Source: Caldimonas manganoxidans ATCC BAA-369 (GTDB taxonomy: Bacteria > Pseudomonadota > Gammaproteobacteria > Burkholderiales > Burkholderiaceae_C). Taken from it: DNA of 64,000 nt. The notes under the pieces were generated by a model that saw only the letters and a program-made list of their open reading frames with translations, was not told the DNA's origin and made no database searches. The stretch spans positions 1 to 64,000 of the forward strand of contig NZ_KB905937.1 in NCBI RefSeq assembly GCF_000381125.1, in the 5' to 3' direction. Shown here one piece after another: positions 1 to 64,000 of the stretch. Positions within the stretch are counted from its first letter, which is position 1, and each line of letters starts with the position of its first letter. The translations under genes were made by a program, and so were the position numbers.

Positions 1-1
1 C

Positions 2-400
2 GTGTACCGTCGGCTGCGGGGTCGGCGTGAGGAGGAGATTCCCAGCGAGCCTGGGGATTGCTTTGCGCACGGCTTTTGGATGGGAGCGCAGGCCGAAGCG
101 GCGGAGTTTTCTGTGAACTACCACCTCATGGGGGCGCCGGATGTGTATATCAACCTGTTTAGTGTCAGTGGCGATGAAGGCGTTGCTCGCCCGGAGACCG
201 GGCTGATGCAACGACGCAAGGAGATTGAGCGCCAAACGCGCATGGCGGGCATCAAGCTCTTGAGGTTCGCTCCGCGCACGATTGGTGGGCATGCTTATGA
301 AGAATCCATCGGGCGTGAACCTGCCGAAGTATCTTCGGCTCGGGTTGCTGGGCATACGGCCATCATCGAGTCTGTCCGGAATTTTGTGTGCGAGGCATAG
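2..400 (+). CDS. Probable C-terminal part of a Tli4-like immunity protein (partial)
   Basis: The reading frame is open from the window edge, so the true start may lie outside. It ends at a stop at 398-400, giving 132 visible residues. A stretch near residues 9-24 (REEEIPSEPGDCFAHGFW) followed by a hydrophobic strand region and a late RTIGGHAYEE segment resembles, from memory, the C-terminal domain of T6SS phospholipase immunity proteins of the Tli4 family. In that family the GGxxxEE part is followed by a longer tail that is missing here, so the gene may be truncated just before the CRISPR trailer. No partner effector is visible. Family assignment is inference only; that this is coding sequence is moderately likely. 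Confidence 0.4.
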   Translation: MYRRLRGRREEEIPSEPGDCFAHGFWMGAQAEAAEFSVNYHLMGAPDVYINLFSVSGDEGVARPETGLMQRRKEIERQTRMAGIKLLRFAPRTIGGHAYEESIGREPAEVSSARVAGHTAIIESVRNFVCEA

Positions 401-420
401 CATGACCACAAGGAGCATGT

Positions 421-508
421 ATGCCAAGCAGGAAGACGACGAAGGCGGCTGCGGCTGCCGTGGCGGCGATGCCGTCGATCCCCAAGAGGACACGACGTTC
501 GAGGAAGA
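421..508 (+). pseudogene. Possible remnant of a transposase 5' end next to the CRISPR trailer
   Basis: A good ribosome binding site (AAGGAG at 411-416) precedes an ATG at 421. The first about 21 codons read MPSRKTTKAAAAAVAAMPSIP, which looks like the low-complexity start of IS256-family transposases (often Lys/Thr/Ala-rich, then a xPxIPKEL motif). After PSIPK the similarity stops and the frame runs into repeat sequence. I see this as a stub left when the array end and its neighbour were rearranged, but the match is short and low-complexity, so it could be chance. Confidence 0.2.
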
Positions 509-3500
509 GGTCGATCCCCGCTCGCGCGGGGCAGCCGACGCCGGTCGTACACTCAGGCGCGCGAGCTGGGGTCGATCCCCGCTCGCGCGGGGCAGCCATG
601 CACGCCATCGCGGCAGCGCTATCGCAGCGCGGTCGATCCCCGCTCGCGCGGGGCAGCCCTGGACATGGGGGATCGAGAAATCGCGCCTCCGGGTCGATCC
701 CCGCTCGCGCGGGGCAGCCAGTCGCTGTCTTCGCCGTACTCGTCGATCCATGGGTCGATCCCCGCTCGCGCGGGGCAGCCTTGTAGAACTGAAAAGCAGT
801 TGCAGGCATGTCAGGTCGATCCCCGCTCGCGCGGGGCAGCCGGCATGACCTGCTGATAGTAGGGACCAGACTGGGGTCGATCCCCGCTCGCGCGGGGCAG
901 CCCCCAAATGCCGTGCGTGTCAGATACACCGCTGGGGTCGATCCCCGCTCGCGCGGGGCAGCCGAGGCGGCGGCGAAGGGGATTCAGCCTCTGCCGGGTC
1001 GATCCCCGCTCGCGCGGGGCAGCCGCCGGTAGTCTGCGCGACAGCAGCCACCGGATGGGTCGATCCCCGCTCGCGCGGGGCAGCCGATCAGTAAGCGACC
1101 AGCAAGGGGCGATCGACGGGTCGATCCCCGCTCGCGCGGGGCAGCCACCACACCGAGGCTGGACAAACCTCGCACACTGGGTCGATCCCCGCTCGCGCGG
1201 GGCAGCCTCTTCAAAGGTGGAGCGCGGCCCGACCACGCCAGGTCGATCCCCGCTCGCGCGGGGCAGCCTACCTCATCCGCGACGTGATGGGCATGACGCT
1301 GGGTCGATCCCCGCTCGCGCGGGGCAGCCACGCCGCTTGCTCGCGTGCCGCTTTGTCCGTGAGGTCGATCCCCGCTCGCGCGGGGCAGCCACTCCACCAG
1401 CAACTCGCCGATGCGCCACCATGGGTCGATCCCCGCTCGCGCGGGGCAGCCTGGGCGGCCTGGACCATGCCGGCAATCGCGGCGGGTCGATCCCCGCTCG
1501 CGCGGGGCAGCCGCCGACGCCGACGACCGGGCTTTCCGCCGCGCAGGTCGATCCCCGCTCGCGCGGGGCAGCCCGCAGGGGGCAGAAGTCAGTCCGTTTC
1601 CTGTCGGGTCGATCCCCGCTCGCGCGGGGCAGCCCCATGAGCAAGCCGCCCGCGAGGCGGCTTTTGTGGTCGATCCCCGCTCGCGCGGGGCAGCCCCGGT
1701 GATGAGCTCGATGCGCTGCTCGGTCTTGGGTCGATCCCCGCTCGCGCGGGGCAGCCGTTCGCAAGGGGGAGAAGGCCACGCATGTGGAGGGTCGATCCCC
1801 GCTCGCGCGGGGCAGCCGCGTGGGCTGCCACGCCCTACGGCTACGGCGTGGGTCGATCCCCGCTCGCGCGGGGCAGCCCAGCCGGCGCAGCGCCTGCCCC
1901 TCCTGCTGGAAGGTCGATCCCCGCTCGCGCGGGGCAGCCTAGGGCTCGGGGTACGGCATCGAGGGAGCATCGGGTCGATCCCCGCTCGCGCGGGGCAGCC
2001 TGGTCTCTTCACTCAAACTCGGCGCGGCGGCAGGGTCGATCCCCGCTCGCGCGGGGCAGCCATGTGATCGGGGGACGGCGGCGATCCATCGAGCGGTCGA
2101 TCCCCGCTCGCGCGGGGCAGCCGCCGTTTGGGCAGCGGCTGCTGCCGCTGTGATGGGTCGATCCCCGCTCGCGCGGGGCAGCCGTCCCCCACTGGATGAT
2201 CAGCCCGCCCGGCAGCGGTCGATCCCCGCTCGCGCGGGGCAGCCGCTGGCGGTGTTCAAGCGCGAGCGCAGCGGCCAGGTCGATCCCCGCTCGCGCGGGG
2301 CAGCCCGGCACATCGAGCAGACGAAGGCCACGCGTCCGGGTCGATCCCCGCTCGCGCGGGGCAGCCGCAAGGCGGGCCGCACCGAGGTGCAGTTCATCGG
2401 GTCGATCCCCGCTCGCGCGGGGCAGCCGCATCGTAGTCCCGGATGTGGTGCTCGTAGTAGGGTCGATCCCCGCTCGCGCGGGGCAGCCTGGGTGAGGCGC
2501 TGTGCTCGGCCGAGGCGGTGGGGTCGATCCCCGCTCGCGCGGGGCAGCCCAGCACGCAAGGAGCCTGAGCCATGGACGAGCGGGTCGATCCCCGCTCGCG
2601 CGGGGCAGCCTCGCCACGGGCAAGCAGGCCCGCATAGCGCATGGGTCGATCCCCGCTCGCGCGGGGCAGCCGCCAGATTGCCGACTGCGCAGTCCAAGGC
2701 CTCGGGTCGATCCCCGCTCGCGCGGGGCAGCCATGCAGCGCATCCTGACCGCGACGCGCTCGTCGGGTCGATCCCCGCTCGCGCGGGGCAGCCGGCCTAC
2801 GTCTATGACCGTCACCCCGGCTCGGGGGTCGATCCCCGCTCGCGCGGGGCAGCCATGCCACGCTCTACGGCTACGGCGTGTTCGAGGGGTCGATCCCCGC
2901 TCGCGCGGGGCAGCCGCTCGCCGATCCGGGCAGCTACAGCCCGGCGCGGGTCGATCCCCGCTCGCGCGGGGCAGCCTCTTGCCCGCGCTGGAACAGCTCG
3001 TGGAAATAGGGTCGATCCCCGCTCGCGCGGGGCAGCCAAGAAATACCAAGTCGAAGAGGTGCGAGCCTGGGGTCGATCCCCGCTCGCGCGGGGCAGCCAC
3101 GCCGGGCAACAGCCCGAACAAGTTCACCGAGGGTCGATCCCCGCTCGCGCGGGGCAGCCACCATCGCGTCGGTCACTACCGGGTCATGCGGGGGTCGATC
3201 CCCGCTCGCGCGGGGCAGCCACCACCGACCCGCTGGCCGACGCCGTGCAGGCGGGTCGATCCCCGCTCGCGCGGGGCAGCCCGCAAGACGTTCGATGCCA
3301 TCGCGCTCGATAGGGGTCGATCCCCGCTCGCGCGGGGCAGCCCCTGTACCAATCCCTGTCCTGGTATCCCACGAGGGTCGATCCCCGCTCGCGCGGGGCA
3401 GCCGCCCAGGAGAAGAAGCGGGGCCGGACATCTGAGGGTCGATCCCCGCTCGCGCGGGGCAGCCGTGGATTTGCCGATCACGCCAAGGTACGGCGAAGGT

Positions 3501-6096
3501 CGATCCCCGCTCGCGCGGGGCAGCCCACCCCCAGCCGCTCGCGCAGGGCAGGAATGAGGGTCGATCCCCGCTCGCGCGGGGCAGCCATCTCCCCGATCAG
3601 CCAAGCATCCGCCAGCATGGGTCGATCCCCGCTCGCGCGGGGCAGCCTGAAGTTCCCTGTGTATCTCGCAACCCCAACGGGGTCGATCCCCGCTCGCGCG
3701 GGGCAGCCGAAATCCGAGACGCCATCCGGGCGATGAAGGAGGGTCGATCCCCGCTCGCGCGGGGCAGCCCGCTTGAAACCGACGACTTTGAAACGTGCCA
3801 TAGGTCGATCCCCGCTCGCGCGGGGCAGCCTGGATCGCACTGGGCGGCGCGTTCGTTGTCCTGGGTCGATCCCCGCTCGCGCGGGGCAGCCTCGGTCGCG
3901 TGATGGTTACGGCGCTTCTGCTGCGGTCGATCCCCGCTCGCGCGGGGCAGCCTTCGCACATGGGCTGAAAAAAATTTCGCCACGAGGTCGATCCCCGCTC
4001 GCGCGGGGCAGCCGATCGGACGCGCAAGTGCCTGTCACGCCTGACGGGTCGATCCCCGCTCGCGCGGGGCAGCCACCGGTAGGTTCGTGATGACCTTGCG
4101 GCCTTGCGGTCGATCCCCGCTCGCGCGGGGCAGCCAAGCAACCGATGGCTCCGTACACGCTCCAGTGCGGTCGATCCCCGCTCGCGCGGGGCAGCCGCGA
4201 ACAGCGGAGACTCAAGAAAGGCAGCGCGTGGTCGATCCCCGCTCGCGCGGGGCAGCCGCGAAGAATCCTGGGCGGTGCGCCAGACTGTGGGGTCGATCCC
4301 CGCTCGCGCGGGGCAGCCGGGGCAGGCTCAAAACCAATTCGGGGGGTGTAGGGTCGATCCCCGCTCGCGCGGGGCAGCCAGGTGCAAGCAGTTCGTCGAT
4401 GGCGACCCAGGAGGTCGATCCCCGCTCGCGCGGGGCAGCCGCCCCGACTCTCTCCGAGAGTGAGAGGGATGCGGGTCGATCCCCGCTCGCGCGGGGCAGC
4501 CATCGTCACACCTGAGCCCGCGACCAAAGTGAGGGGTCGATCCCCGCTCGCGCGGGGCAGCCGTGGCGTCCCCGATGTTGGCCGCGTTCGTGTTGGGTCG
4601 ATCCCCGCTCGCGCGGGGCAGCCTTGTCCACCGCCAACCCTGCGGTCTGCACCATGGGTCGATCCCCGCTCGCGCGGGGCAGCCTCGATGCTCATGCGGG
4701 TGTGTCCTCTGGACGGGGGTCGATCCCCGCTCGCGCGGGGCAGCCTGGCGATGGTCAGGCTGGTGGCGCCCTTGACGGGGTCGATCCCCGCTCGCGCGGG
4801 GCAGCCCCGCCAGCGCCACCCAGCGCGCCGGAGAGGAAGGGTCGATCCCCGCTCGCGCGGGGCAGCCAAGTCCTTGAAGGACGTGCGGGCCGGGTCCCAG
4901 GGTCGATCCCCGCTCGCGCGGGGCAGCCGACTCGATGTAGCCGGCCGGCAGGTTCTTCCCGTTCTCGTAAGGTCGATCCCCGCTCGCGCGGGGCAGCCAA
5001 AGTGCCTGGGCTCCGCTGACGAGCGCTCCGAGGTCGATCCCCGCTCGCGCGGGGCAGCCGCTGGCCCCCTTCCTTTTCCTTCGGGTCCATAGGGTCGATC
5101 CCCGCTCGCGCGGGGCAGCCGCTTGCAGTTGATCGAGCGTCCAGGCCATAGGGGGTCGATCCCCGCTCGCGCGGGGCAGCCCATGCATTGGCCTTCAGCA
5201 AGCCGTCTGGCACGGGTCGATCCCCGCTCGCGCGGGGCAGCCGGCGGCTCGCCGATAGCGACGACGCATCGAGCAGGTCGATCCCCGCTCGCGCGGGGCA
5301 GCCCGTGGCGCTTTCCTTCGCTGACAAGCAGTCGCAGGTCGATCCCCGCTCGCGCGGGGCAGCCCGAAATCTGCGCGTCTATGTCTCGATGTATTGCGGT
5401 CGATCCCCGCTCGCGCGGGGCAGCCGTGCCTCGGTATGCGTCGGCGGGCTTTGTCTGGGGTCGATCCCCGCTCGCGCGGGGCAGCCAGGCGTGTCGCCAC
5501 TCGATCACGCGGCCGTCGAGGTCGATCCCCGCTCGCGCGGGGCAGCCCCGGAGATCGGCTTTCTGAAAGATGACGCGCAGGGTCGATCCCCGCTCGCGCG
5601 GGGCAGCCGCAACTCGGCGGCGGCCCGCTGGCGGGCGTTGAGGTCGATCCCCGCTCGCGCGGGGCAGCCCTGAAGGCAAGTCCAGAAATCGAAGCCGAAC
5701 AGGGTCGATCCCCGCTCGCGCGGGGCAGCCTCGTTTTCTGCTACGTCGCCGAAGGCGCGACGAGGTCGATCCCCGCTCGCGCGGGGCAGCCCGCCCGTCG
5801 CCGTCGCATCCGTTGACACGCTCAGGTCGATCCCCGCTCGCGCGGGGCAGCCCCGCGCCCGCCAAGTCGGCCGACCTCAACGACGGGTCGATCCCCGCTC
5901 GCGCGGGGCAGCCCCGGCGCGCAGCCGCGCAACCCGCTGCGGTTCAGGTCGATCCCCGCTCGCGCGGGGCAGCCGACACCCGAAGCGCCTGGCGATCTCG
6001 GACTGATGGTCGATCCCCGCTCGCGCGGGGCAGCCTTCTCCTCACTCAGACTCTCCACGGCGGCACTGGGTCGATCCCCGCTCGCGCGGGGCAGCC
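509..6096 (-). CRISPR. Type I-E CRISPR array, 92 repeats and 91 spacers
   Basis: A 28-bp unit recurs every 61 bp from 509 to 6096, with one exception. Read on the minus strand, the array's transcribed direction, each repeat starts GGCTG, contains the palindromic stem CCCCGCGCGAGCGGGG and ends ATCGACC. That is the classical I-E repeat shape cut by Cas6e. By my reading all 92 copies are identical, including the trailer-end copy, so there is no decayed terminal repeat. Spacers are 33 bp by this definition (32 bp if a 29-nt repeat is used). The exception is the spacer at 4929-4970, which is 42 bp. The leader end is at 6096, beside cas2, so newest spacers lie at the high-coordinate end. The repeat contains no stop in several frames, which creates long spurious reading frames across the array. 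Confidence 0.98.
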
Positions 6097-6146
6097 TGTC
6101 CAGTGTAACTCATTGATTGTTAAAGAATTTACGCTGACCTGGTGAT
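6097..6146 (-). promoter_or_regulatory. CRISPR leader (50 bp)
   Basis: This AT-richer segment is all that lies between the cas2 stop codon and the first repeat. By position it is the leader that directs spacer integration, and it may help drive array transcription. No convincing -35/-10 pair was found, so the array promoter may lie inside the cas2 3' end or the array may be co-transcribed with cas genes. It contains the IHF site listed separately. Confidence 0.75.
6106..6118 (-). promoter_or_regulatory. IHF binding site in the CRISPR leader
   Basis: The minus strand reads AATCAATGAGTTA, an exact match to the IHF consensus WATCAANNNNTTR. It sits about 10 bp from the leader-repeat junction. 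In E. coli type I-E, IHF bends the leader at a comparable distance so that Cas1-Cas2 inserts spacers only at the first repeat; the same role is inferred here. Confidence 0.75.
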
Positions 6147-6449
6147 TCAGCGCTCAGACGGCCGGCGGGCAAGGATCAGGCCGTCGACCTCGGTCAACTC
6201 GATCGGAGGGCTGCCCAAACTGCGGACGGTTTGTCCGCCAGGCATGTTTCGCTCCTGCCAAAGCATCACGATCGAAGCCTCCCGCTCGTTGGGAAACCAG
6301 GCTTCGAGCACGTCCCAAATGCGACTGCGCACCGCTGGGGACAACCGTGGCGCACTGTAAACGCCAGGGGCGAGTTCCAGCATCGCCGAGGCCAAGAAGC
6401 CGCGCACGCGCGAAGACACGTTACGCGTCACCACCACGGTCATCGACAT
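6147..6449 (-). CDS. cas2e: Cas2e, CRISPR adaptation protein
   Basis: A 100-residue protein matching the length of I-E Cas2 (CasB-type, roughly 95-100 residues). It opens MTVVVTRNVSSRVRGFLAS, the ferredoxin-like beta1-alpha1 start typical of Cas2e, and has a PGVYSAPRLS segment in the middle. Cas2e dimerises as the scaffold bridging two Cas1 dimers in the spacer integration complex. The start overlaps the end of cas1e by 29 bp; a second ATG six bases in (6443) is an equally possible start. It is the last gene before the leader. Confidence 0.95.
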   Translation of the reverse strand: MSMTVVVTRNVSSRVRGFLASAMLELAPGVYSAPRLSPAVRSRIWDVLEAWFPNEREASIVMLWQERNMPGGQTVRSLGSPPIELTEVDGLILARRPSER

Positions 6450-7320
6450 CGAAAAGCTCCTTGATGCGCTCGATCATCTTCGGGATGAGCTTGTCGCGCC
6501 GGAAGGCTGCTGCCGCTCGGCGGCGCACTTCCCGTTCCAAGCTGTCGGCTTTGCCGTCGAGCATGGCCCGCACCGCACCAAAGGCAAGCGGCACGGTGAG
6601 GTCCACTCGCCAAAGGTCGGCAATGTCGAGCGTGAACGCATTGCTCGAATCCTCGTGGATGAAGCCCAAGGGGGGCAATGCTCCCACGGCGGCCACCGCA
6701 ATGTCGGCCGCAGCCTCGACGAAGGTGGCCGCGTGGTTGATGGCCTGGTTGGGCAGATCCGCAGCATTCGGGTTGTCTCGGTCATAGCGGCGACCGTGCC
6801 AGTCGATGCCAAAACGCTGGGCGAGGAGTTTGTAGCTTTCCTTGATGCGCGCGCCTTCGATGCCCCGCAGGGTTTCGATGTCGCGGTGCGGTAGCACGCG
6901 CCCGAAGCGCCAGGCGTAGAGCCTGCGAGCCGTGTCGAGTCGGCGGCGGGGATCGGCCCACCGCTCGGCATGGGCTCGCGCCACCTCGGAGCGGCCCTGG
7001 CCCATGGGCGGGGCGGTGTAGCTTTTGACGCCCCCTTCGCCGACGGCGGCAATCAGCGTGCCGTGGCGGGCACACAGGCGCAGCACGTCTTGCGTGAGGC
7101 TGGTGCCAGGCCCCAGCAGAATCATCGAGACGGCTTGATAGGGAATGGCGTAGTCGCCGGCATCGAGCGTCTCGCTCTGGGCAGCGACGAAACGCAACGT
7201 ACCGTCTTCCACCGACAGGCGGCCGTACTCCAGCCACAGCAGCCCGTGCCGGTCGGCATGGGGGATGCGTGAAGCAGCAAGGCCCAGTCGGCCGGGGAAT
7301 AAGCCAGGTGCGGGACTCAT
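6421..7320 (-). CDS. cas1e: Cas1e, CRISPR integrase
   Basis: A 299-residue integrase that inserts new spacers with Cas2. The metal-binding triad is visible: E155 in EGARIK, H222 in GFIHED and D235 in LDIADL. Their spacing (67 and 13 residues) equals that of E. coli Cas1 E141-H208-D221. The reading frame is open far upstream, but the start chosen is the ATG at 7318-7320, which overlaps the cas6e stop as ATGA and gives the normal family length. Translational coupling to cas6e is likely. Confidence 0.96.
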   Translation of the reverse strand: MSPAPGLFPGRLGLAASRIPHADRHGLLWLEYGRLSVEDGTLRFVAAQSETLDAGDYAIPYQAVSMILLGPGTSLTQDVLRLCARHGTLIAAVGEGGVKSYTAPPMGQGRSEVARAHAERWADPRRRLDTARRLYAWRFGRVLPHRDIETLRGIEGARIKESYKLLAQRFGIDWHGRRYDRDNPNAADLPNQAINHAATFVEAAADIAVAAVGALPPLGFIHEDSSNAFTLDIADLWRVDLTVPLAFGAVRAMLDGKADSLEREVRRRAAAAFRRDKLIPKMIERIKELFDVDDRGGDA

Positions 7321-8015
7321 CGCGGCGGAGCCAGCAAGACCATGCCAAAGCCAAACGCACGGTGGCGGCCGATACCGCGTGCTAGCTGCTCGGCAAATCG
7401 AGTGGGATCGACGATCACCGCTTCGGCGCCAAAGAGCGCCCACGGCCGTTCGATGGTCTTGAGCCGATGGCCGTTGCGGTGGTCGCGCCGCAACAGTCGC
7501 GCTTGCGCCGCCATGCCGAGGAGCTCCACCTGCTCCAACTGCACCACCCCTTGCCATTGCCGGGCAAACCACTCCCGATAGACCTCGCCGCGCGGTGGGG
7601 CGGCATCGCCCAGCCGGTCCAATGCGCGCAGGTACACGTCCTTCTCGTCGCCCTCCTTGCGCGAGACCGGGCAGGCAAGCACTTCGAGGTGCAAGCGTTG
7701 CCCCGCGCGCCACTCGCTGGGCATCGGTTTGCTCGCCACGCCTGCGGCATCGAGCGCTTCCCAAGCCAAGGGCGAGGCGTAAGTTTGGGCATGCTCGAGC
7801 AACTTCGCGGCGTCGACACCCGCATAGGCCAGCACTTCCCGTCGGCGCTCGACATAGCGAAACGGCTTCGGTGCGTGTTCGCCAAAGAGAGCCGCGAACC
7901 AGGCGTGCAGGGTGTAGCCCCAGGTTTCGTCTTCCTGGGTGATGCCGTGCGCATGGGCAAAGCGCATGAGGCGCGGTGGGTCGATCGGGAGACGCACCAG
8001 GTGCAAGCCACTCAT
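7317..8015 (-). CDS. cas6e: Cas6e (Cse3/CasE), pre-crRNA endoribonuclease
   Basis: This 232-residue RNase cuts the repeat hairpin to release mature crRNA and stays bound to its 3' handle in Cascade. A Y34-x2-H37 pair (YTLHAW) fits the catalytic Tyr/His pair of Thermus Cse3. The C-terminal glycine-rich loop GIGRHRAFGFGMVLL is the hallmark of the family. The start overlaps the cas5e stop by 4 bp and its stop overlaps the cas1e start by 4 bp. Confidence 0.96.
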   Translation of the reverse strand: MSGLHLVRLPIDPPRLMRFAHAHGITQEDETWGYTLHAWFAALFGEHAPKPFRYVERRREVLAYAGVDAAKLLEHAQTYASPLAWEALDAAGVASKPMPSEWRAGQRLHLEVLACPVSRKEGDEKDVYLRALDRLGDAAPPRGEVYREWFARQWQGVVQLEQVELLGMAAQARLLRRDHRNGHRLKTIERPWALFGAEAVIVDPTRFAEQLARGIGRHRAFGFGMVLLAPPR

Positions 8016-8725
8016 GGGGCCACCTCCAATAGGCCCACGGCGTAGCGCTCGGCGCCGCGGTGGATGTTGTTGGCCCAGTCGCGCCGGTCGAAGCGCTCCT
8101 CCTCACCCGCCCCTTCGCCTTCGTCGAGCGGCCACAGGGCGGTGATGCGCGCAGGTCGGCGGCGCGGGCCGATCTCGGCCAGCGGTTCGGCGGCGAGCGC
8201 TGCTTTGACGCCTTCGGCCACGCGCCGGCCCAGGAGAATGGGCGCGGCCGGAAGGCACGGCTTGCGCCCGATGAAGAGCGGACGCGCCGGGCGGCGCAGC
8301 GCGGCTTCCAGTTCGTCGAGGGTCGGCGTGCCGTCGCCGTCGAGGGCAAGAGCGACGGTGGCCACGCCATTGGCCCAGTGGTCCCGCCAGCGTTGATGGG
8401 TGCCGGTGGCGGCAGATCCCCCCTTGCGGTCTTCACGCCGTCCGCGGGTGGTCCAACCGGTATCGACGAGGAAGGGCTGACCGAGATCGACCGTCTGGTA
8501 CTCCGTCAGCGGTTCAGGCTCGGCGTCCCAGCGTGCCGCAAAGCGCAGCCGGTCTTGCAAGGCTTGCAGTTTCGCGGTGTCGCGGTGGTCAAGCCCCAAG
8601 GCGTTGCCCAAAAGCCCCGCGAGCATGGAGCGCCCCGGAAAACGCCAGGTGGGATTGTTCTGGTCCACCACCACGCTGCCAAAGCTCATGAGGGGCGCAT
8701 CGAGGCGCAGAATCAACACGTCCAT
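8012..8725 (-). CDS. cas5e: Cas5e (CasD), Cascade subunit
   Basis: A 237-residue RAMP-fold protein that caps the crRNA 5' handle in Cascade. The N-terminal LILRLDAPLMSFG and the later TRGRREDRKGG/HQRWRD region are typical of Cas5e, as is the length. It begins 11 bp after the cas7e stop and overlaps cas6e by 4 bp (ATGA). Confidence 0.95.
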   Translation of the reverse strand: MDVLILRLDAPLMSFGSVVVDQNNPTWRFPGRSMLAGLLGNALGLDHRDTAKLQALQDRLRFAARWDAEPEPLTEYQTVDLGQPFLVDTGWTTRGRREDRKGGSAATGTHQRWRDHWANGVATVALALDGDGTPTLDELEAALRRPARPLFIGRKPCLPAAPILLGRRVAEGVKAALAAEPLAEIGPRRRPARITALWPLDEGEGAGEEERFDRRDWANNIHRGAERYAVGLLEVAP

Positions 8726-8736
8726 GGCAAGCCGCC

Positions 8737-9879
8737 TCAGCGTTGCGGGCCAAAGAGGGCATCGAGCGCCGCTTGCACTGCCGTGGGCACGGGCTGTTTG
8801 GGCGGAAGATGGGGCGGCTGGTCGAGGGTGGTGGACAAGAAGCGCCCATCGTCGGAACCGGGGCTGCCGTACATCTCGTCGAGGGCCTTCACATAGGCGG
8901 CCAGCCGCTCGAGCGCCACCTGGCGCAGATCGCGTTTGCCGTCGGCTTTGAGCGCATCCAGATAGGCGTTGGCGAGCGTGCGCGGCTGCGCGGTGCCGGT
9001 TTCCAAGTACAGAGCATCGGCCCAGGCATAGGGGGCGGTGCTGCCCTTCTTGGCGCCGGGGCTTTGCCGCAGGATGCTCTGGATCAAGGCGTCGAGCACG
9101 CGGCGGGTGTTGGCAGGGTCTTGCGCTTTCCAGTCCTTGGGGTCGCAGCTGGTGAGGTTGGACACCAACAGCGGCACGTCTACGGCCACATAGCCGTAAT
9201 AGAGGCCGGCGCCGAGTTCGGTCTGGTTGGCGTGCGCGGCGCCGGTTTCGTCATCGCGGTTGAGGTCATCGACTACGGTGAAATAGTCCATCTCGGTGTG
9301 GGCGGCATGGACGGTGAAAGCGTGGGCGACATGCACGGGCGCGTCCACCCGCGCGAGCGGGTCCGAGGTGACCATGCGGCCGAACAGCACCCCCGTGAGC
9401 CCGGCGGCCGCCTTGCCCATGGCTTTGATGTTCTGTTCCTCCTCCTTCGATTTGAGCCGTTCGGTCAGCGCCTTGACCGGATCGCTCTGTTCGCTGGCCC
9501 AACGCAAAAGCGCGGCGAAGTAATCGGCTTCGCGCAGGCCAAAGAGCATGGGCTGATTCAGGTCACCGCCCTCTTTGACGCCACCGCCGATCACCGTTCT
9601 GGCCAGCGGCTCGATAAGAGCCTGGGCCTGCGTTTCGGGCACGCCAGCGGCTACGGCCTTGGGCAAAACCGTGCGGGTAAAAAACGACCGCGTGCGCTGC
9701 GCGTCGGGCACATCGGGAAGCTGCTCGACCAAATCCTCGCGCCAATGGCGCTTGAGGCACTGCGAAGAGACGCGCAGCCGCACGGCATTGCCGAAGGGGA
9801 TGCGCTTGGCAAGGTTGGCGTCGTCGCGGTTCAAGAGGCTCGCTGGATAGGCGGTGAGGGTGTGGATTTGCAGGAACAT
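8737..9879 (-). CDS. cas7e: Cas7e (Cse4/CasC), Cascade backbone
   Basis: A 380-residue RNA-binding RAMP protein; six copies form the Cascade backbone along the crRNA in E. coli. The N-terminus (FLQIHTLTAYPASLLNRDD) and the RVSSQCLKRHWR segment at about residues 36-47 are characteristic of Cse4. A strong SD (AAGGAG, inside the end of cse2) lies about 7 nt before the ATG. The gap to cse2 is 5 bp. Confidence 0.96.
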   Translation of the reverse strand: MFLQIHTLTAYPASLLNRDDANLAKRIPFGNAVRLRVSSQCLKRHWREDLVEQLPDVPDAQRTRSFFTRTVLPKAVAAGVPETQAQALIEPLARTVIGGGVKEGGDLNQPMLFGLREADYFAALLRWASEQSDPVKALTERLKSKEEEQNIKAMGKAAAGLTGVLFGRMVTSDPLARVDAPVHVAHAFTVHAAHTEMDYFTVVDDLNRDDETGAAHANQTELGAGLYYGYVAVDVPLLVSNLTSCDPKDWKAQDPANTRRVLDALIQSILRQSPGAKKGSTAPYAWADALYLETGTAQPRTLANAYLDALKADGKRDLRQVALERLAAYVKALDEMYGSPGSDDGRFLSTTLDQPPHLPPKQPVPTAVQAALDALFGPQR

Positions 9880-9884
9880 GGGCT

Positions 9885-10415
9885 TTACTCCTTGGCGTTA
9901 GTGTCTTTGGGAAGGTGACGGTAGTAGGCGGCGGCGATACGGCGGTAGAACGGCTCGAGCTTGTGCGGGTCGTGCGTGAGCAGAAACTGCGCAGCGTCGC
10001 ACCAATCGAAGCGCTCGCCTTTGGCGGCGAGGAAGCGCACCGCGCTCATGAAGAGATCGAGGCGCAGATCGTCGGGGGCCGAGAGCAGCCGTTCCAGCCG
10101 CCCCTCGGCGAATTGGCTTTCGGCCAGCGCTTGTCCGAGCGAGCGTTTGGGATCGTGGGAATCGGCGCCACCGGTGGCCAGGCCCCAAGCAATCGCCATC
10201 CAGGCTTCGGTTTGGGATGCGCTCGGTAGCTCATCCCCGAGATGGCGCAGCCACAGCCGGTAAAAGGCCAGCGGCGGGGGTTGCCCCGGCGCCCAGCGGC
10301 GCAGCGCCGCGCGGTCGCCTGTTGGGTAATGGGTTTGGCCGATGACTGCGGCGAGGCGGCCGATGCGGGTGCCGAGCGTGTCTTGCTGGGTGTCGGTGCT
10401 TGCGTTCGGGATCAT
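9885..10415 (-). CDS. cse2: Cse2 (CasB, Cas11e), Cascade small subunit
   Basis: A 176-residue, mostly helical protein whose length, FYRLWLRHLGDE and late RRIAAAYYRHLP segments fit the Cse2 small subunit, two copies of which line the Cascade belly and stabilise the R-loop. The start overlaps the cse1 stop by 4 bp. Sequence conservation in this family is low, so position in the operon is the main support. Confidence 0.9.
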   Translation of the reverse strand: MIPNASTDTQQDTLGTRIGRLAAVIGQTHYPTGDRAALRRWAPGQPPPLAFYRLWLRHLGDELPSASQTEAWMAIAWGLATGGADSHDPKRSLGQALAESQFAEGRLERLLSAPDDLRLDLFMSAVRFLAAKGERFDWCDAAQFLLTHDPHKLEPFYRRIAAAYYRHLPKDTNAKE

Positions 10416-12019
10416 GCCAGGCTCTCCTCTTCGAGAACGTCAGATGGTGCGGGGCTGCGGCGAGGCAGGGGGAAGTCGTGTTTGCGCAGTAGGCCGTGCC
10501 AAGCGCGATGAGCCTGGGTGATCGCCCGCCAGCGGCGGTTGGCGGGCAGCGGCAGGCGCTCCTGCGCTTGTTCGAGCAGGTCCTGTGCGGCATCGACCAG
10601 TCGTTGCCGCCAATCGCGGCGTACGGCGTCGTGGTCTTCCTCGGCGCCGCGCCACAACGCCGGAAAGAAATCGGCTTCCCATCGCCGCTGAAACGCGCGA
10701 CGTGCGGCTTCGAGTGCGCTCTTGACGCGCTCGAAATCCGGTTGCTCGGGTCCACCTTCGGCCAGCACGGCGAGCGCGGTGGCCAAAGTGTTTTGCACCG
10801 TCTTGGCATCCGTCAGTTGCTTTTCCGCCAGATGGCCGAGGGTGTCGCGGCTTTGTTTGCTGAACAAGGCCATGCGAGCTTTGGGCGGCACGGGGACGTC
10901 TGCTTGATGGTAACCCTCCGTGGTGCCTTGCCCGCGCACCAGGCAGGAGGCGAGAAACCAGGCTTGGCCCTGGCCCGCCCGGGGCGTTTGCAAGGGGGTG
11001 AGTTCGAATCCCTGTTCAAAGAGCAAATGGCACAGGCGCTGTGGGGTAAAGCCATCGGCGGAGAGGGTGAGCGCCGAGCGCCCCTTTTTCTTGTCCTGCA
11101 CATTGATCGGCGTCCAAGGGTCGCCAACGTCACCGTTTTCCAGAGTCTTGGGGCCGATTTGCCGTGCCTTGCTGGTCGCACCCAGCGCGATCACACGACC
11201 CGATGCATCGCGCACCAGGCGCACTGGGCGGCAGGCTTCGATGAACCAGGGTTCGAGATCCTTGATGTCATACTGATGGGTGCTTCGCGGCCAGGGCTTG
11301 AGCCAGGTCAGCACCACGCCACGCGAGGCGTAACCGTAGGGTTGGTTCAGCGTTTCGGCGCGCAGGCCGCAGACGATTTTGGTTTCCTCCCGAAACCGCG
11401 CTCCCCACGCAGGCGAACTCACCCAGGAGACGATGGCGCGGCTGGCAAAGCCGCCGTTCATCCGCACGATGCCGTAGTTGCCTTGCCCCAAAAAGCCGCT
11501 CGTCGTTTGTAGCAGGAGCAAGGCGTAGAGCCATGCTTCGGCCTCCCCCGGCTCGACGCGGGCCATCTTGACGTCGTGGTTCTTGGCCGTGACGAGCACA
11601 TCGAGTTCGTCCGGCCGGGTGGCTTTGGCGTCGAACACGGTCTTGCCGCGGCTCGTCTTGACGCCGTAGTCCTCTGCCTCTTCCTCCCAGCTCTTCCAGG
11701 GATGCTGCAAAAACGCCGGCTTGGTCACGTCCTCCACCACGAGCTGCCAGGCTTCGGGAATGCCTTCGGCGAGCTCCAGCAGGCCCTCGCGCCAGTAGTC
11801 CGGATCGGTGGGGAGGTCGTCGGTGGGTCGGCGCGCCTGGATGCTGGCGGCCAGTTGCACGAGGAAGACATGCCAGGGGTCGGCCTGGTGGGCGCGCAGC
11901 CCCGTGTAGCCTTCGATGGCTTCTGCGCAGAGCAGGGCGAGGAGTTCGGGGAGGCTGACGCGGCGCTCGCCCTGCGCCGTGCGTACGCCGATCAAAGGGT
12001 CTTGAAGGAGGTCATGCAT
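10412..12019 (-). CDS. cse1: Cse1 (Cas8e, CasA), Cascade large subunit
   Basis: The PAM-reading large subunit of type I-E Cascade, 535 residues. The start chosen (MHDLLQDPLIGV) is the ATG at 12017-12019; it overlaps the cas3 end by 8 bp and gives the family's usual length, although the frame is open further upstream inside cas3. Family features seen are the N-terminal LIxV start, the LPELLALL helix and the central QTTSGFLGQGNYGIVRMNGG block. The C-terminal third is a Gln/Arg-rich helical bundle, as expected. Confidence 0.95.
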   Translation of the reverse strand: MHDLLQDPLIGVRTAQGERRVSLPELLALLCAEAIEGYTGLRAHQADPWHVFLVQLAASIQARRPTDDLPTDPDYWREGLLELAEGIPEAWQLVVEDVTKPAFLQHPWKSWEEEAEDYGVKTSRGKTVFDAKATRPDELDVLVTAKNHDVKMARVEPGEAEAWLYALLLLQTTSGFLGQGNYGIVRMNGGFASRAIVSWVSSPAWGARFREETKIVCGLRAETLNQPYGYASRGVVLTWLKPWPRSTHQYDIKDLEPWFIEACRPVRLVRDASGRVIALGATSKARQIGPKTLENGDVGDPWTPINVQDKKKGRSALTLSADGFTPQRLCHLLFEQGFELTPLQTPRAGQGQAWFLASCLVRGQGTTEGYHQADVPVPPKARMALFSKQSRDTLGHLAEKQLTDAKTVQNTLATALAVLAEGGPEQPDFERVKSALEAARRAFQRRWEADFFPALWRGAEEDHDAVRRDWRQRLVDAAQDLLEQAQERLPLPANRRWRAITQAHRAWHGLLRKHDFPLPRRSPAPSDVLEEESLA

Positions 12020-14564
12020 CGTCTTTCTCCAGGCCAAAGCGGGTGTAGCGGAAGCCTTGATGGCCGATCGCAAACCGAAAACCGTCTGCCGTCGGCTCGG
12101 CGCGCACCGATTCCGGCACGGCGGCGCCTTCCAGCCAGCGTGCGGGGATGGAAACACGGCCAAGGTCGGCGCCGAACGGCGAGCGCATCGGTGTCTCGAG
12201 GGGAATGTCGAACGTGGGATCCCCCAGCCGGGTGAGCACGCGCTCGCCCTGGTCCGGGTAGTGGAGTTCGCCGAAGGGTTTGCCATCGAGCACCGAGCGC
12301 AGGGCTTGGCGCAGCTCCGCTCCTTCCCGCCCTTCGATCGATTGCCCATGCGCCCGCCAGGCGTCCCCCAGCGTTTGGAAGGCTTCCGTGTGGGTGGTGC
12401 GCTCGATCCGTTCGCGCGCCTGCTCTGGCAGCACGAGCATCGAATCGCGGCGCAGTTCCGCCCAGGTGCAAGCGAGCACGCGGCCGTCGGCATAGACGCT
12501 GCCAAGACCCGCGGGGGCGCGCAGCGCATCGTTCTTGTCGAGGTAACCAATGAGCTCCTTGTCGGGCACGCGCACGAGCGCCCGCGGCGCTTCGAACCCC
12601 GGCGGGCGCAGCCGCCCCGCATGGCGGTGGAGTCTGCCCAGCCGCTGGATCAGCACGTCCATGGGTGCGAGGTCGGTGATGAGCCAATCGGCGTCGATGT
12701 CCAGGCTCTGCTCCAGCGTCTGCGTGCCGATGATGAGCTTGGCTCCTTGGGGCGAGCCTTTGCCGAGTTGCGCCGTGACGGCGGCGTCGAGCACTTCACG
12801 ATCCTCACGGACAAAGCGGCCATGGTGGGGACAGCGCACGCCCGATACGGCGAACAAGGCGGGCAGCAGCTCTGGTTGGGCTTCGAGCGCGCTTTCCACG
12901 CGGCGAAAGAGCGCATTGGCGCGCGTCACCGTGTTGCAGACCACGAGCACCCGCGCGCCGGCTTGCAAGGCGGCGATGAGGCGTGGCAAGAGTGCGTCGT
13001 CATCGGTGAGCGTGGGGGACAGTTCCACCGAAATCTGCCGCTCGCGCGCCGCCGGCATGGGCCAGGCACCGGTGCGGGAGGACAGGAGCGGATAGGGGCG
13101 TGCGATGGCCTCATTCAAAGGCGCCGCCGCCCGCTCGAAATAGGGCGCCGCTGCCGACTCCCCCAAGGTGGCCGACAGCAGCAGCGCCCAGCCACCGCGC
13201 CCCACATGGCCTTTGAGAAGCGCGCGCAGCACTTCGCGCATGTAGGGGTCCGAGGCGTGGACTTCATCGACCACCAAGAGATGCCGGTCCAGGCACACCG
13301 AACGCAGCAGGCTGTGCTTGACCTGCAGCACCGACAGCAGCGCCTGGTCGATCGTGCCCACGGCAATGGGTGCGGCGAGGAAGCGCTTGGGCCGCTCGGC
13401 CGACCACAGCCGCTCGCGCTTTTGGTCTGGCTCGCTGTCGTCCCAAAGGACACCTTGGGGGTTGGGCAGCACAGGCTCTCCATCGACCTTCACGTAGCCC
13501 GGGGCGGCAAGGAGCACCGGGCTGGGCCGAGCATCGGGTTCGAACGCCGCATCCACCGCGCGGCGCACTCGCTCGTAGAGCTCGCGCGCAGCCACCCGCG
13601 TGGGCAGGGCGAAGTAGAGCCCATCGACATGGCCCTCGGCATAGAGGCGGAAGAACCAGGCAAGCGCCGCTTCGGTCTTGCCCGATCCGGTGTCCGATTC
13701 CGCCAGGAGCAGGCGGGTGTCGTCGCTGGGCTCGAGGGTTTCGGCAAGCGCCCGCTGCAGCTCGGTGGGCTGGAAGGGAAAGACTTCCGCAAAGGGTTTG
13801 GGTGCGCGCGGCTCGAGGGGGCTGAGCCCGATGGCGCGCAGGGCACGCTGGGCGGCCTGGGTGGCAAATGCACGACGGTCCTGGTCGTCGCTGGCGCGAT
13901 AGGGAAAAAACTGGGTGTCCGAGCCGATCCAGTCGGCCAGCATCACCAGGCCCGCAAAGCGTTGCTGAAACTCCGGCGTGGCGTCGATGGGCGGCACGTT
14001 TTCGGTGAAGGCTTCGGGAAAGGCCTGCCGTGCGGCCACCGCCAGCGCATCAAGTGCGGCAAGGGGGTCGTAATCCGAGGCGGCGCGCCACCATCGCTTG
14101 GCAGCGTCGCCCCCGCATGCCTTGTAGTCGCTCAACGAGACCGGCCGGCCGTGGTGGGAGAGGCTGGCCACAAGCATTTGGCATGCCTGCTCCTCATCCC
14201 GAAACCAGCCTGCGATGTCCGTGATGAGCCGCGTCCACTGCGGTGGCCAGGCGTTTTGCAACTCCATGAGCAAGGCCAGTGCCTCGAAGACATGCCCGGC
14301 TTTCTCGCTTTCACGCGCCTTCGGATCCGCCTTGGCCTGAAAGCCCCGGTTGCATTTGCCGAAATCGTGCAGGTAGGCCAACACGGCCAAACGTTCTGCC
14401 TGCCCGGGCTGCAAGCGCCCCCATCGCGCCACTGGCGGCAATTGGAGCAAGGCGCGACAAACCAGGGCCACATCGAGGCAGTGGTCGACCAGGGGATGAC
14501 GTGTTCCGCAGTCCGACACTTTTCCCCAGGGAACGGGAGCCGTTTGAGTCATGGTCTTGGGCAC
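12012..14564 (-). CDS. cas3: Cas3, HD nuclease-helicase
   Basis: The 850-residue effector that Cascade recruits to unwind and shred target DNA. The N-terminal HD nuclease has H23/H28, H66-D67 in YLHDFGK, H137-H138 in SHHG and D211 in DWIG. The superfamily 2 helicase has Walker A SDTGSGKT at 290-297, DEVH at 433-436, SAT at 464-466 and QRLGRLHRH at 640-648. The start given is a GTG at 14564; an in-frame ATG at 14552 is a good alternative. It is the first gene of the cas operon, so Cas3 is probably made with Cascade. Confidence 0.95.
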   Translation of the reverse strand: MPKTMTQTAPVPWGKVSDCGTRHPLVDHCLDVALVCRALLQLPPVARWGRLQPGQAERLAVLAYLHDFGKCNRGFQAKADPKARESEKAGHVFEALALLMELQNAWPPQWTRLITDIAGWFRDEEQACQMLVASLSHHGRPVSLSDYKACGGDAAKRWWRAASDYDPLAALDALAVAARQAFPEAFTENVPPIDATPEFQQRFAGLVMLADWIGSDTQFFPYRASDDQDRRAFATQAAQRALRAIGLSPLEPRAPKPFAEVFPFQPTELQRALAETLEPSDDTRLLLAESDTGSGKTEAALAWFFRLYAEGHVDGLYFALPTRVAARELYERVRRAVDAAFEPDARPSPVLLAAPGYVKVDGEPVLPNPQGVLWDDSEPDQKRERLWSAERPKRFLAAPIAVGTIDQALLSVLQVKHSLLRSVCLDRHLLVVDEVHASDPYMREVLRALLKGHVGRGGWALLLSATLGESAAAPYFERAAAPLNEAIARPYPLLSSRTGAWPMPAARERQISVELSPTLTDDDALLPRLIAALQAGARVLVVCNTVTRANALFRRVESALEAQPELLPALFAVSGVRCPHHGRFVREDREVLDAAVTAQLGKGSPQGAKLIIGTQTLEQSLDIDADWLITDLAPMDVLIQRLGRLHRHAGRLRPPGFEAPRALVRVPDKELIGYLDKNDALRAPAGLGSVYADGRVLACTWAELRRDSMLVLPEQARERIERTTHTEAFQTLGDAWRAHGQSIEGREGAELRQALRSVLDGKPFGELHYPDQGERVLTRLGDPTFDIPLETPMRSPFGADLGRVSIPARWLEGAAVPESVRAEPTADGFRFAIGHQGFRYTRFGLEKDDA

Positions 14565-14741
14565 CTGTCATTGGAGGTCTCTGCCCCCACCGCTCAGCGG
14601 ACGGTCGGGCGCAGGACATTCTCGCCAACAGGCCGCACCTTCCCTGATCCCCCCAAAGAGGGATCGGCCCATGGGGGTCGGCCCCTGCGATCTGGGAAGA
14701 TGGCGGCCTCTGCATCCATCCCCCGCTCTGTGGAGGCCATC

Positions 14742-15566
14742 ATGTCTGCCTTGGGTCCTCAGGTGCTCGTCCAGCTGTCAGACACCCACATCACCACCCC
14801 TGGCCAGTGTGTGGACGGGCGTGTGGACACCGCCGCCGCGCTGGCGCGCGCGGTGCAAACGATCCAGCGCTGGCGCCCCTCGCCGGCGGCGGTGTTGATC
14901 AGCGGCGATCTGGTCGAATCCGGCACGGCCGAGGAATATGCTCATCTGCGCGCCCTGCTGGCCCCGTTGTCGGCGCCGTTGTATGTCATTGCGGGCAATC
15001 ACGACGAGCGGCAAGCCTTGCGAGCGGCTTTTCCCGAACATGCCCATCTCGGGCCGGCCCAGCGCGAGGCGTTCATCCAGTACGCAGTCGATCTGCCGGG
15101 CGCCTGGCGCTTGGTCGCGCTGGACACCGTGGTGCCGGGTGCCAGCCACGGCGCCCTGTGTGAGCAGCGGCTGGCCTGGCTGCAGGCCACTTTGGAACAG
15201 GCACCCACACGACCGACGATCGTGGCCATGCACCACCCACCGTTTCGCACCCACATCGCCGCCATGGATGCCTTGGGCCTGCGGCACGGGCGCGATGCCT
15301 TCGAGGCGATCGTCCGGCGCCATCCGCAGGTGCAACGCATCGTCTGCGGTCACCTGCACCGCAGCATCCAAGCCCGCGTGGCGCACACGGTGGCGCTGAC
15401 CGCGCCATCGCCAGCCCATCAGGTGGCCTTGAACCTGCTGGACGATGAGCCGCTGAGCTACACCTTCGAGCCGCCTGGCCTGGCCTTGCATGTCTGGACG
15501 AGCAGCACCGATCTGGTCAGCCATGTGCTGCCTTTGGGTGAGTTCCCGGGCCCGTTCCCTTACTAG
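14742..15566 (+). CDS. Metallophosphoesterase, CpdA/Icc-like
   Basis: A 274-residue calcineurin-like phosphoesterase. The metal-ligand motifs appear in order: D-x-H in LSDTHI, GDLVE, GNHDE, a HHPPF histidine pair and GHLHR. This set and size match class III cyclic-nucleotide phosphodiesterases such as CpdA, but substrate cannot be read from sequence. The ATG at 14742 is chosen because GGAGG (14732-14736) precedes it; the frame is open for a long way upstream through the antisense of cas3. It is divergent from cas3 across a 177-bp gap with no clear promoter. Confidence 0.88.
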   Translation: MSALGPQVLVQLSDTHITTPGQCVDGRVDTAAALARAVQTIQRWRPSPAAVLISGDLVESGTAEEYAHLRALLAPLSAPLYVIAGNHDERQALRAAFPEHAHLGPAQREAFIQYAVDLPGAWRLVALDTVVPGASHGALCEQRLAWLQATLEQAPTRPTIVAMHHPPFRTHIAAMDALGLRHGRDAFEAIVRRHPQVQRIVCGHLHRSIQARVAHTVALTAPSPAHQVALNLLDDEPLSYTFEPPGLALHVWTSSTDLVSHVLPLGEFPGPFPY

Positions 15567-15655
15567 CCCAATGCGCAGGGCCACCCGGGCTGTCCGCATC
15601 GTCGCCGCGCCGGCCCCAGACGATTTGCCTCCAGCGACGGCAGGCCGAGGATGGC

Positions 15656-16876
15656 TCAGAACGCGGGAATCGTGCCGTCGGCGATCAGCAAGGTCTCCAG
15701 CGCCTGATCACGGATGCCGTAGAAGCGCTTGATCTCGCGAATCTGGTCCAGCACGTCGCCGACCGGCTTGGGATGGGCTCGCCGGACGGCCAGAATCATC
15801 TTGTTCTTGTTGGTGTGTTCGAGCGAGATGAACTCGAAGACCCGGGCGTCGTAGCCACAAGCCTCCAGCAGCAACGCGCGCAGCCCGTCGGTGAGCATTT
15901 CGGCCTGCTGCCCCAGGTGGACCCCATGCTGCAGGATCGGTCGCAAGGGTTGCGGGCTGAGCAGCTGCGGACGGATTTGCTTGTGGCAGCACGGCGCACA
16001 CAGGATGATCGCCGCACCACCACGCACGGCCTGGTGGATGGCCAGATCGGTGGCCGTGTCGCAGGCATGCAGGGCGATCATCACGTCGATGGGCTCGGGC
16101 GCACGCCGGGCGATGTCGCCTTCGTCGAAGCGCAAGCCTTGCAGGCGCAGCCGCTGCACGACACCATTGCACAACGCCACCAAGTCGCCGCGAAGCTCCA
16201 CGCCCACCACATCGGCCTGGCGCTGCAGGCCGTGCAGCAGATGGTCGTGTACGGCAAAGGTGAGATAGCCCTTGCCGGCGCCGAAGTCCAGCACCCGCAC
16301 GGGTTGACTGGCTGCGCGCGCCGCCAGCGGGGACTCGGCAAAGGCATGCGCAAAGATTTCGACGAATTTGTTGATCTGCTTCCACTTGCGGGCCATGGTC
16401 GGCACCAGGCGGTGCGCGGCATCCATCACGCCCAATTCGACCAGGAAGGGCCGCTGCGGATCGACCCAGCGATGCTTCTGGCGGTTGTGCTCGGCCGGGG
16501 CGGGCGCTTCGACGCCCGCCCCATGGAGACGGCCGCTGCGCAGGCTTGCCTTGCCCTTGCGGCTGTAGGCCAGCTGCACTTCCTGCGTGGGCGTGAACAA
16601 ATGGGCATTGCGAAAGCCCTGGGCGATCCATGCGCGCAACGCACGGGCCACCTCGGTCGCCGGCAGGTTCTTGGTGATGTCGCGGGTGCGGTAGCGCCAC
16701 ACGAAGGACCAGTGCGGCTGGCCGCGCAGCAGCACCGGGCGGCCCGTGAGGCGTTCGAGTTCGGGCTCGGCCCCTTCGTAGCGCGCCAGCACCAGCTTGT
16801 GGGCCGTGCCCTGGGCCACTTCGGCCGCCACGCGGGCAAGGAAGCGTTCGAGGGCGTCAGTGGCAGCAGCGGTCAT
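15656..16876 (-). CDS. SAM-dependent methyltransferase (METTL25/TRM13-like domain)
   Basis: A 406-residue class I methyltransferase. Motif I is LDFGAGKGYLTFA near residues 203-215, then VVGVELRGDLV, IALHACDTATDLAI and a PCCHKQ segment. The last two resemble the catalytic region of the METTL25/TRM13 group, which suggests an RNA or protein substrate. The N-terminal about 190 residues are a separate basic domain. The ATG at 16876 is preferred over an upstream TTG; no strong SD was seen. It lies just past the terminator of the SWIB gene, on the same strand. Confidence 0.75.
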   Translation of the reverse strand: MTAAATDALERFLARVAAEVAQGTAHKLVLARYEGAEPELERLTGRPVLLRGQPHWSFVWRYRTRDITKNLPATEVARALRAWIAQGFRNAHLFTPTQEVQLAYSRKGKASLRSGRLHGAGVEAPAPAEHNRQKHRWVDPQRPFLVELGVMDAAHRLVPTMARKWKQINKFVEIFAHAFAESPLAARAASQPVRVLDFGAGKGYLTFAVHDHLLHGLQRQADVVGVELRGDLVALCNGVVQRLRLQGLRFDEGDIARRAPEPIDVMIALHACDTATDLAIHQAVRGGAAIILCAPCCHKQIRPQLLSPQPLRPILQHGVHLGQQAEMLTDGLRALLLEACGYDARVFEFISLEHTNKNKMILAVRRAHPKPVGDVLDQIREIKRFYGIRDQALETLLIADGTIPAF

Positions 16877-16897
16877 GGACGGACAGGGCAAGGCATG

Positions 16898-16922
16898 AAA
16901 AAGCCCGGCAGCAGCCGGGCTT
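16898..16922 (-). terminator. Rho-independent terminator of the SWIB gene
   Basis: On the minus strand AAGCCCGGC and GCCGGGCTT form a 9-bp stem with a 4-nt loop, followed by a run of five T. It lies 22 bp after the SWIB stop codon and before the methyltransferase start. Confidence 0.9.
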
Positions 16923-16943
16923 GCAGGCGGCCGCAGCGGCGGC

Positions 16944-17366
16944 TCACTGAAGGTGGCTGTTGATCAGCTTGGTCATCTCGAACATCGAGACTTGGGCCTT
17001 CTTGAAGATTTCTTTGAGCTTGGCGTCGGCATTGATCATGCGCTTGTTCACCGCGTCCTGGAGCTTGTTCTTCTTGATGTAGTCCCAGACTTTCTTGGTA
17101 ACTTCGGTGCGGGGCAGGGCCTTGTCGCCCACGATCGCGGCCAAAGCGCTGCTGGGGGTCATCGCCTTCATGAAGGCGGCATTGGGGGTGCGCTTGACCT
17201 TGGGCTTGGCCTCTTTTTTGGCCGCGGCCGTCTTGGCCGGGGCCGCCTTCTTCGCCGCTAGCGCCTTCTTCGCCGGCGCCGCCTTCTTCGCGGCCGGGGC
17301 CTTCTTGGCCGGCACGGCCTTCTTCGCTGCCGCCTTTTTGGCGGGAGCCTTTTTCGCAGTTGCCAT
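16944..17366 (-). CDS. SWIB-domain protein with a lysine/alanine-rich H1-like tail
   Basis: A 140-residue basic protein. Residues 1 to about 55 are (A)AKKA-type repeats like a histone H1 tail. Residues about 65-138 form a SWIB/MDM2 domain (SALAAIVGDKALPRTEV, KKVWDYIKKNKLQD, KLKEIFKKAQVSMFEMTKLI). Such proteins are small nucleoid-associated candidates; DNA binding is inferred from the tail, and function is not established. The ATG at 17366 has GGAG about 9 nt upstream. The frame continues far upstream, but that part does not look like this family. Confidence 0.88.
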   Translation of the reverse strand: MATAKKAPAKKAAAKKAVPAKKAPAAKKAAPAKKALAAKKAAPAKTAAAKKEAKPKVKRTPNAAFMKAMTPSSALAAIVGDKALPRTEVTKKVWDYIKKNKLQDAVNKRMINADAKLKEIFKKAQVSMFEMTKLINSHLQ

Positions 17367-17678
17367 TTCGAATCTCTCCATCATGAGTGGTTGATGTGCG
17401 GGGTCGGGGCGAGAACCGCATGAGCCCTCGTTCCTGCCGAACGCCTGCGTCGCGAATGGTACTGCGTGCGCATGCCCCTGAGAAGCCGTTTTCAGAGGGA
17501 CAACCGGCGCACCACCCAGTATTGATGCGGTTTTGTCGCGGCTTGGCATCACAAGGCAGGGCCAGCCCCCCTGCCCACGCTCCTGGACGGTGCAACAACG
17601 GGCTGTTACCCATCGTCGGCAGAGGCTGCCCACAATGGTTGGCCCCCTTCGTTCAACCCGTTCAGACAGGAGACAGCC
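17367..17678. other. 312-bp divergent intergenic region
   Basis: It separates the minus-strand SWIB gene from the plus-strand DJ-1 gene and must hold both promoters. I see no convincing reading frame, strong inverted repeat or clear -35/-10 pair; an SD (AGGAGA) stands before the DJ-1 gene at its right edge. Confidence 0.5.
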
Positions 17679-18257
17679 ATGGCCAAGAAGATCCTCATGC
17701 TCGTGGGCGATTTCGCCGAAGACTACGAAACGATGGTGCCATTCCAGGCGCTGTCGATGGTGGGCCACACGGTGCACGCCGTGTGCCCGGACAAGCGCGC
17801 CGGCGATTGGGTCATGACGGCCGTCCACGATTTCGACGGCTACCAGACGTACTCGGAAAAACCGGGGCATCGCTTCACCCTCAATGCCAGCTTTTCCGAG
17901 ATCCGGGCCGAGGACTACGATGCCTTGGTGGTGCCTGGCGGTCGCGCGCCGGAGTACTTGCGCATGAACCGTGAGGTGATCGCCCTCGTGCAGCATTTCG
18001 CCAAGGCCGACAAGTCCATCGCCGCCATTTGCCACGGCGCCCAGTTGCTGGCAGCCGCCGGCGTGATCCGCGGCAAGCAGGTCTCGGCCTACCCGGCATG
18101 CGCCGCCGAAGTGGAGCTGGCCGGCGCCAGTTATGCCGCCGTCGCGGTGGACCAGGCCATCACCGACGGCCGCTTGGTGACCGCGCCAGCCTGGCCGGCG
18201 CACCCGGCTTGGCTGGCGCAGTTTTTGAAGGTGCTGGGCACACGCATCGAAGCCTGA
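17679..18257 (+). CDS. DJ-1/PfpI family protein
   Basis: A 192-residue glutamine-amidotransferase-like protein. The nucleophile elbow is [10 protein letters not shown] with C118-H119, and E14 is the usual partner acid of the DJ-1 superfamily. [12 protein letters not shown] at about 84-95 is a typical PfpI segment. Members act as glyoxalases, deglycases, chaperones or hydratases, so the exact activity is not called. An AGGAGA SD precedes the ATG. Confidence 0.88.
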
Positions 18258-18327
18258 GCTTGGCAAGCCCGCGGCACAGCGGCTATGGTTGAAGCGGACC
18301 GCGCGCCGGCGCGGCGAGGAGACACCG

Positions 18328-18693
18328 ATGTGCGAGATCTTCATCCGCGCCAACCCCCAATCCTATGAATCGCGCACCCGCTCGGTGCGTCTGCACGGCG
18401 TGGTCACCAGCATCCGGCTGGAAAACCTGTTTTGGGACGTGCTGACCGAGATTGGCCAGCGCGACGGATTGGGCGTGACGCAGCTCATCGAAAAGCTGTA
18501 TGACGAGCTGGTGGCCGCGCGCGGACGGGTGGGCAACTTCGCCTCGTTCCTGCGCGTCAGCGCGCTGCGCTACCTGGCGCTGCAGGTGCACGAACGCATC
18601 CCCAGCGATCTGTCGGTGCCCATCGCGTCGCTGGACGCGCGCCAGGTGCTCGACCGCCTGCCCGAGCGCTGGGCCGCGCCGCGGCCGCACTGA
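18328..18693 (+). CDS. Ribbon-helix-helix domain protein
   Basis: A 121-residue protein starting MCEIFIRANPQSYESRTRSV, then RLHGVVTSIRLENLFWDVL, a ribbon-helix-helix DNA-binding fold of the RHH_4 type. The rest is an amphipathic helical region (FASFLRVSALRYLALQV) that may mediate oligomerisation. A GAGGAG SD lies 7 nt before the ATG at 18328; the frame extends upstream but with no initiation signal. It is convergent with the 2-hydroxyacid oxidase gene. The target is unknown. Confidence 0.75.
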   Translation: MCEIFIRANPQSYESRTRSVRLHGVVTSIRLENLFWDVLTEIGQRDGLGVTQLIEKLYDELVAARGRVGNFASFLRVSALRYLALQVHERIPSDLSVPIASLDARQVLDRLPERWAAPRPH

Positions 18694-18709
18694 CGCACCG
18701 AGTCGGCGC

Positions 18710-19806
<1,097 letters not shown>

Positions 19807-19810
<4 letters not shown>

Positions 19811-20490
19811 GTGTCAGCCCACATGCGCAGCAGGTTGTGATACGTGCCGGACAGGCCCACCACCGCCGCCTCGGTGCCCGCCAGCTCGCGCAAGGCCACC
19901 AAATGGCGGTCCAGATCGAACAACAGGCGACGCTGCTCGTCACTGCGCACCATGCTTTCGATCCAGAAGAAGCTGGCCAGACGCTCGCCACGCGTGACCG
20001 GGCTGACCGCATGCACACTGGTGCCCGGATAGATCACCGCATCGCCGGCGGGCAGCTTGACGCTGCGCGGACCAAAGGTGTCGTCGATGATGAGCTCGCC
20101 GCCGTCATACTCCTGCGGCTCGGACAAGAACACGGTGCAGCTCACGTCGGAGCGCACCCGCTGCCCCGTGGCTTGCGAATGCATCACCGCCCCATCGACA
20201 TGCGCGCCATAGGCATTGGCCGCCCCCCCGTAGCGGTTGAACAAGGGGTTGAAGATCTTCTTCGGCAAGGTTGCCGAGAAGAACACCGCATGCCGCTGCA
20301 CCGCTTGCAACACCAGCGCCTGCAGCTGGCGCGATGCCGGGCTGTCTTGTTTGAGCTGCAGGTTGTTCTTGGCGTGCACCGCTTGGCTGCCGGCCGTGGC
20401 GCGCCCATCGATCCAAGGGCCTTCGGCCAGCCACTGGCGAGCTTGGCGGACTTCTTCGGCGCTGAGCACCTGGCGCAAATGCAAGAGCAT
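19807..20490 (-). CDS. piuC: PKHD-type hydroxylase, PiuC/YbiX family
   Basis: A 227-residue Fe(II)/2-oxoglutarate dioxygenase. Iron ligands are H97-x-D99 (GAHVDG) and H160 (SVHAVSP), with R170 for 2-oxoglutarate; [10 protein letters not shown] precedes the second His. The start ([14 protein letters not shown]) matches the family; the frame is open upstream across the receptor gene. In other bacteria it follows a catecholate siderophore receptor (piuA/fiu) as here. Its substrate is unknown. Confidence 0.9.
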
Positions 20491-20510
20491 GTGGAACGAT
20501 CTCCGCAATG

Positions 20511-20540
20511 AAAAATGCCGCTGTGCACGGCACAGCGGCT
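20511..20540 (-). terminator. Terminator after the siderophore receptor gene
   Basis: On the minus strand GCCGCTGTG and CACAGCGGC form a perfect 9-bp stem with a 5-nt loop, followed by ATTTTT. It lies between the receptor gene and piuC, so it may attenuate rather than fully stop transcription into piuC. Confidence 0.8.
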
Positions 20541-20582
20541 GCGATTGTCGCGCCAAGGCCGAGATGTCGGCCCCGGGGCAGA

Positions 20583-22835
20583 TCAAAACACGGCTTTGAG
20601 CGTGGCCTGCACCGTGCGAGGTGCGCCCGGCGCATAAAAGCCGCGGTACAGCGAGTCGGCGTACAGCTTGTCGGTCGCATTGTTGACGTTGACTTTCAGC
20701 GACAGCGACTCGTTGAACGCATACTCGGCCATCAAATCCAGCGTGGTGAAGCTGGGCGCCTCGATGGTCCGGTTGCCTTCCGGATTTTGCTTGCCACGGT
20801 GGTTCAACCCCGCCCCAAGGCGCAGCTGCGGCAGCACCCGGTAAGTGGTCCACACGCTGGCCATGTGCTTGGGCGTCAGGCCCGGGCGGTCGCCCTTTTG
20901 CTGTGCAATGGCACTGGTGACATTGCTCTCGTCGATGCGAGCATCCGGAATCCAGGTGTAGGACAGGAACGCATCCCACTGGGGTGTGATGCGACCGGCC
21001 ACATCCAGATCCAGGCCCGCGGCATGCCGCTTGCCCGACAGCAGCTCCTGCGTGGCCGCCGTGTCCGGGTCGGTGTTGCGCTCGTTGTATTTCTCCGAGT
21101 AGAACAAGGCCGTGCTGATCCACAACCGGTTGTCCAGCAGGTCGAACTTGCCACCGATCTCGAAGTTGCGGCTCTTTTCCGGCGGCGTGTTGATCAGACG
21201 CTGGTTGTTGGTCGAACCCAGGTTGGCATTGATCGCATGCTGGTACGTGTCGGCCGAGGTGTTGTACGACGTGCCGTACGACACGTGGTAGGACGACCAG
21301 TCGTTGGGCTGGAACAGCAGGCCCACGCGCGGGCTCCACAGCGACTCGTCCATCTCCGCGCGGTTGCCCGCCGTGTCACGGAATTCGGCTTTGAACCGGT
21401 CATAGCGCAGCCCGGCCACCAGCTTGATCGCATCGGTCAGCTCGGCCGTGTTTTGCGCGTAGGCGCTGTAGTTGCGCGCGTCGAAGCGGTTCATCGGAAT
21501 CACGCGCGTATCGGCGATGCTGGCGCCGTCGTCGGGCGTTCCCACGGTGGTGTTCGGTCGCGCCCCGCCGGCAGCGTTGTTGTTGCGCTGGGCATCGTCA
21601 CGGGTGAACTCCACACCGGCGATCAATTGATGGCGCATGCCCAGTGCTTCGAAGCGATTGGAGAAATCGCTTTGCAGCGTGGTGATGTCGCTGACCCCGC
21701 GGCGGCCCTTGCCGGTGCGCGTCAGCACGGTGTCGGGGCCGAGGTTCTCGGGCGTGACCGTCTGTCCATTCGGTTGGGCCGAGGCATTGGCAAACCGGAT
21801 CACCGAGGCCCACAGATCCCGCTCATAGCGGCCATGCGTGAGCGTGGTTTTCAGCTCCGCATCGGCACTGAAGCGGTGGATGTGCTGCAAGGTGCCGTAG
21901 GTCGAGCCGCCTTTGTTGTAGTCGCTGTCCAGCCCGTAGTAGTTCTTCGCCGGCAGCGAAGGCTTGATCTTGCCGTTGATGTTGAACCACGGATGGTTGT
22001 ACAGCGGCTTGTTGTCGTACTCCAGGTGATAGAAGCCCACCAGGAATTCGTCGGCCGTGCCGATGCCCCAGTTGTAGGTCGGGGCAATGCCCTTTTTGTC
22101 GATGCTGGCGCCCCAGTTGTCGGCCTCGTGGATCAAGGTGTTGATCCGCAAGGCGGCATCCTGGCTGGTCTTGACGTTGAAGTCGGCGCTCAGGCGATGG
22201 TTGTTGCCCGAGCCCACCGAGACATTGAGCTCGTGCCGGTTCATCAGGAAAGGTCGCTTGCTGACCTGATTGACCACCCCGCCGGTCGAGCCATGACCGA
22301 ACAGCATCGAGGCCGAGCCCTTGAGCACCTCCACCCGCTCCAAATTGAAGGTGTCGCGCTCTTGCAGGCCCGGGTCGCGGCGGCCGTCGATGTAAATGTC
22401 GCCGGCTTGCAGCAAGGAAAAGCCACGCAGCCGCACGTCTTCCTCACCGGTTTCGCCGGCTTGGAAGGTCACGCCGGCGGTGGTGCGCAGCACTTCGCGG
22501 AAATCATCGAGATTGCGATCGTCCATCAAGCGCTCGGTGATCACCGTCACCGACTGCGGGATGTCACGCAGGGCCTGGTCGCCCTTGCCAATGCCCGTGC
22601 GATTGACACGCAGGCTTTGCTTGGGATCTTGTTCGACCGTGGCTTGCACCTTGACTTCGGGCAACGCCGACGATTGCGTGGTGGCGGGCGTCGTCGTCGA
22701 TTGCGCCCAAGCGCCGCCGACGGCCAGGCTGGCCATCAGTGCGGCCGCCGGGCCGACCCGCGGCACCCCGTTCGGCGCATCGGTGCAACGGTGGATCGGG
22801 CGCAAACGCGCCTTGGCGCGAGCTTTACGTGCCAT
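20583..22835 (-). CDS. TonB-dependent siderophore receptor (Fiu/PiuA-like)
   Basis: A 750-residue outer-membrane receptor. There is an N-terminal signal ending near AVGGAWAQ, then a plug domain ([71 protein letters not shown]) and a C-terminal 22-strand barrel ending in aromatic F (LKAVF). Together with piuC it suggests uptake of ferric catecholate or monomeric catechol siderophores. A Fur box lies about 130 bp upstream. SD GGAG precedes the ATG. Confidence 0.92.
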
Positions 22836-22963
22836 GCAGTTTCTCTCCAGCGAGGGTGATGAAAGAAGACACCTCCGAACGGCGGGTCTTGGCTGGCGAG
22901 AAACGAGGCCCGATCAGGGCCTCTCGAAGCTGGCGGGGACGGCGAGTTCGGAACGAAAATTTA

Positions 22964-22984
22964 CATAATGATAATGATTCTTAT
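22964..22984 (-). promoter_or_regulatory. Fur box upstream of the siderophore receptor
   Basis: The plus strand reads CATAATGATAATGATTCTT at 22964-22982, which matches 15 of 19 positions of the classical Fur box GATAATGATAATCATTATC. It stands alone in an AT-rich island in GC-rich DNA. Iron-dependent repression of the receptor, and probably of piuC and the downstream oxidase, is inferred. Confidence 0.8.
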
Positions 22985-23060
22985 TGAGATTGGCCAGCCT
23001 CGCCGAACGAGCCGCGCGCTTGGCGCACGGACGGCACCAGCCCATCCGGCCCTCAAGAGG

Positions 23061-24026
23061 TCAAGAGGACTTGCGCTGCGGCAGCTTGGGTGCGGTGCGC
23101 ACGCTCAGGATCATCGTGATGGCCAAGATCGCCGCCACCACCCCCAAGGAGACGAACACCGGGATCTTCACCACATCGATCAGCAGCATCTTGGTGCCGA
23201 TGAAGGCCAGGATCACCGCCAAGCCATAGCTGAGCAGGTGGAACTTGGTGGCCATGGCGGCCAGCAGGAAGTACATCGCACGCAGGCCCAGGATGGCAAA
23301 GATGTTGGACGTCAGCACGATGAAGGGGTCGGTCGTGATCGCGAAGATCGCCGGGATGGAGTCCACCGCGAAGATCACGTCGATCACGCCCACCAGGGCC
23401 ACGACGAGCAGCAAGGGCGTGGCGATGCGTTTGCCGTTTTCGATCGTGAAGAACTTTTCGCCGTCGAAGTTCTTCGACACGGGCATCAGGCGGCGCAGCC
23501 ATTTCAGCGCGGGGTTGTCGTCCAGATTCGACTCCTGTCCCGCAGCCCACCACATCTTGATGCCGGTGATGACCAAGAAGGCACCGAAGACATACAGCAG
23601 CCAGTGGAACTGCGCCACCAGCCAGCTGCCCAGGAGGATCATCACCGTGCGCAGCACGATGGCGCCGATGATGCCGATCATCAGCACCCGCTTCTGGTAA
23701 GCCGGCGGCACCGCGAAGTAGGTGAAGATCATCAAGAACACGAAGATGTTGTCGACCGCCAGCGACTTCTCGATGAGATAGCCGGTCAAGAACTCCGTGG
23801 CCTTTTCATTGGCCACGGCCGTGCCATGGTCCTGCGCCACGGCCCACCAGAACAGGCCGTTGAAGGCGAAGCTCAACGCGACCCAGACGATGGACCAGTT
23901 CAGCGCTTCTTTCACCGACACCTCGTGCGCCCCCTGCTTGCGCAGGACCACGAAGTCGATGAACAGCGCGACGAGCACGGAAACGACAAAAAAGACCCAC
24001 AGCCAAGTCGGCGCAATGGTGTTCAT
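23061..24026 (-). CDS. alx: TerC/Alx family membrane protein (metal exporter)
   Basis: A 321-residue polytopic protein with about eight membrane segments. FIDFVVLRK near the start, EKSLAVDNIFVF and FAVDSIPAIFA are the two acidic signature motifs of the TerC/Alx family, implicated in Mn2+ export and pH response. The ATG at 24026 follows an SD GGAG. A yybP-ykoY riboswitch leader immediately upstream supports a manganese role. Confidence 0.93.
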   Translation of the reverse strand: MNTIAPTWLWVFFVVSVLVALFIDFVVLRKQGAHEVSVKEALNWSIVWVALSFAFNGLFWWAVAQDHGTAVANEKATEFLTGYLIEKSLAVDNIFVFLMIFTYFAVPPAYQKRVLMIGIIGAIVLRTVMILLGSWLVAQFHWLLYVFGAFLVITGIKMWWAAGQESNLDDNPALKWLRRLMPVSKNFDGEKFFTIENGKRIATPLLLVVALVGVIDVIFAVDSIPAIFAITTDPFIVLTSNIFAILGLRAMYFLLAAMATKFHLLSYGLAVILAFIGTKMLLIDVVKIPVFVSLGVVAAILAITMILSVRTAPKLPQRKSS

Positions 24027-24054
24027 GAACACTCCACGAAAGGTTGGATTGCGC

Positions 24055-24184
24055 CGAAAGGTCTTGCGGGGCGAAGCGCCGACCTGGCGGGCGGGCTTCC
24101 TGCGGGGCCCGGGCGCATCCGGGCGAATGCGTCCGTACTGACGGGCCGTCGCCTCGGCGGGGGGCCGAGTGCTACTCCCCTTTC
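24055..24184 (-). ncRNA. yybP-ykoY (manganese) riboswitch
   Basis: On the minus strand the element opens GAAAGGGGAGTAGC (24184-24171) and closes GCAAGACCTTTC (24066-24055); the terminal GAAAGG/CCTTTC pair forms P1. A GTCAGTACG loop resembling the conserved GUCAUCA lies inside, and CTCGGC/GCCGAG forms the next helix. These are the conserved blocks of Rfam yybP-ykoY, which senses Mn2+. It ends about 28 nt before the alx start codon, so translation control of alx is likely. Confidence 0.85.
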
Positions 24185-24303
24185 GACAGGCCACATTGTC
24201 GAGCCGCCCGCCCAAGCTCGGCAAGTAAACCCGTCAAGTTTTGGGGCTTTAGACCTTGGGACGGTCCGACGGACCAGACTTGGATCCTTCCCATCCCCTG
24301 CCG

Positions 24304-24741
24304 ATGAGCCCGATGCGCACGATGGTCATTCTCGTGGACGACGCGGCCCACACGCGCGAGCACATGCCGCCTCTGCTGCAACACCCCTCGATGCAGGCGC
24401 AGCCCGTCGAGATCGTCTTGGTGGGCTGCGCGCCACGCCTGACGCACCGGGTGTCCAAGTGGGTCTCGCATGGTGCGCGCGAGCATTGGCGCCACAAGTG
24501 GGCCCACCGGCTGTTCGGGGAACTCCAACCCTGGTTGGCCGCACGCGGCCTGCGAGTGCGCTGTGTGCTGGCACGCGGGCCGCTCGATGCGTTGCTGGAC
24601 AGCCTGCAGCCGGATCGGGTCGTGGACCTGCGACGGCCCAAGGCCGCCGCCCCTGCCGTGGCGCCGCCTTCGCGGTCGCGGTGGCAGCTCAGCCTGATGG
24701 CCTTGGGGCTGGGGGCCTTGATCGCATGGTCCGAAGTCTGA
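24304..24741 (+). CDS. Hypothetical protein with one C-terminal membrane helix
   Basis: A 145-residue protein of no family I recognise. An alpha/beta-looking soluble part (TMVILVDDAAHTREHMPP, EIVLVGCAPRL, LRVRCVLARGPLDALLDSL) recalls a universal-stress/flavodoxin-like nucleotide fold, followed by a Pro/Ala linker and a terminal hydrophobic helix (LSLMALGLGALIAW). It may be a tail-anchored regulator. Starts at 24304, 24313 or 24322 are all possible. It is divergent from the alx riboswitch. Confidence 0.6.
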   Translation: MSPMRTMVILVDDAAHTREHMPPLLQHPSMQAQPVEIVLVGCAPRLTHRVSKWVSHGAREHWRHKWAHRLFGELQPWLAARGLRVRCVLARGPLDALLDSLQPDRVVDLRRPKAAAPAVAPPSRSRWQLSLMALGLGALIAWSEV

Positions 24742-24801
24742 GCACCCGCCTCGCTTTGGGGGGGGCCTCGGGCCGCGGCAGGCTTGCGCTATGCTGGGCG
24801 C

Positions 24802-25161
24802 ATGATGCTCATGCTGGTGCGCTGGGGCCTGTTGGCCGCCGCGCTGATCTTCGTCGCCTATGTCTACCCCACGGTGCAAGTGGCCAGCTTTGGGGCTGCG
24901 CTGGTCGCCGCCTTGGTGCTGGGCCTGCTCAATGCCGTGGTGCGTCCGGTCCTGGTGCTACTGACCCTGCCGGTGACCCTGGTGACGCTGGGGCTGTTCC
25001 TGTTCGTGATCAATGCGCTGCTGTTCTACTTCGCGGGCTACCTGTTGGATGGCCTGACCGTGCCCCACTTCACCGCGGCCTTGGTGGGCTCGCTGATCTA
25101 CAGCGTGCTCGGCCTGGTGATCGATGCGGCCTTGCAGCGGCTTTTCGGGCCCAGCCGCTGA
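24802..25161 (+). CDS. Phage holin family IV (YvlD-type) membrane protein
   Basis: A 119-residue protein with four hydrophobic segments. NAVVRPVLVLLTLPVTLVTLG, FLFVINALLFYFAGYLLDG and the C-terminal VGSLIYSVLGLVIDAAL fit the conserved PF04020 membrane family. Function is unknown, and the holin name reflects only family annotation. The ATG at 24802 is chosen over upstream candidates because the hydrophobic N-terminus starts there. It is convergent with the sensor kinase gene. Confidence 0.82.
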   Translation: MMLMLVRWGLLAAALIFVAYVYPTVQVASFGAALVAALVLGLLNAVVRPVLVLLTLPVTLVTLGLFLFVINALLFYFAGYLLDGLTVPHFTAALVGSLIYSVLGLVIDAALQRLFGPSR

Positions 25162-25183
25162 GGCTCGCGGCCTGGCCAGAGGG

Positions 25184-27703
<2,520 letters not shown>

Positions 27704-27801
27704 CGTCGTGCCGGATTCTAGGCGGCCGGTCGCGCCAGCGCCCTAGGCGATCACCCCAGGACAAGCCTGGCCAGCCCCAGGGGCCGGGCCCTGGCGTGAA
27801 T

Positions 27802-27824
27802 TCCTACCGATATCTCCTACCGAT
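27802..27824. repeat. Short direct repeat upstream of the Bug gene
   Basis: TCCTACCGAT occurs twice with starts 13 bp apart (27802-27811 and 27815-27824). It lies about 120 bp upstream of the Bug gene, in a 241-bp divergent gap. It could be a tandem regulator half-site; nothing else supports this. Confidence 0.35.
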
Positions 27825-27944
27825 GGCCGCAAGGCCCAGCCGGCGGCATGCAAGGGGCATGCCGACCCAGGGGATCGCCCCGATGCCCGGCGCTGGCGGC
27901 TTCGCCCACACTGCACGGCATCCCCGATCGATGATGGAGACTGC

Positions 27945-28937
27945 ATGAAACGCCTCACCCGCCGCGGCCTGTGTCTGGCCGCTCTTGCGCTGGCTTGTGC
28001 GCCCGGCCTGCAGGCCCAGTCGGCCTGGCCCACCAAGCCGGTGCGCATCGTCGTGCCCTTTGCCCCGGGCGGCACCACCGACATCTTGGCGCGTGCGCTG
28101 GCCCCCGAGCTCAGCCGGGCCTTCGGACACACCTTCGTGATCGACAACAAGCCTGGCGCCGGCGGCAATCTCGGCGCCGCCGAAGTGGCCCGCGCCGCGC
28201 CCGATGGCTACACCTTCCTGATGGGCACGGTGGGCACGCACGGCATCAATGTCTCGCTGTATGACAAGCTGCCCTATGACCCGGTGCGCGACTTCGCCCC
28301 CGTGACCTTGGTGGCCGCCGTGCCCAATGTGTTGGTGATGAATCCGGCCAAGGCGGCGCAGTACAAGATCGACTCGGTGCCCGATCTGATTCGCTATGCG
28401 CGCGCCCATCCGGGCCAGCTCAACATGGCCTCCAGTGGCAACGGCACGTCCATCCATCTGTCGGGCGAGTTGTTCAAGACCATGACCGGCACCTTCATGG
28501 TGCACTTTCCCTACCGGGGCTCCGCGCCAGCCTTGACCGATTTGATCGGCGGCCAGATGGACTTGATGTTCGACAACCTGCCGTCCTCGATGCCGCACAT
28601 CAAGGCCGGCAAGCTCAAGGCCCTGGCCGTGACCAGCGCGCAGCGATCCCAGGCGCTGCCCGAGGTGCCCACGATTGCCGAGGCCGGTCCGCTCAAGGGG
28701 TACGAGGCCACCTCCTGGTTCGGGCTGTTGGCCCCTGCGGGCACACCGGCCGATATCATCCACCGCCTACAGCAGGAAACCGCCCGAGCCCTGGCCAACC
28801 CGGCGATCAAAGAGCGGCTGCAGTCGCAGGGCGCCATTCCCAGTGGCAACACCCCGGCGGAATTCGCCCGTCTGATCGATAGCGAGATCAAGAAATGGGC
28901 GGCCGTGGTCAAGGCCTCCGGAGCGAAGGTCGACTGA
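27945..28937 (+). CDS. Bug/TctC family periplasmic solute-binding protein
   Basis: A 330-residue protein with a Sec signal ([19 protein letters not shown], cut near LQAQS). The mature part opens [20 protein letters not shown], the family hallmark, with [18 protein letters not shown] next. These proteins bind carboxylates for tripartite tricarboxylate transporters or sensors. No tctAB genes are nearby, which is usual for orphan Bug proteins in Burkholderiales. The ligand is unknown. Confidence 0.92.
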
Positions 28938-28944
28938 CGAGCCC

Positions 28945-29550
28945 TCACCCCCGGGCCAGGCGGCGCTCGACGAAATCGAGCCGGTCCTGGCCCCAGAACA
29001 ATTCGCCCTCGATGACATAGCTGGGCGCACCGAAGACGCCTGCGGCGATGGCCTGTTGGGTGTTGGCTTCGTAGCGCTCGTGCGCCGCCTGGCTGTGGGC
29101 ATCTTCGATGCGCGAGGTCGGCAAATCGCTTTCGCGCAGCAGTGCCACGAGGACCGACTCATCGGCAATGTTGCGCTGCTCGGCCCACACGGCCCGCGTG
29201 ATGGCCGCCACCAGCCGCATCGCGGCCTCGGTCCCGTCTTTCTGGTCCACGGCCACGATGAGCTTGGCCGCATCATCCCCGGCCACTGGAAAGTAGGCAG
29301 GCTCGGGATGGATGGGAATGTTCAGATACTCGCCAAATCGCTTGAGCTCCAGCAATCGATAGGCTTGGCGCTGGGGGGCCCGCTGCTTGAGCGGCACACC
29401 GCCCGAGACCGGGAAGACCTTGCCGCCGAGATCCATCGGCAGCACGCGGATCGTCGCGCCATGGCGCTTGGCCATGTCCCAGAAGCGCAGATGCCCCAAA
29501 TAGACATAGGGTGACTGCGGAGCGAGATAGTAATCAACGATCAAGGGCAT
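28945..29550 (-). CDS. DsbA-family isomerase (2-hydroxychromene-2-carboxylate isomerase-like)
   Basis: A 201-residue thioredoxin-fold protein. The start VDYYLAPQSPYVYLG carries Ser in place of the CxxC of DsbA, as in 2-hydroxychromene-2-carboxylate isomerases (NahD), and GVFGAPSYVIEGELFWGQDRLDFVE is the conserved cis-Pro/C-terminal signature. Those enzymes are glutathione-dependent and act in aromatic degradation; no such pathway genes are adjacent. The ATG at 29550 is chosen for family fit. Confidence 0.85.
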   Translation of the reverse strand: MPLIVDYYLAPQSPYVYLGHLRFWDMAKRHGATIRVLPMDLGGKVFPVSGGVPLKQRAPQRQAYRLLELKRFGEYLNIPIHPEPAYFPVAGDDAAKLIVAVDQKDGTEAAMRLVAAITRAVWAEQRNIADESVLVALLRESDLPTSRIEDAHSQAAHERYEANTQQAIAAGVFGAPSYVIEGELFWGQDRLDFVERRLARG

Positions 29551-29639
29551 GGGGACACCCTCCACAGAGGCCGTGCCCGCCACTGTAAGCCAGACGCCCG
29601 GCCCGCGCCGCCGTGCCTTCGCCAGCCCCCCAGGGCCGC

Positions 29640-30362
29640 TCAAGATCCCGGATCTGGCGCAAGCGCCTCCTGCGCAATGGCCTCACGCAAGGCCTCGGGC
29701 AGCTGCGCGCGCAACGCCGCCAGGCGCGCCTGACGCGCCTGCGGGTCCAGCGAGGGGTCGCGTGCGACGAACGCAGCCTCCATGAGCAGACGCCCGTGGC
29801 GCAAGTCCTGACCGAACAGGGCCTCAGCGACCTCGTCCCCAAAGTGCCGGCGCTGCACGGCCTCCATCTGCGCGAAAAAGGTCTGTGCGTCCTGCCAGCT
29901 GGCAGGAATGCCCAGGCGCTGGTACTCGGCTCGCATGTCCTTCAGATAGGCCCGGTAGCCCTGCACCAAGGCCAGGGCCTGTTGCGCATCGGCCGCCGGC
30001 AAACCGTCGCGCAGGGTCCATTCCAGCCGCTCGAGGTCTTCGGCGCTGGGTTCGTCGGACCACTGGGCCAGCAAGATCTCCAGCGCATCGCGAGTGTGTG
30101 CATCGATCAACAACCCGCCGGCATAGCCGATTTCGAACAAGCGTGCCGCATCCACGGTCAGACCCATGAGATCGATGGGCTCACGCATGCCCGGCAGGTC
30201 CGCGGCGCTGCGTTCCGCCGCCGGCCCGCCCGCTGCCGCAGCATGGGGCGATGGCCCTGCCGGCTGCGAGGGGGCAGCCTGCCAAGGGGCCAGAACGATG
30301 GCCGCCGTCGCCCACAGTGCGGCCGCCAGCAGCCAACCGAGAGTGCGTCGAGAAATCCGCAT
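29640..30362 (-). CDS. Lipase chaperone (foldase)-like protein, divergent
   Basis: A 240-residue protein with one N-terminal membrane anchor (TLGWLLAAALWATAAIVLAP). The rest is helical and follows the order of lipase-specific foldases (Lif/LipB): a GGLLID segment, a leucine-rich helix and a C-terminal RRHFGDEVAEALFGQD segment like the Lif RRxxxGxEAAxALFG. The normal signature RxxFDYxLSAxGE is not conserved; the aligned stretch reads RDALEILLAQWSDE. It is shorter than typical Lifs (about 280-340). It is divergent from the PETase-like gene, the only candidate client here. Confidence 0.65.
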   Translation of the reverse strand: MRISRRTLGWLLAAALWATAAIVLAPWQAAPSQPAGPSPHAAAAGGPAAERSAADLPGMREPIDLMGLTVDAARLFEIGYAGGLLIDAHTRDALEILLAQWSDEPSAEDLERLEWTLRDGLPAADAQQALALVQGYRAYLKDMRAEYQRLGIPASWQDAQTFFAQMEAVQRRHFGDEVAEALFGQDLRHGRLLMEAAFVARDPSLDPQARQARLAALRAQLPEALREAIAQEALAPDPGS

Positions 30363-30398
30363 GGGTGCATCCTGCGCCACCACCGGCTCGCCAAGCTT

Positions 30399-30430
30399 CA
30401 GGGATTGCCCTGAACCGGGGTGAGCCCCGG
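30399..30430 (-). promoter_or_regulatory. Two small hairpins in the leader of the foldase-like gene
   Basis: CAGGG-ATTG-CCCTG (30399-30412) and CCGGGG-TGAG-CCCCGG (30415-30430) are back-to-back perfect inverted repeats 37-68 bp upstream of the foldase-like start codon. They could fold in its 5' UTR; no T-run follows. Confidence 0.35.
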
Positions 30431-30500
30431 GAGACAGGACCTTCCCGCATCCTTGGGAAAACCCGCGGCAGCAAAAAAGACGGGTGTGCAATTATGGAAA

Positions 30501-30514
30501 TGCACGGCCGTGCA
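30501..30514. promoter_or_regulatory. Perfect 14-bp palindrome between foldase-like and PETase-like genes
   Basis: TGCACGGCCGTGCA is a perfect palindrome in the 240-bp divergent region, 88 bp before the PETase-like start codon. Size, symmetry and place suit an operator for a dimeric repressor such as a LacI- or TetR-type protein; no such regulator gene is in the window. Confidence 0.5.
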
Positions 30515-30602
30515 CTTCAAGGGGATGACCCCGAGTCGAGCCCACGCTGCGCGTGGACTCCCGCCGTGTGCAGCACTCGTACCACAACCTTCGGAGACAC
30601 CC

Positions 30603-31481
30603 ATGAGCCCATCGACCCTCTCAACAATCCTGCTGGCCGCCTGCGCCGCGCTGGCCGCACCGGGCCTGGCCCAGGCGCAGTATCAACAAGGCCCCGATCC
30701 CACGGCTTCGGCCTTGGAACGCAACGGGCCGTTTGCCATCCGCAGCACCTCGGTGTCGCGCACCTCGGTCAGCGGCTTCGGCGGCGGACGCCTGTACTAT
30801 CCGACCGCCAGCGGCACCTACGGCGCCATCGCGGTGTCGCCCGGGTTCACCGGCACGTCCTCGACCATGACCTTCTGGGGCGAGCGCCTGGCTTCGCACG
30901 GCTTCGTCGTGCTGGTGATCGACACCATCACCTTGTACGACCAGCCCGACAGCCGCGCCCGTCAGCTCAAGGCAGCACTGGACTACCTGGCCACGCAGAA
31001 CGGCCGCAGCAGCAGCCCGATCTACCGCAAGGTCGACACCAGCCGCCGCGCCGTGGCCGGCCATTCGATGGGCGGCGGCGGCTCGCTGCTGGCCGCGCGC
31101 GACAATCCCAGTTACAAAGCCGCCATCCCGATGGCACCCTGGAACACCTCGTCCACGGCCTTCCGCACGGTCAGCGTGCCCACGATGATCTTCGGCTGTC
31201 AGGACGACAGCATCGCCCCGGTGTCCAGCCATGCGATCCCGTTCTACAACGCCATTCCCAACAGCACGCGCAAGAACTATGTCGAGATCCGCAATGACGA
31301 CCACTTCTGCGTGATGAACGGCGGTGGGCATGATGCCACGCTGGGCAAGCTGGGCATCTCGTGGATGAAGCGCTTCGTCGACAACGACACGCGCTACAGC
31401 CCCTTCGTCTGCGGCGCGGAATACAACCGCGTGGTCAGCAGCTACGAGGTCTCGCGTTCGTACAACAACTGTCCGTACTGA
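30603..31481 (+). CDS. PETase-like polyester hydrolase (cutinase-type dienelactone/alpha-beta hydrolase)
   Basis: A 292-residue secreted enzyme. The signal peptide (residues 1-26, cut near LAQAQ) leads into a mature part closely like IsPETase. The nucleophile is S155 in GHSMGG, with D202 (QDDSIAP) and H234 (NDDHFC). C199 and C236 match the active-site disulfide C203-C239 of IsPETase, and C270/C290 the C-terminal one. W180 matches W185, and M156 matches M161. Differences: H154 for W159, F235 for S238, F82 for Y87, and H210/F214 where IsPETase has S214/I218. It should cleave ester bonds of polyesters or cutin-like polymers. An SD GGAG precedes the ATG. Confidence 0.92.
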   Translation: MSPSTLSTILLAACAALAAPGLAQAQYQQGPDPTASALERNGPFAIRSTSVSRTSVSGFGGGRLYYPTASGTYGAIAVSPGFTGTSSTMTFWGERLASHGFVVLVIDTITLYDQPDSRARQLKAALDYLATQNGRSSSPIYRKVDTSRRAVAGHSMGGGGSLLAARDNPSYKAAIPMAPWNTSSTAFRTVSVPTMIFGCQDDSIAPVSSHAIPFYNAIPNSTRKNYVEIRNDDHFCVMNGGGHDATLGKLGISWMKRFVDNDTRYSPFVCGAEYNRVVSSYEVSRSYNNCPY

Positions 31482-31488
31482 GCTTGGC

Positions 31489-34401
<2,913 letters not shown>

Positions 34402-34504
34402 GGATCGCTGCAGGCAGGAAAAACCGTTCATCATAGTGCGACAAGCCCTCGAGGGTGAGCAGGCCCCATGGCCACGCAGCGGCTCATGGCGCTAGGATGC
34501 GCTC

Positions 34505-34939
34505 ATGGCCCATCCCGAACGAATGTCACCCCGCCGCTGGCCGGCCACGCTGGCCGGCCTGGCGCTGGCCGTGCTGGGCGGCTGCGGCGGGGGCATTTAC
34601 TTGGGATGGGAGCACGGCTGGATCGGTTGGCAGGAGGACTGGGATCGTCACCCCCCGGCTGTCTCGCTGGTGGTCTCGCCCACCAGCGCCCCGGCCGGCG
34701 CCACCATCACCCTGTCGGCAGCCGCCAGCGACGACCAGGGCATCGAGGAAGTGATCTTCTATCGCCGCAGCAGCAGCGGCGGCAGCGTGCTCTTGGGCAG
34801 CGTGGGGCGCAGCCCCTACACCTGGAGCACCGTGCTGCCTTCGGATGCCAGTGGCTCGGTGGGCTATTTCGCGCAGGCCGTCGATGTGGTCGGGCGCCGC
34901 ACCGACAGCGCCACCGTCAGCGTCACCCTCCTGCCCTGA
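34505..34939 (+). CDS. Putative lipoprotein with an Ig-like domain
   Basis: A 144-residue protein. The signal ends in lipobox LGGC (about residues 24-27), then a Gly/Trp-rich linker (GWEHGWIGWQEDW) and an Ig-like beta domain of about 90 residues (VSLVVSPTSAPAGATITLSA, VIFYRRSSSGG, YFAQAVDVVGRRTDSATVSV) as in bacterial Ig-type surface proteins. An outer-membrane or periplasmic role is inferred; function is unknown. The 3' end overlaps the end of panE by 17 bp. Met-7 (34523) is an alternative start. Confidence 0.65.
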   Translation: MAHPERMSPRRWPATLAGLALAVLGGCGGGIYLGWEHGWIGWQEDWDRHPPAVSLVVSPTSAPAGATITLSAAASDDQGIEEVIFYRRSSSGGSVLLGSVGRSPYTWSTVLPSDASGSVGYFAQAVDVVGRRTDSATVSVTLLP

Positions 34940-35828
34940 GCGGGCCGGCTTCGATCAGCTTGACCAGGGTCCACAACGCCCGGTTGACCGGCGTGGGCAC
35001 GCCGTGCCGCTGGCCATGGCGCACCACCAGGCCATTGAGGTGATCGATTTCGGTGGGTTTGCCGCGCGCGAGGTCTTGCGCGGTGGAGGAATACTGGGCC
35101 GGCATGGTGTCGGCCAAGGCACGCACCGCTTCATGCATGTCGCCGGGCACCCTCACGCCTTCGGCACGAGCCACGGCCAGGCATTCGTCCACCACGTCAC
35201 GCATCACCTCGGCCACGCCCGGGCCCTGCACCAAACGACCGTAGGGCTGCCGAGCCAGGGCCGACAGGGCGTTGTAGGCGCAATTGAGGATGAGCTTGGC
35301 CCACAGTGCGCCGATCACGTCATCTGACACCTGCACCGGCACCCCGGCCCGGCCAAAAGCCTCGACCAGGCGGTCGCTGCGCGGGCTGGGGCCGATCACC
35401 AGCTCGCCGCGCCCATGATGGCGCACATGACCGGGGCCGGCCATTTCGGCGGCGACATAGACCACCGCCGGCAGCACCTCCTGCGCGAGCACGGCACGCA
35501 GCCGCTGGGCATTGTCCACCCCGTTTTGCAGGCTGAGCACCAGGGCATCGGCGCGCAGATGGGGTTGCATCGCGCGCGCGGCCGCCTCGGTGTCCGAAGA
35601 TTTCACGCAGCACAGCACCACGTCGGCCCGGCCGACGGATGCGGCCTCGGTGTCCGCATGCACCTGCACCGTCTCATCGAAGTACGTGGTGTGCAACCGC
35701 AGCCCAGCGGCCCGGATGGCCTGCACATGCGCTGCTCGGCCGATGAGTACCACCTCGTGGCCTGCGCGCGCCAGCATGCCCCCGTAGTAACAGCCCACGG
35801 CGCCAGCGCCCATCACCGCCCATTTCAT
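34923..35828 (-). CDS. panE: 2-dehydropantoate 2-reductase family
   Basis: A 301-residue NADPH-dependent ketopantoate reductase of coenzyme A synthesis. The Rossmann motif is GAGAVGCYYGG (residues 8-18), the NADP-site Arg lies in LIGRAAHV, and K213-like and N/S catalytic residues fall in WAKLILNCAYNALSAL. Several paralogues exist in Burkholderiales, so it could act on another 2-oxoacid. Confidence 0.85.
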   Translation of the reverse strand: MKWAVMGAGAVGCYYGGMLARAGHEVVLIGRAAHVQAIRAAGLRLHTTYFDETVQVHADTEAASVGRADVVLCCVKSSDTEAAARAMQPHLRADALVLSLQNGVDNAQRLRAVLAQEVLPAVVYVAAEMAGPGHVRHHGRGELVIGPSPRSDRLVEAFGRAGVPVQVSDDVIGALWAKLILNCAYNALSALARQPYGRLVQGPGVAEVMRDVVDECLAVARAEGVRVPGDMHEAVRALADTMPAQYSSTAQDLARGKPTEIDHLNGLVVRHGQRHGVPTPVNRALWTLVKLIEAGPLRAGG

Positions 35829-35991
35829 GCCGTCTTCCTCATGGCGTCCTCCTCATGGCGTCCTGCGCATCGTTTCGTCAAAGCCCTCGCATCGGGGCCG
35901 GAGGCGTCGGCCTCCAAGACCCGCGCAGGCCGCCGAGCGCGCCCGCCCGCGGCCACCGGCACGCCCCGATGATCGCATCGAACGAGCGGGC

Positions 35992-36351
35992 TCAGCGCTT
36001 GGCGCCCGTGGCATGCGCCACGTACAGCGCCAACGCCTCGATTTGCGTGGGACTGAGCGTTTGCTCGTATGACGGCATCACGCCGATGCCGTTGCGCACG
36101 GCCTTGGCCACGCGCTGGGCATCCGGACGCAGTTCGTCCAACGAGGGGCCCACGGCGCCTTGTGCGCCGGCATCGGCCAAGGTGTGGCAGACGGCGCAGG
36201 CTGGGGTGGCGCCCCGCAAGAACAGCTGCTTGCCCAGGGCCAGCCGCTCGGCCTCATTGGCCTGGGCGGCCGCCAGGCCGAGCGTCGAGGCCAAGGCCAC
36301 CGCAGCGGCCCGGCACCCGCGCCAGACTCGAGAAGAAGCGAATTCGCGCAT
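35992..36351 (-). CDS. sorB: Monohaem cytochrome c subunit of sulfite dehydrogenase
   Basis: A 119-residue exported cytochrome c. A signal peptide (AAAVALASTLGLAAAQA) is followed by CAVCH and a distal Met in GIGVMPSYEQTLS. It accepts electrons from the Mo subunit encoded just upstream (sorA). The ATG at 36351 is chosen over further upstream starts because the signal begins there. The 97-bp gap to sorA holds two hairpins. Confidence 0.85.
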   Translation of the reverse strand: MREFASSRVWRGCRAAAVALASTLGLAAAQANEAERLALGKQLFLRGATPACAVCHTLADAGAQGAVGPSLDELRPDAQRVAKAVRNGIGVMPSYEQTLSPTQIEALALYVAHATGAKR

Positions 36352-36378
36352 CGTGGGAACGGGGCAGGTCTTCGTAAC

Positions 36379-36435
36379 GCACACCGTGCGCCGCACGGTG
36401 TGCCTGGATGCACCGCGGCGAGGCCGAAGCCTCGC
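36379..36435 (-). promoter_or_regulatory. Tandem strong hairpins between sorA and sorB
   Basis: GCACACCGTGC and GCACGGTGTGC form an 11-bp perfect stem with a 3-nt loop (36379-36403). Just beside it GCGAGGC/GCCTCGC (36418-36435) forms a 7-bp stem whose loop on the transcribed strand is TTCG, a stable tetraloop. Neither is followed by a T-run, so mRNA stabilisation or partial attenuation is more likely than termination. Confidence 0.6.
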
Positions 36436-36448
36436 GCGCAGCATGGCT

Positions 36449-37660
36449 TCAGGCCACGGTGATGGTCACCGCATGGTCGGCCCAGCTGTTGTTGTTGTAG
36501 CCGCTCTGGTTCTCCACGCGCTGCTCAGGCTGGACATTGCCTTTGGCATCGGTGGCCCGGCTGGCCAGGGTGTAGGTGCCGGGCTTGAGGTCGGCAGCGA
36601 ACACGAATTGGCGCCAGGCGTATTTGCCCAGATCGGGGCCCACCAAGCGCGCGGCCTGCCAAGTCTTGCCCCCATCGATGGACACCTCCACGCCCTTGAG
36701 CGCTTCGATGCCACCAAAAGCCACACCGTGAATCTGCACCCGGCCGGCCTTGAGCGGACCTTGCTCGGGCAGCGGGCCGTTGATCCAGGATTTCACACTC
36801 ATGGTCAGTACCGATTCATGCTCGGGGCTGCCTTTGGTGCCCACGGGGCTGAGGCGGTAGCGGTTGGCCATGATGCCGGCCGTGGTCTCGCGCGGCGTGA
36901 AGGCCACGTTCTTCACATACTTGATGTTGTTGACACCGGTGTAGCCCGGCACGATCAGGCGCAGCGGGCCGCCATGCGCCAGCGAGATCGGCGCGCCGTT
37001 GAGCTCCCAGGCCAGCAGCGCGTCGTCCAAGGCAGCGATCGGCACCGAGCGCTCGACCTTCACCGTATTCGGATCCACGCCCTCGGGGATCTTCTCGCCG
37101 CCGGTGCCGGTGATGTAGCGGGCCCCATCGACCAGGCCGCCCAGGGCCTGCACCACGTTCTTCAGCGGCACGCCACTCCAGACCACGCAGCCGGCCGCCC
37201 CCACCGTCCAGGGCGTGCCGCTGGGCTTGTGCGGGAAGAAACCACGGCCGTTGCCCGAGCATTGCAGCACCATCGCCACGGTCTCGATGCCCAGGGTCTT
37301 CAATTCGGCCAGGGTGAGCTCGCGCGGATTCTTCACCCCTTGGAAGGCCACCGTCCAAGCGTCTCGATCGTCCAGGATCGAGGGGTCCGGCGCCGGCAGG
37401 TTGTTGCGAACGAAAAGCTGCTCGCTGGGCGTGATCACGCTGGTGCCAAACGCACTGCGCTTGGTCTCCAACGTGTTGCTGCTGTGCACGATCAGCGCCG
37501 AAGCGCTCTTCCAGTTCGCATACGTCGGCAGCGGCTTGGCCGCTGCCGCGGTTTCAGCCACGGCCCCGCGGGTCCAGGTGGCCAAACCCACGCCGGCCAA
37601 CGCACTGGCACTGCCCACGAGCAAGTGGCGGCGCGGCAGCGAGGTCGGAGTCTCTTGCAT
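36449..37660 (-). CDS. sorA: Sulfite:cytochrome c oxidoreductase, molybdenum subunit
   Basis: A 403-residue sulfite oxidase family enzyme. A Tat signal (PRRHLLVGSASA) starts at residue 9, and the Mo-ligand cysteine is C134 in LQCSGNGRG. A C-terminal dimerisation domain (VSIDGGKTWQAARL, WRQFVFAADLKPG) follows. It oxidises sulfite to sulfate in the periplasm and passes electrons to SorB. The ATG at 37660 has a GGAGAGA SD; the frame extends 48 bp upstream without one. Confidence 0.92.
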   Translation of the reverse strand: MQETPTSLPRRHLLVGSASALAGVGLATWTRGAVAETAAAAKPLPTYANWKSASALIVHSSNTLETKRSAFGTSVITPSEQLFVRNNLPAPDPSILDDRDAWTVAFQGVKNPRELTLAELKTLGIETVAMVLQCSGNGRGFFPHKPSGTPWTVGAAGCVVWSGVPLKNVVQALGGLVDGARYITGTGGEKIPEGVDPNTVKVERSVPIAALDDALLAWELNGAPISLAHGGPLRLIVPGYTGVNNIKYVKNVAFTPRETTAGIMANRYRLSPVGTKGSPEHESVLTMSVKSWINGPLPEQGPLKAGRVQIHGVAFGGIEALKGVEVSIDGGKTWQAARLVGPDLGKYAWRQFVFAADLKPGTYTLASRATDAKGNVQPEQRVENQSGYNNNSWADHAVTITVA

Positions 37661-37856
37661 GGTCTGTCTCTCCTGATGCATCGAAAGATCAGCCCCTTGC
37701 CAGCCCACGCCGGCAAGCGGCCACCGCGAAGTGTGACAAGAGCTTATGACGCTGACGGTAAATGTTGCGCCTTGTTACACACTCGGCGCGCCAAAACTGC
37801 GCCCGGCTCATGGGTTTGCGCCACCGCAGCACGAGCGCGCCACCGCCCGTGCCGCG

Positions 37857-39716
37857 TCAGACGCTGTCGAGCACCCGCAGCAATTCGTGCCCATAGGCCT
37901 GTAGCTTCTTGGCCCCCACGCCGCTGATGCCGGCCAAGGCTTCGAGGCTTTGGGGACACTCGCGCGCCATCTGCGCGAGCGTGGCATCGTTGAAGACCAG
38001 GTAGGCCGGCAAGTTGTGCTCGCGCGCCACTTCGGCGCGCCAGGCCTTGAGCGCCTGCCAGCGGGCCTGCGCCGGCGCATCCAAGTCGGCCGCCGCCAGG
38101 CGGGCTCCCTTGGCCCGTGCGCCCACGGCCGTGCGGCCCCACCGCGCGTCGTGGGGCACGCGCAGGCGCAGCGACACCTCGCCACGCAGCACGGCGCGCG
38201 CACCGTCGGCCAACGACAGGGTGTTGAATTCGCCCTCGGCCACCACGTAGCCCCGGGCAATGAGCTGTCGCAGCACGGCACGCCATTGGGCTTCGGACAA
38301 GTCCGCGCCGATGCCGAAGGTGCTGAGCGCCTCATGCCCGTATTGCTGCACCTTGGCGGTGCGCTGGCCCCGCAGCACGTCGATCAGGTGGCCGGCGCCG
38401 AAACTCTTGGGGCGGAAGCGGTAAATGCAGGACAGCGCCTTGCGCGCGGCCTCGGTGGCGTCCCAGGTGGCCGGCGGGTTGAGGCAGTTGTCGCAATTGC
38501 CGCAGGGCTGGCTGGTTTCCCCGAAATAGCCCAGCAGCCGCACGCGGCGACAATCGTGCGCTTCGGCCAGGGCCAGCAAGGCATCGAGCTTGGCGCGCTG
38601 CACACGTTTGAAGTCTTCGCTGGCCACGCTGTCGTCGATCAGGCGACGCTGCTGGACCACGTCGGCCAGGCCATAGGCCATCCAGGCCTGGGCGGGCTCG
38701 CCATCACGGCCGGCACGGCCGGTTTCCTGGTAGTAGCTTTCGATGTTCTTGGGCAGGTCCAGATGGGCGACGAAACGCACATCGGGCTTGTCGATGCCCA
38801 TGCCGAACGCGATGGTGGCCACCATCACCAAGCCGTCTTCCCGCAAAAAACGGTCCTGATGCTGCTGGCGCACGGCTGCCTCCAGCCCGGCGTGGTAAGG
38901 CAAGGCCGGGATGCCCTCGGATGTCAGCCAGGCGGCCGTCTCTTCCACCTTCTTGCGGCTTTGGCAGTAGACGATGCCGGCATCGCCGGCGTGTTCGGCG
39001 CGCAAAAAGCGCAGCAGCTGCACGCGCGGGTTGTCTTTTTCGACGATGTGGTAGCGGATGTTGGGCCGGTCGAAGCTGCTGATGAACACCCGCGCCTCAT
39101 GCAGCGCCAAGCGCTGCAGGATGTCGGCGCGGGTGTGCTCGTCGGCGGTGGCCGTCAGCGCGATGCGCGGCACCTCGGGGTAGCGCTCATGCAGCACCGA
39201 CAGCCCGAGGTATTCGGCGCGGAAGTCATGGCCCCATTGACTGACGCAATGGGCCTCGTCGATGGCAAACAGGCTGAGCAGGCCGCGCTCGCGCAGCGAA
39301 TCGAGCTGGGCGAGAAAGCGCGGCGTGGTCACGCGCTCGGGCGCGGCGTATAGCAGCACCAGGCGCCCATGCCGCATCTCGCGCTCGACCTGCTGCGCTT
39401 GCTCCAGGCTGAGCGTGGAATTGAGAAAGGCCGCATGCACGCCGAGTTCCTCCAGCGCACCGACTTGGTCGTGCATCAGCGCAATCAGCGGGCTGACCAC
39501 CACGGTCACACCGCAGCCGCGGCGGTGGCGGGCGATGGCCGGCACCTGGTAGCACAGACTCTTGCCCCCGCCGGTGGGCATCAGCACCAAGGCATCACCG
39601 CCTGCGGTCACGTGCTCGACGATCTCGGCTTGGCGACCGCGAAAGGCGGGGTAGCCAAAGACTTCCTGAAGGATGGACAGCGGATCGCTGGGAGCAGTCA
39701 CGGAATGGACAATCAC
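37857..39716 (-). CDS. recQ: ATP-dependent DNA helicase RecQ
   Basis: A 619-residue Rec[15 protein letters not shown] (motif 0), [15 protein letters not shown] (motif I), [16 protein letters not shown] (II), a zinc module with [12 protein letters not shown]...CGNCDNC, and the C-terminal HRDC domain ([21 protein letters not shown]). It unwinds recombination and repair intermediates. A GTG a few codons downstream of the given start is also possible. Confidence 0.96.
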
Positions 39717-39808
39717 ACGAGGACGGGCCGGCAGGCAAGCCGCGATGCTACGTCAAGCCCGCCTCGGGCGGCGAGCCTGCACGATCTGGGACAATACGCC
39801 GTTGACCC

Positions 39809-41038
39809 ATGCCGAACTCCGCCCATCGCTTCACCCCCGACGAGCGCCGCGCCAGCGCGTGGCTGGCGGCCATCTTCGCCCTGCGCATGCTGGGGCTGTT
39901 CCTCATCCTGCCGGTGTTCGCCGTGCATGCCCGCAGCCTCCCCGGGGCGCAGCAGGTCACGTTGGTGGGGCTGGCCATCGGCATCTACGGGCTCACACAA
40001 GCCCTGCTCCAACTGCCTTTGGGCTGGGCCTCGGACCGCTTCGGCCGCAAGCCGGTGATCGTGGTCGGGCTGCTGGTGTTCGCGCTGGGCTCGTTCACGG
40101 CCGCAGCGGCGCAGGATTTGATCGGGGTGATCATCGGACGGGCCCTGCAAGGCGCCGGCGCGGTGTCGGCCGCCGTCACCGCCTTGATCGCCGACAGCAC
40201 GCGTGAGACGGTGCGCACCAAGGCCATGGCAATGGTCGGCGGCTCCATCGGGCTGGTGTTTGCGCTGTCACTGGTGGCCGGCCCCTGGCTGTATGCGCTG
40301 ATCGGGATGTCCGGCCTGTTTGCGCTGACCGGCACCCTGGCCCTGGGCGGCATCGCCGTGGTGCTGTGGCTGGTGCCGCAGCCGCCCCGCCACGGCCCCG
40401 CAGCCCCGTCCTCGCGATGGACGCAGGCACTCGTCCACCCCGAGCTGTTGCGCCTGCACGGCGGCATCTTCGTGCTGCACATGGTGCAGATGGCCATGTT
40501 CGTGGCCGTGCCGGTGGCGCTGGTCCAGCACTTGGGCCTGCCGGTGCAGCGCCATGGCTGGGTCTACCTGCCGGTGGTGCTGGCCTCCTTTGCGCTGATG
40601 TTGCCGCCACTGCTGTGGGGCGAGCGCAGCGGCCATGTGCGCGCCGTCTTCCTGGGCAGCGTGGCCTTGTTGGCCCTGACCATGGCCGCGCTGGGCTGGT
40701 GGTGGCAGCAGCCGGTGGCGCTGGTGGCACTGCTGCTGGCCTTCTTCGTGGGCTTCAACATCCTGGAGGCTTCGCTGCCCTCGCTGGTCTCGCGGGTGGC
40801 CCCGCCGTCGGCCAAGGGCCTGGCCTTGGGGATCTACAACACGGCGCAGTCGCTGGGCCTGTTCGCCGGCGGCGCCTTGGGCGGCTGGCTGGCCACGCAT
40901 TGGGGCTACGCGGCCGTTTTTCATGTCTGCGCGGGCGCGCTGTGGGTCTGGCTGGTGCTGGCCTGGCCGATGCGCCCGCCTTCGCGTCAGCGTACCGCGC
41001 CCGCCTCGCCCGATGGGCCGGCGTCTGCCGCCGTTTAG
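39809..41038 (+). CDS. MFS transporter (YajR/AraJ-like drug:H+ antiporter)
   Basis: A 409-residue protein with 12 hydrophobic segments. Motif A is GWASDRFGRKPV after TM2, with ERRASAWLAAIFALRMLGLFLILPVF at the start as in YajR, but no C-terminal cytoplasmic YAM domain. It is probably an efflux pump; the substrate is unknown. It is divergent from recQ with a 92-bp gap. Confidence 0.85.
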   Translation: MPNSAHRFTPDERRASAWLAAIFALRMLGLFLILPVFAVHARSLPGAQQVTLVGLAIGIYGLTQALLQLPLGWASDRFGRKPVIVVGLLVFALGSFTAAAAQDLIGVIIGRALQGAGAVSAAVTALIADSTRETVRTKAMAMVGGSIGLVFALSLVAGPWLYALIGMSGLFALTGTLALGGIAVVLWLVPQPPRHGPAAPSSRWTQALVHPELLRLHGGIFVLHMVQMAMFVAVPVALVQHLGLPVQRHGWVYLPVVLASFALMLPPLLWGERSGHVRAVFLGSVALLALTMAALGWWWQQPVALVALLLAFFVGFNILEASLPSLVSRVAPPSAKGLALGIYNTAQSLGLFAGGALGGWLATHWGYAAVFHVCAGALWVWLVLAWPMRPPSRQRTAPASPDGPASAAV

Positions 41039-41059
41039 GCGTCAGGGGGCCCCGAGCCC

Positions 41060-42388
41060 TCAACCACGCGGCATCACACGCAGCAACTGCAGTTCGGCCA
41101 GTGCCCCATAGAGCGGCCGGCTGAGCAAGCGCGACACCAGGCTGGACGACATGGCCACGGCCATCAGGCTGAGCACCATCGCGTGACCATCGACCATCTC
41201 CATCACGATGATGAACGCCGTCAGCGGCGCCTGCGTGGCCGCAGCCAGAAAGCCGGTCATGCCCATGGCGATCAAGGCCGGCGTGGCAGGGTGGCCCAGC
41301 AACACCGCCACATCGTGCCCCAAGCCCGCGCCGATGGACAACGAGGGCGCAAAGATGCCCCCCGGCACCCCCGACCAGGTCGACAGCCAGGTCGTCACGA
41401 ATTTGAGCAGCACGAACAGGCCGGCTTGGTGTTCCCCGCTGCCGGACAGCAGCTCGCGCGTGTGGGCCTCTCCACCGCCGGAAGTGGCCCCGCCACTGAC
41501 CCAGCCGATCACGGCCACCCCCACACCACAAGCCGCGGCAAAGCGTAGCGGATGTTGGGCGCGCCAGCGGCTGATGCGATCGGGCAGGCCAGCGGCCGAC
41601 AGCACCAGCAGTCGAGCCATCAGGCCGCCCAGCAAGCCGCAGGCCAGCACCACCCCCACGGCCGGCAGCAACAGATCGGCCGACAAAGCCTGCACCTGGA
41701 TGCGACCGAAATAGGTGACGTTGCCGAACACCGAGACGGCCATCAAGCCCGCCAGCACGATGGCGCCGATCACCACCGTGCTGGCCCGGCTGTCCAGCCC
41801 ACGCCAAAACTCCTCGATGCAGAACACCACCCCCGCCAGCGGCGCGTGGAAAACCGCTGCAATGCCCGCGGCACCGCCAGCGGCCAACAGGGCATGGTCG
41901 TCGATGCCCGAGCGCGGCGACAGCCAGCGCCGGGCATGCAGCATGACGCCGGCGCCCACCTGCACCGCCGGCCCCTCACGGCCCACCGACAGGCCCGCCA
42001 ACATCGAACCCGAAGTGAGCAGGAGTTTTGCGCAACTCAAGCGCAACGAGACGAACCGCTTGCGCGTATCGGGCGTGACTGCCGCATCCATGGCTGCCGT
42101 GACTTGCGGAATGCCCGACCCCGCCGCACCGGGGGCCACGCGTTGCGTGATCCACACCAGGGCCACCACCCAGGCCGGCGTCCACAGCAAGGCCAGCCAG
42201 GGCCGCGGACCGGTGAGCGCTTCGAATTGGTGTATGGCGGCATTGCTCAGCAGCGTGAATCCCACGATGAACAGGCCGGCCGCCGCAGCATGGGCCAACA
42301 CGATGAGGCGATCCACCCAAACTCGGGCATCGCTGAGCTCCCGGCGCACATTGGCCAGGAAATCGGGTTCATGGGAAGGAGGGGTCAT
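41060..42388 (-). CDS. ClC-family chloride/proton antiporter
   Basis: A 442-residue membrane protein. GSGIPQ (90-95), GREGP with gating E138 (136-140), an internal EE pair in VVFCIEEF matching the proton glutamate of CLC-ec1, GxFxPxL-like GGIFAPSLSIG and RPLYGAL with the pore Tyr are present. All point to a 2Cl-/H+ exchanger rather than a channel. The start (MTPPSHEPDF) was chosen because upstream residues are not family-like. It is divergent from ssb. Confidence 0.9.
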   Translation of the reverse strand: MTPPSHEPDFLANVRRELSDARVWVDRLIVLAHAAAAGLFIVGFTLLSNAAIHQFEALTGPRPWLALLWTPAWVVALVWITQRVAPGAAGSGIPQVTAAMDAAVTPDTRKRFVSLRLSCAKLLLTSGSMLAGLSVGREGPAVQVGAGVMLHARRWLSPRSGIDDHALLAAGGAAGIAAVFHAPLAGVVFCIEEFWRGLDSRASTVVIGAIVLAGLMAVSVFGNVTYFGRIQVQALSADLLLPAVGVVLACGLLGGLMARLLVLSAAGLPDRISRWRAQHPLRFAAACGVGVAVIGWVSGGATSGGGEAHTRELLSGSGEHQAGLFVLLKFVTTWLSTWSGVPGGIFAPSLSIGAGLGHDVAVLLGHPATPALIAMGMTGFLAAATQAPLTAFIIVMEMVDGHAMVLSLMAVAMSSSLVSRLLSRPLYGALAELQLLRVMPRG

Positions 42389-42490
42389 GGTCTTGCCAAC
42401 TGTAAGCGCAGCCCGCTGATGAGGGAGCCCCTGCAAGAGCCGGGCCCGGCATAATGCCTGATCGAACCCATAGTTTCTCAGGAGCCGGCC

Positions 42491-42958
42491 ATGGCCTCGA
42501 TCAACAAAGTCATCCTCATCGGCAACCTCGGCCGCGACCCCGAGGTGCGTTACACCCCCAACGGGGCCGCGATTTGCAATGTGACCATTGCCACTTCGCG
42601 CAGCTGGAAGGACAAAAACTCCGGCGAGCGCATGGAAGAAACCGAGTGGCATCGCGTGGTCTTTTACGATCGGCTGGCCGAAATCGCCGGCGAATACCTC
42701 AAGAAAGGCCGCTCGGTCTATGTGGAAGGCCGTCTGAAGACGCGCAAATGGCAGGACAAGGACGGCGTGGACAAGTACACCACCGAGATCATTGCCGAGC
42801 AGATGCAAATGCTCGGCGGCCGCGACGGCAGCGCCGAGGACGGCGCCAGCGGCACCAGCTCGCCCCGAGCGGCCGGCCGCCCCCCTGCGGCATCCATGCC
42901 TGCGCCTCAGAAGTCCAGCACGGGCTTCGACGACATGGACGACGACATCCCGTTCTAA
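42491..42958 (+). CDS. ssb: Single-stranded DNA-binding protein
   Basis: A 155-residue SSB. The OB fold occupies about 1-112 ([46 protein letters not shown]), followed by a Gly/Ser/Ala/Pro linker and the acidic tip DMDDDIPF that docks replication and repair partners. The length is a little short of E. coli SSB. Confidence 0.97.
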
Positions 42959-43000
42959 GCGCCCTCGCATCGGTCGCGCCCCCCCCCGACCTGCACCCCA

Positions 43001-43032
43001 GGCCCCAAGCCCCCAAGGCTTGGGGCCTTTTT
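43001..43032 (+). terminator. Rho-independent terminator of ssb
   Basis: GGCCCCAAGCC and GGCTTGGGGCC pair as an 11-bp stem with a 5-nt loop, followed by TTTTT. It lies 43 bp after the ssb stop. Confidence 0.93.
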
Positions 43033-43093
43033 GCATCCCCACCGGCCGGCATCGTCCGCGCTGCTGGTTTCCCCTAGGTTCACATGATCGTCC

Positions 43094-43115
43094 AGCACTT
43101 ATATTTGTATGTGCT
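43094..43115 (+). promoter_or_regulatory. Candidate operator of the arsR-sox operon
   Basis: AGCAC and GTGCT bracket a 12-bp AT-rich core at 43094-43115, 9 bp before the regulator start codon and inside the only AT-rich patch of this gap. ArsR-family repressors of sulfur operons bind such AT-rich inverted repeats. Autoregulation and repression of the sox genes are inferred. Confidence 0.5.
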
Positions 43116-43124
43116 TATATCGTT

Positions 43125-43469
43125 ATGTCTGAAACCCGCACGGATCTCGCCCAGCACGACGCCCAGCTCGTCTTCGAGCAGGCCGCGGAGTTGTTTGGCC
43201 TGTTGGCCGCCCCCATGCGGCTGCGCATCATCAGTGAGCTCTGCGAGGGGGAACGCAATGTGTTGCAGCTGCTGGAGCGCACGGGGGCCACGCAGGCGAA
43301 CATGTCGCAGCATTTGGCGATGCTGTATCGCGCCGGTGTGCTGACACGCCGACGCGATGGCTCGCAGGTGTATTACCGCCTGGGCGACCGGCGGCTGGCC
43401 GGACTGTGCCGCACGCTGTGCACCGATGTGGCCGCCGGGCTGCATGCGTCGGTGCCGCGGGATCCGTGA
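43125..43469 (+). CDS. ArsR-family regulator at the head of the sox operon
   Basis: A 114-residue winged-helix repressor. The recognition helix is TQANMSQHLAMLYRAGVL and the wing RRRDGSQVYYRL. Cysteines at 40 (SELCEGER), 95 and 99 (LCRTLC) could form the thiol/persulfide switch of SqrR/BigR-type ArsR proteins. Its stop overlaps the soxC start (TGATG), so it is almost certainly co-expressed with and controls the sox genes. Confidence 0.85.
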   Translation: MSETRTDLAQHDAQLVFEQAAELFGLLAAPMRLRIISELCEGERNVLQLLERTGATQANMSQHLAMLYRAGVLTRRRDGSQVYYRLGDRRLAGLCRTLCTDVAAGLHASVPRDP

Positions 43470-44872
43470 TGCGGGATTGCCCCAAGGAGCAGGCCGTGGA
43501 TGATCGCCCCTTTTCCCCCGCAAGAATCAAGAAAGCGCCAGAGAATTTTCTCGACGCTCGAGGTCTGCGGATCGTGCGTGAGCAAGCCCGTCAGGGGCGG
43601 CGCGATTTCATCCGCACGGCCTTTGCCGCGGCTGCGGCCACGGCCGCAGCCGCGGGCGTTCGGGCTCAAGGACAGACCGGGCCCGAGCAAGCGGGCGATC
43701 CGGAAATTTTGAACCTGCCGGCGCACACCACGGGCTTGGGGCAGCCGGTGGTCACCGACGGCTACGGCAAGCCCTCGAAATATGAGGCCAATGTGCAGCG
43801 CCGCCAAAGCCCGGGCTTGACGCAAACCCGGCAGGCTTCGGTGTCGTTCACGCCGCTGCAGTCCTTGTTCGGCATCATCACCCCCAGCGGCTTGCACTTC
43901 GAGCGGCACCATCAGGGATGGTGGGACATCGACCCCAGCCGGCACCGCTTGATGATCAACGGCTCGGATGAGCGCATGCTGCGCCGTCCGATGGTGTTCA
44001 CGATGGATGAGCTGATGCGCCTGCCCAGCGTATCGCGCTTCCACTTCATCGAATGCGGCGCCAACACCGGCATGGAATGGGGCAATGTGGCCGTGCCCAC
44101 CGTGCAGTACACGCACGGCATGATCAGTTGCAGCGAGTTCACCGGCGTGCCGCTGCGTCTGCTGTTGGAGATGTGCGGCGCCGACTTCAAGCGCGGCCGC
44201 TTCGTGCTGGCCGAAGGGGCCGACGGCTCCTCGATGACGCGCACCATCCCGATGAGCCTGGTCGAAAGCGGCGAGGTGCTGGTGGCTTACGGACAAAACG
44301 GCGAAATGCTGCGCCCGGAAAACGGCTACCCCTTGCGCTTGGTGGTGCCAGGGGTGCAAGGGGTCAGTTGGGTGAAGTATTTGCGCCGCATCGAACTGGG
44401 CGACAAGCCTTATGCCACCAAGGACGAGGTGCTGCACTATGTCGATCTGATGCCCGATGGCTTGCACCGGCAGTACACCAGCATCCAAGAGGTCAAGAGC
44501 GTGGTGACCACGCCTTCGGGCGGCCAAGTGCTGCTGGACAAGGGCTTTCACACGATCTCCGGTTTGGCCTGGTCGGGGCGCGGCAAGATCACGCGTGTGG
44601 ATGTCTCGGTCGATGGGGGCCGATCTTGGCGCCAGGCGCGTCTGCAAGCCCCGGTGCTGAGCAAGTGCCTGACGCGCTTCACCCTGGACTGGGTGTGGAA
44701 TGGTCAACCCGCCTTGGTGCAAAGCCGCGCCACGGACGAGACCGGCCATGTGCAACCCACGTATTCGCAGTTGCGCGCCGTGCGGGGCACGCGCTCGATC
44801 TATCACAACAACGCCATCCAAACCTGGCTGGTGGGCGAAGACGGCGAGGTGAAAAATGTTCAACTCTCTTGA
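43469..44872 (+). CDS. soxC: Sulfane dehydrogenase molybdenum subunit SoxC
   Basis: A 467-residue periplasmic Mo protein of the Sox thiosulfate pathway. The Tat motif RRDFIRTAF begins at residue 44 after a long cytoplasmic lead (RPFSPARIKKAPENFLDARG) that is usual in SoxC. The Mo ligand is C196 in FIECGANTG. The C-terminal dimerisation domain includes VSVDGGRSWRQARL. With SoxD it oxidises the sulfane sulfur bound to SoxY. The start overlaps the regulator by 1 bp. Confidence 0.93.
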   Translation: MRDCPKEQAVDDRPFSPARIKKAPENFLDARGLRIVREQARQGRRDFIRTAFAAAAATAAAAGVRAQGQTGPEQAGDPEILNLPAHTTGLGQPVVTDGYGKPSKYEANVQRRQSPGLTQTRQASVSFTPLQSLFGIITPSGLHFERHHQGWWDIDPSRHRLMINGSDERMLRRPMVFTMDELMRLPSVSRFHFIECGANTGMEWGNVAVPTVQYTHGMISCSEFTGVPLRLLLEMCGADFKRGRFVLAEGADGSSMTRTIPMSLVESGEVLVAYGQNGEMLRPENGYPLRLVVPGVQGVSWVKYLRRIELGDKPYATKDEVLHYVDLMPDGLHRQYTSIQEVKSVVTTPSGGQVLLDKGFHTISGLAWSGRGKITRVDVSVDGGRSWRQARLQAPVLSKCLTRFTLDWVWNGQPALVQSRATDETGHVQPTYSQLRAVRGTRSIYHNNAIQTWLVGEDGEVKNVQLS

Positions 44873-45935
44873 ACACCGCCGTCTGTGCGGCCGCCGGCTG
44901 CTGACGGCGCTGAGCTTGGCATGCGCAGCGTCGGTCGCGCTGGCCACCAGTGCCGAGCGGTTTCCTGGCATCGGACGCACGGCCACGCCGGCGGAAATCC
45001 GCGCATGGGACATCGATGTGCGCCCCGACTTCGCCGGACTGCCCCCGGGCGCCGGCTCGGTCGCACGCGGACAGCAGGTGTGGGAAGCGCAATGCGCTTC
45101 ATGCCACGGGGTGTTTGGCGAATCGAACGAGGTGTTCTCGCCTTTGGTGGGCGGCACGACCCGGCAAGACATGCTCACCGGGCGGGTGGCGCGCCTGACC
45201 GACCCCAGCTTTCCCGGCCGCACGACGATGATGAAGCTGTCGCAGGTCTCCACCCTGTGGGACTACATCCGGCGTGCCATGCCTTGGACCCAGCCGAAGT
45301 CGCTCAGCGTGGACGATGTGTATGCGGTCACCGCTTACCTGCTGAATCTGTCCGGGGTGGTGGAGGAGGACTTCGTGCTGAGCCAGCACAACATCGCCCA
45401 GGTGCAGCAGCGTCTGCCCAACCGCCATGGCATGACCACCGCGCATGCGATGTGGCCGGGCCCGGAATTCTCCGGCACCGCAAAGCCCGATGTGCAGGGC
45501 TCCAGCTGCATGCGCAACTGCCCGGTGGAGCCCAAAGTCACGTCCTATCTCCCCGAACATGCGCGCGATGCGCACGGCAATCTGGCCGAACAAAATCGTT
45601 TGGTCGGCCCGCAGCGCGGTGCGGTGACCACGCGCACGGCCGCCGCGGCGCCGGCGGCCGCCGCCGCCGACAGGGGCGCCGTGCCGACGGAGCTCTTACA
45701 GCAGCACGCCTGCACGGCCTGCCACGGCATGGACCGCACACAGGTCGGTCCCTCGTTCCAAGAGATTGCGCAGCGCTATGCCCACCGACGCGATGCGGCC
45801 GACTATCTGCGCAGCAAGATCATCGCCGGCGGCGTGGGTGTTTGGGGGCAGATCCCCATGCCAGCGCAGTCGCTGCCAGAATCGGATGCACAGGCCATTG
45901 CCGAATGGCTGGCCCGTGGCGCGACTCGTCCTTGA
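44856..45935 (+). CDS. soxD: Sulfane dehydrogenase dihaem cytochrome SoxD
   Basis: A 359-residue exported dihaem cytochrome c. CASCH at 80-84 and CTACH at 286-290 bind haem; a CMRNC motif at 218-222 is typical of the SoxD middle region. The Ala-rich hinge (about 262-273) separates the two cytochrome domains. It overlaps the soxC end by 17 bp and has a GAGG SD in that overlap. Confidence 0.92.
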   Translation: MFNSLEHRRLCGRRLLTALSLACAASVALATSAERFPGIGRTATPAEIRAWDIDVRPDFAGLPPGAGSVARGQQVWEAQCASCHGVFGESNEVFSPLVGGTTRQDMLTGRVARLTDPSFPGRTTMMKLSQVSTLWDYIRRAMPWTQPKSLSVDDVYAVTAYLLNLSGVVEEDFVLSQHNIAQVQQRLPNRHGMTTAHAMWPGPEFSGTAKPDVQGSSCMRNCPVEPKVTSYLPEHARDAHGNLAEQNRLVGPQRGAVTTRTAAAAPAAAAADRGAVPTELLQQHACTACHGMDRTQVGPSFQEIAQRYAHRRDAADYLRSKIIAGGVGVWGQIPMPAQSLPESDAQAIAEWLARGATRP

Positions 45936-45967
45936 TCCTCTTGCGCCACGTTTTTGAGGAGTTCGAC

Positions 45968-46432
45968 ATGCTCAACCGCCGACTCATGCTGCAACGCAGT
46001 GCCACTGTGGCTTCGCTGATGGCCGCCGCCGGTGTGTGGCCGACGTGGGCTGCCGCCCAGTCCGGGTATCCCAAGGCCGCCTTCGAGGCGCGCTCGATGG
46101 CCGATCTGACCAAAACCTTGGGGCTGTCGACGCCGACCGAAAGCAAGGCCGTCACCGTCACGGGGCCGGACATCGCCGAAAACGGCGGTGCCGTGCCCTT
46201 GGGCGCGGCCGTGGCGCTGCCCGGGGTCAAACGCCTCATGTTGTTGATCGAAAAGAACCCCAACTTGCTGGCCGCCATGTTCGATTTGACCGAATCGATG
46301 GAGCCGTCTTTGTCCACCGGCGTCAAGATGGGCCAATCGTCCGACGTTTACGCCGTGGCGGTGATGAACGACGGTCGTGTGCTGTTCGCACGCAAGGAAA
46401 TCAAAGTGACCTTGGGCGGCTGTGGCGGCTGA
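45968..46432 (+). CDS. soxY: Thiosulfate carrier protein SoxY
   Basis: A 154-residue carrier. A twin-Arg-containing signal (LNRRLMLQRSATVASLMAAA) is followed by an Ig-like fold. The protein ends KVTLGGCGG, the swinging-arm C-terminus whose cysteine carries the sulfur substrate. SD GAGGAG precedes the ATG at 45968. SoxY is exported with SoxZ as a complex. Confidence 0.96.
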   Translation: MLNRRLMLQRSATVASLMAAAGVWPTWAAAQSGYPKAAFEARSMADLTKTLGLSTPTESKAVTVTGPDIAENGGAVPLGAAVALPGVKRLMLLIEKNPNLLAAMFDLTESMEPSLSTGVKMGQSSDVYAVAVMNDGRVLFARKEIKVTLGGCGG

Positions 46433-46472
46433 GCCGCCCCCCACGGCAACTAGAACCCTCTGGAGCAAGACC

Positions 46473-46784
46473 ATGGCAGAACCGATGCGCATCCGCGCCC
46501 AATTGGCCGGCGACAAAGCCACCGTGCGCGTGCTGATGTCCCATGAAATGGAAACCGGTCAACGCAAAGACGCCAGCGGCAAGATCGTGCCGGCTTGGCA
46601 CATCCAGGAAGTGGTTGCCAAGCACAATGACAAGGTGGTGATGACGGCCCATTGGGGCCCGGCCATTTCCAAGAATCCGTACTTGCAGTTCGTCGTCAAG
46701 GACGCCAAAGCTGGCGACCGCATCACCTTGACCTGGGTAGACAACCGCGGCGACACGCGCACCGACTCGGTGGCCGTGACCTGA
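46473..46784 (+). CDS. soxZ: Thiosulfate carrier partner SoxZ
   Basis: A 103-residue Ig-like protein with no signal peptide, as expected for a subunit exported together with SoxY. MRIRAQLAGDKATVRVLMSH and the WGPAISKNPYLQF and DNRGDTRTDSV stretches are characteristic. A GGAG SD is present. In many Burkholderiales the next genes are soxA and soxX; here soxB follows directly. Confidence 0.95.
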   Translation: MAEPMRIRAQLAGDKATVRVLMSHEMETGQRKDASGKIVPAWHIQEVVAKHNDKVVMTAHWGPAISKNPYLQFVVKDAKAGDRITLTWVDNRGDTRTDSVAVT

Positions 46785-46806
46785 GCCGCCCCACCAGCGC
46801 AGACCC

Positions 46807-48546
46807 ATGTCGCTGTCCAAGCGCGAGTTTCTCGGTGTGCTGGCCGCGGCAGCCGCCGCAGGCCTGCCGCTGGCGCGTCATGCGCAGGCCGACACCGCCT
46901 CGGCCCAAGCCGGGCTGTACGATGTGCCGCCTTTCGGCAACGTGAGCTTCCTGCACCTGACGGACTGCCACGCGCAGCTATTGCCCTTGTATTTTCGTGA
47001 GCCCAGCGTCAACCTGGGCGTGGGGCCGATGGCCGCGCGCCCCCCGCACCTGGTGGGCGAGCATTTGCTGCGGTATGCGGGCCTGCGCCCGGGCAGCGCG
47101 GCCGCGCATGCGTTCACGTTTTTGGACTTCGACACGGCGGCGCGCCGCTATGGCAAGGTGGGCGGGTTTGCGCATCTGGCCACGCTGGTGCGACAGCTCA
47201 AAGCCAGCCGCCCTGGCGCCTTGTTGCTCGATGGGGGCGACACCTGGCAAGGCTCGGCCTTGGCGTTGTGGACGCGCGGACAGGACATGGTGCAAGCCTG
47301 CTTGCAGCTGGGCGTGGACGTGATGACCGGTCATTGGGAATTCACGTATGGCCAAGCCCGGGTGCAAGAGCTGGTGGACAAGACGCTGGCCGGGCGCATC
47401 GAGTTCCTGGCGCACAACGTGAAGACGGCCGACTTCGGCGACCCGGTGTTCAAGGGCTGGACCTTGCGTGAGATCAACGGCGTGCCCTGCGCCATCATCG
47501 GTCAGGCGTTCCCTTACACGCCGATCGCCAACCCGCGCTACTTCGTGCCGGAGTGGACCTTCGGCATCCAGGAAGAAGCTTTGCAACAGCTGGTGGACCA
47601 GGTCCGTGCGGCCGGTGCGCAGGTGGTGGTGCTGCTGTCGCACAACGGCATGGACGTGGACTTGAAGCTGGCCTCGCGGGTGCGCGGCATCGACGCCATC
47701 TTGGGCGGGCACACGCACGATGGCCTGCCGGTACCGGTGCTGGTGGACAACGCTGGCGGCAAAACGATCGTGACCAACGCCGGCAGTCACGGCAAGTTCC
47801 TCGGTGTGCTGGATTTGCAGGTGCGCAGCGGCCGGGTGGCCGATTTCCGCTACCGTCTGCTGCCGGTGTTTGCCAACCAACTCCAGCCCGATGCGGCCAT
47901 GGCCGCACTGATCGAAGACTTGCGCGCCCCCCACGAGGCTCGCCTGAACGAGCCCTTGGCCGTCACCGAAGGCTTGCTGTATCGACGGGGCAATTTCAAC
48001 GGCACATGGGACCAGCTCATCTGCGATGCCTTGATGGAAGTGTGTGACGCCCCCATCGCTTTTTCGCCTGGGTTTCGATGGGGATCGACCCTGCTGCCCG
48101 GCCAGACCATCACCCGTGAACGCATGATGGACCAAGTGGCCACCACGTATTCCTATGTCACGGTCACCGAGATGAGCGGCCAGACGATCAAGACCGTGCT
48201 GGAAGACGTGTGCGACAACTTGTTCAACCCCGACCCGTACTATCAGCAAGGCGGCGACATGGTCCGCGTGGGCGGGCTGAGCTATGCCTGTGAGCCCAGT
48301 GCGCCGATGGGCCGGCGCATCCAGGATCTGCGCCTGGACGGTCAGCCCTTGCAGGCGGACAAAATCTACCGAGTGGCCGGCTGGGCCCCGGTGTCGGAGG
48401 CGGCCGCCGCAGCCGGGGGGCCCATGGTGTGGGAGGTGCTGGAGACTTGGTTCAAGACCCATCGGCAAGTGCGCTTGCGCCGCCCCAACCAGCCTCGACT
48501 CATTGGCATGCAAGGCAACCCGGGATGGGCCGCCTTGGGCACTTGA
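46807..48546 (+). CDS. soxB: Sulfate thiohydrolase SoxB
   Basis: A 579-residue dimanganese enzyme of the 5'-nucleotidase fold that releases sulfate from SoxY-bound thiosulfonate. Metal sites are in LTDCHAQ, GGDTWQGS, SHNGMDVD and GGHTHDG; the C-terminal domain has NFNGTWDQLICDALME and YSYVTVTEMSG. The export signal reads SKREFLGVL, a KR form of the Tat motif. It lies 22 bp after soxZ. Confidence 0.95.
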   Translation: MSLSKREFLGVLAAAAAAGLPLARHAQADTASAQAGLYDVPPFGNVSFLHLTDCHAQLLPLYFREPSVNLGVGPMAARPPHLVGEHLLRYAGLRPGSAAAHAFTFLDFDTAARRYGKVGGFAHLATLVRQLKASRPGALLLDGGDTWQGSALALWTRGQDMVQACLQLGVDVMTGHWEFTYGQARVQELVDKTLAGRIEFLAHNVKTADFGDPVFKGWTLREINGVPCAIIGQAFPYTPIANPRYFVPEWTFGIQEEALQQLVDQVRAAGAQVVVLLSHNGMDVDLKLASRVRGIDAILGGHTHDGLPVPVLVDNAGGKTIVTNAGSHGKFLGVLDLQVRSGRVADFRYRLLPVFANQLQPDAAMAALIEDLRAPHEARLNEPLAVTEGLLYRRGNFNGTWDQLICDALMEVCDAPIAFSPGFRWGSTLLPGQTITRERMMDQVATTYSYVTVTEMSGQTIKTVLEDVCDNLFNPDPYYQQGGDMVRVGGLSYACEPSAPMGRRIQDLRLDGQPLQADKIYRVAGWAPVSEAAAAAGGPMVWEVLETWFKTHRQVRLRRPNQPRLIGMQGNPGWAALGT

Positions 48547-48667
48547 AACCTCTGTCGGCCTGGAGCAGCCGACGATGGCGCTGCGGCTCAATATCGTTTG
48601 ATCTGCATAAACCACTACTTGCAAGCGCGGCGTTATCATTGATTGCGTGTGTTGACCGGGTGTTGCC

Positions 48668-49027
48668 GTGACTGCCATTGCCGAAGCCGACGAAGTGTTC
48701 GATTCCGCCGCCGAGCTGTTTGCACTGCTGTCCACGCCGGTGCGGCTGCGCTTGATCAGCGCGCTGTGTCACCAGGAGAAGAACGTCTCGGAACTGCTGC
48801 GCGAAATCGACACGACGCAACCCAATTTGTCTCAGCATTTGGCGGTGCTGTACCGTGCCGGCATTCTGGGGCGTCGGCGCGAGGGCACGCAGGTGTTCTA
48901 TCGCGTGGTGAGCGAACGCGCCGCGGCCTTGTGCCGCGCGGTGTGCAACCAAGTGGCCTTGGAAATGGATGCTCAGGCCGCGCTGCCCGAACACGAGCGC
49001 TTGATGCCGGCGCTGCGGCGCCGCTGA
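48668..49027 (+). CDS. Second ArsR-family regulator, after soxB
   Basis: A 119-residue winged-helix protein resembling the regulator at 43125 across the DNA-binding part (TPVRLRLISALC, PNLSQHLAVLYRAGIL, GTQVFYRV). Cysteines at 34, 89 and 93 keep the same spacing as C40, C95 and C99 of the first one. The start codon is GTG at 48668 with no strong SD. The two proteins probably arose by duplication and may both sense reactive sulfur. Confidence 0.85.
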   Translation: MTAIAEADEVFDSAAELFALLSTPVRLRLISALCHQEKNVSELLREIDTTQPNLSQHLAVLYRAGILGRRREGTQVFYRVVSERAAALCRAVCNQVALEMDAQAALPEHERLMPALRRR

Positions 49028-49051
49028 TGGATCGCGCCGCGCGGCCGTGGC

Positions 49052-51514
49052 TCACACCACGGTGGGTGGCGCATCGAGCAACACGCGGGCGTCGTGCCCG
49101 CGCCACTGGCTCGCCCAAGTCGCGAATTGCGCGACGCTCAAGGGCCTCGCAATGAGATAGCCCTGCGCGTAGTCGCAACCCAGACCCCGCAGCACGCGCC
49201 AGTGCGAGGGCGTCTCCACGCCTTCGGCCACGACCGACAAGCCCAGGTTGTGCGCCAAATCGACGGTGGAGCGGACGATTTTGGCGTCGTCGCTGTCGCG
49301 ATCCATCTGCATCACGAAGGATTTGTCGATCTTCAGCTCATCCACCGGCAAGCGTTTGAGGTAGGCCAGCGAGGAATAGCCGGTGCCGAAGTCATCGATG
49401 GCCAGACGCACACCCATCTCGTGCAAATGCTGCAAGGTCAGCTGGGCACGCGCCGGGTCGTCCATGATGGCGCTTTCCGTGATTTCCAGGCACAGTGCTT
49501 CGGCCGGCACGCCGTGGCGCTGCAAGGCGCTGGCAAATTTTTGCGGCAGATCCAGGTCCATGAGGTCGCGCGTGGACAGGTTGACCGACAACGGCACGGC
49601 CAGGCCCTGGGCCTGCAGCACGCTCCAAGTGCGCAGGCATTCGTCGAGTATCCACGCCGTCAGGGATCGGATGAAGCCGGTTTGCTCGGCAAAGGGGATG
49701 AACTCCATCGGCGGCACCCAGCCTCGCTGTGGATGCTGCCAGCGCACCAGCGCTTCGGCCCCTTCGATGGCCGCCGTGCGCAGCGACACCTTCGGTTGCA
49801 GCGCCAGACGCAGCTCGCCTTGGTCGATGGCGCGGCGCAGCGCGCCCAGCAGCGACAGCGTGCGGGCACTGCCGCTGTCCAATGCGGGGTCGTAGCTCAG
49901 GGCGCCCGCGCCGCGACGCTTGGCAGCGTACATGGCCACTTCCGCGCGGTTGAGCAAAGTGTCGGCGTCTTGCCCGTGATCCGGACTGGTGGCCACGCCG
50001 ATGCTGGCGCGCAAGTCGATGGTTTGGTCTTGCAGCACCAACGGCGCCTCCAAAGCCGCGGCCACGCGCTCGGCCACCCGCAGGGCCCCCAGGGTGTCGG
50101 CCCCCGGCAGCAGCACCGCAAACTCGTCGCCCCCCAAGCGCGCCACGAGATCGCCTTGACGCATGCACACCTGGGCCAGGCGCCGTGCCACTTGCTTGAG
50201 CATGTCGTCTCCGATGTCATAGCCCAATACATCGTTGACATGCTTGAAGCGGTCCATGTCGAGCATCAGCACCGAGACATGGGTAGAGGCACCGTCGCGA
50301 CGATCGCCCGGCCGCAGCACCACCGGACGCTGCGCCTCGGCCAAGGCCGCCGAAGCCGAGACCCGAAACTGCGCTCGGTTGGGCAAGCCGGTGAGTCCAT
50401 CCCAATAGGCCAGACGGGTGATCTCGCGCTGCTGGGCATCCACGCTCTGGCGCATGTGCTCCAAGGCTTGAGCCAGGTCGCCGATTTCGTCGGCCGCCTC
50501 GATGGCGATCGGGGACCCATAGTCTCCGCGACCGAGCCGCTCGGCGGCTTGCGCCAACGCGCGCACCGGGGTGGTGATGCGCCGCGCCGTCAACACGCTG
50601 CCGGCGGCGAAGACGACCACCCCCAAGCCGGTGATCATCGCCAGCACGAGCTGAAGCTGGCGGTAAGGCGCCACCGCCTCGTCCACCGAACGCATCAACA
50701 CCGCGCGCAGGCGATGGTCGGCGTGCGCATCGAGGACCAAGCTGCGGGCGCTGAAGTCTTCGCCGGCGATCAGCAGGCGCTCGCGCCACGCCCGTGATCC
50801 CCCCGTCCAGTCCAGCCCACCCAAGGCGTCGGCCTGGTCCGAGCGCAGCGTCGAGGCCGCGATGCGCCACCGGGCCCCGTCGTCGCCGCGCACCAGCAAG
50901 CTGGCATGCAAGGCGGTGATCTCGCGCAGCTCCTGCACGAGCGTTTGCGCCATGTCGAAGCCCATCACGACCCAGCCGATCAGCAAGGGCGCCCGCACCG
51001 GCACCATCACCAACTGATAGACCTGCCCGTCGAAGGCCGCGATCTCACCGACCGGCCCTGCCGCGGCAGCGCCGCTTTGCTCGGCCAGCCGACGCACCAC
51101 CGGCATCAAGGCCTCGGCTCGAGGATGGGCGGTCGCGCGCAGCGCAAAGTCGGCATCCAACAGCAAGGCGATCGATGCCCCGATGCGCTGGCCATGATTG
51201 AGCAGCACCGAAGCGATGGTGGCCGCATCCTTGGTGGCCACGGCCGAGCGAAAACCATAGTCCGAGGCCAGCAGCATCGCCCCGTCGCCGAGTTGGTGAG
51301 CCCGTTGCTCGAGCAAGCGGTGAAAAACGCGCTCGCCCAACTGCAGCTCTCGTCCGATCTGCGCGCGGGCATTGCGGGCCACGCTCTCGCGCGTGGCCAC
51401 GAAGCTGAGGGCCTGCACGGCCAGCAGCAACGCAAGGAACAACGCCACGATGCGCCGACCCAATCGGCGCGACAACCATCGCGCCGCCTCACGCCACGCG
51501 CGCGGCAGGTTCAT
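49052..51514 (-). CDS. Membrane GGDEF-EAL protein (c-di-GMP turnover)
   Basis: An 820-residue protein. TM1 (about 22-40), an extracytoplasmic sensor of about 250 residues (Cache-like), TM2 (about 290-315) and a HAMP (RRITTPVRALAQAAERLGRG) are followed by GGDEF and EAL domains. The GGDEF motif is RLGGDEFAVLL with an RQGD inhibitory site five residues before it; the EAL motif reads EALVRW, with the DDFGTGYSS and EGVET segments intact. Both halves look active. It overlaps the cupredoxin gene by 4 bp. Confidence 0.9.
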   Translation of the reverse strand: MNLPRAWREAARWLSRRLGRRIVALFLALLLAVQALSFVATRESVARNARAQIGRELQLGERVFHRLLEQRAHQLGDGAMLLASDYGFRSAVATKDAATIASVLLNHGQRIGASIALLLDADFALRATAHPRAEALMPVVRRLAEQSGAAAAGPVGEIAAFDGQVYQLVMVPVRAPLLIGWVVMGFDMAQTLVQELREITALHASLLVRGDDGARWRIAASTLRSDQADALGGLDWTGGSRAWRERLLIAGEDFSARSLVLDAHADHRLRAVLMRSVDEAVAPYRQLQLVLAMITGLGVVVFAAGSVLTARRITTPVRALAQAAERLGRGDYGSPIAIEAADEIGDLAQALEHMRQSVDAQQREITRLAYWDGLTGLPNRAQFRVSASAALAEAQRPVVLRPGDRRDGASTHVSVLMLDMDRFKHVNDVLGYDIGDDMLKQVARRLAQVCMRQGDLVARLGGDEFAVLLPGADTLGALRVAERVAAALEAPLVLQDQTIDLRASIGVATSPDHGQDADTLLNRAEVAMYAAKRRGAGALSYDPALDSGSARTLSLLGALRRAIDQGELRLALQPKVSLRTAAIEGAEALVRWQHPQRGWVPPMEFIPFAEQTGFIRSLTAWILDECLRTWSVLQAQGLAVPLSVNLSTRDLMDLDLPQKFASALQRHGVPAEALCLEITESAIMDDPARAQLTLQHLHEMGVRLAIDDFGTGYSSLAYLKRLPVDELKIDKSFVMQMDRDSDDAKIVRSTVDLAHNLGLSVVAEGVETPSHWRVLRGLGCDYAQGYLIARPLSVAQFATWASQWRGHDARVLLDAPPTVV

Positions 51515-52113
51515 GGCGCAAGCTCCAACTGCACACGCAGCTGCGTCCCGCGCTCATCGATGCGCACTGGCTGACGATAGGGCGCGCGCCCAGACGGCCA
51601 TCGCGGATGCCACACCTGGAGTTGGTACGCTCCAGGAGGCACCGGCCCCACGCGGGCCTGCCCTCGGTGGGTCACGGCAAACCACGGGGTGTCGACCACG
51701 TGCACCCAGGCCACCATCTGATCGTGAATGTTGCAGCCCAAGACCGCCGTGCCGGGTTGGTCGAACACCACCGGATGCGCCGGAGTGCCCACGTAGAGCT
51801 TGATCTCGAATGTCTTGATCGGTGAAAACGAGTACACGTGGTGGCGCACGGTGTCATGGTTCGGAAATTGCACCGGCGTGCCGGTTTGCACCACGGTCAC
51901 GCGCGGCACGAACTGCCGATCGCGCTGCACGATCACCGCCTCGGCGCCCGCGGGCCGAGGTGGCGCCGGCCCTTGCGGCAGCAGCGCCACGGCCGCCTCG
52001 TCGAGGTCCTGGCCCTGTGGATCGACCACATGGATCCGCAGCTCGCCGCTGACGGCGGCGCTGCTGGCACTGCCCAGCATGACCACGGCCAGTACGGCGC
52101 GCAAGGCTCGCAT
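51511..52113 (-). CDS. Exported cupredoxin-domain protein
   Basis: A 200-residue periplasmic protein. A signal peptide (RAVLAVVMLGSASSAAVSG) leads to a type 1 copper domain with H92 (NHDTVRHHV) and C127-x2-H130-x2-M133 (GCNIHDQM), a complete ligand set. It resembles the plastocyanin-like methylamine-utilisation proteins often linked to sensor genes. Copper binding is strongly implied; its partner may be the sensor domain of the downstream GGDEF-EAL protein. Confidence 0.8.
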   Translation of the reverse strand: MRALRAVLAVVMLGSASSAAVSGELRIHVVDPQGQDLDEAAVALLPQGPAPPRPAGAEAVIVQRDRQFVPRVTVVQTGTPVQFPNHDTVRHHVYSFSPIKTFEIKLYVGTPAHPVVFDQPGTAVLGCNIHDQMVAWVHVVDTPWFAVTHRGQARVGPVPPGAYQLQVWHPRWPSGRAPYRQPVRIDERGTQLRVQLELAP

Positions 52114-52127
52114 GGTGCCACCACCCT

Positions 52128-53036
52128 TTACGGCTCGATGGCCAGCGCACGCACCGGCTCACCCGTGCCGATCACGCCCACGATGCGGGCCTCGCCACGG
52201 TCCAAATCGATACGCACGAGCTTGGCCGCGGGCTGGCCGGACCATCTCATCGCCGCCCAGGCCGTGTTGTCGAGATCCGCGATGTCGAATGACACGTCGC
52301 GCAAAGGCGTGGGCAAGCCCAACGAGCCCACGGTGAACAGCCAGCCCGTGTTGGGCGACACCACCGGCTGCGCGCCCTCCAACGAGCCCTGGCGCACCAG
52401 CAGGCCCAGGCCGGCATCGATCGCATAGTTGGTGGTGAGCTTGTCGTCGCGCTTGTTGTAGGTATAGGCAGCGGCCTCGATGCGCGGCGGGCGGCCAGCG
52501 TTGGGGTCGCCCTCGGCATAGCGCAGCACACCGTCGGGCTGGATCCCTTCGACCGCGGCATCGGCATCCACCAGCGCGCCGGTGTCTGGATGCATCCGCA
52601 GGTTCTGACCACGATCGGTGACGATGCGGATGCGGTCGGCCACTGGATTGAAATCGAAGCCGACGGCTCGTCCGTCCAGGCGTGGGCGCCCGTCGGCCGT
52701 GCCCACAGGCTGCAACCGGCCTTGGGTGGGGTCCAGCGTGTACAAGCGTCCCTGGTCGCTCAAGGCATAGAGCTGGCCACGGGCCACCCGGTAGTCCATG
52801 CCCACGATCGACTCTCCCTCGGCCACACCGTGCAGCCGCACCCGCTGCAGCACCTGTTGCGGGCGGTCCGCATCGATCTGCAAGAGCTCATGGGCTTCGG
52901 TCAACACCCAAATCCGCAGCGCAACGGCCGCCGGACGGCTGGGCGGTGCCTCTGCGACCGCCGGGGCCACGATCCCGCCACCCAACGCCACCCCCAGAAT
53001 GCATGCCAGCACTCGACACCCACCACGACGACTCAT
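52128..53036 (-). CDS. DUF4394 secreted protein
   Basis: A 302-residue exported protein. The signal (LACILGVALGGGIVAPAVAEA) is followed by a beta-propeller-like DUF4394 domain (GMDYRVARGQLYALSDQGRLY, AVGFDFNPVADRIRIVTDRGQ, RPPRIEAAAYTYN, WLFTVGSLG). Function is unknown. The ATG at 53036 is preferred over 53042 because AGAGG lies 7 nt before it. It is the first gene of a three-gene operon, 14 bp before the cupredoxin gene. Confidence 0.8.
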   Translation of the reverse strand: MSRRGGCRVLACILGVALGGGIVAPAVAEAPPSRPAAVALRIWVLTEAHELLQIDADRPQQVLQRVRLHGVAEGESIVGMDYRVARGQLYALSDQGRLYTLDPTQGRLQPVGTADGRPRLDGRAVGFDFNPVADRIRIVTDRGQNLRMHPDTGALVDADAAVEGIQPDGVLRYAEGDPNAGRPPRIEAAAYTYNKRDDKLTTNYAIDAGLGLLVRQGSLEGAQPVVSPNTGWLFTVGSLGLPTPLRDVSFDIADLDNTAWAAMRWSGQPAAKLVRIDLDRGEARIVGVIGTGEPVRALAIEP

Positions 53037-53295
53037 CGACATCCTCTGGCCCCATGCACTGTAGCCCCCTGCTGTCTGGCTTATCGGCCGGCACGCCTCC
53101 GACTTGACCCCTGGCACCCCCCCGGGCGGCGCCCGCATCGCCCCGCGCCCTGCGGGAGAGCCGCAAATCGAGATGGCGCAAGTGCCACGCAAGATGTCGC
53201 ACCTCGCCGTGCAGTTATCCTCCCTTGATTTGATCTGAGGCCGGTCTTGGGGCACAGTCGGTTGGCTCTTCCACTTCCATGGAGGCAGCACACCG

Positions 53296-55068
53296 ATGTG
53301 TGGTTTTGCAGGCGAGGTGCACTTCAGCCCCTCCACCGCCGACCCCGGCACGGTCGCCCGCATGGGCGAGGTTCTTCGGCCCCGAGGCCCCGACGGCGCC
53401 GGCCTCTTTCAACAAGGCCCGGTGGCTTTGGCCCATCGCCGACTGCGCGTCATCGACCTGTCGGAGCACGCTCAACAGCCCATGACCGATGCCGCGCTGG
53501 GACTCAGTTTGGTCTTCAACGGCTGCATCTACAACTACCGCGCTCTGCGCCGCGAGCTGGAGGCGCTCGACTACCGCTTCTTCTCCGATGGAGACACGGA
53601 AGTGGTGCTCAAGAGCTTCCATGCGTGGGGATGGGAGTGCGTCAAGCGCTTTCACGGGATGTTCGCTTTTGCGGTGTGGGAGCGTGACCGCGGCCGACTC
53701 ACGCTGGCGCGCGACCGCTTCGGCATCAAGCCGCTGTACTTCGCCTCCACGCCGAAGCGGCTTCGCTTTGCCTCGACCTTGCCCGCCTTGCTGGCCGCTG
53801 GTGACATCGACACCGCGATCGACCCCATCGCACTGCACCATTACCTGAGTTGGCATGCCGTGGTGCCAGCCCCGCACACCATCGTGCAGGGCATCAAGAA
53901 ACTGCCGGCGGCCACGGTGGCCACCTTCGAGCGCGACGGCACCGGCCGCGAGCATCGCTACTGGTCGCTGTCCGTGCGCGAGGACCCAGCGTTGGCCTCA
54001 CTGAAGGACGTGGAGCGCGAAGCCATGGTCGAAGAAGCGCTGCGCACCGCGGTGCGCCGGCGCATGGTGGCCGACGTGCCTGTAGGCGTGCTGCTGTCCG
54101 GCGGCGTCGATTCCAGCCTCATCGTGGCGCTGCTGGCGCAGATGGGGCAACGCGAGCTGCAGACCTTCTCGATCGGGTTTGCCGACGCCGGTGGTGAGGC
54201 AGGCGACGAGTTCCGCTACTCCGACCTCGTGGCTCGGCGATTCGAGACGAATCACTACCAAATCCGCATCCCCACGCCGGACCTGCTGCAGGTGCTACCC
54301 GACACCATCGCCGCGATGAGCGAACCCATGGTCAGTTACGACAACGTGGCCTTCTACCTGCTCTCGCGCGAGGTCTCGCGACATCTGAAAGTGGTGCAAA
54401 GCGGCCAAGGCGCCGACGAGGTGTTCGCCGGTTACCACTGGTATCCCAAGCTGGCGCACAGCACTCAAGCTGTCGCCGACTATGCGGCTGTCTTTTTCGA
54501 CCGTGACCACGAAGCTCTGTTGGCCACCGTGCAGCCCAGATGGCATACCGATGACGTCAGCCGCGCCTTCGTCGAGCGGCATTTCGCCACGGCTGATGCG
54601 GCCACCGCCTTGGACAAAGCCTTGCATGTGGACAGCACCGTGATGTTGGCGGACGACCCGCTCAAGCGCGTGGACAACATGACCATGGCCTGGAGCCTGG
54701 AGGCCCGCGTGCCTTTCCTGGACCACGAACTGGTGGAACTGGCTGGGCGCCTGCCCGCCCAGGACAAGCTCAAGGATGGCGGCAAGGGCGTGCTCAAAGC
54801 CATCGCACGGCGCCTGCTGCCGCGCGAAGTGGTGGACCGACCCAAGGGCTACTTCCCGGTGCCGGCGCTCAAATACCTGGATGGCCCGGTGCTGGACCTG
54901 GTCCGCGATGCCTTGAACAGCCGCAGCGCCCGCGAGCGCGGCCTCTTTCGTCCGCAGGCGCTGGCCCCTTGGTTGGCCCAGCCGGGCGAACACCTCACGC
55001 CACTGCGCGGCTCCAAGCTGTGGCAGGTGGCCTTGCTAGAGCTGTGGCTGCAAGCGCGCGGCCTATGA
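53296..55068 (+). CDS. asnO: N-acetylglutaminylglutamine amidotransferase
   Basis: A 590-residue asparagine-synthetase-like enzyme. C2 is the glutaminase nucleophile (MCGFAGEV), RPRGPDGAG and FNGCIYNY follow, and the synthetase PP-loop is SGGVDSS at 268-274. It amidates the dipeptide made by the next gene to give the osmolyte NAGGN. Its stop overlaps an ATG in the next frame (ATGA). Linkage to ngg identifies it as asnO rather than asnB. Confidence 0.92.
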   Translation: MCGFAGEVHFSPSTADPGTVARMGEVLRPRGPDGAGLFQQGPVALAHRRLRVIDLSEHAQQPMTDAALGLSLVFNGCIYNYRALRRELEALDYRFFSDGDTEVVLKSFHAWGWECVKRFHGMFAFAVWERDRGRLTLARDRFGIKPLYFASTPKRLRFASTLPALLAAGDIDTAIDPIALHHYLSWHAVVPAPHTIVQGIKKLPAATVATFERDGTGREHRYWSLSVREDPALASLKDVEREAMVEEALRTAVRRRMVADVPVGVLLSGGVDSSLIVALLAQMGQRELQTFSIGFADAGGEAGDEFRYSDLVARRFETNHYQIRIPTPDLLQVLPDTIAAMSEPMVSYDNVAFYLLSREVSRHLKVVQSGQGADEVFAGYHWYPKLAHSTQAVADYAAVFFDRDHEALLATVQPRWHTDDVSRAFVERHFATADAATALDKALHVDSTVMLADDPLKRVDNMTMAWSLEARVPFLDHELVELAGRLPAQDKLKDGGKGVLKAIARRLLPREVVDRPKGYFPVPALKYLDGPVLDLVRDALNSRSARERGLFRPQALAPWLAQPGEHLTPLRGSKLWQVALLELWLQARGL

Positions 55069-55088
55069 AACTCTCAGGAGATCTTGCC

Positions 55089-56849
55089 ATGATCGCTGCC
55101 CTCGATCCGCTGGACCCGGCTCGGATGGCCAGCCTCAAGCATTGGGGCGATCCTCCGCCGCATGTGGACCTCGGCGCCATGAAACCCCACGCCTGGGTGG
55201 ACTGCGGCTGGGGCCGCTTGCTACTGGGCCAGACGTTCGACAGCCCCCAAGCCTTGGCCGATGAGCTGCGCTGCGAAGCGCCCGGTCAGCGAGATGTGGC
55301 GCTGTATATCCGCGACCCGCATGTGGCCGTCGCGGTGGCGCCGCAGCACCTCTTTCTCGACCCCTCGCACACCTACCGACTCGACCTCAAACGCCACCGC
55401 TTGGAGCCGCCGATCGAGGCAGGCTATGCGCTGCGCGCCGCCCGTGCCGAGGACGAGGCGGCTCTGAATCGCATCTACCGTGCCTGCCGCATGGTGCCGC
55501 TGCGGCCGGGCTACCTGGCCGACGGCGCTGCGCGCGATCCGGCAGTCATCGTGCTGGTGGTGCACGACCAGGCCAGCGACCAGGTGGTCGGCAGCGTCAC
55601 CGGTGTGGACCACGTGCGCGCTTGCGGGTGCCCGGAGCAGGGCGCGAGCCTGTGGTCGCTGACCGTGGACCCACAGGCCATTCGCCCGGGCGTGGGCGAG
55701 GCGCTGGTGCGCGCCTTGGCCCACCACTACCGATGCCAGGGCCGGCGCTACATGGATCTGTCAGTGATGCACGACAACCACCACGCCATCGCGCTGTACG
55801 AGAAGCTGGGCTTCGAGCGTGTGCCGGTGTATTGCATCAAGCACAAAAACCCGATCAACGAGAAGCTCTTCACCGGACCCGACGACTGCGCCAAGGTCAA
55901 CATCTACGCGCGCATCCTCATCGACGAAGCGCGGCGCCGCGGCATCGGCGTGGAACTGCAAGACGCCGAGCATGGATTCTTTCGCCTCACGCATGGAGGC
56001 CGCACGGTGAACTGCCGCGAATCGCTGTCAGACCTCACCTCGGCCGTGGCCATGAGCCGCTGCGACGACAAGCGCGTCACACACAAAGTGCTCAGCGCTG
56101 CCGGGCTGCGCCTGCCTGCACAAACCACGGTGCGCGACGAGGCCCAGGTGGCCGACTTCGTCAGGCGGCATGGCCGTGTGGTCGTCAAACCCGCCCGCGG
56201 CGAGCAAGGCCGTGGGGTGAGCGTGTACTTGCGCACGCTGCAGGAGGTGCAGCGTGCAATCGACAGCGCACGCGCTCACTGCGATGAGGTGATCCTGGAG
56301 GAGCTGGTGCAAGGCCTGGACTTGCGCATCGTGGTGATCGACGACCACGTGGTGGCCGCTGCCACACGACGCCCCGCCGAAATCACCGGCGATGGACAGA
56401 CGACGGTGCGGGATCTCATCGTCAAGCAAAGCCGTCGGCGCGAAGCCGCCACTGCCGGAGAAAGCCGCATTCCGCTGGATGCCGAGACAGAACGCTGCGT
56501 GCGCGCCGCTGGCTACACCCTGGAGACGGTGTTGCCGCTCGGTCTGGTGCTGCCCGTGCGCAAGACCGCCAATCTGCACACCGGCGGCACCCTTCAGGAC
56601 GTGACCGAACGACTCCACCCGACCTTGCGCGAGGTGGCCCAACGCGCTGCGCGCGCCTTGGACATCCCGGTGGTGGGACTGGACCTCATCGTGCCGCGAC
56701 TCGACGGCCCGCAGTACGCCATCATCGAAGCCAATGAACGCCCGGGCCTGGCCAACCACGAACCCCAGCCCACGGCCGAACGCTTCATCGACCTGCTGTT
56801 TCCGCAAACCCGTGCCACGCCGTTGCCGCAGACGAAGGACAGCTCTTGA
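55089..56849 (+). CDS. ngg: N-acetylglutaminylglutamine synthetase (GNAT + ATP-grasp)
   Basis: A 586-residue fusion. The N-terminal GNAT acetyltransferase is at about 110-245 (SLTVDPQAIRPGVGEALVRA, DLSVMHDNHHAIALYEKLGF); the C-terminal ATP-grasp is at about 310-580 (RVVVKPARGEQGRGVSVYL, ILEELVQGLDLRIVVIDD, IIEANERPGLANHEPQP). It acetylates and joins glutamines to make the NAGGN precursor. The ATG at 55089 has AGGAG 8 nt upstream; an in-frame ATG at 55065 overlaps asnO and is the alternative. Confidence 0.92.
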   Translation: MIAALDPLDPARMASLKHWGDPPPHVDLGAMKPHAWVDCGWGRLLLGQTFDSPQALADELRCEAPGQRDVALYIRDPHVAVAVAPQHLFLDPSHTYRLDLKRHRLEPPIEAGYALRAARAEDEAALNRIYRACRMVPLRPGYLADGAARDPAVIVLVVHDQASDQVVGSVTGVDHVRACGCPEQGASLWSLTVDPQAIRPGVGEALVRALAHHYRCQGRRYMDLSVMHDNHHAIALYEKLGFERVPVYCIKHKNPINEKLFTGPDDCAKVNIYARILIDEARRRGIGVELQDAEHGFFRLTHGGRTVNCRESLSDLTSAVAMSRCDDKRVTHKVLSAAGLRLPAQTTVRDEAQVADFVRRHGRVVVKPARGEQGRGVSVYLRTLQEVQRAIDSARAHCDEVILEELVQGLDLRIVVIDDHVVAAATRRPAEITGDGQTTVRDLIVKQSRRREAATAGESRIPLDAETERCVRAAGYTLETVLPLGLVLPVRKTANLHTGGTLQDVTERLHPTLREVAQRAARALDIPVVGLDLIVPRLDGPQYAIIEANERPGLANHEPQPTAERFIDLLFPQTRATPLPQTKDSS

Positions 56850-57808
56850 CGCACAGAACGATCGCACACATCGATCGCACACATCGATCGCGACCATCTG
56901 CAGCACACACTGGAGCGCTTGCTGCGGACCCCCAGCCCGACGAGCATGACCGATGACATCGTGGTCAAAGTGTGCCGGGAACTCGAACACTTGGACATTC
57001 CCTATGGCCTGACACGCCGACATCGAAGGCGTGCAACACAGCCCCGATCGGGCCATCGTCGCGCACCTCGATACCCAGGGGGCGATGGTCAAGCAACTCA
57101 AGCCCAATGGCCGACTCGAACTGGTGCCCATGGGGGATGGGTCCTCCCGCTTTGCCGAGGGTGCGCGCGTCACGCTCTACGGAGACGATGGCCTCATGTG
57201 TCGGGGCACCATCCTGCCGTGCAAGGCCTCGAGCCACACCTTCAACCATGAGATCGACGGGGCAGCCGCTGTCCTGGACGAACGTGGATGTGTTGCTCGG
57301 AGACGTGGCCGAGCTGATCTCCGTGGACAACGGCACCGTTGCCCAAGGCCAGAACACTTGCGAATACGGCGAGACCATTTGCATGCAAGACTCGGCCGGC
57401 CCGTTCGACTGGCACCTCACGCGCCACTTGCTGGCGCTGTGCGGCCAACACCGCATCGAGCACGGCCGCGATGTGTTCCGCGACTCCCGTAGCGATGCCG
57501 CCGCGGCACGGCAAGCCGGCAACGACCTCCGCACGGCGCGGGTGTGTTTCGGGCTCGATGCTTCACACGGCCACGAGCGTGTGCACATCGATTCGTCGAT
57601 GGCCTTGGCCGAGTCGCTGCGGGCTCAGGTGCAAAGCCGGCCGCGGTTCAAGCGCGATGCGGCCCTGCTGGGCCCGCTGGCGGACTTCCCGACGCACAAC
57701 GATCCGACGCAGGCCGAAGCCGCGGCAGCCCGAGCCGATCCCCGCGGCCGGGCACGGCCGACCCGGACGAATCCGCCAGGCCCCGCCCGATGGCTCGCTC
57801 GGGCCTAG
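56846..57808 (+). pseudogene. Broken M42-family osmoprotectant peptidase (third NAGGN operon gene)
   Basis: Pieces of an NAGGN-system M42 peptidase appear in order but in different frames. The probable start is a TTG overlapping the ngg stop. A 13-bp tandem duplication (ATCGCACACATCG at 56861-56873 and 56874-56886) shifts the frame. Then come LLRTPSPTSMTDDIVVKVC, a second shift near 57018, DRAIVAHLDTQGAMVKQLKP, and a third shift at a G run (57259-57262). PLSWTNVDVLL joins directly to GDVAELISVDNG, so about 70 residues with the metal-binding and catalytic residues are gone. The tail CFGLDASHGHERVHID survives. No functional enzyme can be made. Confidence 0.88.
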
Positions 57809-57817
57809 ACGCCCGCC

Positions 57818-58927
57818 TCAGCCGTCCACCGTGTCGATCACCCCACCGCCCAGGCAGACCTCGCCGTCATACAGCACGGCCGACTGCCCCGGGGTGACCG
57901 CCCACTGAGCCTGCGGAAAGTGCAACGCAAAGCCGCTGGCCGACACCTCGGCCAAGCAGCAGGCCGCATCGCTTTGGCGATAGCGTGTCTTGGCCGTGTA
58001 CGTCCCCGGCGCAGGGGCGACGCCTGCGGTCCAGCTGAGGTCGCTGGCCGTCAAGCGATGCGACAGCAACCACGGGTGGTCGTGGCCTTGCACCACGTAC
58101 AGCGTGTTGGTGGCCATGTCCTTGCGCGCGACGAACCACGGCGCATGATCACCGCCGCCGCGTGCGGCGCCCTGGTCCTTGACGCCACCGATGCCCAACC
58201 CCTTGCGCTGCCCCAAGGTGTAGAAGCTCAGCCCCACGTGTTCGCCCAGCACGCGGCCGCGGTCGTCGCGAATGGGCCCTGGCGTGTTGGCCAGATAGCG
58301 GTTGAGGAACTCGCGAAACGGCCGCTCGCCAATGAAGCAAATGCCGGTGGAGTCTTTCTTCTTCGCATTGGGCAAGCCGATGTCGGCTGCGATGCGGCGC
58401 ACCTCGGTCTTGCGCAGCTCGCCCACCGGAAACAGGGTCTTGCTCAGTTGCGCCTGGTTCAGCCGATGCAAAAAGTAGCTTTGGTCCTTGGCCGGATCCA
58501 GCCCTTTGAGCAGCTCGAAGCGCCCGTCGCGCTCGCGCACACGGGCATAGTGGCCGGTGGCGATTTTGTCGGCACCCAGCCGCATCGCATGGTCGAGGAA
58601 GGCCTTGAATTTGATCTCGGCGTTGCACAGCACATCGGGGTTGGGCGTGCGCCCGGCCTGATACTCACGCAGGAATTCGGCAAACACCCGGTCCTTGTAC
58701 TGCGCCGCGAAGTTCACATGCTCGATCTCGATGCCGATCACATCGGCCACCGAGGCCGCATCGACGAAATCGACGTTGGAGGAGCAATATTCGCTGTCGT
58801 CGTCATCTTCCCAGTTCTTCATGAAGATGCCGACCACTTCATGCCCCTGCTGCTTGAGCAGCCAGGCGCTGACGGCCGAATCGACGCCGCCGGACAACCC
58901 CACCACCACGCGCTGCTTGCGTGTCAT
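57818..58927 (-). CDS. mnmA: tRNA-specific 2-thiouridylase MnmA
   Basis: A 369-residue enzyme that puts the 2-thio group on wobble uridine 34. PP-loop SGGVDS at 12-17, catalytic C101 ([12 protein letters not shown]) and C197 (GICFIGER), with GHYARV and [10 protein letters not shown] in between. It overlaps the downstream end of the NUDIX gene by 4 bp, so the two are an operon. Confidence 0.97.
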
Positions 58928-59436
58928 GGCCGCGCCCCCTTGATCTCAGGCTCGTAGACGGTGGGGTCCACCGTGAGCAGATCCAGCGGATAGCGCCTGC
59001 CGGCCAGATGATCTTCCATGCAGCGCAGCACCAACGGGCTGCGGTGCCGATCGCGACTGGCGCGGATTTCATCGGGCGTCAGCCACAGCGTGCGCACGAT
59101 GCCCTCGTCGAGCACCCAGCCCGGCTGTGGCTCGCTGACCGTGCCGCAAAAGGCAAAACGCACATACGTCACGTCCTCGCCCGTGGCCGGTCGATGGAAA
59201 CGCGACAAATACACGCCCAGCAGCGCCTCGGGCGCGAACACACAGCCGGTTTCCTCCAGCGCCTCGCGCACCACGCCTTGCACCGGAGATTCACCCGGGT
59301 CGAGATGCCCGGCCGGGTTGTTCAGCTTCAAGCCCTCGGCCGTGTGCTCTTCCACCAGCAGGAATTCGATGCGGCCGTCTCGCTCGCGCGCCACGATGGC
59401 CGCCACCGTGACACTGGGTTTCCAACGATCGTTCAT
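58924..59436 (-). CDS. NUDIX hydrolase, NudJ-like
   Basis: A 170-residue protein with a complete Nudix box, [22 protein letters not shown], at about 42-64. Linkage to mnmA is typical of the phosphatase NudJ, which acts on nucleoside tri/diphosphates and HMP-PP. The exact substrate is not decided by sequence. Confidence 0.88.
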
Positions 59437-59501
59437 GGCGCCCGATTATCGCGGCCCGTCGGCCCGCGTGCCGCAGCCCCCGGCCGCGCGGCGCCCGGTG
59501 C

Positions 59502-60518
59502 TCAAGACATGGCCTGCTCGTGCCGCGCCTTGCCTTCGGCCACCGACAGGCGGGCCCAGGGCGCCACGCCGTTCTTCACCGCCACCAGCTCGGCCAGAAT
59601 CGAGACGGCGATCTCCGCGGGCGTCTTGCTGCCGATGTACAGCCCGATCGGGCTGCGCAGTCGGCGCAGCTCGTCCTCGTCGAGACCGAAATGCTCTCGC
59701 AGCCGCTGGCGCCGCAACGCCGCGTGGCGGCGCGAACCGATGGCCCCCACATAAGCGGCCGACGAGCGCAAGGCATCGATCAAGGCCAGGTCGTCCAGCT
59801 TGGGATCATGGGTCAGCGCCACCACGGCGGTGCGCGCATCGGGCTGCAAGCGCAAGACCAAGTCGTCGGGCATCTCGCGGCTGAGCACCACGCCGGGCAG
59901 ATCCCAGCTGGCGTGCGGCTCTTGGCGCGGGTCGCAGACGATCACCTCGAAGCCCAGGCCCAGCGCCATCTCGCTCAGAAAGCGCGACAAATCCCCCGCG
60001 CCAATGACGATCAGACGCCAGCGCGGGCCCCAGTGAGTGACGAACTGGGTGTCGCTCAGCCAAGGCATCCCGTCGCGCCCACTGCTGCGCAGTTGCACTT
60101 GGCCGCTGCGCAGATCCAGCACCCGCTCGACGCTGCGCCGCTCTTGGCAAGCCTGCAACAGCGCCTCCAACTGGCTGTGCGGCGCCACCGGCTCCAACAC
60201 CAGTTCCACCGTGCCCCCGCAAGGCAGGCCGAAGCGGTGCGCCTGGTCGGCCGAGATGCCATAGCGCACGGTGGTGGGGCGCCCTTCCAGGCACACGGCC
60301 TGGATGCCTTCTTCCCGCACCCGGGCGATGAGGTCGTCTTCGATGCAGCCCCCCGAGACCGAGCCCACCGCATGCCCCTGCGCATCGATGGCCATCAGCG
60401 AGCCCGGCGGACGCGGCGAGGACCCCCAGGTGCGCGCCACACTGACCAGCAGCACGGGCCGCCCCTGGGCATGCCATTGCTGCGCGGTGCGCAGCACCCG
60501 GGTATCGAGGTCTTCCAT
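59502..60518 (-). CDS. XdhC-family molybdenum hydroxylase maturation protein
   Basis: A 338-residue protein. XdhC N-terminal domain (SVARTWGSSPRPPGSLMAI, GSVSGGCIEDDLI, PTTVRYGISADQAHRFGLPCGG) and a C-terminal Rossmann-like domain (LIVIGAGDLSRFLSEMALGLGFEVIVCDPR, VGAIGSRRHAALRRQRL). It binds and sulfurates the Mo cofactor and inserts it into the adjacent hydroxylase, here encoded directly upstream with a 9-bp gap. Confidence 0.88.
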   Translation of the reverse strand: MEDLDTRVLRTAQQWHAQGRPVLLVSVARTWGSSPRPPGSLMAIDAQGHAVGSVSGGCIEDDLIARVREEGIQAVCLEGRPTTVRYGISADQAHRFGLPCGGTVELVLEPVAPHSQLEALLQACQERRSVERVLDLRSGQVQLRSSGRDGMPWLSDTQFVTHWGPRWRLIVIGAGDLSRFLSEMALGLGFEVIVCDPRQEPHASWDLPGVVLSREMPDDLVLRLQPDARTAVVALTHDPKLDDLALIDALRSSAAYVGAIGSRRHAALRRQRLREHFGLDEDELRRLRSPIGLYIGSKTPAEIAVSILAELVAVKNGVAPWARLSVAEGKARHEQAMS

Positions 60519-60527
60519 GGCTTCAGC

Positions 60528-62776
60528 TTAGCCCAGATCGAAAGGCATGCGCCGCATCGGTTTGCCCGTCAGACGCGCCAGCGCATTGGCAAAGGCCGGC
60601 GCCAGCGGCGGCAGCCCCGGTTCGCCCATGCCGGTGGGCGGCTCCATGCTCGGCACGGTGTGCACCTCGATCTCGGGCATCTCGGTGATGCGTGCCACAC
60701 GATAGTCGCCGAAATTGCTTTGCTCGACCTGGCCGTCTTTCAGCGTGATGGCCGCCCCCGGCAAGCACAGCCCCAAGCCCATCAACGCAGCGCCTTGCAC
60801 TTGCGCTTCCACCGTGCGCGGATTGATGACGAGGTTGCAGTGCACCCCGGCGGTCACTTTGTGCAGCACGGGCTGGCCGTCCTTCACCGAGGCTTCCACC
60901 ACATAGGCCACCACCGAGTCGAACGACTCGTGCACCGCCACGCCCCAGGCGCGGCCGGCCGGCAGCGCCCGGCGACCGTAGCCGCTGCGATCCACCGCCA
61001 ACTGCAAGGCCGCACGGTGCCGGGGATGCCGATCGCCGAACATGGCCATGCGATAGGCCACCGGGTCTTGGCCGGTCGTGCGGGCGATCTCATCGATCAG
61101 GGTCTCCATCACGAAGGCCGTGTGGGTGGAGCCCACGCTGCGCCACCACAACACCGGCACGTTGACCTTCGGGTGATGCACCGTCAAACGCATCGGCAAG
61201 GGATAGGGCTCACGCATGCCTTCGACGGCGGTCTGATCCACGCCGTTCTTGATCATGCCTTGCTCGAAGATGGTGCCCGCCGTGATCGACTGGCCCACGA
61301 TCACATGGTCCCAGGCCAGCACGCGTCCTCGATCGTCGAAGCCGATGCGGGCGCGGTGCACATGCATGGGGCGGTAGTAGCCGCCGCGGATGTCGTCTTC
61401 GCGGCTCCAGACCGTGCGCACCGGCCCTTCCAAGCCGGCCTGCCGGGCGGCTCGGGCCACGGCGCAGGCTTCCACCACGTAGTCGCTGGAGGCCACCGCC
61501 CGGCGCCCAAAGCCCCCACCGGCTTGCTGCACCCGGACCTCCACCTGCTCGGGCTTCAAGCCCAGCACGCGGGCGGCCGCCGCGCCGTCCAGACCGGGCA
61601 TTTGCGTGCCCACCCACAGCGTGGCCCCGGCGGACGTCAGGGCCACGGTGCAATTGAGTGGCTCCATCGGGGCATGGGCCAGGTAGGGGAAGACGAACTC
61701 GGCCTCCAGCACGTGCGGCGCGCTGGCCAAGGGCGTCATGTCGGCGTCGAAGTGGCGCGCGCCGGGCTGCGTGGCCAGCTCGCGGTACTGCGCCAACAGG
61801 CGCTGACTGTCCACCTTCTCCACTGCCTCGGTGTCCCAGGTCAGCTTCAAGGCCTCGCGCCCCTGCCCTGTTTGGCCGGCCAATAACCGTCGGCGATCAC
61901 CGCCACCCCCTCGGCGCCGCGGTCCAGCGGCACGCGCAAGACGGCCTTCACCCCCTTGACCGCCCGCGCCGCCGCATCGTCCACCGTGCGCAGCTTGGCG
62001 CCGAAGACCGGCGGGCGGGCGATCAACGCCGTCCACTGCCCAGGCAGCCGCACATCGATGCCGAAGACCTGCTGCCCGCTGCTCTTGGCGCGCGCATCCA
62101 GTCGCGTGGTGGGCCGGCCGATGAGACGGAACTGCGCCGGATCCTTCAGTCGCACCTGCGGCGGCACGGGCTGAGCCATGGCCTCCTGGGCGAGCTCGCC
62201 ATAGCTCAGGCGCCGGCCGTCGGCGGCGATCACGAAGCCGGCTTGCGTGCGCAGCCCCGCAGGGTCGAGCCGCCACCGGGCCGCAGCGGCGGCCACCAGC
62301 ATCGCGCGGGCACGTGCGCCCAGCTCGCGGTATTGCATGAAGCTGTGCTTGATCGACGTGGAGCCCCCGGTCAAATGCATCCCCCACAACGGATCGGCAT
62401 AGGCCGGATCATTGCTGCCCAGCTGGCTGCGCACCCGGGACCAATCGGCATCGAGCTCCTCGGCCAGAATCATCGGCAGCGCCGTGTGCACGCCCTGGCC
62501 GAACTCCAGACGATTGACCGTCACCGTCACCGTGCCATCGGAGTCGATCCGGACGAAGGCGCTGGGCTGCTGCGTGGGCTTCAGCGGGGCCGCTTCCGAC
62601 GACGTCTGTGCCAGCAGCGGATAGGCGCCCAGCGCAAAGCCGCTGGCCACCGCCATCTTGAGAAAGCTGCGCCGCGGCCATGCGGCCGACCCCTCGGCCA
62701 CGGGCGCAGCCTCGGCCTGGCGCGCCAGCAGGTGGCGCAAGGCGGGGGGCAGTTCGTGCAACGCGTCGTGCCACAT
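60528..62776 (-). pseudogene. iorB: Molybdenum hydroxylase large subunit (isoquinoline 1-oxidoreductase beta-like), frameshifted
   Basis: The gene reads in two frames. The first (from ATG 62776, SD AAAGGAG) has a Tat signal [16 protein letters not shown] and the family body up to VAVIADGYWPAKQG; the second resumes at REALKLTWDTEAVEKV and continues to the normal C-terminus (LPPLAPAFANALARLTGKP). The shift falls at a C4 run at 61860-61863. Together about 748 residues would match the family. A sequencing error, a recent mutation or a real recoding site are all possible. Confidence 0.8.
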
Positions 62777-62789
62777 GATCCAGCTCCTT

Positions 62790-63263
62790 TCAGGCCAAGG
62801 TGCGCGCGGCATCGGCCACCGCCGCCCGGATGCGCGCATAGGTGCCGCAGCGGCACACGTTGCCGGCCATGGCCGCGTCGATCTCCTCGGCACGGGGCTG
62901 CTGGCCCTTGGGCAAAGACTTCAGAAAGGCCACCGCCGTCATGATCTGGCCGCTTTGGCAGTAGCCACATTGCGCCACGTCATGACGCACCCAGGCCTCG
63001 TGCACCGCCCGGCCGACCGGGTCCTCGCCGGCGGTCACCGCCTCGATGGTGGTGATGCGCCGACCGGCCACGGCCGACACCGGCGTCACGCACGAGCGCA
63101 CAGCCTGGCCGTCGACGTGCACCGTGCACGCCCCGCACAGGGCCGCGCCACAGCCGAACTTGGTGCCCGTCAGGCCCAGCGTGTCGCGCAGGGCCCACAG
63201 CACCGGGGTGGAAGGATCGACGTCGAGCCGGTGCTCGCGTCCATTGACGTTCAAGGGGATCAT
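62790..63263 (-). CDS. iorA: Molybdenum hydroxylase [2Fe-2S] subunit (IorA-like)
   Basis: A 157-residue iron-sulfur protein. The plant-type cluster is [11 protein letters not shown]...SC near 37-58, and the second cluster is QCGYCQSG...GNVCRCG near 99-140. It pairs with the large subunit encoded 13 bp downstream to oxidise N-heterocycles or aldehydes using a Mo-dinucleotide cofactor. Confidence 0.93.
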
Positions 63264-63478
63264 GCCGTTCTCCAGGTGGGGGCTGAAGCCGCCACGCGGT
63301 CACGCAAACCGCGCCGCGAGCATGGCCCGCAGTGTGCGCCTCCCCCGAGATCCCTCGGTAGCCTGATGCTGCTCGATTCTTGCCTGATCCTCCGACCAGG
63401 CAGCTGCGCAGGCCAACACCCCGGCCACAATCGCGGTCATTCCATCGCAGGCATCGTCACGCCCGAGGGCCTTCTCCC

Positions 63479-64000
63479 ATGTCGCCATTCCAACCCGTTC
63501 GTCTCGAACACGCCAGCCGCCTGCTCAACCACGGCCCCACCGTGCTGGTCACCAGTGCCCACGGTGGGCGCCGCAACGTGATGACCGCGGCCTGGTCCAT
63601 GCCGGTGGAGTTCACCCCGCCGCGCATTGCCATCGTGATCGACAAAAGCACCTACACGCGCGAGCTGATCCAAGCCAGCGGCCACTTCGGCCTGTGCATT
63701 CCTGGCGCTGGCCTTGCCGAACTCGTCGACGCCGTGGGCACCCTCAGCGGCCGCGAGGTGGACAAGTTCCAGCGCTTCGGCCTGCGCGCCCATCCCGGCC
63801 CGATGACGGGGGCGCCGCTGCTCGAAGACGGCTGCGTGGCCTGGCTGGAATGCCGCCGCCTGCCCGAGCCGCACGCCGAGCACACCTACGACACCTGGTT
63901 TGCCGAAGTGCTGTGCGCGGCGGCCAACCCGCGCATCTTCGTCGACGGCCGTTGGTCGATCCGGTCCGACAATGCCGATCTGCACACCCTGCATCACCTT
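63479..64000 (+). CDS. Flavin reductase-like FMN-binding protein (partial, runs off the window)
   Basis: An open frame from ATG 63479 to the window end with no stop (174 codons). It reads HGPTVLVTSAHGGRRNVMTA, then AWSMPVEFTPPRIAIVID and SGHFGLCIPG, the split-barrel fold of the flavin reductase (DIM6/NTAB) family that binds FMN. The C-terminus is missing here. It is divergent from the molybdenum hydroxylase genes with a 215-bp gap that shows no other feature. Confidence 0.85.
   Translation, partial: MSPFQPVRLEHASRLLNHGPTVLVTSAHGGRRNVMTAAWSMPVEFTPPRIAIVIDKSTYTRELIQASGHFGLCIPGAGLAELVDAVGTLSGREVDKFQRFGLRAHPGPMTGAPLLEDGCVAWLECRRLPEPHAEHTYDTWFAEVLCAAANPRIFVDGRWSIRSDNADLHTLHHL

Follow-up and report, generated by a model that had tools for sequence, protein, structure and literature searches.

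What does a short protein resembling a lipase foldase do next to a polyester hydrolase of the PETase family? The question is raised by a stretch of 64,000 nucleotides from Caldimonas manganoxidans ATCC BAA-369 (contig NZ_KB905937.1, positions 1 to 64,000; hereafter, the window), in which two such genes lie head to head (Table 1). The answer that we favor, with a probability of roughly two in three, is that the enzyme is a secreted serine polyester hydrolase, CtPL, with two predicted disulfides, and that its neighbor is a dedicated truncated-foldase partner acting as a periplasmic helper.

Table 1 Features of the PETase locus, in window coordinates
Feature	Position	Strand	Basis
TctC-type solute receptor	27945..28937	+	PF03401
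DSBA-fold protein directly after the partner	28945..29643	-	
Short lipase-foldase-like protein (partner), 240 aa from the probable start ATG 30362; frame open to 30491	29640..30362	-	PF03280, Foldseek, AF2 model, hydropathy
Intergenic region of the divergent pair, with 240 bp separating the start codons; putative promoter region	30363..30602	.	Locus geometry
PETase-family polyester hydrolase, 292 aa, CtPL or near-identical Caldimonas orthologue	30603..31481	+	ORF (start ATG 30603, stop 31481), PDB match, Pfam, alignment
Catalytic Ser155 codon (GHSMG)	31065..31067	+	Aligns to IsPETase S160
Additional disulfide pair, C199 (31197-31199) and C236 (31308-31310)	31197..31310	+	Aligns to IsPETase C203/C239
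Catalytic Asp202 codon	31206..31208	+	Aligns to IsPETase D206
Catalytic His234 codon	31302..31304	+	Aligns to IsPETase H237
C-terminal disulfide loop C270-C290, 19 residues between the cysteines	31410..31472	+	Alignment

Identity and class of the enzyme

The enzyme matches the Pfam family PETase (PF12740) with 361.2 bits against a cut-off of 28 (E 4e-108), and a phmmer search of the PDB returned 8IAN (E 3.1e-178), 8IBI (7.4e-178), and 8IBJ (5.8e-176), all named 'PET hydrolase'; the E values for PF12740 and 8IAN show that the match is not due to chance. According to PMC10991172, the three entries represent CtPL-DM of Caldimonas taiwanensis. Over residues 26-292, the window enzyme and 8IAN differ at positions 26, 29, 208, 210, and 214 only. 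Unlike the window enzyme, 8IAN carries the changes H210S and F214I, which are engineered (PMC11219463), and an altered N-terminus; the differences at 26 and 29 lie near this N-terminus, which the CtPL authors changed, and S208F may be a species difference. Entries 8IBI and 8IBJ contain additional engineered changes. The numbering of CtPL is the same as that of the window enzyme, as can be seen from S155, W180, N181, and F235 (PMC10991172) and from H210 and F214 (PMC11219463). Judged by its sequence, the window enzyme is essentially the published CtPL and, by itself, is not new, given that crystal structures and engineered versions exist; a published list of candidate enzymes includes WP_062195544.1 of C. 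taiwanensis as Dh6 and WP_019560450.1 of C. manganoxidans as Dh7 (PMC10547765).

In the alignment, S155, D202, H234, C199, C236, W180, H154, F235, H210, and F214 all occupy the positions at which the initial annotation had placed them. The marks of a PETase include the S155/D202/H234 triad, the GHSMG version of GxSMG, and an aromatic clamp formed by Phe at position 87 and W180. The mature enzyme has four cysteines, which align with both disulfides of IsPETase and are predicted to form the same bonds, and a six-residue loop stretch, whereas type I enzymes have one disulfide and no extended loop. In the type II scheme, an extra disulfide lies near the active site and the beta8-alpha6 loop is three residues longer than in TfCut2 (Joo 2018, PMC5785972). 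We judged this extension against the two-cysteine and actinobacterial rows of our alignment: NGGGHD of the window enzyme aligns without gaps to SGNSNQ, compared to three residues in most of these rows. Subsite II, which combines Trp with Phe/Tyr in type IIa and with Ser/Thr in type IIb, consists of H154 and F235 in the window enzyme, so that F235 fits type IIa and H154 replaces the Trp, and neither residue of the type IIb pair is present. At the level of sequence, then, the type II marks (extra disulfide and extended loop) are joined to the His/Phe pair of type I, in line with the earlier description of a disulfide-bearing PETase with a type-I-like subsite II. CtPL has been characterized as a thermophilic type IIa enzyme that is exceptional for its His/Phe (PMC11219463), and Dh5-Dh7 are reported to share a Met and to possess a subsite II that is partly of type I despite the extended loop (PMC10547765).

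Two other suggestions of the initial annotation call for qualification. The C-terminal disulfide loop is indeed four residues longer than that of IsPETase (19 against 15), but 19 residues are found also in BurPL, the Aquabacterium enzyme, G006, and the two-cysteine enzymes of L011 and L070-L074, so this length is common, and it is IsPETase and the G243 enzymes L064a/b that stand out by their short loop. As for the proposed 'intermediate' placement, a phylogeny of 32 rows unites CtPL and the Aquabacterium enzyme in a clade with support of 100/99, but the position of this clade relative to the IsPETase/BurPL/gamma, actinobacterial, and two-cysteine L065 groups is drawn as an open fork.

The neighboring gene encodes a short foldase-like protein

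The initial annotation makes no mention of this neighbor. The predicted layout of the partner comprises an N-terminal hydrophobic stretch, a linker, mini-domain 1, and the first part of the helical arm, with no mini-domain 2. Its match to PF03280 (Lipase_chap) scores 56.6 bits against a cut-off of 25.7 and covers only profile positions 3-102 of 192, the C-terminal ~100 residues of the lipase-specific foldases being missing. In a set of 31 distinct foldase-like rows, the match is followed by 0-15 residues in 12 (5 in the window partner) and by 81-117 in the other 19, which are full-length. A hydrophobic 19-mer near the N-terminus, with a mean hydropathy of 1.93, is a predicted membrane anchor.

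An AlphaFold2 model of the partner, built from four alignment rows, has a mean pLDDT of 74.3; in residues 71-230, the block means are 85-97, with one at 78, and the linker is of low confidence. The predicted fold is foldase-like: Foldseek matched the model to 2ES4_E (E 4.3e-5), 9G8U_B (1.4e-4), and 2ES4_D (5.6e-4), with query TM-scores of 0.48-0.58, and only foldases were found below E 0.001. A profile of 27 short partners, when compared to the PDB, recovered 9G8U (residues 24-190 of 302), 2ES4_D (40-227 of 332), and the MD1 structures 6GSF and 5OVM. The same search yielded two uteroglobin-fusion chains (E 4e-4) and calmodulin (0.55), weaker and unrelated matches that we attribute to chance.

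The foldase MD1 motif is given as RXXFDY(F/C)L(S/T)A (PMC7046727). Its FD[YF] core occurs in none of the 33 short proteins. Among 18 full-length foldases, FD[YF] is present in 9, RXXFD[YF] in 5, and the exact motif in none; loss of RXXFDY as a mark of the short class is weakened accordingly, with the core kept in only half of the full-length proteins.

A promoter scan of the intergenic region produced one weak sigma-70-like match, on the minus strand at 30520-30491. Inspection by eye showed no CxxC in the DSBA-fold protein encoded directly after the partner; C. caldifontis retains the start of this protein (L003 1-414). The family of the solute receptor gene that lies beyond it includes terephthalate receptors.

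Conservation and arrangement of the gene pair

A short foldase-like ORF lies beside the PETase in 27 of 28 proteobacterial loci, accompanying 32 of 33 PETase genes; when the four loci used for discovery and model building are set aside, the pairing is found in 23 of 24. The 33 genes comprise 22 strong matches (at least 229 bits, counting that of the window) and the split gene of G005, all obtained from 399 family genomes, together with G006, three further loci, and six gammaproteobacterial loci; shorter duplicates of the same places were excluded from the 28. PF03280 is the top family in all 20 further partners tested, 12 of which pass the cut-off and 8 of which fall below it, at 18.9-25.4 bits. 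The sole exception to the pairing is a PETase paralogue in G190 (L076 5001-5762, minus strand), which sits on a long branch and has Ala in place of both the clamp Trp and the Met that follows the serine.

The two genes are head to head in 10 loci, and in the other 17, the partner is downstream on the same strand. In the beta loci L011, L021, and L070, the first ATG of the partner is 12-30 nt past the PETase stop. An in-frame ATG follows at 13-16 nt in L071-L074, where an earlier ATG overlaps the end of the PETase and is a second candidate start. The distance to the first ATG is 46-91 nt in L075, L077, and L078 and ranges from 144 to 247 nt among the six gamma loci; in L079, the nearby starts are all GTG. 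The occurrence of the pair in two arrangements, across beta and gamma lineages, indicates more than simple retention of gene order. It thus argues against the notion that the already published enzyme, an ordinary described PETase, is all that matters and that the conserved gene order carries no mechanistic meaning, which we consider improbable. A dedicated partner is the reading that we favor.

No foldase-like ORF was detected in 15 actinobacterial PETase loci, a weak control because such absence is expected if foldases are proteobacterial, nor in the 18 loci (L046-L063, 2.4-3.7 kb each) that match PF12740 weakly. Conversely, when 299 family genomes were searched with the short-partner profile, scores of at least 188 bits were obtained in 9 genomes, each a PETase genome (the gene being split in G005), and every other match was below 158 bits. 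In searches of 399 order genomes, which scored only six first-look candidates per genome and may miss some, the window genome (G000) was the only one matched by the PETase profile and likewise the only one matched by the partner protein. Of 369 class genomes, those with a match to the PETase profile were G000 and two from another family, and among plasmids, five records contain a PETase relative, one of them proteobacterial.

In G1043, two tandem foldase-like ORFs follow one PETase (L086 3235-4893, minus strand). In C. caldifontis G005, the PETase is split over two contig ends (L003 1498-1761 and L007/L025 1-129, covering query residues 2-86 and 250-292), which may reflect an assembly gap or an insertion.

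Short foldases also occur without an adjoining PETase. Those of G163, G079, and G195 (L103, L104, and L105) each lie directly after an Esterase_PHB (PHB depolymerase-type) protein, and that of G003 (L081 4855-6764, minus strand) follows a hydrolase-like protein with no Pfam family above the cut-off; secretion of these four hydrolases was judged by eye. With such neighbors, short foldases as a class would have clients among ester or polyester hydrolases more broadly, beyond the PETases.

The IsPETase locus

The protein encoded at G085:C74 is identical to 6QGC at 290 of 290 residues, which identifies this as the IsPETase locus. Its short foldase-like ORF of 251 aa (L069:379-1134, minus strand) is head to head with the enzyme gene, 216 bp from the PETase start; the best NCBIfam model for it, lipase secretion chaperone, scores 95.5 bits, below the cut-off of 285. 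A contig of G373, 200,976 bp long and consistent with the Piscinibacter gummiphilus plasmid NZ_CP136337.1, carries an identical frame; on the plasmid, the NCBI name of the partner copy is 'lipase secretion chaperone'. On this plasmid (L092, NZ_CP136337.1 153507-172223), two IS1071 transposase genes lie close to the IsPETase-like gene and its partner, which hints that PETase loci may be mobile, and a second copy of the partner has no PETase seen beside it.

Parallel descent and selection

Enzymes and partners descend in parallel. Their tree distances are correlated (Mantel r 0.78, p 1e-4 for 28 pairs, and r 0.78 for the 22 beta pairs), a correlation that includes shared species history, and within G243 and G373, the enzymes of three paralogous pairs each stay with their own partner. 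The partner genes evolve under purifying selection, with dN/dS of 0.29, 0.24, 0.14, 0.33, 0.08 (the last at dS 1.4, near saturation), and 0.31 in six comparisons, against 0.02-0.15 in five comparisons for the PETases; the partner is constrained, if less tightly than the enzyme.

The loss of ~100 C-terminal residues together with the consensus motif could suggest that the partner is a functionless, truncated remnant of an old lipase-foldase pair. This is very hard to reconcile with the dN/dS values, with a frame that stays open across beta and gamma lineages, and with the uniformity of the short form, and we regard a remnant as highly improbable compared to a functional partner. A TAG inside the G094 partner match, considered as a sign of decay, proved to be the stop codon of an open frame and was dropped.

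Lipase and tannase-family genes of the same genome

Homology to lipase foldases, along with the NCBI name given to the gene at the Piscinibacter PETase locus, might also mean that the short foldase serves an ordinary lipase and that the PETase neighborhood is incidental. The window genome encodes a lipase-like protein (C16:40085-40993; 55% to the Aquabacterium one) that has only Abhydrolase_1 above the Pfam cut-off and that, from its sequence and its neighbor, appears to be of the LipA type. Directly after it lies a foldase of its own, full-length, with a Lipase_chap match that reaches 192 of 192 (pair at L134 6086-7948, plus strand), which disfavors a lipase-foldase role for the partner. This full-length foldase did not appear in the output of the short-partner searches, so that absence from that output does not amount to absence from the genome. 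Among 16 genomes searched with the lipase query, 11 yielded a match, and there was none at E 1e-8 in G085, G094, G249, G325, and G379, all of which possess a short partner. Given also that almost every proteobacterial PETase locus has such a partner, service to a lipase is a very remote prospect, no better than that of a remnant, and the PETase itself is the client that we favor.

The window genome contains one match for a tannase-family protein (L083 5180-6904, minus strand, on C11), for which MHETase gives the best PDB matches (E 4e-106). Its neighbors, an acyl-CoA synthetase, a crotonase-type enoyl-CoA hydratase, and an amidohydrolase, would make up a ferulate-type cluster, and with these neighbors, a feruloyl esterase is as likely as an MHETase. 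A PET-assimilation operon, which we considered, is not supported, the one tannase-family match being located in such surroundings.

Proposed role of the partner

Lif is a membrane-bound steric chaperone in which MD1 is essential, and helices of both mini-domains and of the arm touch the lipase (PMC7046727). By analogy, the partner, by virtue of its predicted N-terminal anchor, would be membrane-bound at the periplasm, where its mini-domain 1 and first arm helices would hold the newly exported PETase. It would aid the folding of the enzyme, along with its disulfides, or keep it in an export-competent state, and would then pass it to the secretion machinery. Several observations count against a helper: the partner lacks mini-domain 2 and part of the arm, the core motif is lost, the L076 paralogue is unpaired, and short foldases occur beside other hydrolases. 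Moreover, CtPL-DM produced without the partner in E. coli, as a thioredoxin fusion, is active (PMC10991172), so that the partner is not strictly needed for an active enzyme there; the Aquabacterium enzyme Dh5 is likewise active in E. coli supernatants (PMC10547765).

A negative regulator that binds the PETase in the periplasm and keeps it inactive until export would fit the lack of the activating motif and of mini-domain 2, and would find an analogy in the isolated P. aeruginosa MD1, which hinders the Lif-assisted activation of LipA (PMC7046727). The published effect, however, concerns assisted activation and not direct inhibition of the finished enzyme, and we see no evident reason why a polyester hydrolase should be kept in check in the periplasm. 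An inhibitor is therefore unlikely, even if it comes first among the alternatives, followed by a gene order devoid of meaning and then, on a par with each other, by the remnant and the lipase helper.

If the partner is a helper, the short foldases without mini-domain 2 may form a distinct class of dedicated secretion or folding helpers that assist the polyester hydrolases of proteobacteria, chiefly PETases but also PHB-depolymerase-type esterases. IsPETase would then have been studied without its natural partner, the supply of which would improve periplasmic folding or secretion. We put this broader proposal forward tentatively, as possible but somewhat short of probable.

In the open-access literature, we found no paper that links PETases with lipase chaperones or foldases. 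The search for a chaperone pairing turned up a paper on mcl-PHA with a lipase/chaperone cluster; Danso 2018 contains none of the terms 'chaperone', 'upstream', 'adjacent', and 'gene cluster', and the term 'chaperone' does not occur in a 2017 structure paper. The pairing of a PETase with a short foldase is thus the new part, akin to the known lipase-foldase pairs, and homology-based annotation of such genes as 'lipase chaperone' pre-exists. If meaningful, the pairing points to a natural PETase helper, including one for IsPETase, that is absent from the open-access papers searched. It would carry steric-chaperone biology beyond lipases to polyester hydrolases, and it raises the question of what a foldase without mini-domain 2 is capable of.

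Comparison with known systems

With the Lif proteins (Burkholderia glumae 2ES4, Acinetobacter 9G8U, and P. aeruginosa MD1 6GSF), the partner shares the predicted anchor, the linker, mini-domain 1, and the first part of the arm. In contrast to them, it lacks the rest of the arm, mini-domain 2, and an FDY-type motif, and is encoded beside a PETase instead of a lipase.

Among the enzymes, a close relative is Dh5 from an Aquabacterium MAG, which we equate with L008 on the basis of organism, groundwater source, and the Leu and Met residues. It is 70% identical to the window enzyme, is its sister in the tree, has Met at the N241 position, and is accompanied by a divergent partner; it differs in subsite II, with Leu where the window enzyme has Phe. 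Activity on PCL and PET is reported for Dh5. In the same screen, the wild-type enzymes Dh6 and Dh7, assayed as E. coli supernatants and precipitates, neither cleared PCL nor produced a signal on PET, their expression being unconfirmed by the authors (PMC10547765). With amorphous PET, the reported product release by CtPL-DM from E. coli at 60 degrees C exceeds that by IsPETase at 30 degrees C about sevenfold (PMC10991172).

IsPETase of Ideonella sakaiensis, a type IIb enzyme, has W159, S238, S214, and I218 where the window enzyme has H154, F235, H210, and F214, and N241 in place of M238; its C-terminal loop is the shorter one. The two enzymes have in common the catalytic triad, the clamp Trp (W185 in IsPETase), both cysteine pairs, and the extended beta8-alpha6 loop, and the two loci are alike in that the enzyme gene is head to head with a gene for a short foldase-like protein.
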